Both the position numbers and the translations under genes were made by a program. DNA of 64,000 nt from positions 1 to 64,000 of the forward strand of contig JASWJB010000024.1 of the NCBI GenBank assembly GCA_032433595.1. The letters run 5' to 3'. This DNA is from Conoideocrella luteorostrata. Its lineage: Eukaryota > Ascomycota > Sordariomycetes > Hypocreales > Clavicipitaceae. The notes beneath the pieces are model-generated. The model ran no database searches and had not been told where the DNA came from. It saw only the letters and a list, made by a program, of their open reading frames with translations. This document shows positions 1 through 64,000 of this stretch, piece by piece; the stretch's first letter is position 1, and each line of letters begins with the position of its first letter.

Positions 1-57
1 AAAAAAAAAAAAAAAACTACCCTTTTGGTTAGTGTCAGATCATAATATGTTCGCTAG

Positions 58-1084
58 GTTTGTGGGCAGGGATTCATGGAACGCGCCGGCTTCTGAAACT
101 GTTCGAGAAATACAATATCAAAGCATCGTGGTTTATTCCCGGACACTCCCTCGAAACGTTCCCCGAGGAGTGTGCCATGGTCAGAGACGCTGGCCATGAA
201 ATCGGCCTACACGGGTATAGCCACGAGAACCCGAACGACATGACTCTCGAACAGCAGCGTGATGTGCTTGACAAGACGTGGAAACTTCTGACTGACTTCT
301 GCGGAGGTAAGCCTCCTCGCGGAAGCGTGGCGCCATGGTGGGAGACCAGCGAGGAAGGCATGGAACTGCTGATGAGCTACGGGATTGAATATGATCATTC
401 CATGTCCCATGAGGATTGTCAGGCGTACTGGCTCCGGTCTGGGGATAAATGGACCAAAATCGACTACTCGAAGAAAGCCGAGTCGTGGATGAAGCCGTTG
501 GTTAGGGGGAAAGAGACTGGACTGGTCGAAATTCCAGGGTCGTGGTAGTATGTCTTCATTGTTTCTTTCAGAGGTACACTCCACCTAGCTGACCAAGTTT
601 TCCTAGCATCGATGATTTACCTCCCATGATGTTCATGAAGAAATCCTCCAACTCCCATGGTTGGGTTAACCCAAGGTAGGTTGAGACGCCGAACCCCAGT
701 CTACTGAACTTAATGCTTAAATAGCAAACAGGGATATTGAAGATATTTGGCGGGATCATTTTGACTATTTTTACAGAGAATATGGTAGGTGCATCAAGAA
801 GTTAACAGACCAAAAAGAATTAAAGAATTGCTAACGATAGTTCAGATGAGTTTATTTTCCCCATGACAATACATCCAGATGTATCAGGAAGGCCACATGT
901 CCTGCTAATGCACGAAAGGATCATTGAACATATTAACAAACATGAGGGTGTGGAATGGGTTACAATGGCCGAAATGTGCGATCGTTTCAAGTCCAAGAAT
1001 CAGCCTCCACCTGGTGCCTTGATGCCGGTCTCACGTGAAGAGTCCATGAAGAGATACGCTGAATGGAAGAAGACACAGACGTAG
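58..1084 (+). CDS. hxnM: Cyclic imidase / polysaccharide deacetylase-fold hydrolase (5' partial)
   Basis: NodB-like (allantoinase PuuE / polysaccharide deacetylase) hydrolase. Exons as I join them: 58-547, 607-675, 732-784 and 846-1084, all GT-AG and in frame. Visible blocks are the helix before WFIPGHS, the metal-site motif [27 protein letters not shown] and [17 protein letters not shown]. An acceptor (CTAG at 54-57) opens the first visible exon, so the N-terminal exon with the first catalytic Asp lies outside the window. Some family members hydrolyse cyclic imides rather than sugars. With an amidase, an FAD monooxygenase, an OYE and a transporter next door, I infer the HxnM step of nicotinate catabolism. 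The C-terminal 15 residues look divergent from relatives. A generic polysaccharide deacetylase is the alternative. Confidence 0.8.
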
Positions 1085-1430
1085 ATATAGCTTTTAACGA
1101 ATTTTTTTTCCCCTTGTTATAAACTCAGGCTGCTGGTATTTCTGCGGAATGAAAGTCTCAGAAGCGTTCGTAATATGTATGTTCACCAGCGTCGACAGGG
1201 ACTTGATAATAAAGCGCCAATGGAAAGTCGACTCTGGAGTTTATTACCTTGCATTCGCTTTTCAAGATCGTGAATCTACTGTTGAATACTATTGTGGTAT
1301 TTACCGGGTTGAAGTCATTGAAACCGATCGCCTTTGCTGGTCTTCTACCGGATGCGCTATCGTTGCATAGCTACAGTCACAGTATACGACGGCCTTGCAA
1401 ATCAATGTGTTTTTTTTATAACGGAAGAAA
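1085..1430. other. 3' intergenic spacer between convergent genes
   Basis: No supported gene. Short open frames here show no splice continuity or recognisable domain. The stretch separates the convergent ends of the imidase and amidase genes. Confidence 0.5.
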
Positions 1431-3530
1431 TTAACTTTGATTCCTTTGAAGTAGTTGAGTCAATGTCTTCCCTACAGACAGAACCTTTTCTTCTTCCAAC
1501 TTGGGGCATACTAGCTGTAACCCAACCGGCATGTGAAGGTCCGCCATCTCCTTTTTGTGGGTTTGCCACAAATCTTTATTCCATTTGTCCAAGGGATTTC
1601 GATAGTCAGACGTCACAGCCTCGTGAACATCCTCCGTGCAAACCGTACCACCTGGTATCACGAGCGCCGGATAGTCGAGCAGGTTCCACACCTTGGTGTA
1701 TCCAACCCAGCGACAGCCGCCGTGCGGAACCGCAGAGTGAGGCATGGGCGGCATCAAAAGGACGTCGGCTTGGTGGCCCGTCTTTGGTGAGCGGATGGCG
1801 GCCCACTTGTCGAGGTACGCCTGCTGAAGTGCAATCTTGCCTCTGTTGAGCTGCCAGTACTCATACACGGAAATGGGCTCTGCTGAGCCAACAAGACTCT
1901 CAACGTGCGGTATAAGAGGCTCGCCTCCCTTTGAAATGGAAGTTTTGATGTCTTCGCCTCCATCTGCGGTATAGAAGCGATCCTAGCCGGAACTTAGTAG
2001 GGGAGACTAATAGGGGAGTGAACTTCAAGGGCTCTTACCATAACTTCAATACATTCTTGATGCAATGTTGCGTTCCAAAGAATAATATCGTGGCCGGCAG
2101 ATCGTAATAGCTCAATAGCATTTTTCAAAACCCTGGAAATGGGTGGATGAGGCTGGACGACCCCGTCGTCAAGCAAGACACCAACGGTAAGGGGACGATC
2201 CAACATCTCATCATATAACTCAGCTCGCCATGGGATTGGGACACATCGTGGATCCATCTTCCATGGCTGCGCATCAATGACGTATTTAGTAGCAACGGTC
2301 AAGGTCTCCATACTTCGCGCCATGGGGCCAACCGAAGAGGGGACATGCTCTTGGCCCTCTGTCGAGACTGGTACCCCTCTGTAAGGTAATCTTGCGCTCT
2401 GCGTCTATTTAGTCCTTGTGGTTACAGTTTGATTCCATGGTTAATAATGCTTACACTAGGCTTCAGACCATACAGTCCCATCATGTGCGCCGGAATCCGT
2501 ATGCTCCCTCCGATATCTGTTCCCCAACCGAGAATAGAGGCGTCGCAGCTAAGAAGAACAGCCTCACCACCTGTAGATCCGCCAGGAGTGTAAGACGACT
2601 TGCGTGGATTCGTTGTTCTCCCCCAAAGGGGGTTATCGGTCTCGCACCACTAGAGTAGCATGCGTGAGATAGGAAAGCAACGAAATTCGGGAAATCCACA
2701 TATAAAGGAGGCTTTTCAAGACTAAGCATGACCGTCATATCGTCTACGGAATTTGACTTACCATAATACTTTGCGGTATATTGGATTTGGCAATGATGAT
2801 TGCGCCCAAGGACTCCAAAATGTCAACAAGCACTGCGCTCTTGGTGGCCGGGTCAAAGGCTCGCCCGACATATCCCAGAGTGGTATCAAGACCTTTGACA
2901 TTGAATTGGTCCTTCATGGTGATGGGAACCCCATGCAAAGGGCCCGCGACCTTGCCGTTGCGCTGTACATAGTCGTCGAGTTCGTTTGCCCGTTCAAGGG
3001 CATTGGTAAATGCAATCTCGGTTAAACTAAATATGGTTCCTTAAAAACGGTTCGGCTGATGTAGTTCTATCTGCTACGCGTGGTCGCGTGCAGTTGGCGC
3101 CACTAGACACTGGGGTTGCTTCGGGAGTTGAGAGGTATAGCTTACCAGTTAGTCTGCGTCATTAAGTTGTCAGTGTCTTCTTCATAGAGAATTCAGCGCG
3201 GCTAAAGGTGCAAGGTATGGGCTTGCCTACATTTCTATGCGTTTGTACAGCCCTGGAAACCTCCATTCGTTGTCAGCATCAGTTTGAGCGGAAGATATTT
3301 ACTCTGTGGAGAGGATGATGGTCTGACCTGTGTATGAATGCCTGCGTCACATTTCTGGCTGTCGTTTGCCCTCGTTCTATGGCCCCGACGATTTCGCGGG
3401 CGTCTGTCATGAGAGGAATTTCTTCTGTTACAAAGTCATACTGATGCTGAATACCCGCGGACAATGCTTCCTCCTGCAGAGCCTTCTTCTTCTTGACAAC
3501 TAATTGCCAGGGTTCCCGTAGTAATGTCAT
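1431..3530 (-). CDS. hxnN: Amidase-signature hydrolase (probable alpha-hydroxyglutaramate amidase)
   Basis: Fungal general amidase (AmdS-type amidase-signature family). Exons read on the minus strand: 3530-3328, then 3026-2762, 2649-2455, 2398-2039 and 1982-1431. The catalytic Lys is in GVPITMKDQFNVKG. The amidase signature reads YTPGGSTGGEA, with Thr where most relatives have a second Ser. The nucleophile Ser is in GTDIGGSIRIP. The last residues TQLLQRNQS precede a clean stop. The join between exon 1 (ending TQAFIHR) and TNC-LTEIAF is unresolved: a short exon ending at about 3140 is expected, but no canonical acceptor keeps it in frame. Either a frameshift is present or an unusual splice is used. 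In the hxn pathway HxnN releases the second ammonia. The assignment rests on its neighbours. Confidence 0.75.
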
Positions 3531-4166
3531 GCTTGGGAAGCTGGCCGCACATACATGCGGCCCGGACTTTCACCGGTTTCAAACTTAGCACTGTGACACG
3601 TTACCGACAACGAAATATAACCGCAATGCTTGTGCATGGAAATGGCTCATTATGCTCGATGGCGCTTGCTGCACCTAAGTCCGACTGCGGCCGTTCACTG
3701 CGGGGTTTCAAGAGCCAAGACGCTGCCGCAAGGTGGCCGGGGGTCGCATTCGTACAATGGGGCTATGCGCAAGCCCTCGACAGAATCTTGACCGAGAGTG
3801 GGGGACGGGACTTGACGGCGACGATCGACGTGACTGTGAGCTAATTGACTAGGTGGTACCGGGATTGAAGCATGCGGGCGTCGTGATGGTGACATCCCAC
3901 AGCAAATGGGTTAGCGTCATGAATCTGGTCCAACGATATGGAATTTGGTGCCATCAATTCATTTTTCACTCTCAGAGGCTGACGAATCGATGCGAACAAA
4001 GATGGGTTCAATGCGGTAACTGTTACTCCATCGGACGTCGTTATCTTCTTGTGCAGACCAAGCTCTGGACAGTCAATGAGCCGAACTGAGTTGATAAGTA
4101 TACAATCTTTAGACGTTAGCAAACATATCTGCAGAGTGAAATATAGCACCGCATCATACCATTGCC
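3531..4166. other. Divergent intergenic/promoter region, amidase and monooxygenase
   Basis: This region lies upstream of both the minus-strand amidase and the plus-strand monooxygenase. Open frames occur on both strands but show no domain or splice support. I expect the bidirectional promoter here. Confidence 0.45.
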
Positions 4167-6183
4167 ATGTCCACGGAACCGGTACCCAACAGCTTGGAGG
4201 CAGTCGGCAGGAAGGCCAGCGGTGTCAACGGTCAACATAACGAGCATCTAGACGTTCCAGAGGGCAAGTCTGACGTCTGCATTGTTGGAGGTGGTCCCGC
4301 CGGACTCATGCTGAGGTATGAGCTGTACCAATCAATGCCCGTGTTCGCATCAATGCTAACGCTCGGCTTTCAAGTACTGTGCTAGCGAGACTGGGCCTTA
4401 AGATCCGGGTGCTTGATGACCGACCTGAACAGACGGCTGTTGGACGCGCAGATGGCATCCAACCCAAAACAATCGAGACTTTGCAAATGCTTGGCCTCGC
4501 CGATGGATTGCTTCGTCGTGGTGTCAAGGTCTTCGACATATGCATGTGGCGCGGGTCGCGTTCACATGACTTGAGGCGCGTTGATCGGGAGGTTCACTAC
4601 CCGGCTTCAATCGTCGATGTCCTGCATCCATTCATCCTTCTTTGTCACCAAGGTATGGTAGAAGACGTCTTCGTCGAGGACCTCCGTCAAAGCGGTGTTG
4701 AGGTGAGCCGCAGCCACAGCTTCCAAAAGTTCCAGCAATCTGGGGACGATTCAGCTGGCGCGCTCCATATCGAGTGTCTGGTCTCAAACAGGGAGAAGAA
4801 GACTGTCACTTCTGATTACATCGTCGGATGTGATGGAGCGCGCTCCCTGGTCCGTCAGCATATTCCGGGCACGTATTCTCAAGGCACGCCGCACAACTCC
4901 GTCTGGGGGGTGTTGGACGGTGAGCTGGACACCGATTTCCCCGATATCTGGAGCAAGACTGTGGTCTATTCGGAGGATTACGGATCCATTCTTATGATTC
5001 CAAGGGAGCGTAATATGACTCGGCTCTACGTCGAGATGAAGACTCGGACGGACTCAAAGTCTTTAGGACAGGAATTCGTCATGGACCAGGCCCGGCGTAT
5101 CCTTGCCCCCTATCGGGTTGCTTGGGTCTTCATCGAGTGGTTTGGGAACTACCAAGTGTCGCAGCGCGTTGCTGCCCATTTTAGCGATCCTACATTGAAG
5201 GCTTTTATCGCAGGCGATGCCAGTCACACACACAGTCCGAAGGCGGCTCAAGGGATGAACACGAGCGTACATGACTCGTGGAACTTGGGCTGGAAGCTGA
5301 ATCTTGCTGTGCGAGGTCTAGCAAAGGGAAATACCCTCCTGGAAAGCTACGAGATGGAGAGAAAGAAGATCGCTCATGATCTCATTAATTTTGACGTCGA
5401 ACATGCGAATGAAGTAGCGACCGGTGACCCCGTACGTTTGGCCGACAACTTCCGCATCAACACGCGCTTCATCTCCGGCGTTGGGGTCGAGTACGGGGAG
5501 AACGACATCAACCGCGTCCAGTCTTTTGGCCGACTCAGGCCCGGGTGCAATTTACTCCCCGCTAGAGCCACACGATACATTGATTCTAATCCCGTCGATA
5601 TCCAGCTAGACATCCCCATGCTGGGGCAGTTTCGACTGTACGCACTTGTCCCGGATGTGACAGACGCGAAACAGGCTTTGTATCTGGAGACTCTGAGCAA
5701 TAAAGTCCTGTCACCATCGTCTTTTATCTCCCGCATTTCGGAAAAAGCATCGCAGTCATACGCCGGCAAGCCCCGAGCTCGCCGTCAAGAAAACCAGTTT
5801 GTTCGACCAGAAAGATACACAAAGACGAGCGAGCTGTTCACGTTCTCACTAATAAGTAAGTTTTCTCTTCTTTCAAAATGGCACATTCGGATCTTCTTGC
5901 TCACAATCTACCTCCGAAAGCTTCAACGAGCCAGACTGCCTTCGAAATCGGAAGCCTGCCCACCTTGTTTTCAAGTAGTCCTTGGACGGTCTACGTGGAC
6001 GATGTGGCTTCATGCATAGAGAAGTGGTTGGGTCCTCTAGAGGCTGGAGACATGGCTATTGTCAACGTTCGGCCCGATGGGTATGTGGGCTCGTTAGAGA
6101 AGTGGAACTCGGCAGATGAAAAGGCGGGAGTCAGGGCCGCGGAGTTCCTGGATGATTACTATAGCAGGTTTCTGGCGACCTAG
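4167..6183 (+). CDS. hxnV: FAD-dependent monooxygenase, phenol 2-monooxygenase type
   Basis: Aromatic hydroxylase of about 630 aa in three exons: 4167-4315, 4375-5855 and about 5921-6183. The FAD-binding GxGxxG is in CIVGGGPAGLM near residue 42. The DG motif is in YIVGCDGARSLVRQ. The FAD ribityl motif is in AGDASHTHSPKAAQGMNTS followed by HDSWNLGWKL. The C-terminal thioredoxin-like phenol-hydroxylase domain ends VNVRPDGYVGSLEKW. These place it in the FAD_binding_3 plus phenol hydroxylase C-terminal family. HxnV in the nicotinate pathway belongs to this family and hydroxylates a pyridine-ring intermediate, which is why I prefer that name. The third-exon acceptor is a choice among nearby AGs. 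A generic phenol hydroxylase is possible. Confidence 0.82.
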
Positions 6184-7009
6184 ATGGATTTTAACTCCAG
6201 TTGCTTCAAGTATATTCAGAAGAATTCAACGTCTCGCCGTGATAAGGAGCCTACTAAATACAGCGTGCTCCACCTGTCACCGAGCAATATTTAAGATTAT
6301 TAATTAGGCCGGACATAGAAGTTATTTGCTGACTGCGTGACGAAGGCTCTTGATCTCACATTAAAAGTACCGTAATTTTATGACTAATATCGAGTTCGGG
6401 ATTGGGATATATGAATATATTTTTGTGCTGCTTCGTCGTATTGGCGCTCATGTGATATAGTGGACGTAAGACAGCGATCATGTTAACTTCAAGCTTTGGT
6501 AGTATCCCTTCCTTTTAGCATCTATTCAAATGCGCGTTCAAATAGATTATTGCTACTTGAGACAAAAAACACGAGGCGCTTCATTTTCACTATTAATGAC
6601 ATGCTGCTGAATACGCATGCAATTGTCTTCTGGACCATCTACATGAACGACGCCTAGAACCGAGCCTGACTCGCAAGTTCTAGCGCCTGGTGCTTGCTTT
6701 CAGCGATATCCTTACACAGGCCGGGGAGGTGTCCAAGGTCCATATCCCTGCCAATAGATAAGGTAGCTCCAGTTCGCTTTTGGGCTATACCAGACCGTGG
6801 GAGTGGGGGGGCCGGCTGCGACACTCCCCCGTAGCCGACGCTTTGCCAGGAAGTCATTTAGTGAACTGAGGATCATCTCGTCTATGCATCAATTATCTTT
6901 CCTGCCGAAAAGTTTTTGGGGTAGGAAAACGTCCAATTCTTTTTGACACCTTTTTGTTTTAATCTTTCTCACGACTGCTTCGATATCCCAAACAAAAACC
7001 TCCTTCATC
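6184..7009. other. Intergenic region, monooxygenase to transporter
   Basis: AT-rich 3' flank then a pyrimidine-rich leader (TCTTTTTGACACC onward) just before the transporter start. No gene seen. It should contain the transporter promoter. I could not identify regulator sites with confidence. Confidence 0.45.
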
Positions 7010-8799
7010 ATGGTGTCAGACGTAGATAATAAACCTGATAACCTCTCTACAGCTGCGGCTCCGCAGTGCAACGACATTCAGGTTGGGAAATCTGACACCG
7101 TCAATGATTCCGCCACTGCTCAATTCTACGGCACCGCCATTCAGGAATCATATCGGTTGAAGTCTGAGATTGTCGCAAGAGCGCTGTCCGAGATTGGTAC
7201 CGGAAAGTATGTGGCAATGCTGATTTTAAGTGCACATTGCTCGTAATTGAGCTGACAGCTTTCGTGAATAACAGATTTCAGTGGTATTTATTCATCGTCA
7301 ATGGCTGTGGTTGGATGTGTGACAACTTCTGGAGCCAAGGCATTACAGCCGTGCGGCCCCCCGTCCAGAACGAGTTTGAAGGTATATCTCGTCTTAGCTT
7401 CAGCTCTATTGCCTACTACTCCGGGCTTATCGTCGGAGCATTCTTCTGGGGAACAGTTGTCGACATTTTCGGAAGGAAGCTTGCTTTCAACGCTACCATC
7501 CTTTATGGGGGTATCTTTGGTGCTGCTGTAGCTGGTTCTCAGAACTTCCTCGTCTTCTGTTGTCTATGGGCTGTGGTTGGAACAGCCGCGGGTGGCAACG
7601 TGCCAGTGGATAGTATTGTATTTCTGGAATTCGTACCGCAGAGCCATCAGTGGCTTCTTGTTACACTCTCTGGCTGGTGGAATTTAGGGCAGCTTGTTGT
7701 GTCTTCGCTCTCTTGGGGTTTCCTAAGAGCTTATGCCTGTCCACCCTCCACGGCGCCTTGTCCAGCCAGCGAAAATATGGGTTGGTAGGTAACTAATGGT
7801 TTTCAGATATTTCGATAGTGAGCCGTGCTAACTTTGAAAACAGGCGTTACACCATGATTACCCTTGGTGTCATAGCCATCACCGTGGGACTAGTTCGGAT
7901 CTTTGTTTTCAGAATTCCGGAATCACCACGATATCTAATCTCCAAGGGCCGAGATGCGGATGCTGTTGAAGCCGTCAACTACATTGCTCGATACAACGGG
8001 AAGCCCGAGCCTCTGACTATCGAAATGTTTGGGGTCACTGACGAGAATACCATCCGCCAAGCTGTCATTCCCGCCAGCAACCCCAAGCTCACTTTAGTAC
8101 AGAGCTGTAAGGAAAGCTTCAAAGGATTTAGCTTAACAGGATACAGAAAGCTCTTTTCGGGAAGAAAACTAGCTCGGCATACCTCCATCACATTCCTCAT
8201 CTGGCTGACAATTGGTATTGCCTACCCGCTTTACTTTGCATTCATCACATCGTATTTGGAGAAGAACTCCAATTATCCAGCGGATAAATCATTCGACCAC
8301 ACGTATATGGTTTATTGCATCGTCTCTGCTGTAGGTGTTGTTGGCCCCATTGCTGCCGGTTTTCTCGTGGAAACGCGCTTTGGTCGCAGGTGGATGATGG
8401 CAATCTCAGCAGCTTTGACAGGAGTCTTTCTATTCGCTTTCACAGCGGCCAAAACAGAGGCTGGAAATATCGGCTTTCAGTGCGCAACGGCTATTTTGGG
8501 AAACTTTGGTGAGCCTCCGACAGCCTGGGCACAGATTCTATGACTGACCGTAAATTACTATACTAGAGTATGCCGTCATGTTTGCATTTACGCCAGAATC
8601 TTTCCCCGGCCCCATCCGTGGTACCGGCACTGGGATTGCCGCAACACTGCTTCGAATTGGCGGACTAGTCGCATCCTTTATTTCAACATACTCCGGCTAC
8701 ACTACCGTTCCGATCTATGTCAGTGCTGCGCTCTGGATTCTCGTTGGAGGCCTGGCCTTGGGCCTTCCTTACGAGACTCACGGCCAAGCCTCCATTTGA
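7010..8799 (+). CDS. MFS transporter, SV2/NiaP-like (probable hxn cluster permease)
   Basis: Major facilitator of about 534 aa in four exons: 7010-7206, 7275-7784, 7844-8508 and 8567-8799. The hydrophilic N-terminus (about 60 aa) leads into IGTGKFQWYLFIVNGCGWMCDN, a TM1 form typical of SV2-like/metabolite:H+ symporters. Loop 2-3 has the MFS signature around GTVVDIFGRKLAF. The central loop begins RIPESPRYLISKGR. The second half carries VETRFGRRWMM and ends MFAFTPESFPGPIRGTGTG. The bacterial niacin transporter NiaP belongs to this broader group. Given the flanking nicotinate-type enzymes I infer uptake of nicotinate or a hydroxylated derivative (HxnZ-like). Substrate specificity cannot be read from sequence. 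Confidence 0.8.
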
Positions 8800-9709
8800 T
8801 GATGATTTGCGCATGTATGTTGAGTTAGGCCGGATTCTTTGCGGAAGAGACATGAGGTGGAGATCACATAAAGACAGTACTAGCTTCAGCAGGGTTGTTT
8901 TGGTAATGATCTATTATAACAAGCCGTGTTTAAAGCTGTACGTGGCTCCTATTCAATTTTTATTTTTTAAAACAAAAAAGAATAACCCTAACCCTGGTAT
9001 CTTCTACTTTTCCCATATCCTGGGTCCACTTATTATGTCAGTTGAATATTTACGAGACATTTTTATTATCAGCAAACATTCACGAGAAGGGCATTCAAAC
9101 ACCGTGAATTTCCATTCTTGAATTGCCGATGCTTAGGTGGTTCACCAAACGCAAGTCTCCGTAGCAAGATGCAGCCAAAACTTGGATGATTGTAGGGCCT
9201 TTGGTACGCGCAGATCCCTTTGTAAGGTCCACTGCTGCGACCGTGGGTGCACACGGCATTGCACCGTGAGCACATCGCCCCATCCATCCATAAACATGCA
9301 TCATATGTATCTTCCCACGGAGTACTCCGCACCGTGGACACCCTCCTTAGCCTACCATTATAGTATTGGCCGAAGGACCATTTGATCTGCAACCATATCA
9401 TGATCAGGGCGCGAGACACTCCCACCCCCACTCTGGCCGTGGCCCACTCCCACTCTTGGCTCTTCGTTCAGGTTGGCGATGGTTCCGCACGTCGCTTATA
9501 GAGGTAGATCCATGCGGCTGGTCACAAAACTGTGGATAGAACGGCATTCGCAAAGACCTAGATAATGGAGTTTTGTACATTTCTCAGTCTGGTTCAAGAT
9601 TAATGTTTCTCAATCCATTCATTTACCTTGTCTCATCGTAGCCTCTCCGTCAAAAAGCCATTTCCTCCGCCTCTCACAACGTATTTCCAGTTCAAACATC
9701 ATCCTCACC
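8800..9709. other. Intergenic region upstream of the OYE gene
   Basis: No gene supported. It contains a poly-A/T stretch near 8965-8985, two telomere-like CCCTAA units near 8988 (too few to mean a telomere), and a CT-rich leader before the next start codon. Confidence 0.45.
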
Positions 9710-11142
9710 ATGATTGCGAAATCGCCCGGAAAACTTACCGCACTGGGGGGGACCCCTGTTTTTACTCCTATTAGACTGGGAGACCTGGAACTGAAGCATC
9801 GCATCATCCAGGTACGTTTATTGTTCACGCTATTCTATTTATTGCCCCTGCAGTCCCAACTATTAGAAACTGATGTGCAGCGACTTCGATGCAGGCCCCC
9901 AACACTCGCATGCGATCGGCAGCAGAATCCAAAGGAATCCATGTCCCCGGCCCCAGAGTGGTGAAATATTACGGAGATCGCGCAACCGATGGCGGCTTAC
10001 AATTGACGGAGGCTACCGACATTTGCTTCAATGCAAGCGCATACCCTGGTGTTCCCGGCGTGTTCACTGAAAGTCAACTTTCAGCATGGCGCCAAGTCAC
10101 CGATGCCGTGCATGCAAAGGGCGGTTTCATGTTTGTGCAGCTATGGCACACTGGGAGAGCATCATCCACGGGCATGCGTGGCGGAGAAGCAACAATCTCA
10201 TCGGGCTCAATTCCCATGAATGGAACGTATCTAGACGGCACCAAGTGCGAGGACGATCCGCCTCGACCTATGAGCTTCCAGGAAATCGAAGAGATAACCA
10301 GGGAGTGGGCGGCGGCGGCCAAGAGAGCCGTCGACGTTGCTGGCTTTGACGGAGTTGAAATTCACAGTAGGTTACGGTAGACCTAATCTTGGACATGAGA
10401 ATTATCGTCTAATCGTATTAGGTGCAAATGGGTACCTTCTGGAACAATTTCTTCACGACAACATCAACAAACGAACTGATAAGTACGGCGGCTCAGTTGA
10501 GAACAGATGTCGATTCACCCTTGAGGTTGTGAAGGCTGTGACAAACGCCATCGGAGCCAGCAAGGTTGGAATCCGCCTCTCCCCATACAACTATTTCCAG
10601 GACACCCGAGACAGTGACCCCAACAGTCACTGGTCCTATCTTTGCAGCCAGCTGGCCAACCTGCCAGCGTCGCATCGACCTGCCTATGTTCACATGTAAG
10701 TATCTCATTCTTGGAAGGGGTGATGACGAGCCGGAGCAATTGAGGATTGTATCAAATGCTGATCTTAGGGATCTTCAGGATCGAGCCACGCTTCGACGAA
10801 GTCCTTGACGAGGAGCAGAAAATTGCCTCGCTCCTTTCAGAGAAGAAGGAAACCAACACCCTGAATATCTTCCGTGAGATTTTGCGCCCCGCTGGAATCA
10901 ATTTCATGGCATGCGGGAATTTCAACAGAGACAATGTCCTTCCCAAGATTAAGACGGGTGAGGCCGACGTTGTCGCATTTGGGCGTCATTTTATTGCTAA
11001 TCCTGACCTTGTCGAGCGCTTGAGAAATGGCTGGGAGGTCAACGCCTATGACCGCACAACTTTCTACGGTGCCGACCCTCCTGAAAAGGGTTACAATGAC
11101 TACCCCTTCTACCACGAAATTGCTTCTAACGGCCCAAATTGA
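9710..11142 (+). CDS. hxnT: Old Yellow Enzyme-type NADH:flavin oxidoreductase
   Basis: FMN-dependent ene-reductase of about 403 aa in four exons: 9710-9811, 9895-10366, 10422-10695 and 10779-11142. Visible OYE blocks: FTPIRLGDLELKHRIIQAPNTRMR at the N-terminus, FVQLWHTGRAS, then AKRAVDVAGFDGVEIHSANGYLLEQFL and NKRTDKYGGSVENRCRF. The C-terminal FMN-phosphate region holds ADVVAFGRHFIANPDL. All joins preserve frame. In nicotinate degradation HxnT is an OYE that saturates a ring intermediate, and the neighbours suggest that role. Old yellow enzymes are common in fungi, so an unrelated xenobiotic reductase remains possible if the cluster is reshuffled. Confidence 0.85.
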
Positions 11143-13172
11143 GACATAGGCGGGGATATATCAAAACAATAAGTGTATTTGGATCGAGTCAGGTCTAAAA
11201 TTACAGAATAGAATTGCCAAAAATCCGTCCGGACTGTCCTTCTTTTTAATTCTACTATAGTTGTTGGAATCCTCCGTCAAGCACAATAGGAAGCTCGGAG
11301 CAAGTCGCGTGGTCGCCTTGTGGCCATGGTATTTATACGACGATATCAGGGCTTCCACCTTGACTTGTTTTCCTCTTCTTTGATAGACAGAGACTATTAA
11401 ATATATTGCATTGCATTTTGATTGCTTGGTATCGAAACCCTATGCAACACCCTGTGCAACCCACAATAGCACATTTCTTATCTAAAATACGGGAGGATTG
11501 GTTGTGACTGACTTCGTCTCAGCTTCAAACAAATATTGCCATGTGAAATGTTATGAGCGTCGTCTTCTGTTGGAATTGATAGGAGAGGTTCAACAATGTT
11601 TGCATTCATGGGACCAGCTGTGTTACTGAGATGATTGATCCAGAATCCCTCGTCTGACGGCCTCGTCCAAATCCCCCTATAAATACCCCTATAATCTGAG
11701 ACACTTCCGTCCTGAATTCCTGCCTTAGGCCCAGAGGCCACGTAACCTTTCTTGCACGGCCCGTGTATCCACACATCCGGTCCACACACATACCCGTGTA
11801 ATGCATGTGTTGCAGTTAGCGCTTCCGTTTTCTGATTCGCTCTAGGGCCCCCATCACGTGGTCTTGTAAGCTGACGTCAGCCCACCCGCCCGCCAACCAT
11901 CTCAACACCTTTCATGTCACTCCTCCTTCAACATATAAGTACCTCTGCCTACACTAGCAATGTTCAAAATTCACTCGACTCTTCCATTTCACTCCTTCTC
12001 CGCGCCCCCTTATCGTTCCGTAATGACATAACCTACCAATAAAAAAAATCCCGCATTCAGCAGCAGCGGCGCACGCGCATACACGTGCACCGCCAAAGCG
12101 GCTGACTCCATGCAAACAACAAGAAGACCAAGCACGACAGCACAACCGACCGACCGACCGACAGACAGACAAACCTTGCCTCACTAGGAGGTGCCGCTGC
12201 GACCACCATCGAGTGCGAAGATTTCATGTGCCGTGTCCCTATGGCTGCTTCGTTTCGCCAGAGTGCTCCTGTGATCAGTACAAGTTTCTATGCATTGAAG
12301 TCGGCAAGAAAGGATACCAAAACACTCGGCTGAACAACCTCTCAACATCCCGTCTCGCCTATTCTAGAGTTTCGGAAGAGCTCAGTCAGTGAAAAGCGGT
12401 CAGGAAGTATGGCACAAGACTAAAGCTATTGCATCCATCATGAGCTGGCTGACCGTCAACACGACGTCATTTCGCAACCTTTACCAAGAATGGAGACACA
12501 AGCCGACTTTGCATGCTATCTAGAGCCCCCAAACCTCGTATCTCCTGCATGACCAACGAGACCCCATTATTTGACCGACATTGGCCCCAAATATGCGACC
12601 ATGGCGCCCTTTTGTTGTGCTCGTGACGTGGTTGCATGTTCGTTATCCAATTGGCACTTGTAGTCAAATGGGGATTGATCAAATGGATGTAACGGCGGGT
12701 GGCGGCTTCTTATCTGCTGAGACATGGGCTTGGATTGCAGGCTCGCCGATTGGGGACATCCCGTCAGCTATTACTCCTCTGGTTGGGTTACGCCATTTGT
12801 TTGGAGAAGGCAAGGACTTTTGGCACGATAACACCAGGATCTAAGCCCCAGCTCATGGGTTTGGCTTTTGATTTAGTTACATGTTGGGATGCTGCCTTTG
12901 ATCGATGTATTTGAGGCATTTCTCTAGGGTGGAGTTGGCAATGGCACACGTTGGATGGATGTATGGCAAAAGGGGACAAGGCAATGAAGGACGGTGTTAC
13001 TGGTAAGAGCTGAAATAATGTGTGAACACAAAACTATTTAAACCCGGCTTTGTCCAGATTTTTTCCAACTCTCTTGTTCCTTCAACACATCCACCTTCCT
13101 TCATGTTCTCCTGTCCATTATATATATTCACATTCATCCATTGAACCATATCAACCGATAGTCAATCACAAC
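11143..13172. other. 2-kb spacer with a possible orphan core promoter
   Basis: No coding gene supported. A TATA-like ACATATAAGT near 11932 is followed by a strongly pyrimidine-rich stretch to about 12010, as in fungal 5' leaders, but only short frames follow. A CGAC/CAGA microsatellite lies at about 12147-12172. A noncoding transcript or an unrecognised multi-exon gene is possible. Confidence 0.4.
13035..13042 (+). promoter_or_regulatory. TATA-like box TATTTAAA
   Basis: TATTTAAA followed by CCCGG, about 130 bp before the ATG at 13173. The same ATTTAAACCCG string precedes the orphan gene at 17176, suggesting a similar core promoter. Confidence 0.5.
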
Positions 13173-14054
13173 ATGTACAGCGCAGCACCACAGTCACCGA
13201 TTGTTTCTGGGCGTGCTGTTGTCCGCAGCATGGACTTGAGTGATGCCGCTCTAGGACGACAATCTAATGCTCAGCACAACTCAACTCGCAGGGGACCTCT
13301 TAGTCCTCTACCAGGTCAATTCGAACTTGCAGCAAACAATGCACCGATGCCAAATGCCAGCGATGACGCACCTTGCACTGCTGATGATGATGCTTCCGTG
13401 ACCACAGTTGCCTCAAACATTGGTCCCGAAAAGTTTGAAGTAGCCCGCCGTGAGTATGAGCAGGCTGTCCGGGCGCTTCGCGAACGTTATGTATCACGTG
13501 AGTAAAGTATTGCCTTTTGTCTTTTCACTCGTTGAGTGGCTCTTCACTAAACTATGCCAGCGACATCGGAATACGTTCGTTACAGCCACGGTTCCCGAGC
13601 TTCGCCTCAAGTTGGCAACCATGAAAGGTCAGAGGAGTCCTATTTCCCCTCGCAAAGAGCATTGCAATGCACGGGAAGTCTAGCTCAAAAACGTAAAGTA
13701 CCTCCTCAGACCTTTAGTCAGGAAGGTTCCAGAGAACCGGAAAATTCATCAAGTTTTCTTGCATCAATCCGAACATGGCGGCAAAATGGCGGGAAGCGAC
13801 GTCGTCATGAAACCTACTTTCAACTCGATGAGCTTAAAGATGTGAGGCGAGATAAAAAGGGCAAGATTCAGTTCCTTGCTATGTGGAAACCAATCTGGGT
13901 CTCATTAAATGACTTAAGGGGAGACCAGGCTCTTGAAGCAGCAAGAGAACTAATTGTCAACAATTATGGTGAGAGTGTATGGATCGAGGTATCTGATGGC
14001 TGGGACGCTATGGAACCTTACGCGAAGGATCGCATAGAGTACGAAGCTGCTTAG
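13173..14054 (+). CDS. Chromodomain-like small nuclear protein
   Basis: Two exons (13173-13497 and 13561-14054; intron GTGAGT...CCAG) give about 272 aa. The N-terminal half is Ser/Pro-rich and polar, ending in a short charged helix (EVARREYEQAVRALRERY). The C-terminal 90 residues carry a basic run KRRRHE, then FQLDELKDVRRDKKGKIQFL and WKPIWVSLNDLRG. This resembles the chromodomain three-strand/helix layout (ILD-R---KG---YLVKWKG---TWEP). Family assignment is tentative because the aromatic cage cannot be confirmed by eye. It may act in chromatin or be a domesticated transposon chromodomain. No neighbour explains it. Confidence 0.55.
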
Positions 14055-14773
14055 ATTGTTTTAGTTCATGATTCAATTGGAAATTAGTTCTTACCTGAAA
14101 GTTGAACAGTTGTTAGTGCTTCTTGGCCCTTTGTTTGAGTTGTCTTTCCATAGCGATGATTTTCCCATGGACTTAGATTTAGTTTCTTGTTGTGTCGATC
14201 TTGATACTTCAACCGAGAATAAAACTGGTGATGAAGTTCATAACTATTTTAATCCATTACTGCCGCCGCTGCTGCTGCATTATCGCGATCAGAGAGTGCT
14301 GGTGGCCAACCACTGCGCGGCGAAGATTTAGCTAATATCTAGTGGCGATACCGGCGTACGACGTCGCGAGCGGAACTCTCTTTGCTTAGCGTTTTCTCGC
14401 CTAGTCATGCCCGAATCAAATACAGATATAATCCTTGCTCGGCATAGTTGACTGCATTTTGATGGAATTGTGATTTATTTGAAGATGAAGTACGGAGTAT
14501 GAAAGATTACAATGTGTGACGCGATGACGCGCTAGTTATAACCACATTTGCGCCCCTACTCGAGTCGCGCGGAAGAATTGGGTCTCTGCTGCTCTGTTAT
14601 TGCATGGGCAGTGGAGTTCAGAAGTATTGTACATCTTAGTCAGATGCAGATCAGTCGACTAGACTTTATTCGCTGGTACTGCTTTGCACATATTTCTACA
14701 TAATGGGAACTTCGCGGGCTCAACTGAACAGATTTACCGCAGCGACTAGCATAGCATTTAAATTCATTTAGGG
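14055..14773. other. Spacer between convergent genes
   Basis: Nothing supported. An 87-codon open frame at 14068-14331 has no domain and lies directly 3' of the chromodomain-like gene. It is probably 3' UTR or chance. Confidence 0.4.
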
Positions 14774-15415
14774 CTAGAATAAGGGCTCTTCCTGCTGTTT
14801 CCTACCTCCAGGAAGCCAAACAAGCTTAAATAGAAAGTACAGGCTAAAAGACACTAGAAGAAATCCGCTAGTGACACCAGCGGTTATAAACGCCATCAGC
14901 GACCACTGTCCATCCTGCATCGTATATACGTAGAGTAAAGTAGAAGCCAATCCTGTAGCTGAGTTTATACTAACAGGACTTAGCCAGAATAAAATCAGCT
15001 GATGGTATTTAATTTCTATACAGCAGAAAAAAACATACCCCATGATTGCTCGATTGACCCATTCGAGATGGTGGCGCCAGTGCCATGACAGTAGAGTGAG
15101 CCCAGTAGTTGCCACTAAACAGAGGGCACCTGCAATGCCTATCAGCGGCACATGTCGCACTGCCGTGAGGGTGACTTCGCCGGCGACTCCGGCTTTCCCT
15201 AGCGTGTCAAGGTAGCGTGCCGAAGTATAGGAAGTAGGGGAAATTAGGAAGCTAGCGAGTAAGAGCCACGACAGTATCGCTGCACATACACTGTAGCGTA
15301 AAGCAACGTTTTCGTCTGCTTGAGCAGTCGGGCCATCCCCTTGTGAGCCCAACCTTTTGGTGCTTGTTTTTTGTGCACGGACAGGGCGCCAATCTGGCCC
15401 GTTAGCATACGACAT
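14774..15415 (-). CDS. Small multi-pass membrane protein, unknown
   Basis: Starts at ATG 15415. Removing a 69-bp intron (15038-14970, GTATGT...GTTAG) joins RAIMG to INSATG and gives about 190 aa. The intron is a multiple of three without a stop, so an unspliced 214-aa form is also open. About four hydrophobic segments are visible: YSVCAAILSWLLLASFLIS, PLIGIAGALCLVATTGLTLL, a short one near LASTLLYVYTM, and FITAGVTSGFLLVSFSLYFLF. The N-terminal tail of about 45 residues is polar and the C-terminus is basic/acidic (GGRKQQEEPLF). I do not recognise the family. Confidence 0.6.
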   Translation of the reverse strand: MSYANGPDWRPVRAQKTSTKRLGSQGDGPTAQADENVALRYSVCAAILSWLLLASFLISPTSYTSARYLDTLGKAGVAGEVTLTAVRHVPLIGIAGALCLVATTGLTLLSWHWRHHLEWVNRAIMGYVFFCCIEIKYHQLILFWLSPVSINSATGLASTLLYVYTMQDGQWSLMAFITAGVTSGFLLVSFSLYFLFKLVWLPGGRKQQEEPLF

Positions 15416-15906
15416 TCTGAGCCTGGCGGAGGGGGGGGGTTTTTTATCGCCAACGAGGAAGAAGAACATGCGGGTTATCTTTAAACAAGTTCCTCTTAAT
15501 TATATGTGTTGGGACTACATAATTACGATTCGCGATTCCCGGAACCTGTTTCCAATTTGACCGCCGACGAATTTGCTTTGGGGCAGCCCTATAGTGCAAT
15601 TTAGCATATTCACGCCTATTCTCCCCGAATAGGGTTTCCTCTGCATAGCTTTGCACTAAGCTTACTTAATTGTAACAACACCAGAGCTCAAGACACATCA
15701 AAAGCTTTTCCTTATTAAATTAAGGCGCTCAGGACTAAGAACCACTATTTAATCTAAGTAAGAGACTATTGTTTAAACAATTAAAAAATCACCGTAAATC
15801 TTATCTAGGTAGACTAGCAAAGTTTGTTAATTAATTTTTGTGCTATATACAATGCAATTAGTCTTCGGACTATACACTTTAAAACAATTTATCTACCGTC
15901 TTGCTC
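15416..15906. other. AT-rich spacer
   Basis: AT-rich, with a G8 run at about 15430-15437. No gene or structured element recognised. It probably includes the membrane gene promoter and the 3' end of the MADS-like gene. Confidence 0.4.
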
Positions 15907-16287
15907 TTACGGCCTTTGTGCTTTCCCCCGAAGAGTGTGCGGTGTATGTTTACGAGGCAATGGGTACGTCTGTTGCTGCCAAAAAGGTTAGAAAGGATCA
16001 AAATTAGTTATTGCTGTACCTACAACGCTTTGCTCAGTAAGAGGCCAGGTATCAGACGTTTCGGACTCGTAGATGTCCAGACGGCCTTGCAATCGAACCG
16101 CAAGATACACTTGGGCACCACATAAATGGCGGATCTCGTCACATTTTCGAATAAGCGTCTCCCGGCGCTTTGATGCTTTATTTCGAAGGAGTGTAATGCG
16201 TTTCTTAGCCGGATGATCGGTAGTAAACGCTGCAGGGCTGGTAGGTGCATTGTGAAGCAGATGGGTGTCCTGTTGGTCATTGGCCAT
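15907..16287 (-). CDS. Small MADS/SRF-like protein
   Basis: ATG at 16287. Exon 16287-16024 joins 15975-15907 through an intron (GTAGGT...CTAACCTTTTTGGCAG), giving about 110 aa. The core KKRITLLRNKASKRRETLIR, then KCDEIRHLCGAQVYLAVRLQGRLDIYES and TWPLTEQ, follows the MADS pattern: basic helix, K-ADEL--LC, hydrophobic strand with a G-turn. The spliced tail YPLPRKHTPHTLRGKAQRP is basic. It is divergently arranged with the 146-aa gene at 17176 across an 890-bp region filled with a palindrome array. Fungal genomes carry many short MADS-like proteins of unknown role. Binding to the array is conceivable but unproven, since MADS proteins normally prefer CArG-type sites. Confidence 0.65.
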
Positions 16288-16452
16288 CTTGGTGTTGTTG
16301 TTGTTATATTTGCTCCCCTCTGAGTAAACCCGGCGTCGCTACTTAATATACTAGTTGTATTGTCATCTCACTTTATTCTGCGTTCCCGGAAACGGGTTAC
16401 GGGGGGCGTGCGACAGTGGGGCGGCATCGCGCCAAAATCAGGTGAAGCTAAA

Positions 16453-17065
16453 TTTACTAGTAAACAAGTTCTAAGGCGTAAAAAGATCATTAGGCGCGAA
16501 GGGAGTATGACTAGTAAAGACGCATAATGTTTTAATAGTGTATTTTACTTACTAGTAATTTCCAAGGGAACTAGGCTTAAGATACTAGTAAAGGACGAGA
16601 ACGCGGAAACATAATCAGTTATTACTAGTAAATGTGCAGACTGCCACAGAAGTTTACTGGTAAATACACTAGATGTGGTAGAAATTTACTAGTAAATAGC
16701 CGCGACAGGAAACGGAAAACAGTATTTACTAGTAAATCTTGTTTGAGTCGCACGAAGTTGACTAGTAATCCCTGCCCGGCCTAACTCGGACCAGCATTTA
16801 CCGGTAAACATGCAGAATACTGGATACAAAATTGGGATGAAATATTACTAGTAAATAGCTCTAAACGCTAAACAGGAGATTATCTTTTACCAGTAAACGC
16901 GCAACACTATTAAAATAGATCCAGGGTTTACTGATAAGCATCCCCAACCCATATCAGGAAACGGAAAGCGGGAGACGGGTAATTACTGGTAAATATGTAA
17001 AAGTCAGAGATGCACAAAATTTTGCTAGTAATTAGGCCTAAAAGCCGACAGCTATTACTAGGAAG
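16453..17065. repeat. Array of 16 palindromic sites, consensus TTTAC-YR-GTAAA
   Basis: Sixteen 12-bp dyads start at about 16453, 16507, 16548, 16581, 16621, 16653, 16685, 16725, 16758, 16797, 16844, 16886, 16927, 16982, 17021 and 17054. Exact TTTACTAGTAAA occurs at 16453, 16685 and 16725. Central dinucleotides are mostly TA, with TG (16653, 16982), CG (16797) and CA (16886). Centre-to-centre distances are 54, 41, 33, 40, 32, 32, 40, 33, 39, 47, 42, 41, 55, 39 and 33 bp, so most are near whole helical turns. The sequence between sites is not conserved, apart from a CAGGAAACGGAAA string present twice. This looks like a multi-site protein-binding region rather than a tandem repeat. Confidence 0.9.
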
Positions 17066-17083
17066 TGCCCGAAGGCAATAGTC

Positions 17084-17095
17084 TAAATATTTAAA
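17084..17095 (+). promoter_or_regulatory. TATA-like box TAAATATTTAAA
   Basis: Lies about 85 bp before the ATG at 17176 and about 20 bp after the last palindrome. It is followed by CCCGC as at 13043. It is the likely core promoter that the array would control. Confidence 0.55.
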
Positions 17096-17175
17096 CCCGC
17101 AGCCCTTATCTTTTGGTAACCTACCACTCCTCACCAAATCAGACAACACCACCCAGTCATATTAATACCAACAAT

Positions 17176-17616
17176 ATGTTTCACTCAACGTTCAAGGGCA
17201 AATACGCTGGTTGGAGTGCTGACAACACTGCGCTCACTGATTGCATCGGATTTGTCTGCGCAGACGGCGAAACCACGCTAAAACTGTATAAGGACGGGCA
17301 CATTGACTGGAATAGTGGCATTGGGGCCACGGCAGGCGTCATCTCCACCGTGCACACGTTTGCAAAACTAAAAGTCTTTCAACTTCAAGCCATCATATCT
17401 ACTATTGGCAAAGATAGCTTTATGACCGTGTTTGGCGCCTTAATGTCTATTGACTTTACGGGCGATATGGACTTTTCAACAATTTTAATGCTTTGCATGT
17501 TGATTGAGGGCTGCCTCATGAGAGGTCTTTGTGAGAATGCTATGCTTGAAGAGATCCAATTAGCTCTCAACTACATCGATAAATTCCGAGGTGTGCAGTT
17601 GCGTTTAGACATTTGA
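17176..17616 (+). CDS. Orphan 146-aa protein downstream of the palindrome array
   Basis: ATG 17176, single exon, 146 aa. Not recognised. The N-terminal third is soluble (FKGKYAGWSADNTALTDC, FVCADGETTLKLYKDGHIDW). The middle and end are rich in Ile, Leu, Met and Phe (TFAKLKVFQLQAII, FGALMSIDFTGDMDFSTILMLCMLIEGCLM) without a clean TM helix, suggesting an alpha/beta fold with a helical end (ENAMLEEIQLALNYIDKF). Five Cys are present. The long palindrome array directly upstream suggests tight regulation. Codon use and TATA context look like a real gene. Confidence 0.6.
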   Translation: MFHSTFKGKYAGWSADNTALTDCIGFVCADGETTLKLYKDGHIDWNSGIGATAGVISTVHTFAKLKVFQLQAIISTIGKDSFMTVFGALMSIDFTGDMDFSTILMLCMLIEGCLMRGLCENAMLEEIQLALNYIDKFRGVQLRLDI

Positions 17617-18032
17617 TGACAAGTTTTGGATATAGGGCCGGTTACACCTCAAGGAGGTCAAGTTTTGTGGGAATAACAATGGTGATCATGGAAATATGTC
17701 GCAAGGTTTCATTGAGCAAGTTACTTGATGAAATTCAGCACAATAAATCGGTAGTAAATTGTTCATTGAATAGTTTCTTCTTAATACGTATTCAGGCATC
17801 GAAGTGTGACCTTTTCTCGTATTTCACCGTTCTACGACACGTATGCAGTTAAAACTCCGTTAATATAATTCCTATCCCCCAAGTATATCGTGCCCTAAGA
17901 AGTCCTCGGTTATCAAACTGGCATTTTTTTAGGCCTTTACTTCTATTTTTTAAAAATGGACTCTTTGCAAAGTTTTGGAACAGTATATATATTACTAGTC
18001 GAGTGAAGCTACATAAGAGAAAAAGACAGTTG
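17617..18032. other. Spacer between convergent genes
   Basis: No gene supported; AT-rich, with a short TATATATATTACTAGTC stretch near 17985. It holds the 3' ends of both flanking genes. Confidence 0.4.
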
Positions 18033-19703
18033 TTAATGCTTCCAAGCCCTCCTTTGTATCTTCCTCGCCGCCTGAGCCGTTCTCGGAATTGGCTGACCTG
18101 CCTGATCACAATGGTCACGTATAACATCATCCGCAGTGCTTGTGCCCCAGGCTTGGCCCAACAGCGATTTGGAGTACAGCATAAAATCGCGGTCCTTGTC
18201 ATAGTGTGGAATCCCATAAGCATGAGTATGCCAGTACTTACCCCAAGGCATGAACAGAACGAGATTGAGCTCGAAGTCCTCCACCTCAGCTTCTCTCAAG
18301 TGCGCCGTTTTAGTGGCCGCATTCAACGTAACATTTGAGCCCTCGTTGACGTAACGATCCAACTGTTCTTTATACTTTTCTTTCGTTCCATCAACATAAT
18401 ACCCTCTTGACATGAACATGTGGTTAGAATTATTGCTTGGTAGTGCCAAAGCTAGCCAGTTTCGTCGAGTTGGGTGACGGCCAATTATATCGGCGGTTAC
18501 AATCTCCCCCGTTTCCGGATCTTCAAATTCCATCTCGTCCGCCTTCGGATCACCGTTTCCGTGAAACTTCTTTCTGACACGCCGAGCTTCCTTGCAGTCA
18601 TAAGGATCATTCTCATCATTCGTGAGCGCCGGACTAGAAAGGGGACTTGATGTATGTGACGGAACAGGGGTTGTATTCATGGAAATGTCACGGTGTTTGT
18701 TCCTCACGAACCGAACGAAGTCTTGAAGACCCTGCCATTGCTGGATTTGAGCTTCACTTTGACTCCCATTCCACCAACTGTCCCAGATATCCATTTCAGC
18801 AGCTCCTGTTATAATTCTTTGGGCCATTGCCAAATCGTTTTGGGCAAGCGCCTGATCCGCAATAAACCAAAAATGCTCCACTCCTCTCGGAACATGAGTC
18901 TTATATAATAAAGACATGCGCATCACTTCATATAAAATATCTTGAGTCGCGGCATCCAAGTTGGGAAGAAGTTTGGCTATCTCCTTATCTTGAAGTAGTT
19001 CTTTCTCCGCATCATCAAACTCAGGTTTGTTGTCGAGCCGTTCGAGCGGTTTTACGGCATCTCGTTTACCCTTTTTGTCTATTTTCCGGCTAGATAAGGT
19101 CTCGGATTTGTTCTGAAGTTTTTGAAAACGTCTAGCCAGTACGTCATTGTGTGATGAAGTTCCGTGTTTCGGATTATTGGGTTGAGACGTGGTGTTTGAC
19201 TTGTTCCAGTTCTTCTCCCGCTTGTCTTTCGAGTCGTCTGAGTCACCAGAGCGAGAGTCCTCGGAATCACCGTTCCTGGAGAGTTTTGAATTTTGACGAT
19301 CGCTGGAGCGACCACGATCTTTTCCCGTGCGACTTCTTGTCTCTCCATTTTTCGGTTTGTGGGGAACTGTACTATCTGACACAGATTCGTCACCGGAATG
19401 CCTTGAATGTTGATTTCTTCGTGAGCTGGAATGGTTCTTAGCACTGGAAGGTTTGTTTGTCTTCTTGCTGCCTTTCGTGCCTGGTTCACTCTCATCTTCC
19501 AACTCAAGTATGTACTTCTTAATATTATCTGCAGAAGGACTGGAGATTATTTTACTAATCAACCCAAACTTTTCGTCTTTACTTTTGTAGCCGACGTTGT
19601 ATTTGTCCAAACCTTGTCTTAGGTTTGTGGAACTGAAATTCTCAAAATCCGAAAATGTCAAATGAGGTGTCGCGCCGCGTGAGGCTGGCGGGGTAAGCGG
19701 CAT
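18033..19703 (-). CDS. Orphan 556-aa nuclear-type protein
   Basis: Single exon from ATG 19703. The N-terminus (TFSDFENFSSTNLRQGLDKY) has a weak SAP-like helix-turn-helix look. Residues about 75-210 are a Ser/Lys/Arg/Asp-rich disordered stretch (HSSSRRNQHSRHSGDES and similar). The C-terminal 330 residues look folded, with EKELLQDKEIAKLLPNLDAA, ALAQNDLAMAQRIITGAAEM, DIIGRHPTRRNWLALALPS and LVLFMPWGKYWHTHAYGIPH. I do not recognise this C-terminal region. It is head-to-head with the 142-aa gene at 20014 across 310 bp, so the two may share a promoter. Confidence 0.7.
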   Translation of the reverse strand: MPLTPPASRGATPHLTFSDFENFSSTNLRQGLDKYNVGYKSKDEKFGLISKIISSPSADNIKKYILELEDESEPGTKGSKKTNKPSSAKNHSSSRRNQHSRHSGDESVSDSTVPHKPKNGETRSRTGKDRGRSSDRQNSKLSRNGDSEDSRSGDSDDSKDKREKNWNKSNTTSQPNNPKHGTSSHNDVLARRFQKLQNKSETLSSRKIDKKGKRDAVKPLERLDNKPEFDDAEKELLQDKEIAKLLPNLDAATQDILYEVMRMSLLYKTHVPRGVEHFWFIADQALAQNDLAMAQRIITGAAEMDIWDSWWNGSQSEAQIQQWQGLQDFVRFVRNKHRDISMNTTPVPSHTSSPLSSPALTNDENDPYDCKEARRVRKKFHGNGDPKADEMEFEDPETGEIVTADIIGRHPTRRNWLALALPSNNSNHMFMSRGYYVDGTKEKYKEQLDRYVNEGSNVTLNAATKTAHLREAEVEDFELNLVLFMPWGKYWHTHAYGIPHYDKDRDFMLYSKSLLGQAWGTSTADDVIRDHCDQAGQPIPRTAQAARKIQRRAWKH

Positions 19704-20013
19704 CTTATGAGCTATGAAGCAATGACCTGAAGAGATGAAACAAAAACTTGTGTAAGAAAATGTAGAAGATGGTGAGTGTTGACAGAAGACCGAAATGAGC
19801 GCGGGTTCTCAGGGATATAAGTAGTAGTGGGGGTTTACCGTAAGCAGAATCAGTCTACCGAAACTAGATTCAGAAAACATGATGGAGGGGAACGTGTGCA
19901 CGTGAGGGCAACACACTTCTGCTGATAAACGATTAAAAACCTTTAAATCGACTGTAACTCTTACTTTCTATCTATTCAAACCTAAGCTGCTATAATCGCT
20001 CACCTAGACCACG
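19704..20013. promoter_or_regulatory. Shared divergent promoter region
   Basis: 310 bp between two head-to-head starts, with GTGCACGTGAGG near 19894 (an E-box CACGTG core) and AT-rich tracts. No other feature recognised. Confidence 0.4.
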
Positions 20014-20442
20014 ATGTATCGTCGCTCTCGCCCAGCAGATCTGCAGAAAAGTTGGGACAGAGAAGTCTTGAACAGGCCGCCAACCCCCTATCCTTTCTTA
20101 CCTTCGTTTGAAGGCCAGTCATTCCCAATCCTATCAAGATATAAGACAAGATCAATATACCAAGACAAAAGACGAATCTCTACTAGCGACCCACGACTGA
20201 GAGACAAACGTCCTCGACTAAAAAGAATAAGCCACTCAGCATATCTGAAAGAGATCGAAAGACATAACGATGAAATTAGTCAACGCCCAGCAGTGCCAAA
20301 AAAGGTTAAATTCTTTCTGCCAAAAGAATCGCGACTTGACGTGGATGGTGAACTTTCTATGAGGATGCAACGGCTTGGTGTGAACGATCGGATTGTTGGG
20401 GTTAAAGAAGAATGGTGTGCTACTTGTGGACGAAGACTATAG
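20014..20442 (+). CDS. Orphan 142-aa basic protein with C-terminal CxxC
   Basis: ATG 20014, single exon. Pro/Arg-rich N-terminus (RRSRPADLQKSWDREVLNRP, PPTPYPFLPSFEGQ) and very basic middle (RLRDKRPRLKRISHSAYL). The end is EEWCATCGRRL, a CxxC knuckle at the extreme C-terminus. Not recognised. Its pairing with the divergent 556-aa gene suggests co-expression. It is probably nuclear from its composition. Confidence 0.5.
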   Translation: MYRRSRPADLQKSWDREVLNRPPTPYPFLPSFEGQSFPILSRYKTRSIYQDKRRISTSDPRLRDKRPRLKRISHSAYLKEIERHNDEISQRPAVPKKVKFFLPKESRLDVDGELSMRMQRLGVNDRIVGVKEEWCATCGRRL

Positions 20443-20848
20443 AATGAGATCTTAGTATAGTTATTTCACGTGACTAATTTTATCGCAACAGTTATGGTCC
20501 TTGAATTAGATGCATTAAGGCAGTGAAAATCAGATCTGACTATTATCGTGCACACAAACAGCTTCTTTGCTACCCACACTATCATAATTTTTAATTGAAG
20601 GAAAGTAATAGGTTTTCGATAATCTTGTACCCAAAAAGTTTTATTTCTTTACCTAAAAACTCAAGCCTGAAATCTGGGTCTGCGACTTTTGTGTTGCGCC
20701 TTCCATTGGTTTCAGCGAGACTATCAACAAGATTGTTTGCAGGTTGTGCTCCGCAGCAGAAGCAGATTTTGCACAGAATAGCACGTATTGTACACAGAGT
20801 TATTATTACACACGACATTGCACTTCTCGATCCAGCGAGAGATGCTCC
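20443..20848. other. Spacer between convergent genes
   Basis: Nothing supported; moderately AT-rich 3' flanking sequence. Confidence 0.4.
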
Positions 20849-21529
20849 TTAGTCAAACCAAGAGCTCGTGCGGGCCCTTTTTCGGGCGCGCGCTGATCCA
20901 GACGATGGTGTAGGGCTTGAGGGCATTGATGGTGCCGACAATGGTCGACGGCGTTTTTGCCCTAATGATGTTGGTGTAGATGAAGTGACGAATTGAGGCG
21001 TACAGTACGAAGGTGATGTCGCCTTTGACCCCGGCTGTTCTGGCTCCACCAAAACAGGCGATAGAAATGGTGCATCGTCTGTGATTGAATTGAAAGTGTC
21101 AAAATCTTCTGAGGAGGGAAAGATCAACTCCAGGTTGTCTGATGTTGCTTCATCTCGTGGCGTAGCCGATTGAGGGCTGCTCATATCTACCACAATGGTA
21201 TCGGGATTGTTGGACAAAGCGGGTGTTTGCTGTTGAAGATCTAGAGACTGGGAAAAGGTGTCCCAATCTACTAGATTTGGCCGGTAATTGACGTCGCCCG
21301 GTCCGAGGAGCTGTACTGTCTCATTGAAAGTCCAATCTGGAACGAAATCATCATGTGTCTTGAAATGGATGATTTTCCCCTGTCTTTCGACGAACACAGC
21401 GACGCGTGAGTCAAGATTGGCGAGCTCTATCGCTTTTCGTACTATGCCCTCGGTACGAGTCTTGAAACTGCGTTCTGGGTCTCTTGGGGGTTTCCAAGAT
21501 TTTGAAGTGGTGCTGAGCGGGACTGCCAT
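20849..21529 (-). CDS. MADS/SRF-like protein with disordered tail
   Basis: I use the internal ATG at 21529 (MAVPLSTTSKSWKPP), about 226 aa, because it sits just before the domain. A 27-residue longer form from 21610 is open. The MADS-like block is ERSFKTRTEGIVRKAIELAN followed by SRVAVFVERQGKIIHFKTHDDF and PDW. This matches the R-K-T---KKA-EL---C-V-VA--I---GK pattern but lacks the usual Cys. The rest is Ser/Pro/Thr-rich and ends in a basic nuclear-localisation-like segment (LGQKRRRPLSAP, ARARKRARTSSW). It is probably a transcription-factor-like nuclear protein, and lies head-to-head with the ferric reductase gene. Confidence 0.6.
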   Translation of the reverse strand: MAVPLSTTSKSWKPPRDPERSFKTRTEGIVRKAIELANLDSRVAVFVERQGKIIHFKTHDDFVPDWTFNETVQLLGPGDVNYRPNLVDWDTFSQSLDLQQQTPALSNNPDTIVVDMSSPQSATPRDEATSDNLELIFPSSEDFDTFNSITDDAPFLSPVLVEPEQPGSKATSPSYCTPQFVTSSTPTSLGQKRRRPLSAPSMPSSPTPSSGSARARKRARTSSWFD

Positions 21530-21815
21530 TACTGAGACGACTGATGGAAGAGAATGAGAGATGGGGAAAACTTGAAGCGTGAAACCAAAAGCTGCGTCCT
21601 TTGCGGGCATTTTAATATCCTACAGTGACCTGTATCAGAAAGGGTGGTTCTATTTTGGGAAGCATCTCTAAGCGCCAGGAACGAAAACCGTTCTCCGTTT
21701 CCAATTTTGTACTGCAGGCGCGCGCCAAGAGTGTCACTTCTCCACATTAAAAGGCACATTGCCAAGTCGTGAATCCGTGGTTTGACTCTCTGTGTTCTAA
21801 CCGACTGCGCCACTC

Positions 21816-23746
21816 ATGGACCTCATCAACGTGTACCTGATTGCCCTGTGTGGCGCTGTGGCGGTGCCTTTGTTCTACGTCGTTGTTCGAATCTTTCATA
21901 ACTCCTTCAAACCATACGTTCAACGATCATTTGTGCTGCTTGTACACTCAGACTTAAGATACTTTGGACACATAAGTTGGCTGCATTTTTGCATTTTTGT
22001 GTTCTATGTGGGTATCAACGCCACTATCCTCAGTCTAGGCGTTGACAGCATAACAACTTTGATGAAAAACTCTTCAAGAATTGCCTCAGCAAATTTGATG
22101 CTCCTTTTTTTGGGTGGCAAAACCAATCCAATCGTGGACAGAATTCAGGTCTCTCTCCGCAACTACTATTTTGCCCACCGAGCTATCGCCATAGTGGCCA
22201 CTAGCGAGGCTTTTGTTCACGCTGGAATTTCGCTGCGAAATGAGAGTCACAAACCGCTGTTAATATCTGGGATTGTAGTAGGTCTTCCTCGCTGTATACA
22301 AACCAAAGCAGCACATCTGAGCTTGCTGACACATAGAAAGATCGCAGGCTGCATTGTGGCCATCATCATCAGCGTGGTATACCCTGGTCGACGGCTAGGC
22401 AGATTTTACGGCAAGATCCATGTTCTCTTTAGCTTGGGAGTCGTGCTTGGACTCGTGTGGCACGTATTGCTTCAGCCTTCTGTATCGAGTAAGATTCCAG
22501 TCTTTGTATGCTGCGGACTGTGGTTAAGCACGCACATGTATCGACTTATCCGTATGTTTATCTTGAACTACTTCAGCGCACGGGTGGGCCAGCGGAAACA
22601 AAAGAATGATTTGACACTAATAACCATGAATCTCAATAAATTGGCACCATTCTATCCGGGGTGCTATTACTACATATTCTTCAACGGCCCCTTGCCATTT
22701 TACGATCTCTTTCATGGATATCCCATGATGCCTTTTTGGGAAGATTCCGATGATGTTACTACAGAGTTTTCTTTTCTAATGTCACGGAAGGGAAGCCATG
22801 GACTTCCTCTAGCAACCATGGACGAATGGAAACGCGTACGACTTGATGGGCCTTATGGGAAAGACCATCGGTTACAGAACTTTGAAACAGTACTTCTTAC
22901 GGCTAAGGGTATGGGCATTGTAGGTGTGTTACCTTTTGCGCTGCATCTAGCTAAACGTAGAAGGCGCGACGACGATGTTCGAAGAAAGGAAGCTCGCCTG
23001 AGAGATTCTAATGACCCAGTTTTCGGCGACTTGAGTCGTCGAGTCGACCTGATCTGGTGGTTGGAAGACAATGATCAAGAAGTTTGGGTTTCGAAACAGC
23101 TCAAGAGGCTGCAAGTTCTGGATAACAAGGTCTGTCTTCCTTACCGCGTATTATATGTACCCGATGAGCACTCCTCTAAGAGCCAGCAGAGACTTCTGGT
23201 GGTGTGGTGTGTATACCCCGATCTCCGACATGATAAGAAGATGCCCTTTGAAGCCAATGAATACTGGAAAATACGATACAATTTCAATCTACAATCATTT
23301 TCAAGGGAACTGCGACAGGAAGCTCGCTATCCTGGAGACACAGTGCTTTTATGTGAGAATCACGCGTCTTTCGTTCTGACCACTAATACTAATTTTGATG
23401 ATTAGCTTGTGGAGATGATGCGTTCGTGAGTACCATGCGCAAAACAGCCGTTGATAATACCACAACAGAGAGGGCAATTAAGTTCGTAGAAGTGGAATTT
23501 CGTCCCGGCCGGATCGACAGAAAAGCTCACAGTTCTTCCACCTATGCACTACTGAGTTCAGTCAAAAGGCCACCCCGAGTCAAGAGAAAGGGAAAGAAGC
23601 GTTCAAATCATCGCGACGACGATTCTTTTGACTCGGAGACCACCTTGATAGATACACATGAAATGAGTTCAAATGTACATAGAAAAAAACACCGCGCAGC
23701 GTCCAGAAAAAAACACAGGTCGCCTGATGCGTCTGATGTTGTCTGA
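21816..23746 (+). CDS. Ferric reductase-like transmembrane flavocytochrome (Starship-associated FRE type)
   Basis: Two exons (21816-23352 and 23406-23746; intron GTGAGA...ATTAG) give about 625 aa. The first 260 residues are hydrophobic with bis-heme-type helices, including YYFAHRAIAIVATSEAFVHA and YGKIHVLFSLGVVLGLVWHV, each with the spaced His expected of FRE/NOX proteins. An FAD-domain remnant (KLAPFYPGCYYYIFF) and the NAD-binding region LDGPYGKDHRLQNF, LLTAKGMGIVGVLPFALHLA follow. The spliced end VLLSCGDDAFVSTMRKTAVD is the usual FRE C-terminus, extended by a basic low-complexity tail (RVKRKGKKRSNHRDDDS). Electrons would pass from NAD(P)H across a membrane to ferric iron. This FRE type is one of the recurrent accessory genes of Starship elements. 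Confidence 0.85.
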
Positions 23747-23859
23747 AGCTTAATTATTACCCAAAAAACCTAGTACTAGCAGAGATATAATTAGAGTACT
23801 TAGCCTGCTGGTCCTAACTAGCTAGCTGACTGTTTGTCTCAAAAACCCTGTGTCCATAT

Positions 23860-26525
23860 TTAAAGCATCTTATATGAATAGATAATGCTATCTAGGGTGT
23901 CTCGTAGTCGACCAATCTCTTCCACAGTCGCTTCGCTAAGACCTTGTGAGGTATTGCACATTTGATGATCATTTCTTCCAAAAACGCAGTCAAGCCCTTG
24001 GTCGCTAATCAGATCATTTAATTCGTATGGACAGTGACTGATACTCCTTCTGTATCCTGTTTTGCTCTCGATCTGCACGTCGATTTTGGAGTGCAACGAG
24101 CTAAGTTTAATGCTGAGAATTTTGGAGAATGGCATTCCGCTAATGCATCTCGAGAGGCAGGTAGCGGTCACGAGACCTTCTTCGATGTACTGTCTCTGAT
24201 CGGCTCGGTAGAAAAGTCCCGAGTTCTTCAATTGGAGGCCCTTGATCAGTGCTATCAATGCCGGTCCTGGTGGTACCCGACACATCAGGCGAACACGCGC
24301 CACTTCGGGCACTGAATAGAAGAAGGGCTTCGACAACAACTCGATATAGAAAAGGCTAGAAACTAGTTGACTTGCCGTAGCTGCTTTATCTTCCTGCATT
24401 CCGCACTGGCCAAAAAATCTGACGACTATATCCATGGATTCAATGATAGAAGCGGGTAATCTGGGACAACGTGAGCGGAGGCTTATGTCGACGGGGTAGA
24501 AAATACAATACACTTACTTTAAGTAATTCCGCGATGTGTTGGAGATAGCCTGCCCTTGAGCATGCAAATTAATCTCTGGTCCATTTGACAAACTTATTTC
24601 TTTCGGATTCCATTGCAGATTCTTGCCAAACGAGATTCGATCTGGCTTTTTGTAAAGTTTTGGTTCTCTGGCTTTCTCCAAGTGGTATTTACAATCGTCG
24701 AGTGACCAATTTTCTACGAAAAGTGTGTGTACGAAGAAAGAACCTTGATAAAATTAGCAACTGAAAATCAGTCCGTGAAAATTGCGAGGTTCTTACCTAT
24801 ATCAAGACTTTTTACTATGTCAAAGTGTTCTCTTAGTGGAAGAGGCAGCTCTATGGCGAGCTGAAGCTGCTTCAAAAAATGCCACAACTCGTTTTTGCTA
24901 CTGGCTGGCCCTGCAAGCTCAAGAACTCTTGTTCCTGCCGTAGGCGGACGCAAGAACAAGGTTTCTTCATTGATAACATGGCATAGTGGGCATTTTTTGA
25001 GCACGACTGTGCGTAGTTCTGGCGATGTTGGACCGCAATGCATGATCACACAGGCGTCACAAAAGCGATGCTCGCACTGCAAGGTGTGCCTCGGGCTGCG
25101 CGCAAAGCAGGCTAAGCATGTAGAAATGCTTCGAATTTGTTTCCAGTCGTCTTTGTAGCTCAGTAGTAGGCGCCCATGAGCACGCGCTGAGGAACCCTCT
25201 TTTCTCTCCCAAGAAAATGTGATAAACCGATTGCGAACCTCGGCAGCGAACCCCGAGAGATTCCAGCGACGCTCGACGTTCTCTATCACTGAAAGGTATA
25301 GTTTGTCAAATGTGGAATCAGCATGGAAATCTGGATTCGGTTAGCCCTCGCGTAAAAAATGATTGGAGATGATCAAGAGCTCACGATGCATGCCAGGGGG
25401 ATGAGCGTCAACATGCAGCGCAGATGCGATCAACTTGGCTTGATCAACATCAACGCCGCTGCAGCTCTCCATGAAATAGTTCAAGTGCATCTCGAACTCG
25501 TCGGACACTGGATTAGGCAAGCGAGAGGCAGAAATTAGGTTGATTTGTTGACGATTGCCGGCGCAGTAATGGCGAATAGCGGCTTGCAGCAAATACTTGA
25601 CATGTTCCCCATCAAATGCATAGCCGTTCCCTTCGCGAAAGCTAAAAGCTTCCTCTATGTTCAATTGAAGAAAGTCCGTCGTCGCAGCTACGGTAGAGAC
25701 TAGTCGTAAGCTCTCGAATGTATGTGTTGATTGAAAGATGACTCCCTCGTCCATATCGCCGCTCTCCGAATCCAGGTCATGGACAAAAGCCACAACTCTT
25801 GCTCGGAGTCTCGCTGTAAATTTCTGCACTTGCAACTCCTTGTTGCAATCATATAAGACCAGGATTCTGGGAGCAGAGGGAGTCGGGTTTGCGGCAGATC
25901 TCCGCATCCAAGAGGCGATGACTTCAATGACAGAGCTTAGACCCCCTATGTCCTCGAGAAAAATAATAATGATCGATGCCAATGGGGTAAGAATTTGCCA
26001 ATATATGTCATGAGAAAGTTCGGTTAGTCTCTTCTGAGAACACGCGCGCGGAACAAAAGCTTGCAGAGGGTGTTGTGTGCAACTCCCTTCTTGAGAGCTT
26101 GCTTTCACGGATTCTAAGGATGTGAGATCGTGCAGTTCGCAATCCACCAGAACCGTAGTCGGTGTCCATTGTTGTATTCGAATCGTCGGCGCTCGACACC
26201 TTGGGAGCTGACCTGTTGCTGAGGCAAAAAACCGCCTCTTGGACTCGCCACCAATTGCAACAACTATGCGCGGTGGTGATTCATGGTGGTCAAAACACCT
26301 GTACGCTCCAAACTGTTCCAGCAAGATTGGAAACCCACCACCAGCGGACTTGAGCTCAATCCAATTAGTTTGCGTCATCGTCGGAAGAAAGTTGTCTCGG
26401 ACTCGGACACCGAATCGAGTGGCAAGCCCTATAAGGGGTCGCACCAAGTCCCAGCCCCGCCTACTCCGCGGCAGTAATCTGTTTCCCGTAGACGGAACCA
26501 TTCCTCTCGAATCTGGACCACTCAT
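23860..26525 (-). CDS. Patatin-like protein lacking its catalytic core
   Basis: Four exons on the minus strand (26525-25385, 25330-24797, 24713-24518, 24460-23860) keep one frame, about 823 aa. The N-terminal region contains IIIIFLEDIGGLSSVIEVIAS. A zinc-finger-like block follows near residue 450 (STCLACFARSPRHTLQCEHR-FCDACV and KKCPLCHV). PPTAGTRVLELAG leads into the patatin fold, where GGGxRG is replaced, and HFDIV is followed by KSLDIENWSLDDC instead of GTSxGG. The C-terminal family end is present (LVSSLFYIELL, LMCRVPPGPALIALI, CPYELNDLISDQGLDCVFGR). No Ser-Asp dyad is visible. Starship-borne patatin-like proteins share this architecture. This copy is probably enzymatically dead but still open. 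Confidence 0.8.
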
Positions 26526-26608
26526 GTCATAGGCAGCTCATAATTACAGTCAGTATCCCCTGCAGACCTATCATTTTACCGAGCCAAATTACTAAAATTG
26601 CAGGGAAC
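26526..26608. promoter_or_regulatory. 83-bp divergent intergenic promoter
   Basis: Only 83 bp separate the start codons of the minus-strand patatin-like gene and the plus-strand DUF3723 gene. Either a compact bidirectional promoter is used, or one of the two has an upstream exon inside the other. Confidence 0.5.
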
Positions 26609-29467
26609 ATGGAGTTAGTCGGAATCGTTCGCTGTCCTATCCACTGCCTGTGCATGTATGGTGAGGGGAGGCAGCTTAGCCCGCAAGTTCTCAATCGAAT
26701 CACAAAAAGATTTCTCAGAGTCAAATGCGTACCTCACGAACGACGAAATCATGTCCGGGGCATCATAACACAGCATGATTTGGAGAATATTTTGTCCATT
26801 CTCGGCACATCGCGAAACGGGCTAGCAGCCACGACCTACAATTCTCATTACCCTCTGCTCTCGAGCTTTCGCATTGCGTGCCTCGATGGGCGACACCGGC
26901 TCGCGGCGGCATCTCGTCAACGCCTACGCAAATCTTGGGTTGTGAAGCTTTTCTGTGTCTCCGGAGAATGGGTTGACTTTCCCATTAAGCTCCGGCCGTA
27001 CACGATAAGTCAGCAAGCGCTCCAAGACGAGGTAGAATCCTATTCGCACGAATCTAACTATTCTGACGGCGACATATACAGACTGGTTCGAAAGTACATG
27101 CTAAAGAAGAACAAGATTCGAGAAACAGAGTGTCGAACTAGATTGAGTGCTTGCAAGGAGGTCAGCCTCAATGGGCTCTTGAAGCAAGCCGACTTGAGGG
27201 ATTCTATTGACCGTCTGCTGGAGTACCCGGGCACGATTGGGGGCCTTCAGTTGGGCAACATCCACAAAGATATTGCTCTTCACTGTAACGAACAAGTGAC
27301 CCATTACTTGGACAACAGGATTCTGAACACGTGGGCTTTCATTACTGCAAAGAATCCGGACCTAAAACGCAAGGTGGACCTGGAGACTGTCGAATGTCTT
27401 CAACTGCGTATTCCATTTGCAAGCAAGACCGATCGAAGACATATCGAGGGAATGTTCGACAGAAAAGAAGTGTTCTCATTTGTTGAAAACCCAATCATAA
27501 GAGAGCAGCTCAAAAGACGAGTGTTATCTCTTCAGGTGTCAATTCCTAGCATGGAAACGTTTCACGAAAACATGAAATACTTCTCCATCGCAGTCAAAGT
27601 TTTACGCAGATTTGTTGCACCTGATCCATCAAAACAACGTCCACAAAAGACTCTATTCCAGAGTCTTTCCCAAAATTGGATACATCCAATTGTTCCTTTT
27701 GTCGAAACAGGGGACGGGCTCATGCAACTGTTGGAACCAGCCCTCACTGCTTATATTGCCTACAAGATGCTGGTTCTCGCTGTTTTGAGAAACTTCACTC
27801 ATTTCAGCTCCCAAAGTCCCCGCCAGGATGTTCGGGGAGAAACTATGCCCGCTGTGGCAAGCCCGAAATGGATCCAATATCTTCAGCAGCTTGCCTTTGT
27901 TCTTGGATTTAGGTCCAACAAAATCATGGAGGGTGTATCAAATCCCGATCACGATGATGATACGCCGACGTTCGTTCCGCAGAATGGACCAACAGCTGAC
28001 TGGAGAGGAGGCAAGCCGTTCACAAAAACTTTTTTAGCCTTACGCTCTACAGCCTATATCGTCAATTTGAGCGACGGAAGTCCTTCCTTACAAGTAGACT
28101 GTCTAACTCCTGTCTTGATGATGCGGGATTTTATGAATTCGTTCTTTGACAATACAGAGAAATATGTTATCGATATCTCCAAACCACCAATTGACCTTGA
28201 AGCTGCGATGAACCAAGCACGGAATACAATGCTCCGAGCCGGCTGGGTGATGCCTGGCCACCGTGAAGATGCATCCTTCAGTGTAGGAATATCAGGTGTT
28301 GCGGTCGAAAAACGCAGCCGCAGCTCCCCTCAAGCACAGTCAATTCACGAGAACCACGGCCTCCAATCCCAACTTCCCCGTGGTGAGGGTAAAGATACCA
28401 ACAAAGGTCATCTCGATGAACCTAGTCCCAACATCACTGGTGCAAGCCATTCGCCGAGCATTGAAGGCAATGTATCGCGAGGTGCCGAAGATGAGACCAC
28501 TTTGTTGCGCGATGCGGTTCGATCGCCACCCCAAAGCTGTGATGGCACTTACTCAGTTGGCTCTTCAAGAGAACCAGACAGTGCTCGACTGGTTGGAGAC
28601 AAGTTTGATAGCATCACATTAACAAGAGATGATCAACGGTCTTTGCCTCGAACCCCTCAATTCGACGATGGAAACATGATTCCAGTACGAGATGCAGCTC
28701 GTTCTCCAGCATTGACTGATACAGACTTGATTCGCCAGCGAGAGATACGTGACGCAACGCCAGATGATACGTTCCAGCGGTCTTGCACACGATCGCCTAT
28801 TCACAGCCTCAACGAGCTCTCCCAACAGGGCATGGAGCGCGACATATCCCTCTCGCCACAGGCTGCGGCATCACTCTACGGAGAAGGAGCGACCAACAAC
28901 GGAGCACACCAGACAAGGCTTGGCGAACTGAGCAAAAGGCTCTATTCTCGTGAAGGTTGTGGAGCGAGTGAAAGCTTTCTCGTAACAACACTCCCTCAAA
29001 GAACCACCTTTGACTGTCGTTCCCCACCCATTGACGGTCTATCTCCCAACAGATGGGAAGTCGGTTCTGTGAACGAGGCTGACGACACCATCACGCGGAG
29101 GTCTGCCAGGTCCACTCCATCACTGCGAGGATCCACAGTCGATCAACAGACTCTTGCCGAGTCTCACCCGAAATTCGCAACGCGCACGGACGAAGAAACT
29201 CTGCCGTCCCGCAGGTATCGCTCACCTCCGAGCAGGAAGTCAAGTGTCACAGAAGATTACCTTGTTAGGGCTGGCTTGCGAAGAAATGCCGCAATGGGTG
29301 TCCGGGGACGGTTTCGACGAAGTTCGCCTGGAGCTGCTCATCCGGTGCGCATACCTCCTGTCAGATCAATGCGACCAGCTGTTTCCCCTATCCGCGTATC
29401 TCCTACCCGCATACCGCCCATTAGATCAATGCGAACTTCAAAATGGAGAGAGAGTAATTCATCATGA
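26609..29467 (+). CDS. DUF3723 domain protein with RS-rich tail
   Basis: ATG 26609, one exon, 952 aa. The first 560 residues show the DUF3723 pattern: FRIACLDGRHRLAAASRQRL, EVESYSHESNYSDGDIYRLV, RLLEYPGTIGGLQLGNIHKD, IALHCNEQVTHYLDNRIL, then LSLQVSIPSMETFHENMKYF followed by SIAVKVLRRF. The last 350 residues are low-complexity with recurrent RSP-type motifs (AVRSPPQSCD, AARSPALTD, TRSPIHSL, YRSPPSRKS) and a near-duplicate RIPPVRSMR/RIPPIRSMR pair at the end. DUF3723 has no known biochemical function but is one of the genes most often found on Starship giant transposons. It sits head-to-head with the patatin-like gene and 2.9 kb from the ferric reductase. Confidence 0.9.
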   Translation: MELVGIVRCPIHCLCMYGEGRQLSPQVLNRITKRFLRVKCVPHERRNHVRGIITQHDLENILSILGTSRNGLAATTYNSHYPLLSSFRIACLDGRHRLAAASRQRLRKSWVVKLFCVSGEWVDFPIKLRPYTISQQALQDEVESYSHESNYSDGDIYRLVRKYMLKKNKIRETECRTRLSACKEVSLNGLLKQADLRDSIDRLLEYPGTIGGLQLGNIHKDIALHCNEQVTHYLDNRILNTWAFITAKNPDLKRKVDLETVECLQLRIPFASKTDRRHIEGMFDRKEVFSFVENPIIREQLKRRVLSLQVSIPSMETFHENMKYFSIAVKVLRRFVAPDPSKQRPQKTLFQSLSQNWIHPIVPFVETGDGLMQLLEPALTAYIAYKMLVLAVLRNFTHFSSQSPRQDVRGETMPAVASPKWIQYLQQLAFVLGFRSNKIMEGVSNPDHDDDTPTFVPQNGPTADWRGGKPFTKTFLALRSTAYIVNLSDGSPSLQVDCLTPVLMMRDFMNSFFDNTEKYVIDISKPPIDLEAAMNQARNTMLRAGWVMPGHREDASFSVGISGVAVEKRSRSSPQAQSIHENHGLQSQLPRGEGKDTNKGHLDEPSPNITGASHSPSIEGNVSRGAEDETTLLRDAVRSPPQSCDGTYSVGSSREPDSARLVGDKFDSITLTRDDQRSLPRTPQFDDGNMIPVRDAARSPALTDTDLIRQREIRDATPDDTFQRSCTRSPIHSLNELSQQGMERDISLSPQAAASLYGEGATNNGAHQTRLGELSKRLYSREGCGASESFLVTTLPQRTTFDCRSPPIDGLSPNRWEVGSVNEADDTITRRSARSTPSLRGSTVDQQTLAESHPKFATRTDEETLPSRRYRSPPSRKSSVTEDYLVRAGLRRNAAMGVRGRFRRSSPGAAHPVRIPPVRSMRPAVSPIRVSPTRIPPIRSMRTSKWRESNSS

Positions 29468-31275
29468 GCGTCTTACGACATCATTAGGGATTCATGTCAT
29501 TTAAGCAGCTATCCTGGGCATGCAGAACCCAAATGTTCCACGCAGACATCGTGAGCTCGCAAAGCTCAAAACATGCTCGCCGCATCTGTTGGCTCAAAGG
29601 GATTCGGCCTCAACCAACACATATCCACTTAGAAAGCAACCCATCTACAAATCTACATAGCGATAAGTCAACGGTAGGCAGTGGGAACAGAGCCGAGTCT
29701 GGCTGACGGTGAGGACAAGTCGAACAACAGAAAGCGAGCTCGTCATCTGCGGAGACACCTACCCCACTACCTATGCGGCGTCGGGGAAAGCAAGGGAAGT
29801 CGTTTAGGGAAAGGTAGTACGGAGTAAAAGATCCATGAAAACAGCTCTCAGAGATCAGGCCAAAACAGAACGTGGCGCTGCTGCCTAAAGTTGTGGGGTT
29901 GTAGTAGACTAACCATTCCCCGGTTTACCGTAATTGTAGGACAACAGACAAGGCTGACCGACACAGACGGGTTTGCGGAAACCGATCGCGGGAACCAACA
30001 ATGGGTCAACGGTGGCAGGAAACGGGTGGTCCCCAGTCGACTTTTTACATTTCAGAAAGTGGAGATTTATTGATGCACGCCATGCTGATGCCAAAGTTCC
30101 CTGGTAGTCTGCGATAATTTGCCCGTTTACAGGGAACTTCATGTACCCACAATACATTTCATTCAACCGATGTGAGTTTTGTTGCGGGTCGGGATCGTGA
30201 TCATTGCCATGGTACGTGCGGTAATCGTCATCTCCCGACAAGATATGCGGGCTGGGTCCGGCGGCTACAGGCGGAGGTGTCAGAAAAAAAAGCGGCACCA
30301 ACACTGATGTGTACAATCAACGTGCTCCTAGCCCCTGGCCCCCTCCCGTGACCACATTAAGCTGCAACCGTGCATATGGCGATCGCTTTGCACGACGTCA
30401 GGTTGTCATCCTGGGTTCGGCCTCTTTGTATCATCCTTTGCCAGCCAACATTAGGCTGTGAGGACGACCGCCCAGTTCCAAAGCAGACCATCCTCGACAT
30501 AATGCAACATAACATTGACTTGGCGGCCCACTCGTGTGACTCGTGTGATGAGATGAAATGCTTTGCAGGTTGAGGGCATGTGTTGGCCGCCAGGAAGACG
30601 ACAAGGGAACTAGGGTGGAGCGGGGAGAGGTGTGGAAGGCAGGCCGAGCAACTATAGTACCTGAGGTTTACAGGACGGGATGGGGACGGATAGCCAATTG
30701 AAGCTAGACCAAACATTGGTGGCTTGAGGCTTTTCCTTGTGGGACTTGTCCGAACGTGAGTGATTATTTTTTTGTCCTAGGCCGTTTCCCAAGCACCTAA
30801 CCCATTTGCAAAAAAGCCAGAGTGAGAGGTCAACCAACAACACTACTGATTTACGGTGGTGTAATGGTGTGTGTGGGCCGGGCACTCTTCACCAGACTTG
30901 TTCCGTCTTCCGCGGTGGTGATCATTCCGTGATGTAAAGTGAGTGAAGGAAAATTTTCAACGCTGCTCGGCCCACCTTGAATGACATTTTGACACAGCCC
31001 CAGAGTAAGCATCCATGTCGAATATGTAGGCTGCGCTTAGCCGGACCATACCGTGGGCAAGTGCACCATGTTACTGAAAACGATGGAGGTGGGCCCACAT
31101 TTAACGGTGGCTAATCACTCGTCACAATGTAAAACGTACTTTTTCGTATGTACAAAACTAGCGCTTGTATAACATGTGTACTGGAACTTCATACCAGTTA
31201 GAAATGACCTGCAACCCGACCGATTGAGATATCACCTCCCCCACACCTCCCAGTTGGAGCGTACCAGTACTTCCT
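29468..31275. other. 1.8-kb spacer after the DUF3723 gene
   Basis: No gene supported on either strand. Several 60-135-codon open frames overlap one another without domains or splice continuity. Base composition is more balanced than in the flanking genes. Confidence 0.4.
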
Positions 31276-31545
31276 TCACCCATGCCTTTCGGGCGCTCTT
31301 GGCGCAGCAGCACGAAAGATTGCTAAGGCCCGTGTCAGTACATGCATCACACACGTTTTCTCCATGAGACGCACCAAATGACGGAGAGTCAAGAGCTCTT
31401 GAGTCAGCTTAGCAACTTTGGCGGTCTCTTCGGACAATCGAGCTTCCAAGTACTGTTGCTCGGCCCGACATAAACTCAGTTCGTCCTGGCATTGTTTATG
31501 CCGGGCTCTCTCCTGGCGAAGGCGTTGTCCTAGATGGCGGGTCAT
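31276..31545 (-). CDS. Small coiled-coil protein
   Basis: I take ATG 31545 as the start (MTRHLGQRLRQERARHKQ), about 89 aa; the frame is open further upstream without an ATG. Heptad-like helix runs from RHLGQRLRQERARHKQCQDE through CRAEQQYLEARLSEETAKVA to LTQELLTLRHLVRLMEK. The end ALAIFRAAAPRAPERHG is Ala/Pro-rich. A TATA box lies about 70 bp upstream (31611-31618). Family unknown. It is the first of several short coiled-coil genes in the next 9 kb. Confidence 0.5.
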   Translation of the reverse strand: MTRHLGQRLRQERARHKQCQDELSLCRAEQQYLEARLSEETAKVAKLTQELLTLRHLVRLMEKTCVMHVLTRALAIFRAAAPRAPERHG

Positions 31546-31610
31546 CGTTTCTCTGTTGGGGGTAACAGGAATGGGCACAGCTTCTGGCTAGAAAGAGGAG
31601 TGAGGGGTTA

Positions 31611-31618
31611 CTTTATAT
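31611..31618 (-). promoter_or_regulatory. TATA box (CATATAAAG) of the coiled-coil gene at 31545
   Basis: The minus-strand reading CATATAAAGTAA precedes a pyrimidine-rich leader CCCTCACTCCTCTTTCTAG and the start codon. Confidence 0.5.
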
Positions 31619-31829
31619 GACCTCAACATTGACATCTCACTTCACGTGTCTATTAGGCGCCAGTTTCGTGGAAAGGATGCACAAAGCCCTGATTCTTGTT
31701 CCTACAATAGTAATTACACGATCCAATCAATGTTTAACATCAAGAAGTAGCCCTTCCCATGTAACCGCCGACAGCTCATCTTCAGCATCCAGCTTGCCGC
31801 CAGATCCAAAAATAGGCTAACGTATCGCC

Positions 31830-32201
31830 TCATTCTTCGTCTGACTCGAATTTGCTGTACACTTGTATCTCTTCTCTCTGACGTACATTGTTGCTTGCCA
31901 TCGTTTGGTCGCCCATGCTGTCCTGACAGGCTGCAAACGAAGCTCTCAGAGTCGTTGCAATCTGCGCCACCAGGCCTTGGAGATGGTTGATTTTGGCTCG
32001 ATATTGCCTGTTCTGCTTCCTTAGGGTGGTGATTAATTCATCTTGTTCGAGACCAATACGATTTTGCAATTGATTGAGTTGTCGACGAAGCTCTTCATTC
32101 TCTGCTTGAACAGAGTCGAAGTCGTCTACTTGGTCAATCAGAAGTGGTTGTGGGGACATGGGGGCTTTTCCCCTGCGGCGCTTGTGTGGTGGGGTTGACA
32201 T
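31830..32201 (-). CDS. Small coiled-coil protein with basic N-terminus
   Basis: ATG 32201 (MSTPPHKRRRGKAPMSPQP), about 123 aa, one exon. A basic patch KRRRGK resembles a nuclear localisation signal. A long heptad helix follows: FDSVQAENEELRRQLNQLQN, then LEQDELITTLRKQNRQYRAK and INHLQGLVAQI. The C-terminus is acidic (YSKFESDEE). A TATA box lies about 57 bp upstream. No family recognised. Layout is like the neighbouring short genes (basic or Pro-rich start, then coiled coil). Confidence 0.6.
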   Translation of the reverse strand: MSTPPHKRRRGKAPMSPQPLLIDQVDDFDSVQAENEELRRQLNQLQNRIGLEQDELITTLRKQNRQYRAKINHLQGLVAQIATTLRASFAACQDSMGDQTMASNNVRQREEIQVYSKFESDEE

Positions 32202-32257
32202 CTTCGACAAGTGTGGCTCTAACAGCGACTAATGCATCAAGGGTTATTGTATCACAC

Positions 32258-32264
32258 TTTATAT
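32258..32264 (-). promoter_or_regulatory. TATA box (GATATAAAGTG) of the gene at 32201
   Basis: Reads TATAAAG on the minus strand, about 57 bp before the start codon. Confidence 0.5.
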
Positions 32265-32375
32265 CACATATTCGTTGGTCATGAAACAAAAAACAGTTCT
32301 CTGGTTGCTTGAAACTGTGGGAGCAAGAGTTCTAATAATACATGCGCACGTAAGCCTTCACACCACATGTCTGGC

Positions 32376-32950
32376 TCAGGCTACCGGAGATGCAATCTCA
32401 ACATCTTTCTGTTCCAGGTGGGCTGCGAACTCATCGAAGAATCGATCTAGCCCCTTTTTGATACTCTCAATCTTATCGGGGACATCAGTTGATTCGAATT
32501 CAGATAAGCGGTGTGCAACATTGTCGACAACATTCTCAACTTTATTGAGAGCATGCTCGAGGCGTTCAAGGCGTGCCTCGACGGCAGAGCTTTGTCTAAT
32601 AGTTAGTGCATTAGCCTTTTTTAGTTTGCTTTGGAAGACGAGGATCATTACCTAGAACTCTCTGTGCTTGGTTGTTCCAACTGGAGAAAACACTTCATGC
32701 ATATATGTACGGGTTCCCGAACAAAAGCTGCCGTATTAAACGGGTGAGAAGAGAACTGGCTATGAATTGCTCCCTGCTCAGGCAAGCGCTGCTGTTGGTT
32801 TTGTTGATTGTTGTAAAATTGAGAGCCGTGCCAGTACTGAGGGTGAACATTGTCAAAAATGCTCGAGGGGTTTGGTTCCCCTCTATTGGTAAAGGACCAT
32901 GTCATGCTGTTGGGGTCACCGCAATCCATCTTTGCTTGTGGTGCGTACAT
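32376..32950 (-). CDS. Small two-exon protein with C-terminal coiled coil
   Basis: Exon 32950-32652 joins 32595-32376 by an intron (GTAATG...CTAACTATTAG), about 172 aa. The N-terminal half is Asn/Gln-rich and disordered (SQFYNNQQNQQQRLPEQG) with a CxxC (HICMKCFLQ). The C-terminal half, after splicing, is a clear heptad helix: QSSAVEARLERLEHALNKVE, NVVDNVAHRLSEFES, IESIKKGLDRFFDEFAAHLE. The join keeps frame and restores the helix, which supports a real gene. Function unknown. Confidence 0.6.
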
Positions 32951-33196
32951 TGTGGTGCTGTGATTGGTGAGATGATGACAAAGGATATCCTGTTCAATGA
33001 TCAGGAAATGAGACTCTTATGGTTAAGAAAGTATTTCAAACGCTCAGTCTGTCTCAGTAAACGTTTATGACAAAATGTTGGCTAGCGAATACTGTTTCCG
33101 GAAACATGAAAATGGAAGAGCCCATATCTTATATCTAGAAGCCCTTGCAACATTCTGCAAATTTGTTTAGTCCCTTCACCATAGGAAAAGCCTCTA

Positions 33197-34103
33197 ATGC
33201 ACGCCATGAAAACCATTACAGCTTTTTGGGCTTTCTTTGCCGCCGCCCTTGCCATGAGCGCCTTACCCATATGTGTTATGAACCCAATCACGTTGGAGGC
33301 TGGCCTCGAGCTTTTTTCCTTATCGTACGTCGTCTTGAGCTCCGTGGCTTTGATGATGGATGACTGGCTGATATTATTAGAATCAACACACCCTCTTCTC
33401 AACGCTGTGAAGCGTCTGTCATTTTTGACGACTCGGTCTTCTTACCTGTTACGTATTCATTCCCTGTAGAATGTGTTGGTCCGTTCCGTGCAACCTTTGC
33501 CATCCCCCAAGGCGCTCCAAGTGGAGGCGCATTCATAACATGGTGAGTGATCCAAAGCGTTTGGCAAAAAAACCTGTGGAGCCTGACCATATCTCCAGGC
33601 AATGTTCTGGCCAGTCTCCCATGTGCCATCGTATTCAAATAGTTGGTGGCAAATCAGACCCGACCATCTCTTTGCAGGAGAGAGGTCAAGTGAGCTGTGC
33701 CCACTACGCACAACCAACTACCTTATCCACCACGACCCAGGGAGCTCTAACCCCTCCAACCAACAATGTATCCAGCACTGAATGGTTTGCTCATACTTCA
33801 ACTGCTATTGGACGCGATAGCACTGTTGGTTCGTCAGGTTCTGCCGCGATAACGACAAGAACAATGCCAACCGGTTCTTCTGCATCAGGGGCCAAAACAT
33901 CATCACCTTCGACGGGCGTCCAGCCCCCTGCCGAGGGTGTGACGGGAACTACGACTGGCACGACAGGAAACTCCATGCCAACTGGAGATGTTACGAGCGG
34001 GTCAACTGCGAACAAACCGGATGCAGCGGCAACCTTGATAACCACAATCATCGTAACACATACCATCACAACTTTGGCGACGATGCCTTGCACGACGAAG
34101 TAG
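33197..34103 (+). CDS. Secreted Ser/Thr-rich (mucin-like) protein
   Basis: Three exons (33197-33324, 33381-33542, 33599-34103) by GT-AG joins, about 264 aa. A signal peptide is evident (MKTITAFWAFFAAALAMSALP). The second in-frame ATG at 33206 may be the start. The mature N-terminal domain has spaced Cys: QRCEASVIFDDSVFLPVTYS, VECVGPFRATFAIPQGAPSG, TWQCSGQSPMCHRI and GQVSCAHY. A Thr/Ser/Gly-rich stretch of about 110 residues follows. It ends THTITTLATMPCTTK, similar to fungal wall-linked proteins. No clear GPI signal. A surface or effector-like role is an inference from architecture. I do not recognise the N-terminal domain. Confidence 0.65.
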
Positions 34104-34223
34104 AGATTTCCATGACAAGTTGTCCAAATGTCTTCATTTGAGTTTCGGTAATTCAGTTGGTTGATTGTAATGCTCTGGGTTTACCAATGAAATAAATACA
34201 ATAAGCTTTCTTCAAGTGCTGCT

Positions 34224-34655
34224 TCAATTTCCACCAGTCTTTCCTTTGTGATGTTCCTCAATATCTTGAACCGTCATAGGTTGGGGTGTTCGAGGACTGT
34301 AAGCAACCGTCCGGGTCTGTGCACGCTCGTATTGTTAGAGAAGTACTCGTATAGCCGATGCTGTTCGTACCTGTTTGAGTTGAACAGACTGTGTCTTGAG
34401 TTTATGGAGTTGACTTCGAAGCTTCTTGGCATGTTCGATCGGACGACAGTTTGGGCATGGCTGGTGCTGACCGTGGAAACGACATATATCTCGCTCCTTA
34501 CGCAGGCTCGCGGTCATTTCTTTCGAAAAATCCATGATCGTATGAGACTTTGAGATGAAGGAGCAGTAATTCAAATGGACTCGGCCCCTCTTGGACTTCT
34601 TAAGACATATTTCCTCAGCATCAGAACATGGAGGGTGGGTGGAGCAGTATGTCAT
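34224..34655 (-). CDS. Small Cys-rich coiled-coil protein
   Basis: Exon 34655-34371 joins 34316-34224 by an intron (GTACGA...GCACAG), about 125 aa. The N-terminus is Cys/His-rich (YCSTHPPCSDAEEICLKKSK, YCSF, RDICRFHGQHQPCPNCR) and could bind zinc. A short coiled coil follows (HAKKLRSQLHKLKTQSVQLK). The second exon adds VAYSPRTPQPMTVQDIEEHH. The splice restores an open frame and a natural C-terminus. Unknown function. Divergently arranged with the gene at 34847. Confidence 0.55.
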
Positions 34656-34846
34656 CTCATTGGTTGTGCGGTGTGTGACTGTGTGATTGATTCAGCGGTT
34701 ATCGTGGGAGGCGCGTAATGATGGAGAAGGCTTGCTCGAAAGAAACGTACCTGGCTATAGTTGGTGACGACAGAAACTGTGTATAAAATCTGGCCTTTTC
34801 CGATTGCAACGTTTCTAAATTTATTTGCAATCCATCTTGCCGAAAA

Positions 34847-35209
34847 ATGAATAATTCAGATTGGATAGTTGTCAGTCCTGTCGAGAGTCCACGCACTCGG
34901 ATATCTCCAATGCGTAGTATGTTCGACCCGCGTTGGAACAAGCCTAGAGTGGTACTCTGCAAACAACGACCTCACGAAGACACCAAGTTCTTTCATCAAG
35001 ATAGTGGCTGCTTCATCGGAGAGCTTAAGGACACCATCTCAAAATTATATGACCGAATAGAGTCCATGGAAGCTCGTCTTCAGAAACTTGAACAAGGTAT
35101 GCTACCTGCAAACACGAATGCAAACCATATAATAGCTGATACAGTATTTAGTTCACGAAAAGAAGCAAGAGCAGACTTCTGGATGATTCTATCTTATTTG
35201 TTTGAATAG
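34847..35209 (+). CDS. Small coiled-coil protein
   Basis: ATG 34847, one exon, 120 aa. Polar N-terminal half (VSPVESPRTRISPMRSMFDP) then a predicted helix FIGELKDTISKLYDRIESME, ARLQKLEQGML. The end is DFWMILSYLFE. No domain recognised. It matches its neighbours in size and layout. Confidence 0.5.
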   Translation: MNNSDWIVVSPVESPRTRISPMRSMFDPRWNKPRVVLCKQRPHEDTKFFHQDSGCFIGELKDTISKLYDRIESMEARLQKLEQGMLPANTNANHIIADTVFSSRKEARADFWMILSYLFE

Positions 35210-35318
35210 TCTCACAATACAACGTGCTGTTATGGTCTCAATATTTGTCTAGCCTTCGTAAATCTTGCTACATTTACACTGTCACATGACTCAGACTCCA
35301 CCACCCAACTGCAGCTGG

Positions 35319-35648
35319 TTATGGATCTTGCGGATTTCCGATGCTTAGTCCTCTGTTAGATTGTCTCGCAGGAAATGCATCATCTCGTGGTAACTCACAA
35401 TCACCGCTACTTACAGCCAACCAGAGTTTGTCAAGGCAGGCATTGTACTCCCTCCAAGATAGTTTTCCTTCTAGATACGATTGTCGCAAATCTATTGTAA
35501 GCTCTTTTGCTCTGATATAGACTGCTTCTTTACCGTGGGTCGTTTTGATTCTAGTTGATAGCTTTTGGCTAATTTTTCGACTGAACTGGAGAGCGGCTAC
35601 GAAGCCTGCCGTGGCGGCGATTGATGTAGTGATATTTGATAACTGCAT
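35319..35648 (-). CDS. Small protein with N-terminal hydrophobic segment
   Basis: ATG 35648, 109 aa. An N-terminal hydrophobic stretch (ITTSIAATAGFVAALQF) could be a membrane anchor or mitochondrial presequence. A basic helix follows (SRKISQKLSTRIKTTHGKEA), then ELTIDLRQSYLEGKLSWREY. Unknown family; supported by composition and by a clean isolated frame only. Confidence 0.42.
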   Translation of the reverse strand: MQLSNITTSIAATAGFVAALQFSRKISQKLSTRIKTTHGKEAVYIRAKELTIDLRQSYLEGKLSWREYNACLDKLWLAVSSGDCELPRDDAFPARQSNRGLSIGNPQDP

Positions 35649-35871
35649 TGTTGTTTTACCTCAGCTTTTGCTGACCGGCAAACTGTTGCACGACATTGAC
35701 TCCAGGTTATAAGTTTTACTTCATTGTGGCCGTGATCCAAAACATAATCCGGATGCGTGCGATCCGGATTTCTGCCGACAGGAAAGCGGTGAACGGGTGA
35801 GTGTTGGCCCTCAGACTTAAGATCCACCTGGACTGCATCAATTTGGGCAGGTCAAGGCGGAAGTTGCCACA

Positions 35872-37026
35872 ATGAATTTAATCCCAGCGGAGATTCTCGA
35901 AAATTGCGCGGCACATCTGCCTTCAATTGAAGACGTGGGGAATTTTCGTCTCGTGAGTCGAAAGTTCGCCCAAGCGGGATTTCGGCAAATCATCAACAGT
36001 ATTCAAATTATCAATACTTTAGACTGTTTTGCGCAAATGGAGAACCTACAAAGCTCTTTGCATGGGTCACTGAGGGCCACAAAAAACGTGACGATATACC
36101 ACGGATCCTGGCCGAGTGTCTCGACTCAGCAAGAATGGCTCGAGCATCCGTTGTCAATCAGTGGGCAAAGGACAAAAACGGATATCGATACGAACATGTG
36201 TCAAAGATATGCGATATACCGAAGACTTATGGACACCGAGGCACCTCGTAGTCTCAGAACCAATTCAACCGCATTGATCAATCTTCTAGCACCGTTCCCT
36301 AACCTCAAAAGGCTGTGCCTGTCCCACATACATTCATGGAGGTGGGGTCCGCTGAAAAGCCCTTACTACCGTAGACTAACTGACGACATCTGGATGATTC
36401 CTTTCTTCGAAGCCTCAATACAAGACATAGCGGTGGCGGCGTGCAACGCTCTACCTGAACTGCCAAGTATTGACGAAGTAAGCTTGAAGGGCAATCTCAA
36501 CTTGGATGACAACTCCTCGTGGCGGTTGTGCAAACACGTTACTCAGCTCCAAATCAAATCATTAGTGGTAACAGAAGGAGTGAACCCCGCAGTCGCCGAT
36601 TTTTTAATGTCATTTCCATCTCTCCAGCGGTTGGACTTATCCGTTCTCCCCACATCAGCTTTTGACAAGCCTATCCTGCCCCTCATGTCGCTGAACTGGC
36701 CACAACTACGCCACCTGACTTTGGCAGGTACCAGAACTTCTGATACAGAGCTACTCGACTTTGTTATCAGGCATCAGTTACAAACTCTGTCATTGCAGAA
36801 GAACACGATCATGGATGGGTCTTGGCAGACTTTCTTTACGTGCCTGCGAGAACCTCCGATCAATGCAAGGCTTATGGAGCTAAATGCAGACTCGTCTTTA
36901 CATGACAGGTCAACTCATACCCTGTTGGGAAAATTCTTGCTCATGAAAAATTTCCCTTGGCCGTTTGAAGCTTGCTACAAGCCAGAATTCAATATTTGGG
37001 TCGTGCTTGGAGTGAGTAATGCTTGA
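35872..37026 (+). CDS. F-box protein with leucine-rich C-terminus
   Basis: ATG 35872, one exon, 384 aa. The F-box is at the N-terminus: NLIPAEILENCAAHLPSIED, VGNFRLVSRKFAQAGF. The remainder has irregular leucine-rich strands (FPNLKRLCLSHI, FPSLQRLDLSVLP, WPQLRHLTLAGTRTSDTELL, QLQTLSLQKN). F-box proteins link substrates to SCF ubiquitin ligases through Skp1. In filamentous fungi this type is numerous and mostly uncharacterised. No neighbour indicates a substrate. Confidence 0.75.
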   Translation: MNLIPAEILENCAAHLPSIEDVGNFRLVSRKFAQAGFRQIINSIQIINTLDCFAQMENLQSSLHGSLRATKNVTIYHGSWPSVSTQQEWLEHPLSISGQRTKTDIDTNMCQRYAIYRRLMDTEAPRSLRTNSTALINLLAPFPNLKRLCLSHIHSWRWGPLKSPYYRRLTDDIWMIPFFEASIQDIAVAACNALPELPSIDEVSLKGNLNLDDNSSWRLCKHVTQLQIKSLVVTEGVNPAVADFLMSFPSLQRLDLSVLPTSAFDKPILPLMSLNWPQLRHLTLAGTRTSDTELLDFVIRHQLQTLSLQKNTIMDGSWQTFFTCLREPPINARLMELNADSSLHDRSTHTLLGKFLLMKNFPWPFEACYKPEFNIWVVLGVSNA

Positions 37027-37250
37027 AGGAAAGCGGATCCGGGGAGCAGAATCGGGTTACAGAATCAGGTGACAGCGGGAAACGGGATTGGGGAGAGCAG
37101 TCAGGAATCGGGGACTGGTTCCGGATTCGTAGTGCAGCATTTTATTTAGACACTCACAATAGTATAAAGGCATTGACACACCACGACACTAGATACTAGG
37201 ACATCAACCATCAACATAATCTAGATCAAAATATATTCTAAAGCAATAAC

Positions 37251-38306
37251 ATGGTCTCGGTGGAACAACTTGTCGATCTCTGGAAACAGAGTAAATGCAT
37301 ACCTGGAGGCCAACAGTATAAAAATGCTGTACCGCGTCGAACAAACGACAAAAAAAAGAGGCTGTCTCAAGTCTTATCTAACGAACATCTTATGGATGGG
37401 ATCAAATTAGTGTTAGAGACTCTACTGGATGCTTGGACTGAGTTAGAACATTGCGATCCGGAGGATGTGGAGTCTGGCGATTTCCCTCGTACCCTAATAG
37501 ACTTGGATGGCCTAACTTCGATTGCATCGCTCGTACCATTGTTCGTTCCGCCTGAAATATCACAGCAGATGTCTCAGGTAGCCTCCAAGAAACGGAAGCG
37601 ACGGTTTGATGATTCGGAGCAGAAAGGGAAAAGCAAGAGAAAGTACACGATGGAGGAATTGCTGAACTTGCCGGGCTTTGAAGAACGACCAGCTCACGAA
37701 CAGTGGCAAAAGACTAAAGAAACAAATGAGAAAAATCCTACGAAAAACTCTAAAACATCTCCCGACAGTGATGAGCAAGAGCCAGTTAAGGAGGAGAGTC
37801 TGAAAGGCTTGGGAAGCAACTTGTTGAGAGGGGGGAAGGAGCAAGAAAGGCCAGCCGAGGAGGAAAGTCGCACAGGCTTCGGAAGCATCTGGAAAAAGGA
37901 CGACGGAAAGCCAAGTTCTTCGGACAGATCGCAATGGAGCCCAAAGACGAAGCGATTGGCCGCAGAGATTGGAGTAATAGAGGAGGAAAGGGAACCCAGC
38001 CAGAAGGATAACAAAAAAGCGAAACAAGTATCAGCTAACGGTTTGAAACAATTTGGACGCTCAACAGAAGCAAACGAGTCTGGGGAAGACCATGCGCTGG
38101 ATGAAGAAAACACAAACCAGAGCTCAACTGCGAAAAACAAAAAAGGAGGGTTTCTGTTCAAAGGGTTTGGTGTAAGCGCTAATCGAACCAATGATCAATC
38201 CGACGAGAACACGAACAAAGAAGCGAGTGAAAGGTCAGACAAGAGCGACAAAGCAAGCAAACACCGCGGCAAGGAGGTCACAATCAAGGAGGAACCGGAT
38301 GATTAG
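37251..38306 (+). CDS. Highly charged, mostly disordered orphan protein
   Basis: ATG 37251, one exon, 351 aa. A possibly folded N-terminal 110 residues (VSVEQLVDLWKQSKCIPGGQ, MDGIKLVLETLLDAWTELEH) precede a nuclear-localisation-like segment (SKKRKRRFDDSEQKGKSKRK). The rest is Lys/Glu/Ser-rich, with repeated GFGS/GLGS-type blocks (SLKGLGSNLLRGGKEQER, SRTGFGSIWKKDDGKPSS, GGFLFKGFGVSANR). Likely nuclear. Not recognised. Confidence 0.6.
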   Translation: MVSVEQLVDLWKQSKCIPGGQQYKNAVPRRTNDKKKRLSQVLSNEHLMDGIKLVLETLLDAWTELEHCDPEDVESGDFPRTLIDLDGLTSIASLVPLFVPPEISQQMSQVASKKRKRRFDDSEQKGKSKRKYTMEELLNLPGFEERPAHEQWQKTKETNEKNPTKNSKTSPDSDEQEPVKEESLKGLGSNLLRGGKEQERPAEEESRTGFGSIWKKDDGKPSSSDRSQWSPKTKRLAAEIGVIEEEREPSQKDNKKAKQVSANGLKQFGRSTEANESGEDHALDEENTNQSSTAKNKKGGFLFKGFGVSANRTNDQSDENTNKEASERSDKSDKASKHRGKEVTIKEEPDD

Positions 38307-38709
38307 TCATTGTAGATTGCTAAGTTTAGTGTCCTCAAATGTATAGCATCAAGCTAGTCTGTTTTTATGCGCGACTTAGATTGTAGTTAATTCAATACCT
38401 TTTCTCTAAACTGATCGGTTTATTTCTGTGCTGCATGGCGTGGTGTGGTGACCAAGGATTGTCAGTCCAGTAGCACCACTATAACTAAGCGTCGTTAAAG
38501 GTGTGTTGGGTAAAGCAGCGTTCCACACACCCTTTCCCTGCCCGCCCATGTTCTGGTAGGATGTTTTCGGTTTTCGGTTTTCCGCTCCTAATTGTTTCTC
38601 GGTGAGTTCAATAAGTAGGGCGTAGACCACCCTCAATCACAGTATGCAGTAAGATTTTAATCTTTAACTAAATTTTTTTTTGTTTCTGCTCTTTCCATAC
38701 TTGCTCAGA
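38307..38709. other. Spacer upstream of the ankyrin gene
   Basis: No gene supported. Contains GGTTTTCGGTTTTCCG repeats near 38569 and a T9 run near 38673 just before the start region. Confidence 0.4.
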
Positions 38710-39489
38710 ATGGACTCACCAACTTCTTTGAGACTAAGCTTGGACAGCTCCTTATCAGGCGAGACTTTAGTGGATACGCCTCCGCTGTCAGCGGGGTCCT
38801 CACACTCCAGCAACCCTGACATCTCCAGCGCGCTGATATATGCCGTTCTCACTGGGAACATCAGTCATGTTCTAGATCTAGCTTCTGAGGAGGTGATGAT
38901 AAAGCCGAATGACACTTGGGTAATTTATGAGGCATGTCTTCAGGGCCCCGGTATGATTCAAGCCTTGGCCGCGCATCGCGGCATTGACTTCGACCAAGCA
39001 CTGCCTGGCCAAATGGGTGATACAGCTATGCACTTCCTGCTCAAAGCGAATGTCGATCAGCTCGTCGACAAAGTAGAAGCTGCGAGAGCTCTCTTTCAGC
39101 ACGGTGCAGATCCTGCGGTCATAGATCGTTGGGGAAACAATGCGCTTCACATAGCTGTCGGTTTAGAAGATAAAAGCGACAGCTTGGCGATGCTTGAGCT
39201 CCTTCTTTGTCCCCGCAGGTGCGCATCAGAGAGTGTTCGACTTTTATCTCTTTCGCATATCGATGTACGTAACCAGGCCACGCTAAGCAGTCGACAAGGC
39301 GATACACCGCTCATGATCGCTGTCTTCAAGAACAACATGGAATGTGTGCAGTTGTTGCTAGACAACGGAGCAAACCCCAGTTTATGTGGTGAATTTGACT
39401 TGACCCCATTGTCATTGGCAAAAGCAAATGGAAACACGGTCTTGGCAGATCTTTTAATGAAAAGATGCATTTCCTTGGCTATGGAATGA
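38710..39489 (+). CDS. Ankyrin repeat protein
   Basis: ATG 38710 (MDSPTSLRLSLDSS), about 259 aa. Ankyrin repeats are seen at MGDTAMHFLLKANVD (later in the repeat HGADPAVIDRWG), then GNNALHIAVGLEDKSDSLAM, and QGDTPLMIAVFKNNMECVQL followed by LLDNGANPSLCGEFD and LTPLSLAKANGNTVLADLLM. Four to five repeats, the first ones degenerate. Ankyrin folds mediate protein binding. No catalytic domain is attached, so the partner is unknown. Confidence 0.75.
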   Translation: MDSPTSLRLSLDSSLSGETLVDTPPLSAGSSHSSNPDISSALIYAVLTGNISHVLDLASEEVMIKPNDTWVIYEACLQGPGMIQALAAHRGIDFDQALPGQMGDTAMHFLLKANVDQLVDKVEAARALFQHGADPAVIDRWGNNALHIAVGLEDKSDSLAMLELLLCPRRCASESVRLLSLSHIDVRNQATLSSRQGDTPLMIAVFKNNMECVQLLLDNGANPSLCGEFDLTPLSLAKANGNTVLADLLMKRCISLAME

Positions 39490-39514
39490 TCGCATGGATA
39501 GCGAGGTACATGAA

Positions 39515-39871
39515 TTATGCCCTATCAACATTTGTGTCACCGTCACTCAAATTTTGAGATATCTCCCCGCAGGACGTGGCCTCCGACAACTGCTGAATTA
39601 CATTCCAAGGAGCGCGTGGCGTGGTTGGAGTAGCTGGAGCTTTGGGTGTCTCCGACTATAATTGAGCTTAGTAACGTCTCTTTGTATAGTAATTAGGTTA
39701 GTTACTTACTTGCTCGCCCATTTGGCTTGATACAAGATCAATTCGGTTGAGGAGCTGTACCAATCTGACTTCAGCTTCGGTGATGACATGTCTGATGTGT
39801 GCGAGGTCGTCCAGTACAGAGCTAAAACAGCTTTTGAGAGCTTGCAGCTCGATTGCTGCTTGGCTATCCAT
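39515..39871 (-). CDS. Small two-exon coiled-coil protein
   Basis: Exon 39871-39710 joins 39655-39515 through an intron (GTAAGT...AATTATAG), about 118 aa. The first exon is helical with heptads: SQAAIELQALKSCFSSVLDD, LAHIRHVITEAEVRLVQLLN, RIDLVSSQMGEQ. The second is Pro/Thr-rich (SETPKAPATPTTPRAPWNVI) and ends NLSDGDTNVDRA. The phase-0 join leaves an open frame and a natural stop. It overlaps no other supported gene and sits tail-to-tail with the ankyrin gene (25 bp apart). Confidence 0.55.
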
Positions 39872-40440
39872 ATCTTTTAGAAATTCCAGCTCGATGTGTA
39901 CGGCAGAGTTGTTGAAGAGTCACGATTGCACCCACAACTAAAACCACTCGCGTAATGCAGAGTGCGATTAATATGTCTTTTTGCCTTCATCGAAACACCG
40001 TAACAGGCTTTAAAAATAGATTCTTGGCTTCTAAAAATATATAATTTAGAGCATAGCCACCGGTCCAGGGTGTGATGTGCTGCAATGTACCAACGCAAAC
40101 AAATTTTGGGGAGCAATGCATCATTTCATCCACACCCCCCTGCAAAACTTGGCTCTGCATGGCGCTTAGAGTTCACCCGAGTTTTTCTGGTTCATGGTAC
40201 GAAGCAGAACGACTCATTTAGTATGCTAATTCCGGTGTCGGTTATGTAGAGGAGCAGAATGCACACATACTTAAACGGTGGCCTGTCCATTTCTCATCTT
40301 TCGTTCGTGACTCTCAGACTCCCATTCATCTCTATTCGCTCTCACTTCCTGCCAAGAATAGATATCTCGAGGTAAGTCTGTGTATGGTCTGCCCTCCAGT
40401 CAACCACGACCTGTCGTTAACTTTAATACGTATGAGATAG

Positions 40441-40753
40441 CACTGGATGCATATCAGACCGATTGGCGACAACTTTCAACAATTTCGAACCCATTACCCG
40501 ATACTCCAGAGAGCAGCACACTACAATTGCAGAGAAATGCGCTCGATACATTCAGAAGCAGCTCTTGAACGGGGCGCCGTATCGGTTCGCAATCCGATCT
40601 TGCTTGGGAAAAGCAATAGGCATCGTCGAAAAAGGTCCAATCGACTTTGTCCTTCGTGATAAGAGTAAGGGGGCAAACCACGTCCATCAAGCCAGTTCAA
40701 TGTATACACAAAGAGCGGCTACTATTTGGTCTTTGCTCAAAAGGTTCATGTAG
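40441..40753 (+). CDS. Possible gene or gene fragment, unknown
   Basis: Open frame after an acceptor-like TATGAGATAG at 40440, with a donor-like GAGGTAAGT at 40371-40375. It reads YSREQHTTIAEKCARYIQKQ, APYRFAIRSCLGKAIGIVEK, SSMYTQRAATIWSLLKRFM. Protein-like composition, but no start codon is apparent in the upstream exon and two other frames are partly open. It may be a remnant. Confidence 0.3.
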
Positions 40754-40979
40754 GAAAAGAGTCTATTTGCGACTTTATGAAATCAGACTTCCACATACCT
40801 TTGAAAAGCTGAGGTTTTTGCCCTAGTCTTACGTGTATGGAGTTTCTATCCTGATGTTTCGCTCAACGCTTGTCGGGATAGATCCATGGAGCACTTATGA
40901 TGGAATTGATATGAAAGGTATGATCAAGGCTATTAATTAAACATCCTACTCTAAGACATAACTCATCAGTCGTTCCAGT

Positions 40980-41810
40980 TCAATCTGCGTTCTGTAACTG
41001 CTCCTTAATTCCAGCTAGGTTGAGGTCCTGCCCATCGATGAAGTTTATGCCACTCTGATTATCTCCAGGCCGCATGATAATGTCCATGCAACTAGTGTAT
41101 ATCTCCAATTTCCCACCTGGTAAGTTGTTGCTAGGCGCACTTGGCCAATCCCAGACCCAATAAAGAGTATACCAACTTCGATGAGGAACGTAAAGAGGAA
41201 GACGGATATTGTTTTGACACCAGAGGTCAGCGCCTTGGGGGTCTTTAGCGACTTTTTGGTAATTTGTTTGTCTTAACTCGGAGTTCGGACCACTATTAAT
41301 CTGATAGCATTGCTTATCATCAAAACTTCGTATCGCAATGAGTCGTCCACGCTGATCCCCGCCAGTTCCATCTGAGTTCCAGACTTTATGGACTGAGCTA
41401 AGCGATTCATTGTTACGAGGGTCAAATGTACCATATATATAAACACTCCCAACACTTTCTTTCTGGGGCGTAAGTTCGGGCAATGTGACGTGGCCATTCT
41501 CCTGATATTGTAGGGCAATGAAATCACCTGAATAAGCTTGGAGCGCCGGAAGTGCTGTTGTATAATTCCGAGTGGTCTGTGTGTTCTTACAAATTTGGTC
41601 AGAGAAAAATCCCTCGGGAGTGATGGGCAAAAGGTGCTGCATTTGCAGATCATGGAAGGCTGGAGTGGACCTAGATACCGCGCCTCGAATAAACCCTGGA
41701 GCTCCGATCATAGTACCATTGCTGGCAACCACCATGAGTCTTTCGACCCAAGAGTGCGACAATGCAAAGCTAACTAGTGCCAATAGCAGCGTGGTGAGTT
41801 GTAAAAACAT
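40980..41810 (-). CDS. Secreted protein of the HSWVE family (DUF7492-like), mature N-terminal His
   Basis: I choose the ATG at 41810 (MFLQLTTLLLALVSFALS) because it gives an ideal 18-residue signal peptide ending ALS before HSWVERL; a longer form from 41882 is open. About 276 aa. Family blocks I recognise: MVVASNGTMIGAPGFIRGAV, ALQYQENGHVTLP, VYIYGTFDPRN, GTGGDQRGRLIAIRSFDDKQ followed by CYQIN, ADLWCQNNIRLPLYVPH, WYTLYWVWDWP and IYTSCMDI. Function is unknown to me. The predicted mature N-terminal His recalls copper His-brace enzymes such as LPMOs. Confidence 0.75.
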   Translation of the reverse strand: MFLQLTTLLLALVSFALSHSWVERLMVVASNGTMIGAPGFIRGAVSRSTPAFHDLQMQHLLPITPEGFFSDQICKNTQTTRNYTTALPALQAYSGDFIALQYQENGHVTLPELTPQKESVGSVYIYGTFDPRNNESLSSVHKVWNSDGTGGDQRGRLIAIRSFDDKQCYQINSGPNSELRQTNYQKVAKDPQGADLWCQNNIRLPLYVPHRSWYTLYWVWDWPSAPSNNLPGGKLEIYTSCMDIIMRPGDNQSGINFIDGQDLNLAGIKEQLQNAD

Positions 41811-42756
41811 GCTGAATAGTATGTGGCGCGAGACCATCCACAAAATGCACACAGAGAATGTACTGACTATTTTATTGGGCATACCAGGGCGCGCATCGGC
41901 TCTGCTGCTTAAAAATGATTTTGAACTGCGTCAATAGCCGAATCCGGCTATGCAAAAAGTGTCATGCTTGCTCTTCCTGTTTTCCGGGGCGGGGATGGGA
42001 GGAACCGCAAGCTGAAAACAGGAAGCGTCCTGAGCAAAGAACCAACAGAGCCTGAATCAGCGATCAGTAGTTCCACTTTATTGTACAGTTCTGCATGGTT
42101 TTTCTTCGTAAAATTATACGCATTGAGTTCCAAAGTTTACGTCATTATTGTTATAAATAGATGGATGAGGGGATGATGTACGTACAGTCCAACAGCCCGT
42201 CGTAGTGTTTCGCGCGCGCTATCGAGACCGTCGAAGGGGTGCAGTCAGCCACGATTCCGACAGCATATGAGTTCTTTATTTAGAAGTCAGAGTGCACTTA
42301 CAAGGATATGAAAACTTGCGCGGTACAATGAGTTCATTGATTGGAGCCGGTCAGTGGGCCCCCCGTCACATACTTTACTTCACGACATTAGTTATAACTG
42401 CAAGCTACAGAGGTAGCATTCTAAACTTAGTCCATTATCGTTTTTCACCTGCTTCCATAAACCCTATCACTGCCAAGGCTTAGCCGCCCCAAACCGTGAC
42501 ATGCATCGAGGGCGGGGGTATAACAAACAGAAAACAGGGAACGTACAGTATGCTAGACCAACAATGCGTAGGTATCAAAGACAGTTGGTAGTGCCATCTG
42601 ACTGGACGGTTTGGCACTATGGAAGACAATCACAAACCCTCTCTCCCATCTCCACTATGGCGTGTAGTATCCTAATTTAGTCTGGGCTTTTGCCCGCCCG
42701 TGCCGCTCTCTTCCTAGGACTAAAACGCAACGAGTCGTAACGTGTTGGTATTGTTC
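41811..42756. other. Spacer, about 0.95 kb
   Basis: No gene supported. Likely 5' regions of the divergent HSWVE-type and MADS-like genes. Confidence 0.4.
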
Positions 42757-42764
42757 TATAAAAG
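42757..42764 (+). promoter_or_regulatory. TATA box TATAAAAG
   Basis: Consensus TATA element 63 bp before the ATG at 42827, followed by a T/C-rich leader. Confidence 0.6.
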
Positions 42765-42826
42765 CTCAACTTTCTCCGTTGCTATTTTGTTGATTCACCA
42801 AAGAACTACATCCTTTTTTCTTTTTT

Positions 42827-43552
42827 ATGAACACCCACTCCAGAACGCCCAAATTCTACAATCAACCATCAACCATGCAACACCCATTCAACATCGGACC
42901 ACACCGCTCCCACCGTGAGCGCATGGAACGTTCATTCGATGTTAGGATCAACGGCATTTACAAGAAAGCCAACGACTTGTTTCATGGGTTTGGTACCAGA
43001 ATCGCAATTCTGAGAGAAACCAATGATGGGAGATTGCAAGGTTACACACCTCTTGGATCTCAAGATTGGCCAGAGCTCTACAGGGCCGTAGAAGCTGTAG
43101 GCTTGCAATCTGAAGAAGTCCTTCACCCGCATCACTTCAACACCATAGCCGATCACAACGTCAGACTCCCTAGCCCGGCTCCCTCGTCCACGTCTAGCAG
43201 CGTATCATCAATCCCAAACAATGCATCATCTGAAGCAGACAATGATCATGCCAATCGTCACCCGGCCCAAACAACAGAATCCGTCACACTCCACGCTGCC
43301 TCCGGCTCACAAGAACCTATAACCCCAAGTACAACACAACTTCAAGAACTAGGGGAGCTAGAGGATTTTGAAGAGGATCTGATGCATGGCAGCTCAACGG
43401 TGTCAAGTGTAAGAGCCAGTGACCAGGTGAAACAAAGTCGTATTGGTGCCAAGAGAAAAATAGCGTGCGACGATGGCCCCGAAGAGAAGCGGCGACGCAT
43501 AGTGACTAGGTCGCGTACGAAGTCACAGAGGGGAGATGGTCAAGAGAGGTAA
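42827..43552 (+). CDS. MADS/SRF-like protein with disordered tail
   Basis: ATG 42827, one exon, 241 aa. Residues about 30-80 read RSHRERMERSFDVRINGIYK, KANDLFHGFGTRIAILRETN and YTPLGSQDWPELYRAV. This follows the MADS layout (basic helix, KAN-L, hydrophobic strand, W-P) but lacks the central Cys. The rest is Ser/Thr-rich and acidic, ending in basic nuclear-localisation-like segments (GAKRKIACDDGPEEKRRRIV). Third protein of this type in the window, organised like the one at 20849-21529. Confidence 0.55.
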   Translation: MNTHSRTPKFYNQPSTMQHPFNIGPHRSHRERMERSFDVRINGIYKKANDLFHGFGTRIAILRETNDGRLQGYTPLGSQDWPELYRAVEAVGLQSEEVLHPHHFNTIADHNVRLPSPAPSSTSSSVSSIPNNASSEADNDHANRHPAQTTESVTLHAASGSQEPITPSTTQLQELGELEDFEEDLMHGSSTVSSVRASDQVKQSRIGAKRKIACDDGPEEKRRRIVTRSRTKSQRGDGQER

Positions 43553-44595
43553 AGACAATACTCAATCTTTCCAACCCAGTGCAAGGGCAAGAGGATGTCA
43601 AATTGGGACTTGGGGCTGGATCCCAAGTTACTGTGCAAACTTATTTCCTCGGTTCATGCTTTTAATCTCCTGATTTTGTTATTGTCTTGTTTGCGAGTTT
43701 AATACTATTTTTGTAAACAAGCAGCTAGAAAGGCAATTTTTGAGATAATGCTTATATAAAAGTGTGCGCGCATAACTGTTTTTCTCTTTACTTCAGTATG
43801 ATCCAATACCAGCTATGCAAAAGGTCTCATTCGCGTGAAGGTCTCGTTGCCATCAAATGACAAGTATCGAAACATGCATGCAGTTTCTGGATGAATATGT
43901 TGTGATAACAGACTGCTTTACATGTTGAATTTTGCGGGCCGTAGATCTCAACTGCCAAGTGACATTATCAGAGGGTATTACTCAAGATACGCAGCACCTC
44001 AGCAGTCTACATTGCGGTAAATGATTCAATCAGTGCGGAAGTATGTATTTTCGAAACATGCTGTCGAGCGGCAATGATACCAATTTATACCGCACCAACG
44101 GCTCCTCAAAGCGAAATATGTTGGCGTTCTCTACAGGGCGATTTTGTCGCAGCACTCTATGGACATTGCAGGAAAGCTAGGTCTTTGGCGAAATATATTT
44201 CAAAATAATGACGAACTTCCCAATTGCGACTATCATGCACAAACATTCGCACAGGCCGACTAACAAAGACATTTCGCACAGCTTTGCCAATCTAGAGACA
44301 AAGGTCTGTGTTTTTCTGGTTAAACCGCTTAAGTTCGCCGACAATGAACGAATGTCTCCGGTCATGCTTTGCATTTGCTGTCTCGTCTTCCTTTACATTC
44401 ACAATTGCGTTAAGGTTACACAACGCCAGTCCCAACTATATTGCGTCCGTTGCTCCTGAAGTATGCGGCTCGTTCGGTACGTAACAGCTCCTGCTGCAAG
44501 TCAGAGGTGTAGTGCTTTGTCAGAATAGCTAGAATACAAGAAAACTTCGCTGAACCAGATCTTTCTACCATGTCAACTACCTCAGCATCTCAAAG
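43553..44595. other. Spacer, about 1 kb
   Basis: Nothing supported. Short open frames on both strands near 44200 overlap antisense to each other and have no domain. Confidence 0.4.
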
Positions 44596-46077
44596 TTACG
44601 AACGTCTCCGCTTCCTTCCAGCACTCCTTGTCTCTGCGCCTTTATTTTCGTCGTTCCCCACCAATCCAGGAAGTTTCTTTTTTTTCTCGTAGTTGGCTAC
44701 GTCGTAGCTCAATAATACAAGATTAGGATATTTTCTCATTGATGAATGATCAAAGTAAATGAGATTGGTTCCATTCCATGCAGTCTGCGCGGGTATCTCA
44801 GGAGACAACTCAGATCGTATTGCACCGTGAATGGCACGCTCTTTATTGAATTCAGAGAGATTCGGAAAGGCTTCTGGCTCATTACAGTGAGCGTCAATTA
44901 GCCCGGTCGGCCAAATATCGCACAAAGACCTATCCTGCGCGTTCGAAAAACGAGGAATTATCGCCGCGGAGCTGGTTTGTTCCTCAAAGCAAAACTCTGT
45001 GATAAATCGAGTGAACCTAGGACAACGCAAAGCAGGAATGTTTTCGACGATTATTACTTCTCCGGCGTTCTTCCCAAAACCTAGCTCCAGACTCGAATAG
45101 CCGATATTATTGTCTTGACCAAGCTGCCACTCAATGTCCATACGCCGAATAGTCCTGGAATCGGTGAAATGTACTGGAAAGCGATAACATTCGTATCGGA
45201 CTGGCTGAACTGCGTCGTGGCGGGCCTCTTGTACAAGGGAGACAGCGTACACGAATTCGCCTTTCAACGCAAAATCCACATCACGTCGAACCATTGTCCC
45301 ATGAAGTCCAGTTAACACCAGTGTCTGGCCCGCCCACTCACGGGATTCGAGGGAGAACCGTGATATCTCGCAAATACTGATTTGCTCCCTTATACAAAAT
45401 TGACCGAAAATGAGGAATTTAGAGTCATTAAGAACAAAGCTGTCATACTTTTCAGGCGGAAAATCCCGCCTCGAAATTTCACTGCCATTATGAAGGTCAA
45501 AGATAATAATCCAAACGTAGTTTAGGTATGCCTCCGACTCTTCTACAATAGATATTGTAGCAATGCCGTTTGAAACATGTCGAATTTTCATGGATTTAAA
45601 CCGGGATGTTCGGACGCAAGAAGGTTTTGCGATGTGATAACATTGCGTTTTTAAGTTTAAATCTCGTAGGTCTCGAATTTTAAAATAATTGCCTTGGATA
45701 TAGAAAATAATATTACTGTGGACCAAAAAAGATGAGACTTTCGCGATTCCTGCCTTTAAGAATGGCTTTTTAGCTGCGATGGCGCGATGTCGCAACAAAA
45801 AATGCTGAACGGCGTCGGGCCACTGACCATTTTTCAGTGCTCCCAGAGTGTCGTGGGAGCCCGGGCCTATCACCTGTTCACCTGTCAGCATAAGAGCACA
45901 CAGAGAAGATGACTGTCCTACGTGTAGAATAGTTTGAGCTTCCTTTTTCAACCGGCCCTGAAGCTCTTTACACGATGTCCATAAGCTCCACACGTCGTTC
46001 GGATGCAGATAGCTTAGTACAAGGAGGAAACAGTCGAGATTAAGGCGAAAGAGCAAGGACTTGCGAGTATCCAACAT
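44596..46077 (-). CDS. F-box protein
   Basis: ATG 46077 (MLDTRKSLLFRLNLDC), one exon, about 493 aa. F-box at the start: LLFRLNLDCFLLVLSYLHPN, DVWSLWTSCKELQGRL. The C-terminal 430 residues contain beta-rich strands (KVSSFLVHSNIIFYIQGNYF, YVWIIIFDLHNGSEISRRDF, YDSFVLNDSKFLIFGQF), as in F-box proteins with a propeller-like substrate domain. A probable SCF substrate adaptor of unknown target. No introns needed. Confidence 0.7.
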   Translation of the reverse strand: MLDTRKSLLFRLNLDCFLLVLSYLHPNDVWSLWTSCKELQGRLKKEAQTILHVGQSSSLCALMLTGEQVIGPGSHDTLGALKNGQWPDAVQHFLLRHRAIAAKKPFLKAGIAKVSSFLVHSNIIFYIQGNYFKIRDLRDLNLKTQCYHIAKPSCVRTSRFKSMKIRHVSNGIATISIVEESEAYLNYVWIIIFDLHNGSEISRRDFPPEKYDSFVLNDSKFLIFGQFCIREQISICEISRFSLESREWAGQTLVLTGLHGTMVRRDVDFALKGEFVYAVSLVQEARHDAVQPVRYECYRFPVHFTDSRTIRRMDIEWQLGQDNNIGYSSLELGFGKNAGEVIIVENIPALRCPRFTRFITEFCFEEQTSSAAIIPRFSNAQDRSLCDIWPTGLIDAHCNEPEAFPNLSEFNKERAIHGAIRSELSPEIPAQTAWNGTNLIYFDHSSMRKYPNLVLLSYDVANYEKKKKLPGLVGNDENKGAETRSAGRKRRRS

Positions 46078-46717
46078 ATGGATAACGTTTAGCTTTGTTT
46101 TCCGCGGGTAAAGACTATGCGAGGACCGCAAGTAGAAGGGAAAGCAATGAATTTTGAGTATGGTTCGCAAAGCTCCAGACAAAGACGCAATGTAAGTATA
46201 AAGGGGAATTCGTTGATCTACTTCAACGAGCGGTATAGGACCCTTTTAATACCTAATTCATATGACTTGACCAAATTGATCCTGCCCAAAACTCACGTGA
46301 TATCATCAAACCACCCTAGTCAGCCTGCGCGCTATGACGCGTCTTTCGAAGCCACGACACGCGACCTTGTGACATCTGATACCGAAGTGCGCATTCCCAA
46401 CACGCATGCGCTAATGCATGTTTACGCAACGCCGCCACTTTCCATGTACAACAACTGAGTGTCACAGAAAAATATGCACCTGTTCAATACATCATAAATT
46501 GCTACGACTCATCCATAGCCTATCGCTATTGGAGCACGAGAACTGTCGTCTTATCGCTCATTTCTGCATATCTTTGCACATCTTTTAAAATTCACTTTGC
46601 GTCATCTATACTGCAGGCGAAACTAAGGCGCACAAGACCACGGCAGCACAAGGTGGACCGCCTCCCTCCCCCTCCTCCGATCGTTATTTAATTGACCTCT
46701 AACGTAGAATAAGATTC
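46078..46717. other. Spacer between divergent genes
   Basis: No gene supported. A 113-codon open frame at 46117-46458 overlaps the F-box leader antisense and is probably chance. A pyrimidine tract CCTCCCTCCCCCTCCTCCG lies near 46661. Confidence 0.4.
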
Positions 46718-46753
46718 CATCCAAGATGGCATCCAAGATGGCATCCAAGATGG
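46718..46753 (+). repeat. 12-bp direct repeat x3 over a start codon
   Basis: Three exact copies of CATCCAAGATGG in tandem create in-frame ATGs at 46726, 46738 and 46750. Confidence 0.85.
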
Positions 46754-46935
46754 GTGAATTCATCAAAACTATTGATGGGAATGGCGTGGTTTGCCTGGCG
46801 TCTCAACAAAATGCGACAAAGACTACATCTTTCGACGAGAGAACGGCAGCAGTTTATGCTGCCGCTATAGACTACCTGACATGCAAAAACAAGCCAAATG
46901 GCCTCTTTAACACGAGATATGTGCAGTCTGCGTGA
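46726..46935 (+). CDS. Small orphan protein with repeated start
   Basis: 69 aa, beginning MASKMASKMGEFIKTIDG because of a triplicated 12-bp unit. The rest (GVVCLASQQNATKTTSFDER, TAAVYAAAIDYLTCKNK) is unrecognised. It lies tail-to-tail with the next gene, with only 24 bp between stops. It may be an exon of a longer gene. Confidence 0.35.
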   Translation: MASKMASKMGEFIKTIDGNGVVCLASQQNATKTTSFDERTAAVYAAAIDYLTCKNKPNGLFNTRYVQSA

Positions 46936-46958
46936 AAATGCGCTCCTGTGCTATTTGG

Positions 46959-48209
46959 TTACCTTATCTGGCATTTTGGAGCAGCTCTCCATACATCGAA
47001 CGAGCCGCCATCACGACTTTTGAACCTAATTAGATGCTCTATAATAAATCCACGTTGTCGCCTGCGATTTCGTGTCTCCAATACTTTCTCTGCTGGCAAA
47101 TAATCGCTTCCTAGGCTATTATTATAGTTAGGGCATCGACGTTTTGCTGAACCGCTGTTGGCCCCAGCACGAGTGGCTGCAAGGCGAGAGCTGCGACGGA
47201 GTTCTGGGGGGGCAATGCCATCAGCGCCTAATCGTATTCGGGTGTTGGGTTTGTGCCTCTTATTTTCCAACTGTACAAAGCAAGTATCCTTCGGCAATTC
47301 TTTTCTCTTCCTCGAGCGAGTTGGTTCGGGAAGATGTAACCGTTCGGGGGGTTGGATATTATTAGTCATAGTGCAACGCGCGGGTGATTTCGAGTGCCCA
47401 AACTGCTCTGCATTGTTACCGCTTTGTTGTAGGCTTGTAGCAGAATAACTCGACTTCTCTATTTCCGTCTTGACTTGAGACTCTGCACAGTCTAAGGCTA
47501 AAAGTTCATCACCAGGAATAGCAGTGGCATCATCAGCTGACGGAATCCAATCGAAGATCCATTGTTTTGAGGGATCGTGGGGGGAAGGATTTGGATGTAG
47601 CCTGGTATAGATCTCCATATACTGCTTATGAAGGGAATCAGATTTTGACTTCCAGTAGCTACAATCTTCTGATAATGGCTGTTTATCCTTGCGAGAAAAT
47701 TTAAATGTTCCCTGTAAATAGAATTCGCTTTTCCGGACAACTTCCCTTCCAGCCTTTCCAAGAAGCATAAGATTAACTAAAGTTGAGCAAAAAAGGCTCT
47801 GATACCGGCTTAAACGGGCTTGCGGCTCGTGCCATCCTGGATCGCTTATTTCCTCGCTGATCAACGGCATAGCGCTTGTCGTGAAAGGAGACAAGGTAGA
47901 CGACCCCGACCGTGAGCTTGCGAGGCTATGGAGTATCGTCATTGCGCGTGAGTACGGGAGGGCGTTGTCTGTCTGACGCGCCGTATCCATCAACATTGAT
48001 GGCAAGATTGTGAAGTGCAAGTTGGTAGAGACCTCTGGAGGAGGCGGCGCTTTTCCACTTTTCCTCCTGGTAGTCGGATGATGCGTGTGCGTGTGTGCGC
48101 GTTCTTCTTGGTGCGTGTGTGCGCGTTCTTCTTGGTGCGCGTGTGCGCGTTCTTCCTGGTGCGTGTGTGCGCGTTCTTCTTGGTGCGTGTGTGCGTCAGC
48201 TTGCGACAA
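46959..48209 (-). CDS. Orphan protein with His/Glu-rich minisatellite N-terminus; start uncertain
   Basis: The frame is open on the minus strand up to 48314 but has no ATG before 47996. So translation starts either at 47996 (about 345 aa) or in an upstream exon, for example from the ATG at 48331 in another frame. Upstream of 47996 the frame encodes AHTHQEER repeats. The body includes ILHSLASSRSGSSTLSPFTT and ARLSRYQSLFCSTLVNLMLL. The C-terminal half is basic (TRSRKRKELPKD, ELRRSSRLAATRAGANSG, NRRRQRGFIIEHLIRF), with an RRSSRLAA motif common in fungal nuclear proteins. Family unknown. Confidence 0.5.
   Translation of the reverse strand: MSQADAHTHQEERAHTHQEERAHAHQEERAHTHQEERAHTHTHHPTTRRKSGKAPPPPEVSTNLHFTILPSMLMDTARQTDNALPYSRAMTILHSLASSRSGSSTLSPFTTSAMPLISEEISDPGWHEPQARLSRYQSLFCSTLVNLMLLGKAGREVVRKSEFYLQGTFKFSRKDKQPLSEDCSYWKSKSDSLHKQYMEIYTRLHPNPSPHDPSKQWIFDWIPSADDATAIPGDELLALDCAESQVKTEIEKSSYSATSLQQSGNNAEQFGHSKSPARCTMTNNIQPPERLHLPEPTRSRKRKELPKDTCFVQLENKRHKPNTRIRLGADGIAPPELRRSSRLAATRAGANSGSAKRRCPNYNNSLGSDYLPAEKVLETRNRRRQRGFIIEHLIRFKSRDGGSFDVWRAAPKCQIR
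48097..48192. repeat. 24-bp minisatellite, four tandem copies
   Basis: Unit GCGCGTTCTTCTTGGTGCGTGTGT; copies start at 48097, 48121, 48145 and 48169 with one or two substitutions each, and partial units on both sides. A unit length divisible by three fits a coding repeat (minus strand AHTHQEER), but at least two frames on the minus strand and one on the plus strand stay open through it. Confidence 0.85.
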
Positions 48210-48412
48210 GCTGTGGTTCTTGTAGCTTGTAGTTCTTGGTCGTATGTTCGCGGATAGTTCGCTGGCAGCCTGCCAAGGTTTGGCGGATTGACCTTGTAGC
48301 CGCCACGTGATGGTTCACGTGATAGACGCATGTTGGTTTACATGACCAACTCCAACCCCTCCCTCGACCTCGGCGAGATAATTAATATCATTCAAACGCA
48401 ATCATCGTCACC

Positions 48413-50604
48413 ATGGCACCATCCACGTTTTTGATGACCTCAGAAGCTCTTCATATCATTCTGCACTCACACAATAGTCCCTACCGAGTCAAGGATCGAC
48501 TAATATACGCTCAGGATGCCTTCGCCGACGATACATCAACTAACTGGAGCGAAAGTGGAACTCCAGCGCCCGATGCCCAAGACAACGACGTTCTGCGCTT
48601 CACAACTGATCACTTCCCTCGCGATTATTCAATGGGCTTTGTTTTTGGCACTGATCCAGAGCGTTGCGACGTGCTTTTGAGTCCCCCTGGCACTAAGGGC
48701 TTCAGCAGGAGACAGTTTGCCGTTACCTTTAATCCACAGACAAGAGTGGTTCTGCTGAGGAACCTGGCAACACATGGAACGCCGGTTCGTTTTGCAGATA
48801 GCAATGAAGTTACCGGCTTCAAATCACAGAGAGTCCTAAGTTCACAGTCACAAACCAGTATTTTTCTACCAAGAGTAAAAATTGAATTACTTAGTCTCAT
48901 AGGAGACGGATTTGAAAGCGAATATGTACAGTACTTCAACAAACTAGCATCCGCGACGCCAAATCTTAGACAGATGCAACTTCAGAGCTCCGCCGAAACA
49001 ACGTCCACCAGTATCAGTATTGCCCCGAGAAGATACACACTAGGCCCCAAGATCGGCCAAGGCTCTTATGGCGTCGTGCATCGCGCAACTTGTCAGCAGA
49101 CTGGCGAGATGGTCGCTATCAAATGCTTCCATACTACGTCACACAAAACCAATCCTTGGATGGAGAGTAGTTTGCTTTGTTCCTTCCAACATGTATGTAT
49201 ATATGCATATGTTTTAAATGTTTTTTTGTGTCCCTCATGGACTTATCTTGCAATAAAAGAAAAACCACATCAAGTGCCGGCTGTACCCTGTCGGAGGTCC
49301 AACAGTACCAGATATATGCGTTTATTGTAATGTAGCTGAAAGCCTACTGCTAACTTAACTTATGATAGGATTATATTATTCGGTTCCATGAATTCACGCT
49401 CCGTGAACCAGATGGCCCACGGCTCGTGATGGAGTTGGCACCACTCGGCGATATATATGCCCAGCACAAATTAGAGCTTTTTAGCAGCCGAGAAGCCAAG
49501 ATGGTTATACGCCAAGTGCTCCAGGGATTAAACTATTTACACGGTAAAAAGGTAATTCACCGAGACGTGAAGCCTGGCAATATATTGGTAAAATCTCGTT
49601 ATCCTATTCACGTTAAGCTTGCCGACTTTGGTGTCTCGAGCTCTGGTCGTGATGAGTATCAGACTTTTTGCGGCTCTGCAAGATATTTAGCCCCTGAGAA
49701 CTATGACCCACCCTACACGAACAAGGTCGACATATGGCCCATCGGGATTATCGTTGCGGAACTATGGCTTGGTCTGCCAAAGTACGAAAACCGTGAAATG
49801 TGGGCGAATACTCTTGATGAACAAATATCAGCAGCAAAGGGGTTTTTATGGTACTTTCTTTCTCAAACACTCCAGAAAGACCCGAAATGTCGACCTACGG
49901 CAGCCCAGTGCTTGGGCCTGGATTTCCTGCATGACCTATGGTCTGCTGCTGCTCCCTTGCAACAGGGCTGCCTTAATGAAGCTCAAGAGCCAACTGTTTT
50001 GAATACAAATAAGGAGCTGCCTGATACGGCCATTTACCAACCAAACCATAATGAACCACCATCACCACACCAAGGCAACAATGATATGGACGCGCCGCCT
50101 GATGACGCGACCGAACGGCAAAACACTATAAGCTTCCTGTTTCACCAGTACCAAGAGCTCCACGAGTCCGCCAGCAACTCTACACTACCTTCTGTCGTTC
50201 CGCCGCAAGCCGCAAGTTATTGCGCTGCCGAAGAAAAAGAAGATCAAAGTCAAAGTCATCGATCACCAAATCACGGTCAACGTCATCGACCACCAGATCA
50301 TAAAGAGCGGCGCATACCGCGTTGGGTTGGTCCTGATCTAAAATTATTCTACCACCGGGATAAAGAAATTACCTACCAACCTATAAAGAAGTATATTAAC
50401 ATGACGAATTATTTATCCATAGTGGGTGCTGATAGGAGACTCTTGCGTAAAGGCAGAAAAGCATTTCGATGTGTACTTAGGAAGGGCGGACACTTTCAAG
50501 GCACATATATGTCTTACGATGATGCAAGAACATTCTGTCATGACCAAGAGATTAACACTTCTCAGCTAGAAACTATCATAGAGGCATGCTTAACTAGCGA
50601 ATAA
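48413..50604 (+). CDS. FHA-domain Ser/Thr protein kinase with APSES/KilA-N-like C-terminus
   Basis: Exons 48413-49192 and 49369-50604 (intron 176 bp), about 671 aa. An FHA-like region (FVFGTDPERCDVLLSPPGTK, FSRRQFAVTFNPQTRVVLLR) precedes the kinase: glycine loop GPKIGQGSYGVVH near residue 215, VAIKCF lysine, catalytic loop VIHRDVKPGNILV, LADFGVS, SARYLAPENY. All catalytic residues are visible. After a Gln/Ser/His-rich linker, the last 80 residues (KKYINMTNYLSIVGADRRLL, GGHFQGTYMSYDDARTFC) resemble an APSES/KilA-N DNA-binding fold. FHA-kinases of this kind resemble checkpoint kinases (Rad53/Chk2). The APSES-like tail is a tentative call. Confidence 0.75.
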
Positions 50605-53600
50605 ATTCTCTTGTTTCTGTCCGTAGTCTACAGAACAGCTTCACTCCCTCACAAAGCATTAGGTATATACACCTATTGCTTTATGTGCCTTCATAAGTAG
50701 GTGAAGGAGAGCAATTTGGAACAGTGGGAATGTCACGACTGGAGTACTGGTAAAGCAGCGTGATGGACAAGACTTCCAAAGTATTCGTAGCTTCTTAGCA
50801 ACAAGGTAGCACTGTATTGTGAACGGTCTTAATCTCTGGCCTTCTAATAATCTGGTCCCCTCCTTCTCTACTTATGCTTCGCTGTTCCCCCGCAGCGAAG
50901 AGTTTGCTAGCTGTATGATACTCTCCTCCAATAGGCCAAGGTGCGTCGCTAGATTCACGACGTCACGTGGCCTCTGAATGCCCTCACAAGCAGTAGTCTC
51001 TGACAGGATATTAGCAGGAATAGATGAATTTAAGTATGTTGAAGAGCGTAAGCAGTGACATTGATAGGTGATCTTCTGACTTGAATGATGCCCTCTGAAG
51101 GGCATCGTGACCCTACTATATAGTCCTTCAGTGACCGGGAAATTCCCTGGATTCTACGCTCCTTGGCATCGTGCCACTATCATACGAATCTAGCTAATAC
51201 GAGGCAACAGTCATTTCCGAAGGTGCCACTCTAATCTCAACAACACTAGTAAACCTGTAAGGCAAACTGTAGAGTTGAAGTCAAATCAATTTACTGTTTT
51301 CACGTATACATTTGCCACTGTCGAGATAGCGGGTTATTGTCGTGCGAGGCGGCTTGTTCGTGAACTTGGATGTGACATGAGCATCGCCTTGCAAGGACGG
51401 AGGCAGACACCCCGCCACACCAGGTAAAACAGTCAATTCTTTTGTACTTCACATGTAGAAGGCAGGTCATTAGCCTGTTAGACTTGCGGGCATGCAATCT
51501 AATGTCTGGCAAGTTGTCAATTTGTGTACTTCCGTGACATCGTCTGCCCTAGGGTCCTGGTGCTTTTGCCAACAGGAAACTCAAAGCCTAAAAAGCGGGA
51601 GGCTGGGTGTTCAGTCTGGCCGCTAGAAACACAATCCCAAGGTGCGTCACAAGTGGCTACGAGCCAATGGTCAACAGAGCATACGACCAGTCTTAAAACG
51701 ACGTGCATTGGTTGGGCGGAACAGGGACGCACCAACTTTAACCAAGCAAAACACGATGAAACCAGAAGTAACGTATTTGCGTATGTGAGTAGTAGATAGA
51801 AACTTACGACACTAGCGGGTGGGCTAAAGAATTCCGGCTGCACCCCGAGCCAATTAATGTCGCGCCTGGTACGGAGCAGAAGGACTGAGGACCAATGGCA
51901 TCGTGATTAACACACGTCTGAAGTGCAAGCAAGCATAAGAACCAAGTAATGCAGCTTAGAAGCTCCTAGACACGGATGATTGTCCAACGCGCTATAGCGT
52001 TACAGCATTGAGAGACTCGATTGCGAACCCGCATATCATTGGCTTGAAAATTATCCCGTGATGCATCTCAGGATGCTACGTTCCCACAACATGAAGCACA
52101 TCCCCCCTTTTCTTATCACCAGTTTTCTTACCTGCTCACTCACGAAGACTGACGCACTCTGTCGTCCTTATGCATAGAATAATGCTGACTTATTTTCAAA
52201 TGGTACGTTACTACTCTGATTACGCTTACCCGGCTTCTGCAACAACCAAGTTAATTACGTTTACCCACAACTCCTTGTAGCCACTGAAGTGCGCATCCCT
52301 TTCGGCGCGGAGCCGCTCTCTTGAGTTTCTTACTGTTATTGTATGATGTTTGTTCTTGCTTATGAAGTATTCATCGCACTTCATTCATGGTGTCCTCATG
52401 ATATTGCTAATCTTTCATCAAAAGGTTAGACATAACTGCAATATTAAATGTGGACTGACGTACGCCAATTGAGGCTTTATATCGCCATTTTGATCTATGA
52501 GGGACTTGATTCAGTAAGATTCGACTTAGTAATACTTGAATCGATAAGATTTAACTCAGTAAAGTCAATATTTGATGGTTCCATTTTGTATTGTGCCGTG
52601 AGATGGCTGGGGGTCAGAAGCACAGCCAATGTCCTTCACATATTGACATCCTGATGATCAACTGACCTCAGACACGATGTGCCGATCGCAGCCAATTGCC
52701 TACAAGGGTACCGATACTTGACTGGGTAAACGGAATTGTTTGGAAAGTCGGGTGCCAAGAGAGGTCTTGAACACCTATCAATCAACTTTGGCGCCGGTTC
52801 TCCATAACATGAGCTTTCTATGATCCTTATGACTAGTCACGCAATAATTATGTCGTTCATGCGCTAAATCAGGTTTTATTTGCACCAGCACCAAGTCACC
52901 AATCATTTCAGACTGCGTCTATGCGCAAGGTAATGCATTACGTAGCCTCGCGGACTAGTTTCAAACAGCGGTGATCGGAAGCAAATCGCCTCCTCCCTTG
53001 GCGTTTCCCTTCCAGAAAAACAATAATCTCGCCCGTTATTTGAACGTTGTTCCCTTCAATACAAGCTTGCTCCTAATAACCACTAGCAGAGCTACACTAT
53101 TTTTGGTTTCTCCCACTACTTCTATCTGCAAGTTCATTCGTTACGAATGGCCGGCTTTCGAACAAAGCGTACATGGTAAACACCTTATCAGCCATCCATT
53201 TTAGTCCTGAGCTTGAAGACTAGATTGTTAGGGTGGGTGGCATGCATTAGTTCGGTAAGCCATAGGTTTGATTCGATCACAGTCTTTCTACGGGAGCACT
53301 GCGTGTCTCTCTTTCTAATAGTGTGACTGGTCTTCCCCACTAAGTTGTGGTGTGCGGCATTATTGGAACGTAAGCAGTACGGGTTGTAATGCTACATTCA
53401 ATGCAGCCAGGTGTTGCATTCAGTATAGATGGTAGAACCAATTGAGGGGGTGAAGAATGGTCTCCCACATTGACTCTGCGACACAAAGCATAAAAGGGTC
53501 TGTTGCCAACCTGCCCGTGTTGCGTGCCCTTCTGGTCTGTCATCCTCGCTATCCACTCCTGAACATTCGATCAAGAAATAACAAGACTACAAGTAAGTTG

Positions 53601-54076
53601 AAGCAAAATTGTTATAATATGAGTTGGTGCTGACATTTGCAAGGATGGCTTACGAAACAGATCCTCATATTTCCGACAAGTCTATACCCGTTAATACGTG
53701 TCTTTACACTTCAAGCACCAAGACTGGATTAGTCAAGCTCTCAGATTGTGGAAAAGAAGACTGCCCAAGTTCTGACCAAAATCCCAACAACAAGTAGTGC
53801 AGCTGCTATGCATCACCGAGCCGAGCCTGCGTTAGGTGGAGACTCATAGTTGTGGAGGCTGGTCTTGGTGCGTTCCGACTTTGATGCTAATATTGTGTAT
53901 TTGCATGCTTATTGAGGCTGCTTTCATTTTCATGTTGTCTCAGTCAGTCTTTACCTTAAAGTGTTATTATAGCTAGTTGTCACCTAGTTATGACCGCAAG
54001 TCGGACGTTACAATACGCTGTGTACTAGCACATACTATCATTTAAGACAAATTTGCGAAGCCATCTCTCCACCTTT
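50605..54076. other. 3.5-kb gene-poor region
   Basis: No intact gene supported. It holds a diverged repeat copy (52010-52520) and scattered short frames. It looks like old, decayed sequence. Confidence 0.5.
52010..52520. repeat. Diverged repeat copy R1
   Basis: Resembles 62660-63330 in the same order, for example ATTGCGAACC...ATTGGCTTG, CATCTCAGGATG...AACATGAAGC, and GTATTCATCGCACTTCATTCATGGTG, with substitutions and a roughly 110-bp length difference. In the minus-strand frame that is open in the other copy, this copy reads MNEVR then TGA. Confidence 0.7.
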
Positions 54077-54877
54077 TTAAATAAGATACTGGAACTCGTT
54101 TGCAGATGTACCAGTTAGCCAGGTGCGGATTTCCTTTAACGCATCAAGGTCATTGTCCTCTCTAGCTATAGTCTCATTCCAATCATGCCAACCATGTGTC
54201 CTCTTGATAAGCTCGAGACTCTCTCCAACTTTAACGCAGCTCTCAAAGTCGATAATAACAGCAATGTTCTCCTCGGATATCATTATGTTCATAGGATTAA
54301 TGTCGTTATGAATAAACCCAAGACCATGGAGATGCTCGATTCCAGCTTTAATGCCTCCGAGATAGAGCTCTGCAGTCTCAAGTGATAGTTGCCGATTGCT
54401 GAGAAAGTCTTTCTTATTGAGACTCGTAGGATTAAGTAAGGTCATTAAACTTTGAGGGTATCGCTGAAACGCAATTCCGTCGACACGATCGCCTGAAGGC
54501 GTACAGCCTAAGTAGGTTGCAATGTTCCGGTGTGGGTTCTGAAGGAGCATCTCACAAACGCGGATCTCGCGAATTAAATTCGCGCTCAAGCTCGAAGTAG
54601 AACTATAGTTGTTTAAGTTTGGTCTTTTGATATAGACTGAAGTGTCTGTGCGGCGCAAAATCATTGTCTTCGGCGGTAACAGCGGTTGGTAGTCAGTCGA
54701 CGGTATACGTGTGACGTCGTAGAGCTCATCTGTACCAATGGTGGGTTTCTTCCTCTGGCGCCGACATCCTAGGAAATATTGACCATCTTGAAAGAATAGA
54801 ACTTGTACATGGCTAAATTCTATCATCTCAGGGCCTGTTTGAGTAAAAACCTGTCGCTCGTTGATTACTTGACTCAT
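54077..54877 (-). CDS. Divergent protein kinase-like protein
   Basis: ATG 54877, one exon, 266 aa. Kinase-like core: VYIKRPNLNN (VAIK-like lysine), EIRVCEMLLQNPHRNIATYL, then GIEHLHGLGFIHNDINPMNI with the HxD-type HND, and AVIIDFESC where DFG has become DFE. The glycine loop is not recognisable and the C-lobe is short, ending ALKEIRTWL. This resembles the abundant divergent kinase-like families of filamentous fungi. Catalysis is uncertain. The gene is head-to-head with the Fta2-like gene at 55189, 311 bp away. Confidence 0.7.
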   Translation of the reverse strand: MSQVINERQVFTQTGPEMIEFSHVQVLFFQDGQYFLGCRRQRKKPTIGTDELYDVTRIPSTDYQPLLPPKTMILRRTDTSVYIKRPNLNNYSSTSSLSANLIREIRVCEMLLQNPHRNIATYLGCTPSGDRVDGIAFQRYPQSLMTLLNPTSLNKKDFLSNRQLSLETAELYLGGIKAGIEHLHGLGFIHNDINPMNIMISEENIAVIIDFESCVKVGESLELIKRTHGWHDWNETIAREDNDLDALKEIRTWLTGTSANEFQYLI

Positions 54878-55188
54878 ACTGGCAAGTGCTTGGTGGTGTT
54901 CATGGAATTGTTGTTCAAAGGCAAGTGCAGTTTGCTAGGGGGATAAAATGGGGAAAAGGGATAATGATGCTAGGACTTTGTCACGTGGGTTCCAGTTCTA
55001 GCCCAATCCACAAGCGACCATATGTCACCCCAACCGCCCAAGTCAACACAAACAACGCCAAGGTTTATCTAAGTTGTATTGAAAATCTTCCACATATTTA
55101 CTTAAAACGCCGCGCACTGCGAAATATAACTCACGGCGCTACAAAAAGGCAATTCGGAGAACGAGATGCCATAAAGACCAACGAAAAG

Positions 55189-56042
55189 ATGATGCTGCCA
55201 CCATGTGAAGGTCCTGCCCTTGATCAGTTCATCTACCATGACGCCCCGATTGAATGGCTCGAGAGACTTGACGAGAACGACAATTCCCAAGGTTATGTCT
55301 TTCGCGTCCTTATTAAAGGCAAGGAATATGCGATCAAAGTTGTACGTAATAGATCTAGGCTTCTGCAAATAGTACTACTCGCCAGTTTAACACTATATTA
55401 TAGTTCAAGTTTTATAATCCTATGAACACTGAGTACTTCTGGGGTCCTATGCTCGGCGAGGACACACCTTTAGACACAGCTGCATTCTACACTGATCCAT
55501 TCTACGCCGAATGTAGAGCTTACGGTCGTATACAAGAAGAAATTAAACGAAACAAGTTAAGCAAAGATATAGCAGTTCCTTGCTATGGCTATCTATTCCT
55601 GCAGGAAGAAGATCAAATTGTGCTTCACGAACGCGAGCTTGACCTTGAGCTTTGGAACATTAATGTGGACTATCAGAGATTAACACCTGGTGGATTGAAC
55701 CCCAGAGCTATTGTGAAGGACATTGCGCCAGCAGAAACAGGGGTTAATGGCGATAGCCTTCAGAAAATTCTCCGCGATGTCACAAGTCTTAACAGACAAG
55801 GTATCTACAATATGGACATTAAAAAGGATAACTACCGTGGAGGTAGATTAGTGGATTTTGGTTCATCGTGGACCAAACCGCATTTGCTCTTAGATGCCTG
55901 TAATGCTAGACAGAGCTATGCATCACGGGCAGCAGACAGAGCTATGTTCGACGAGATGGTAAGGGAGGAAGAGATTCCAAATCCGAAAGGAGTGAAGGCA
56001 ATTCATGTCATGAAGAGGAGATCACAGGTTATCCGAGAGTAA
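55189..56042 (+). CDS. Fta2-like pseudokinase-fold protein
   Basis: I use ATG 55189 (MMLPPCEGPALDQFIYHD). Exon to 55341 joins 55404-56042 (GTACGT...TATTATAG), 263 aa. The join gives KEYAIKVFKFYNPMNTEYFW followed by YTDPFYAECRAYGRIQ, a block I recognise from the Sim4/Fta2-like family (kinetochore subunit Fta2 domain), which has many accessory copies in fungal genomes. A kinase-like core remains: YAIKV lysine, GIYNMDIKKDNYRGG and RLVDFGSSW. It ends MKRRSQVIRE. Kinetochore function should not be assumed for an accessory copy. Confidence 0.7.
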
Positions 56043-57588
56043 TTCTATCTAGCAGGAATATAGATATCAGGTTATCTACTTGTATGAGATGCCAATAGTT
56101 AACTTAGCGGGCTCTAAGGCGATTGCGGGCAAGATCGAGTAGAGAGGCCTCAACAATTAATCTTTATTATTCTCTTTTTTTTTTGTCGAAAAATAAAAAT
56201 AAAAAATCTGATTTACAATTTCGGATGAGACTATATTCCGTGCATCGCACTGCAATAACAAAAGAAACACACCCTTTCAGATGCTACACGTCTATGAATA
56301 TACCTATAACGCGAAAGTCGACGCGTGTGGTCGACGCGTAGTGTCACCGCGTAGCGTGCTGAGTATTGTTGACACTCCTATGTGTCTGTTTGGAAGGTGG
56401 CGTCGGCTGGTGTGACGTTTGACTGGAAATTGATGGACTTTTCTGTGCTCTACCTTGGATACGACTTGCACAGTATGCTCGACTAAAGCGAAAGTTACTT
56501 GGGGGATACTTCGGAATAACATTATAATCTGGGTGTGTAAGAGCCTGTCAAGCAGACTGGATGCTGTTTAGGTGAACAGCCTTGCCGTCTGACGAGCAAA
56601 ACCACATGAAACAAGACCCGTAGAGTGGGCCTTGGGGGGCTGTCCCCGGGGTTGTTGTCTAAATATTGCTTAACAAATCGCATTTATAGTTACCAGCTGC
56701 CCCAACTACTCGCTTAACCCCATTAATCAGATGGGAGACTAAAGTGGGTTCTAAGTCGTCTAAGACTTACTTACTATTGGCCGGTTTTCGGGGAAAACAA
56801 TGAAGGGGGGAGAGGGCAGGATGGGTGGCAGGGACCCCGGAGGCTTTTGCGAACCACGACGAGTTCGGGGCTAAGTGTATGAGGCAGCATGTCGCGGTCA
56901 CAAACGCGCCACGATTGAGTTCGCGTAACCTCATCAACATCTTACAAAAGCCACTTACGCGAACGACCGATAGGGAAGCAAGCAACGTTATTATGTTTAG
57001 GGCTCTGAGAATGATAGCCAATTGCGAGGCAAGGGAGGGCAACTTCCTATGTGACGTGGCTTTGGCTAGTGGAGCGGCTGGCTGTGGATCAACAGAACAT
57101 GAGACAATAACATATCCAAATAATGTGTGCAGGACGGCTCGTTTCGCATGAATTGTTTTTGTAACGTCAAATAGGCTGACAGAACTTCTTCACCTCTCCT
57201 GTGCTTCGCACGAATCCTTCTGCAGGCTGCAAGGAGATGGGGCTAACGATGACTCTAAGCCGCTAATGAACGTTGTTCGTTTGCTACGAAAAACACTCTA
57301 GTGGACGCACTATACCTGATTTAATTCTCAGCCTCGTTTTCCTCGGAAAATGAGTGATTAGATCGGTTCTTCAGCAACTATATGAAGGCCTCATTCGTCC
57401 CTCGAGGAATTGTAAGAGCTGATAATGCTTATTTTATTTCATGTTGACAGCTTTATCACTTGTCCTACTCTTCTGAGACTCAAATCAAGTGCTAACCTTG
57501 CGAATCATCTTATGTTCCTGACTCACAAAAGTCATTGAGTTAAAGTTTTGTTTGAGCAATTCAAGCGCCCTGAAAGTTGACACCCATC
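56043..57588. other. 1.5-kb spacer
   Basis: No gene supported. An open frame at 56825-57151 lacks an ATG and a domain. Near 56318-56339 GTCGACGCGT occurs twice, 3 bp apart. A T-rich tract lies near 56171. Confidence 0.4.
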
Positions 57589-58599
57589 ATGAGCTCTCAT
57601 CAAGGAGCGCTGCAATCAGTCCCAGCAACGAGCTCTCAACCCACTATTCCACCCACATGCAACCAAAGACCATGTGAGCTGGTTGCAAAAAAGAGCACAA
57701 CAAATTACATACCGCACATTAAATGTTTACAGTGCGAAAAGGACTTCACCGACGACGAGACATTTTACAACCATGCGGATATACGCCATCCAGTACACGC
57801 TATAGGTTATTATCAAACACGCCAGAAAAACGACAAGCGCTATGTTCTTATAAAAACAAGTGAAGTTCGGGAAAAGAAGTATGTCAACATAGCTCAGGGC
57901 AATGTTCATTGTCCACTGCCAAAATCAAGGTGCAAAGCGTCGTATCGTACGACAAATTTCATCAGACACCTTCGACTTGCTCACACAAACACAACATCTA
58001 AGTGTCCCCGCTGCAACAAGGGCTTAAGTAAATCATCATTAAGGTATCATAAGAAGAGGTGCCGTGTTAAGGCCGAAAACTCGAAGGAGCCTCATCCCGC
58101 TCAAACTTTGGAGGTGACTGCAGCAGAACAAGACAATGCTCTCACCAACATACACAGCTCCAATCGCTCCTTGAGCTCATCGCCATCGTCCATGAGGGAT
58201 AGCCCGGAGCCTCAAACGTCACAGAAAGCTGTTTTGCCCACCGATCAATACTCCACTCTAAGCTACCACGCTGGGTCACAGGTCGCGACTCCAGATGCGG
58301 AATCACAGAAGGCTCTTGGGCTCAATATACTATATTTGGATTGCACCAAAGATGACTTTGAATTCTCTCAGTTGATTGCGGGAGACACCTTGGACTATGA
58401 GACCTGGAACATCGATCCCAATTTGTATTTCTGCCATCAGCCTGAGATTCAGCACAACAGTTACCCCGCAAGACCAGGAGTAATAGCCGAAGAACTTGAA
58501 GAATCCTTGGCGTTAGGTGCTGGCAACCTAGGTTGGTGCAACAGCGACGATATCGGAGTGCCAGTTACACCAGTCACTGGTTATAGCAACTTACTTTAG
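57589..58599 (+). CDS. C2H2 zinc-finger protein
   Basis: ATG 57589 (MSSHQGALQSVPAT), one exon, 336 aa. First finger: KCLQCEKDFTDDETFYNHAD followed by IRH (C-x2-C-x12-H). Second: VHCPLPKSRCKASYRTTNFI with RHLRLAHTNT. Third: KCPRCNKGLSKSSLRYHKKR then C. The C-terminal half is Ser/Pro-rich and acidic (LDCTKDDFEFSQLIAGDTLD, ELEESLALGAG), as in activation regions. Probably a DNA-binding regulator. Its target is not visible. Confidence 0.75.
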   Translation: MSSHQGALQSVPATSSQPTIPPTCNQRPCELVAKKSTTNYIPHIKCLQCEKDFTDDETFYNHADIRHPVHAIGYYQTRQKNDKRYVLIKTSEVREKKYVNIAQGNVHCPLPKSRCKASYRTTNFIRHLRLAHTNTTSKCPRCNKGLSKSSLRYHKKRCRVKAENSKEPHPAQTLEVTAAEQDNALTNIHSSNRSLSSSPSSMRDSPEPQTSQKAVLPTDQYSTLSYHAGSQVATPDAESQKALGLNILYLDCTKDDFEFSQLIAGDTLDYETWNIDPNLYFCHQPEIQHNSYPARPGVIAEELEESLALGAGNLGWCNSDDIGVPVTPVTGYSNLL

Positions 58600-60450
58600 T
58601 ATCTTGTTCAAAATTTATTCATTGGCACGAAGCGTAAGAGCTTTTAGTGAAGTCCTCATTCTTTAATTACTGACTACATGAGCGTTGAGACGGAAAAGGT
58701 GGCTTTTGACTTTGGAAGCGGTTGGACAAAGATTTAGCGCTGGGAATCGAAAGATGCTTGGTGTGTCTTGTGCTGAACCTGGCTAGCCCAGGTTTGTTTC
58801 AGAAATTCAGAGTTGCGGGAAGTGAATGAACTATGATGTAAGGTCGAAATTTATGTACCATCTCGGTGGGCTGTTTTTTACCTACGATGATTTCAGGTGA
58901 TTTGTGGTGACCTCCAGGAAGTGCAATCGACCTTTGGCATCTTTCAGTGCGCCCATATCGGCTTACACTTTGCAATATAGGCAAACAAGAATAGATAAGG
59001 CTACGAAGACGTGAAGAACTCGAAACTCGGCAGAGATATAACGAAAGCAAAAAAAGTGAAGTATGAAATTAAAACTAACTATACTGCGTATCGGCATATA
59101 TCCTTGTGTATCTGGCACTTTAGGGCAAAGCAAATACAGAACAGCTTGAAACAATGCATTATACAAAAGAATTTCAAGCAGATTGGAAAGCTTGAGGATG
59201 ATAGGGCAGCAAGTATTAGCTTAATAAGTGGACAATAGACAATCTTGCACTAGAGCCGCATTCAATTGATCTGATTGGATGATAGATATAGGCATAGATA
59301 ATTGAATTGATGATGATGCCGCTGAGAGGGGATTCCTCTCAGCTACTAGAGAAAAAGGGGCGCGCGCTCCACCCTAGCGGTGTGCGCTGTTACTTTAGTC
59401 CGAGCATACTAGCTACTCTACGCGTGCGTGCCGTGCAACAGACAACTACTAGCTGATCCCTAGACAAGATCAAGGCTTATTTCTGAGCAAACCTCTATGT
59501 AGGCACAGCAACTCAACGTAACTTTGCTAGCACAACGAATAGACACTGTCTCGTTATAGCTTAAAACTAATCAAGTCGTGACTCTAGAGTCATTCTCGTC
59601 ATTCAAGCATGAGACTGATCTATCAACACGCTAAATGCCACCCTTAAACAGATGGGAGTTGGCAGCAGGCAGCTAGCTACTGTCTATGTCTGCTGACTTT
59701 GCGCTGCGTTGGGCATTCATTCGCTTGCTTTGCATGCTCTCCTGCTGATGCACAAGTATTTAAAGTAGCCACCGGGATTGGACCCATTAAAAGCACTTGC
59801 GGCGGCAGAGAGAATTATATCAGACTATTAACGTTTGTCCCTGACAAGACAATAATGAATCGCGGCAAAGGCCGTCTGATTCAACCATTTGCTAAAAGAA
59901 TGCAAGTTAATTAGCGCAGAAGACTGATAGACAGATGCATGAACCGCTCCAATATAGAAGCACAATCACAAGCAACACACAGATTCCACCACAAGAGCCC
60001 GATAGTAGGCTGATGAGCCGGCATGTTTAAACACGAGTTAGGCTCTAAATAACGGGCCGTGACGTTGCCATGAATTGTAGACAATAGCTGACTCAATAAT
60101 GCAGCGGGCCACGCTTGATCATCGACCAATAGCGAAGCATGTTGGTAGAGATATCGCCGAGCGCTCCGCTCTACAAACTGGCGAGGGAGTGCGAGAGACT
60201 ATTTTCAAGTCCGTTGGCAAGGCGGCGTGGCCGAGGGCCGGACTTGAGGCTTATATGTAGCCATGGGCTGACGGCGGGGAAAAGGGATCTTTAGCAGATG
60301 AAGCAATAGTATTCCTAACTACCAGCGAGTGTCTGATCTAGAACCAGGCATCGCATCTTGTGTTCCTTCAACGCAGCAGGTTCTGCTTTCTATCGCCAAG
60401 CCCTATCCCAACATACCACTAAGCAACATAGATCCAACAGGTATTCAATT
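58600..60450. other. 1.85-kb gene-poor region
   Basis: No supported gene. Includes a small inverted repeat (59321-59343) and low-complexity AT stretches near 59240-59310. Confidence 0.4.
59321..59343. repeat. 9-bp perfect inverted repeat (hairpin)
   Basis: GCTGAGAGG-GGATT-CCTCTCAGC, 9-bp arms around a 5-nt loop. No U-tract, partner copy or gene end explains it. Confidence 0.6.
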
Positions 60451-60651
60451 TTATTTCTTCTTCGGTAACGGAAGAGGTTTTGGCGTTTTAGGAGGCGGAT
60501 CGCACGTTTCGTGATTGGCAGCGAGGAAAGTTCGTGGCCGGCCACATTTTGGGCATGGCGATCCTCTGTCTTTCGGCATCGCGATAACTCTTACACCATT
60601 GTGTGGTAAATTAGGGTTGCATTCGAAGCCGGGCAACCCCGCGCTTGGCAT
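60451..60651 (-). CDS. Possible small zinc-knuckle protein
   Basis: ATG 60651, 66 aa: RGSPCPKCGRPRTFLAANHE then TC, a C-x2-C-x10-H-x2-C arrangement, followed by a Pro/Lys-rich end (PPPKTPKPLPLPKKK). Codon pattern and composition look coding, but the frame is short and an upstream exon may exist. Confidence 0.35.
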   Translation of the reverse strand: MPSAGLPGFECNPNLPHNGVRVIAMPKDRGSPCPKCGRPRTFLAANHETCDPPPKTPKPLPLPKKK

Positions 60652-61309
60652 TCTGGCTGGTTGAGCGGCTTTGAAATAGTGGAATATTTGAACGCAGAGA
60701 CTGCAAATGAGTCAGTCGATCGTAGATAGAGAGGCCTCGAACTAGACGTACACAGCGGGCGGCCTGACTTGTGTCAAGGCAATAAAATATTGAAGAGCCA
60801 AGAATGTGCGATGAAAAGCAGATGACAAAGTGCGTTATGAGTGCGTGGCCCTGAGTAGGCTTTTATAGAGGCAATCCCAGTGACTGCATTTTAACAGTCG
60901 TATTACACTGATACGGCGGTTACGGCATTCATTCAACAACTAGAAAGAACACTGGTTCAATGATCTCAATACTGAATAGAAGTCAGCTGATCAAAAATTC
61001 TCATTTGCTTTGGTGCGTACGCGGCATTTGATCATGACACGCTGGCTTTTGCCGCCACATCACGCCATGATTGTGGCGAGCCTGATCTCTTCTTTTAATC
61101 CCAGATTTAGACACATGAAACATTACATAGCCAATTGAAGGCATGTTGTGGTTTGTCTCCTACCGCCCAGCATGAGTTACCGGCTCTTCATTATGCACTG
61201 CGGTGCCTCAAACACTAGAAGAAGTATTTTTGTTGACGCGAAGTGTCGGCTGCATATGGTCGGGTCTAAATGTGATTATACAAGAGCAGGGGTGTGAGTT
61301 TTGGGGTGT

Positions 61310-61396
61310 CACATCATTGTGACGAGGCCTCATTCTCATGCGCCAAGGTTGATCATTGCTCAGGTCGTTCAATTCGTGTGGACAGCGCGTTTCCAT
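61310..61396 (-). pseudogene. Relic of a patatin-like protein C-terminus
   Basis: The minus-strand frame contains RCPHELNDLSNDQPWRM, matching CPYELNDLISDQGLDCV at the end of the patatin-like gene at 23860-26525, and the nucleotide sequences align over about 45 bp. No other part of the gene is recognisable nearby, so this is a decayed fragment of a second copy. Confidence 0.55.
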
Positions 61397-62659
61397 GGAA
61401 GTAAGCTTTTCACGCCACGTAAAGTAACACGCCTGAACTTTCCCACAACTCTCGGAGCCATACTTTCCAATCAAATAGCTTGTTTACCTCAAGACCCAAG
61501 ACAAGCATCGGCTATGCGACATTAGCCATCCACGGACGCGGTGTTTATTGAGCTCTTATCCGTAGCGGCAAGCACACAGCATAGCTACAGCCTTGGTGCG
61601 GTTGTGCCAGATATCATTGGCGAAAAAGCTAGGACGAACGGCACGGATGCAGGGGCTTGTGTTAGACTAGGGTGTAACGTTACGTGCCATTCTCCATGAG
61701 ATGTGTGGTATGCGACGTTTGGTGTTTTTGCCACGTCATCGACTTATGCATTTGTGAGGTTGGTTGAGTGTTTCGGCGGCTTCAGTTTATGCCGCCATTC
61801 CAGTGGCAACTGACATCTCGTCCAAAGCTACAAGCTTGACTTGTTAGAATCACACAAACAGTACCGGGCTTCAGATTGCCTGTTTGCGGATGCACTGATG
61901 GTCTCAATCGAACCCTTGTTTGTGATAACTCCAAAGTCAGCTACATCACAACAGAGAAGGCTGTACATCGGTCTGCGAAGATCATTAATGCTCTAAGCCA
62001 TGCGGAGCCCTGGCCATGCACGAGGTCATACACTCAGCAGTCAGGTTGTGGCATCCATCCTTTTCACGCCGCACGCTAAGCGTGGGTTCGCGAAAGAAAA
62101 CGCAGCTGCCGATGACGAAAGCCAATTATTTGCTAGTATCTCGACAATCCTAGAACAGAAATAGATGCTGAAACTTTCCCATTCCCAAAGAATGCTCCAC
62201 TTGCCAATTGTTATGGTTTATCAAACTAAGTTAACCCTCAAATTACATAATTTGGCTGTAGTAAGTAGAAAGGCTACGAGATATCCAAGACCAATTAATT
62301 GAAGTGTGTTGAAGATGCCCCACACGTGTGTGGATATGCCAGAGGCGCAGCCCACTTCAGCCTTGTTCCATCGAAATATCAGTGCGTCACTGGAAAGTGC
62401 CCACGAGCCACGTCAGACCCTTGCTGAAATGGTGTGATTGGCGAAAGATGCACCCATTTCTCTCATCCCAGGCTGGTAAATCATATCGGTTGGATGAGAA
62501 GAGAGCGCTCTAACAAAGCACATTTGACGCGGTGTGCCAAAACACGATGACACGAGTAATGGCGTGAGTTTTCTTGTATATTATTGTGTAGATGCGTCAT
62601 GGCCCTCCTAACCGGTTATGAGCTACACGAGTGACTGTGGAGCGCGTCTGAATGTCAAA

Positions 62660-63330
62660 AACATTGAGATACTAGATTGCGGACTACACGGACTATTGGC
62701 TTGTACATCAACGCGCATCTCGGAATGTTACATCCGCACGGCATGAAGCATCCTATCTCTTTTTCTTCTTTGCGCCACTTTTTTCTTTCACAAAAGCTGA
62801 CTGATCTGTAATTCTTGTACATAGAAAGAAGTATAAGCAACACCAAACAAGCTAGGTACGTCTGTCCATCATTCCTCGTAACCATTGAAGTGCGCCATTA
62901 CCCTTACTTGATGATTCACTTTTTCGGTGCGGAGCTGCATTCTCCAGGCCTTTGCAGTCTCTGTTCGCTGCTTTATAGAGAGCTGTTGCATCTTCGAACC
63001 AATATGGTTTATGACCAGATGGATTTTGAATATTAGTCATATTTGTTGTTTGTTCTTGATATTGCTGGCGCGTGGTGCTCTTGTTCGAGGGTATTTGGGC
63101 GGTTTTTTTATAATGTCCAGTTTTGTGAGTGGATAGAATGCGAACTTTATCTGACGAGGTGGATTCTCCATCGCGTAGTATTCTTCGCACTTCGTTCATG
63201 GTGTTTTCACGATATTGCTCATCTGTTCATTGATATATCAGAAATGACCGTGGCATTATAGATCGGCTTACATACACTTACCTTGAGATCTTCTGTCACC
63301 ATTTTGATCCATGAGAACTTGGTTTAGTAG
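62660..63330. repeat. Diverged repeat copy R2
   Basis: Counterpart of 52010-52520 in the same orientation, about 10.6 kb away. Shared blocks: CATTGAGATACTAGATTGCGG, CATCTCGGAATG...GGCATGAAGC, GTATTCTTCGCACTTCGTTCATGGTG, CACCATTTTGATCCATGAG. Carries an extra segment of about 110 bp. Confidence 0.7.
62852..63199 (-). CDS. Possible gene within repeat copy R2
   Basis: ATG 63199, 115 aa: MNEVRRILRDGESTSSDKVR, IQNPSGHKPYWFEDATALYK, NGALQWLRGMMDRRT. Unrecognised. The diverged copy at 52 kb has CGA to TGA at the sixth codon. It could be a transposon- or island-encoded peptide, or chance within a repeat. Confidence 0.35.
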   Translation of the reverse strand: MNEVRRILRDGESTSSDKVRILSTHKTGHYKKTAQIPSNKSTTRQQYQEQTTNMTNIQNPSGHKPYWFEDATALYKAANRDCKGLENAAPHRKSESSSKGNGALQWLRGMMDRRT

Positions 63331-64000
63331 AGCGTCGTAGAATGGACGGTGGGCAATCAGTGGTAGACGGAAGGATCCAACAAGCAAGCACATTAATTCA
63401 TCATGAAGATGCCCTCATACATCTACTCGGAAACGGATATGTGGTATATTTATTGAAGAACTTGCATGCTGTAGCTTTTTACGGTAGGGAGTGCGGCATG
63501 CGGACCATGCAAGTGTTGTACTTCGCCCACATTCCTAAGAAACACACGTATCTCTCGTAACGGAGTGGCAACATACCAACTTATCACAGGCTTTATAATG
63601 CATTATTCACGCAGATAGGTCCCAGTAGCACATGCAGGCAGGCAAATCATGTATGCCAGCTGCAATTCGCTGCAACCAGCATTCTCAGCGCAGCTGGCTT
63701 TGAATAGTAATGATACGCGAATACTGCCCAGTTTTGGAGGCTGGAAGCCCAAATAAGTCTGTAACCAATGACACTCATTTAGCCCTATGGAGCTGGAATC
63801 TCGGTATACATCCCGTCATCAGCCCGCAAATGTCGTCATCTACACGCGTGTACAATCTCGTCCATTGGCTAGAGGCTCAGAACTTGAAAGCACCAAGAGC
63901 AGCGGTAAGTAATGGGTCGGCAAGCATCGTTTCGGAAAATGGCCGCGGAATAGAAAGTAGTTGTTTAGCTGTGGACCCTTTGGATGAAGCATAGTCCCGT
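63331..64000. other. Right-edge spacer
   Basis: No gene supported. A 94-codon open frame at 63710-63994 runs to the window edge without a recognisable domain. Confidence 0.35.

What the first reader, a model, noticed from the sequence alone, without database searches (positions are those of the whole stretch)
16453..17065. Sixteen-copy palindrome array TTTAC-YR-GTAAA in one intergenic region
Seen directly: 16 dyads of 12 bp within 613 bp, variable sequence between them, and the motif essentially absent elsewhere in the window except for isolated ACTAGT hexamers. Such density implies a dedicated binding protein. Candidates are an operator/enhancer for the divergent genes, or an iteron- or parS-like nucleation site for DNA segregation, replication or silencing. 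I know of no described fungal element with this form.
Basis: partly seen in the sequence, partly recalled or inferred. Interest (0 to 1): 0.88.

Follow-up and report, generated by a model that had tools for sequence, protein, structure and literature searches.

The report
Clustered palindromic binding sites between genes
Between two genes of what appears to be an insect-killing fungus lie sixteen near-identical palindromes that look like docking sites for one paired DNA-binding protein, possibly the MADS-type regulator encoded next to them, and a second looser cluster sits on a contig with related genes.

Summary
Sixteen dyads with core TTACYRGTAA (at most 1 mismatch) lie at 16453-17065, 32-55 bp apart, between divergent genes. 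A Markov model gives 0.3 such sites on average and at most 4 in 20,000 runs. Close pairs were found nowhere else in the 46.4-Mb genome. It is not an evident satellite. The species, Conoideocrella luteorostrata, is inferred from one protein match.

The left gene encodes a 97-aa MADS-like protein, the right a 146-aa orphan. A second cluster, 19 looser sites sharing only the TACYRGTA core, lies at C200:575-1223. C200 carries divergent relatives of the window's genes: MADS-like, ferric-reductase-like, DUF3723. Relatives of that reductase were found on three contigs.

Best reading: a homotypic operator/enhancer for the divergent pair, bound by a symmetric dimer. The neighbouring MADS-like protein is my leading candidate, not shown: the sites have the TA-N4-TA spacing of MEF2 boxes but a CYRG centre instead of W4. 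I found no positive support for replication or Starship-landing readings; a kinetochore-family ORF lies 38 kb away. No relative's DNA was available, so conservation is untested.

The parts
16453..17065 (.). Array of 16 dyads, core TTACYRGTAA (12-mer starts 16453, 16507, 16548, 16581, 16621, 16653, 16685, 16725, 16758, 16797, 16844, 16886, 16927, 16982, 17021, 17054)
   Evidence: statistics; pairs elsewhere in genome none found
16349..16356 (.). Possible outlying site (TACTAGTT), 1 mismatch to TACYRGTA, near the left gene
15950..16287 (-). Divergent left gene, MADS-like protein of 97 aa (QQS21_002083); exon 1 16020-16287, intron 15976-16019, exon 2 15950-15975 (exon borders deduced by me by fitting the DNA to P0002)
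   Evidence: Pfam SRF-TF 8.5e-6, 25.6 bits, just under the 26-bit cut-off, profile 13-38 of 48; protein P0002
17176..17616 (+). Divergent right ORF, orphan protein of 146 aa (P0001), no Pfam match, only itself found at E <= 0.001 among 5.8 billion proteins; low-confidence model (mean pLDDT 47.8)
17088..17095 (+). TATA-like stretch TATTTAAA between array and right ORF; read by eye, not tested
20849..21619 (-). Second MADS-like ORF, recognised by eye only; no Pfam match
21801..23405 (+). Ferric-reductase-like ORF; a relative is on contig C200
   Evidence: Pfam Ferric_reduct 4e-5, under cut-off; C200 match 34%, 5.6e-34, stops in frame
26492..29467 (+). DUF3723 ORF; a relative is on contig C200
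   Evidence: Pfam 9.6e-79; best match among the fetched loci is on C200, 27%, 5.9e-27
42794..43552 (+). Third MADS-like ORF (SRF-TF E 0.13 only)

Best explanation
The array is a homotypic cis-regulatory cluster (operator/enhancer) in the shared promoter region of two divergent genes. About sixteen copies of one symmetric site are each bound by a homodimer, loaded side by side or cooperatively, so that expression of the genes switches sharply with protein dose. The most likely binder is the MADS-like protein encoded at the left edge, making an autoregulatory loop inside an accessory gene set of Starship type. Shown: the sites, their number, symmetry, spacing and rarity, the divergent ORFs, a partial MADS match, and a second looser cluster on a contig with a related gene set. 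Inferred: that the array is bound, that binding regulates transcription, the sign of regulation, and that the MADS-like protein is the binder (about 0.3 by itself).
For: 16 sites against 0.3 simulated. Both halves of the dyad are conserved, which points to a two-fold symmetric binder. The array fills most of the 888 bp between two divergent start codons, 165 bp from the left ATG and 110 bp from the right. Spacers are mostly unrelated while sites are kept. Spacing is even, and positions cluster at a 10.55-bp period, R 0.72, p 0.0014. The left gene is MADS-like, and P0003, the only other protein found, keeps the domain while the tails differ. C200 has 19 core sites (at most 1 mismatch to TACYRGTA, two of them overlapping) within about 650 bp; simulated mean 2.3, maximum 11 in 20,000. 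C200 also has two MADS-like matches (one over, one under the cut-off), DUF3723 and a ferric-reductase-like match; relatives of that reductase were found on 3 contigs of 620. The TA-N4-TA spacing matches the MEF2 box CTAWWWWTAG (passages of PMC3250504). Weak and after the fact: the next-densest place of YTA-N4-TAR in the window (4 in 640 bp, mean 0.53) is 42151-42723, just upstream of the third MADS-like ORF.
Against: No binding or expression data. The centre is CYRG, not W4, and the outer base of the C200 sites is C/T in only about 53%, so the MEF2 resemblance reduces to TA-N4-TA. The C200 cluster is about 7 kb from the nearest MADS-like match there, and its flanks show no clear divergent genes. 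The other MADS-like ORFs of the window have no cluster of this core. The two-sequence model of P0002 is one long helix at high confidence, not a MADS fold. For C200, helical phasing is not significant (p 0.07), and in the window an 8-bp period fits as well or better. I found the C200 cluster by searching for this core, and away from C24 the three-core matches (11) do not exceed the backwards control (27); five of those contigs were not read.
Confidence: 0.42

Rival explanations
1. Same operator/enhancer function, but bound by another homodimeric factor (for example of forkhead or bZIP type); the neighbouring MADS-like gene is a target only.
For: The right half with its flank reads GTAAAYA (Y at +12 in 14 of 16; p 0.0006 before correction for columns), the forkhead consensus RTAAAYA as I recall it; TTAC/GTAA halves also recall Yap/PAR bZIP sites (recalled).
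Against: The left half lacks the matching flank; a 2-bp gap between TTAC and GTAA is unusual for bZIP (recalled); a general host factor might be expected to leave such pairs elsewhere, and close pairs were found only here.
Confidence: 0.3
2. The array serves a mobile element itself: binding sites of a Starship captain or other recombinase, or a landing pad.
For: DUF3723 and a ferric-reductase-like gene are nearby, gene kinds listed for Starships in passages of PMC9594970. The Janus target motif A(N3)TTACTA(N2)A(N15)CT (Table 1 passage of PMC12153272) shares TTACTA(N2)A with the array, and 15 of the 16 matches to TTACTA(N2)A in the window, both strands counted, are in the array.
Against: Full Janus motif: 0 matches in the window. 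No DUF3435 match on C24. TTACYRGTA is absent from the 17 fetched DUF3435 loci, some overlapping, with about 1.5 kb of flank; TTACTA(N2)A is not enriched there (10 in 59,927 bases against 39 in 106,333 bases of other loci).
Confidence: 0.07
3. A replication, partition or silencing nucleation site (iteron/parS-like).
For: Dense short dyads in one intergenic stretch; an ORF of the kinetochore family FTA2 at 55404-56042.
Against: The FTA2-like ORF is 38 kb away; no initiator or ParB-type match in the 30 of 78 ORFs scanned. The sites lie between divergent start codons, as expected for a promoter.
Confidence: 0.06
4. A decayed tandem satellite with no present function.
For: CAGGAAACGGAAA occurs exactly at 16706 and 16955; mean spacer similarity is above shuffled (P 0.04) and so is the best pair (P 0.005); one flank column is borderline (0.88 against a 95% null maximum of 0.88).
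Against: TRF reports no array here; spacers differ in length and are mostly unrelated while the dyads are kept.
Confidence: 0.1

Closest known systems
Homotypic clusters of transcription-factor sites in eukaryotic promoters
   Same: Many copies of one symmetric short site between two start codons, variable spacers
   Different: 16 copies in 613 bp is more than I recall for fungal promoters; motif and binder unknown
MEF2-type MADS boxes (CTAWWWWTAG)
   Same: 10-bp dyad with TA-N4-TA, and a MADS-like gene next to it
   Different: CYRG centre instead of W4; the MADS match is partial and just under the Pfam cut-off
Starship giant transposons (fungi)
   Same: DUF3723 and ferric-reductase-like genes in the region; related set plus a DUF3435 fragment on C200
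   Different: No captain match on C24; ends and target-site duplication not looked for; no such array in the Starship passages I saw

Membership tests
Homotypic transcription-factor site cluster | Several near-identical short sites, far above chance, in putative regulatory DNA | tested here: met
Homotypic transcription-factor site cluster | Bound by one factor and regulating nearby genes | not testable with these tools
   needs DAP-seq/ChIP and deletion
MADS (SRF/MEF2) operator | CArG CC(W)6GG or MEF2 YTA(W)4TAR boxes | tested here: not met
   none in 16453-17065; two CArG and two MEF2 boxes in the window, all elsewhere; one loose Mcm1-type match at 16948
MADS (SRF/MEF2) operator | A MADS-domain protein is encoded at the locus | tested here: inconclusive
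   SRF-TF 25.6 bits against cut-off 26; 26.1 in the six-frame search; model not of MADS fold
Starship | DUF3435 captain at one end | tested here: not met
   0 of 17 DUF3435 matches are on C24; the contig begins at window position 1, so an end may be missing
Starship | Auxiliary genes DUF3723 and ferric reductase | tested here: met
   DUF3723 far over cut-off, ferric reductase under cut-off
Starship | Terminal inverted repeats, target-site duplication, empty site in a relative | not tested
   no relative's DNA available
parS/iteron locus | Cognate partition or replication-initiator gene at the locus | tested here: inconclusive
   no such match among 30 of 78 ORFs scanned; an FTA2 kinetochore-family ORF 38 kb away
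Tandem satellite | Head-to-tail units with alike spacers | tested here: not met
   TRF none; spacers mostly unrelated, with slight excess similarity

The most novel reading that the evidence does not exclude
Starship-type accessory gene sets of fungi carry their own regulator and its docking array: a divergent MADS-like protein with an altered box (TACYRGTA core) loads many clustered sites to control the set, and arrays and proteins have diverged together between copies (TTACYRGTAA on C24, degenerate outer bases on C200).
Probability: 0.2. Interest if true: 0.75.

Novelty: new variant of a known kind. Interest (0 to 1): 0.52.

Why it matters
If true, it gives a readable docking array for a regulator carried in fungal accessory or mobile gene blocks, whose regulation is little known as far as I recall, and a direct test of how divergent MADS proteins choose DNA. 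Even if the binder is another protein, the array is a ready bait for finding it.

Tried and rejected
Some are dense (L097 with 21 sites of at most 1 mismatch in 613 bp, L099 with 19, L134 and L227 with 13); I guessed repeats in coding DNA and did not check. Exact 8-mer clusters (5 or more in 640 bp) in the window: only this array and a short repeat at 48095. 8-bp periodicity: strong in the window array, not confirmed in C200 (p 0.14). Starship landing pad: no full target motif, none at the DUF3435 loci. C34:128411, the third three-core place, read by eye: no array. An unbiased scan of palindromic cores over 268,920 bases of this genome ranks many AT-rich stretches and the L055 tandem repeat as high as the two clusters; it is not composition-corrected. 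No Rfam match in the window, no tRNA (bacterial settings). As RNA the array folds better than 20 shuffles (z -2.2), as repeated palindromes would. The bacterial promoter scan says nothing here. Fold of the orphan: mean pLDDT 47.8, not searched. PDB by sequence for P0002: best match SEPALLATA 3, E 0.28. Papers: the strings TTACTAGTAA/TTTACTAGTAAA occur in 25 papers, 15 listed; none of the 15 titles concerns a fungal element, and in the one I opened they are cloning primers (PMC3248443). No paper held five of six Starship/palindrome/cis-regulatory terms. Listings (titles and abstract openings) name no element of this form.

Full report
WHAT IS THERE. The window is the first 64,000 bases of a 256,252-base contig, C24, of a 46.4-Mb genome in 620 contigs. 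The protein of the left neighbour gene matches QQS21_002083 of Conoideocrella luteorostrata (97% over 94%), on a contig of the same length. The published draft of strain ARSEF 14590 is 47.39 Mb in 864 scaffolds (PMC12352038; I read part 1 of 2 of its text). I infer the species from this; the assembly figures are not the same.

The array holds 16 dyads. With the 10-bp core TTACYRGTAA all 16 have at most one mismatch and 10 are exact; the window has 4 such places elsewhere. Simulated DNA of the same first-order composition gives 0.3 on average and at most 4 in 20,000 runs. With the looser 12-mer at up to two mismatches the contrast is smaller: 15 of 42 window matches are here, 28.45 expected in all. 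Spacings are 54, 41, 33, 40, 32, 32, 40, 33, 39, 47, 42, 41, 55, 39, 33; such evenness was not reached in 100,000 random placements. Positions cluster at a 10.55-bp period (R 0.72, p 0.0014 against random spacings of 32-55) but also at 8.0 bp (R 0.77), so a helical reading is only suggestive. Both halves of the dyad are conserved. Spacers are mostly unrelated, but a 13-bp stretch occurs twice and mean similarity is slightly above shuffled (P 0.04). Tandem Repeats Finder reports nothing here.

GENOME-WIDE. Pairs of TTACYRGTAA 16-46 bp apart: 5 places, all in this array; backwards control 0. Three TACYRGTA cores 18-48 bp apart: 7 places, 5 here, one on C34, one on C200; control 3. Three TACYRGT 10-40 bp apart: 25 matches over both strands, 14 here and 11 on six other contigs; control 27. 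So away from C24 three-core matches as such are no more frequent than chance. I read two of the other places: C34 is not an array; C200 is a cluster. C200:575-1223 holds 19 places with at most one mismatch to TACYRGTA, two of them overlapping; simulation gives 2.3 on average and at most 11 in 20,000. Its outer bases are degenerate, so only the 8-bp core is shared; it has one place within one mismatch of TTACYRGTAA.

THE NEIGHBOURS. Left, reading away: a 97-aa protein with a partial MADS (SRF-TF) match, 25.6 bits against a cut-off of 26 (26.1 in the six-frame search). The only other protein found, P0003, keeps the domain and differs in the tails. A two-sequence AlphaFold model shows one long helix, which speaks against a standard MADS fold or reflects the thin alignment. 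Right, reading away: a 146-aa orphan, only itself found, no Pfam match. Further along lie a ferric-reductase-like ORF, DUF3723 and two more MADS-like ORFs, one seen by eye only and one with E 0.13.

THE RELATED GENE SET. C200 (81,776 bases) carries two MADS-like matches, DUF3723, a ferric-reductase-like match at 15772-16794 with stops in frame and a DUF3435 fragment. Relatives of the ferric-reductase-like protein were found only on C24, C200 and C151. The window's DUF3723 is closest, among the fetched loci, to that of C200 (27%, 5.9e-27). Thus the two contigs with clusters of this core carry divergent relatives of one gene set. I noticed this after the fact, and it rests on one second cluster. 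DUF3435, ferric reductase and DUF3723 are named among Starship genes in passages of PMC9594970, but C24 has no DUF3435 match, so I do not call the region a Starship.

HOW IT MOST LIKELY WORKS. A dense set of symmetric sites between divergent start codons is what one expects of an operator or enhancer bound by a homodimer. I favour autoregulation by the MADS-like protein for three reasons. It is encoded at the edge. Both contigs with clusters carry MADS-like matches, while the SRF-TF family gave 8 matches at E <= 1 on six contigs in all (that search also missed the window's weaker MADS-like ORFs, so the count is low). And the core has the TA-N4-TA spacing of a MEF2 box (CTAWWWWTAG, passages of PMC3250504). 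Against it: the centre is CYRG rather than W4, no CArG or MEF2 box lies in the array, the C200 cluster is some 7 kb from its MADS-like match, and other MADS-like ORFs of the window lack a cluster of this core, though the next-densest YTA-N4-TAR place, four sites, lies just upstream of one of them. A different dimeric factor is the main rival; the right-hand flank GTAAAYA recalls a forkhead site (recalled, not from a call).

VERDICT. For segregation, replication and landing-pad readings I found no positive evidence at the locus, an FTA2-family ORF 38 kb away aside. Without DNA of a relative I could not test conservation, which is the largest gap.

Noticed in passing
L300 (G000:C200:575-1223): Second cluster of 19 looser TACYRGTA sites near a contig start, on a contig with MADS-like, DUF3723, ferric-reductase-like and DUF3435 matches.
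   Followed up: partly
window 26492-29467 and 21801-23405: DUF3723 and ferric-reductase-like ORFs of the Starship auxiliary type on a contig without a DUF3435 match.
   Followed up: partly
window 42151-42723: Four YTA-N4-TAR sites (one a MEF2-type TTATAAATAG), the densest place for that pattern outside the array, just upstream of a MADS-like ORF.
   Followed up: partly
window 55404-56042: ORF with a strong FTA2 (Sim4 kinetochore subunit) Pfam match (2.1e-33); a kinase-like relative, in my guess.
   Followed up: no
window 48087-48195: 24-bp tandem repeat, 4.5 copies, inside a long minus-strand ORF.
   Followed up: no
window 46718-46753: 12-bp tandem unit CATCCAAGATGG, three perfect copies.
   Followed up: no
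L055 (G000:C313:45964-49155): 21 copies of AGAATGC within about 320 bases near a DUF3723 fragment.
   Followed up: no
L013, L014, L051, L052: AT-rich stretches with many TA-type words around stray motif hits and DUF3723 fragments with many stops; looks like RIP-mutated DNA (my reading).
   Followed up: no
L227 (Alkalihalobacterium chitinilyticum): Six pairs of TTACYRGTAA at steps of 102 bases (one step skipped); cause not checked.
   Followed up: no
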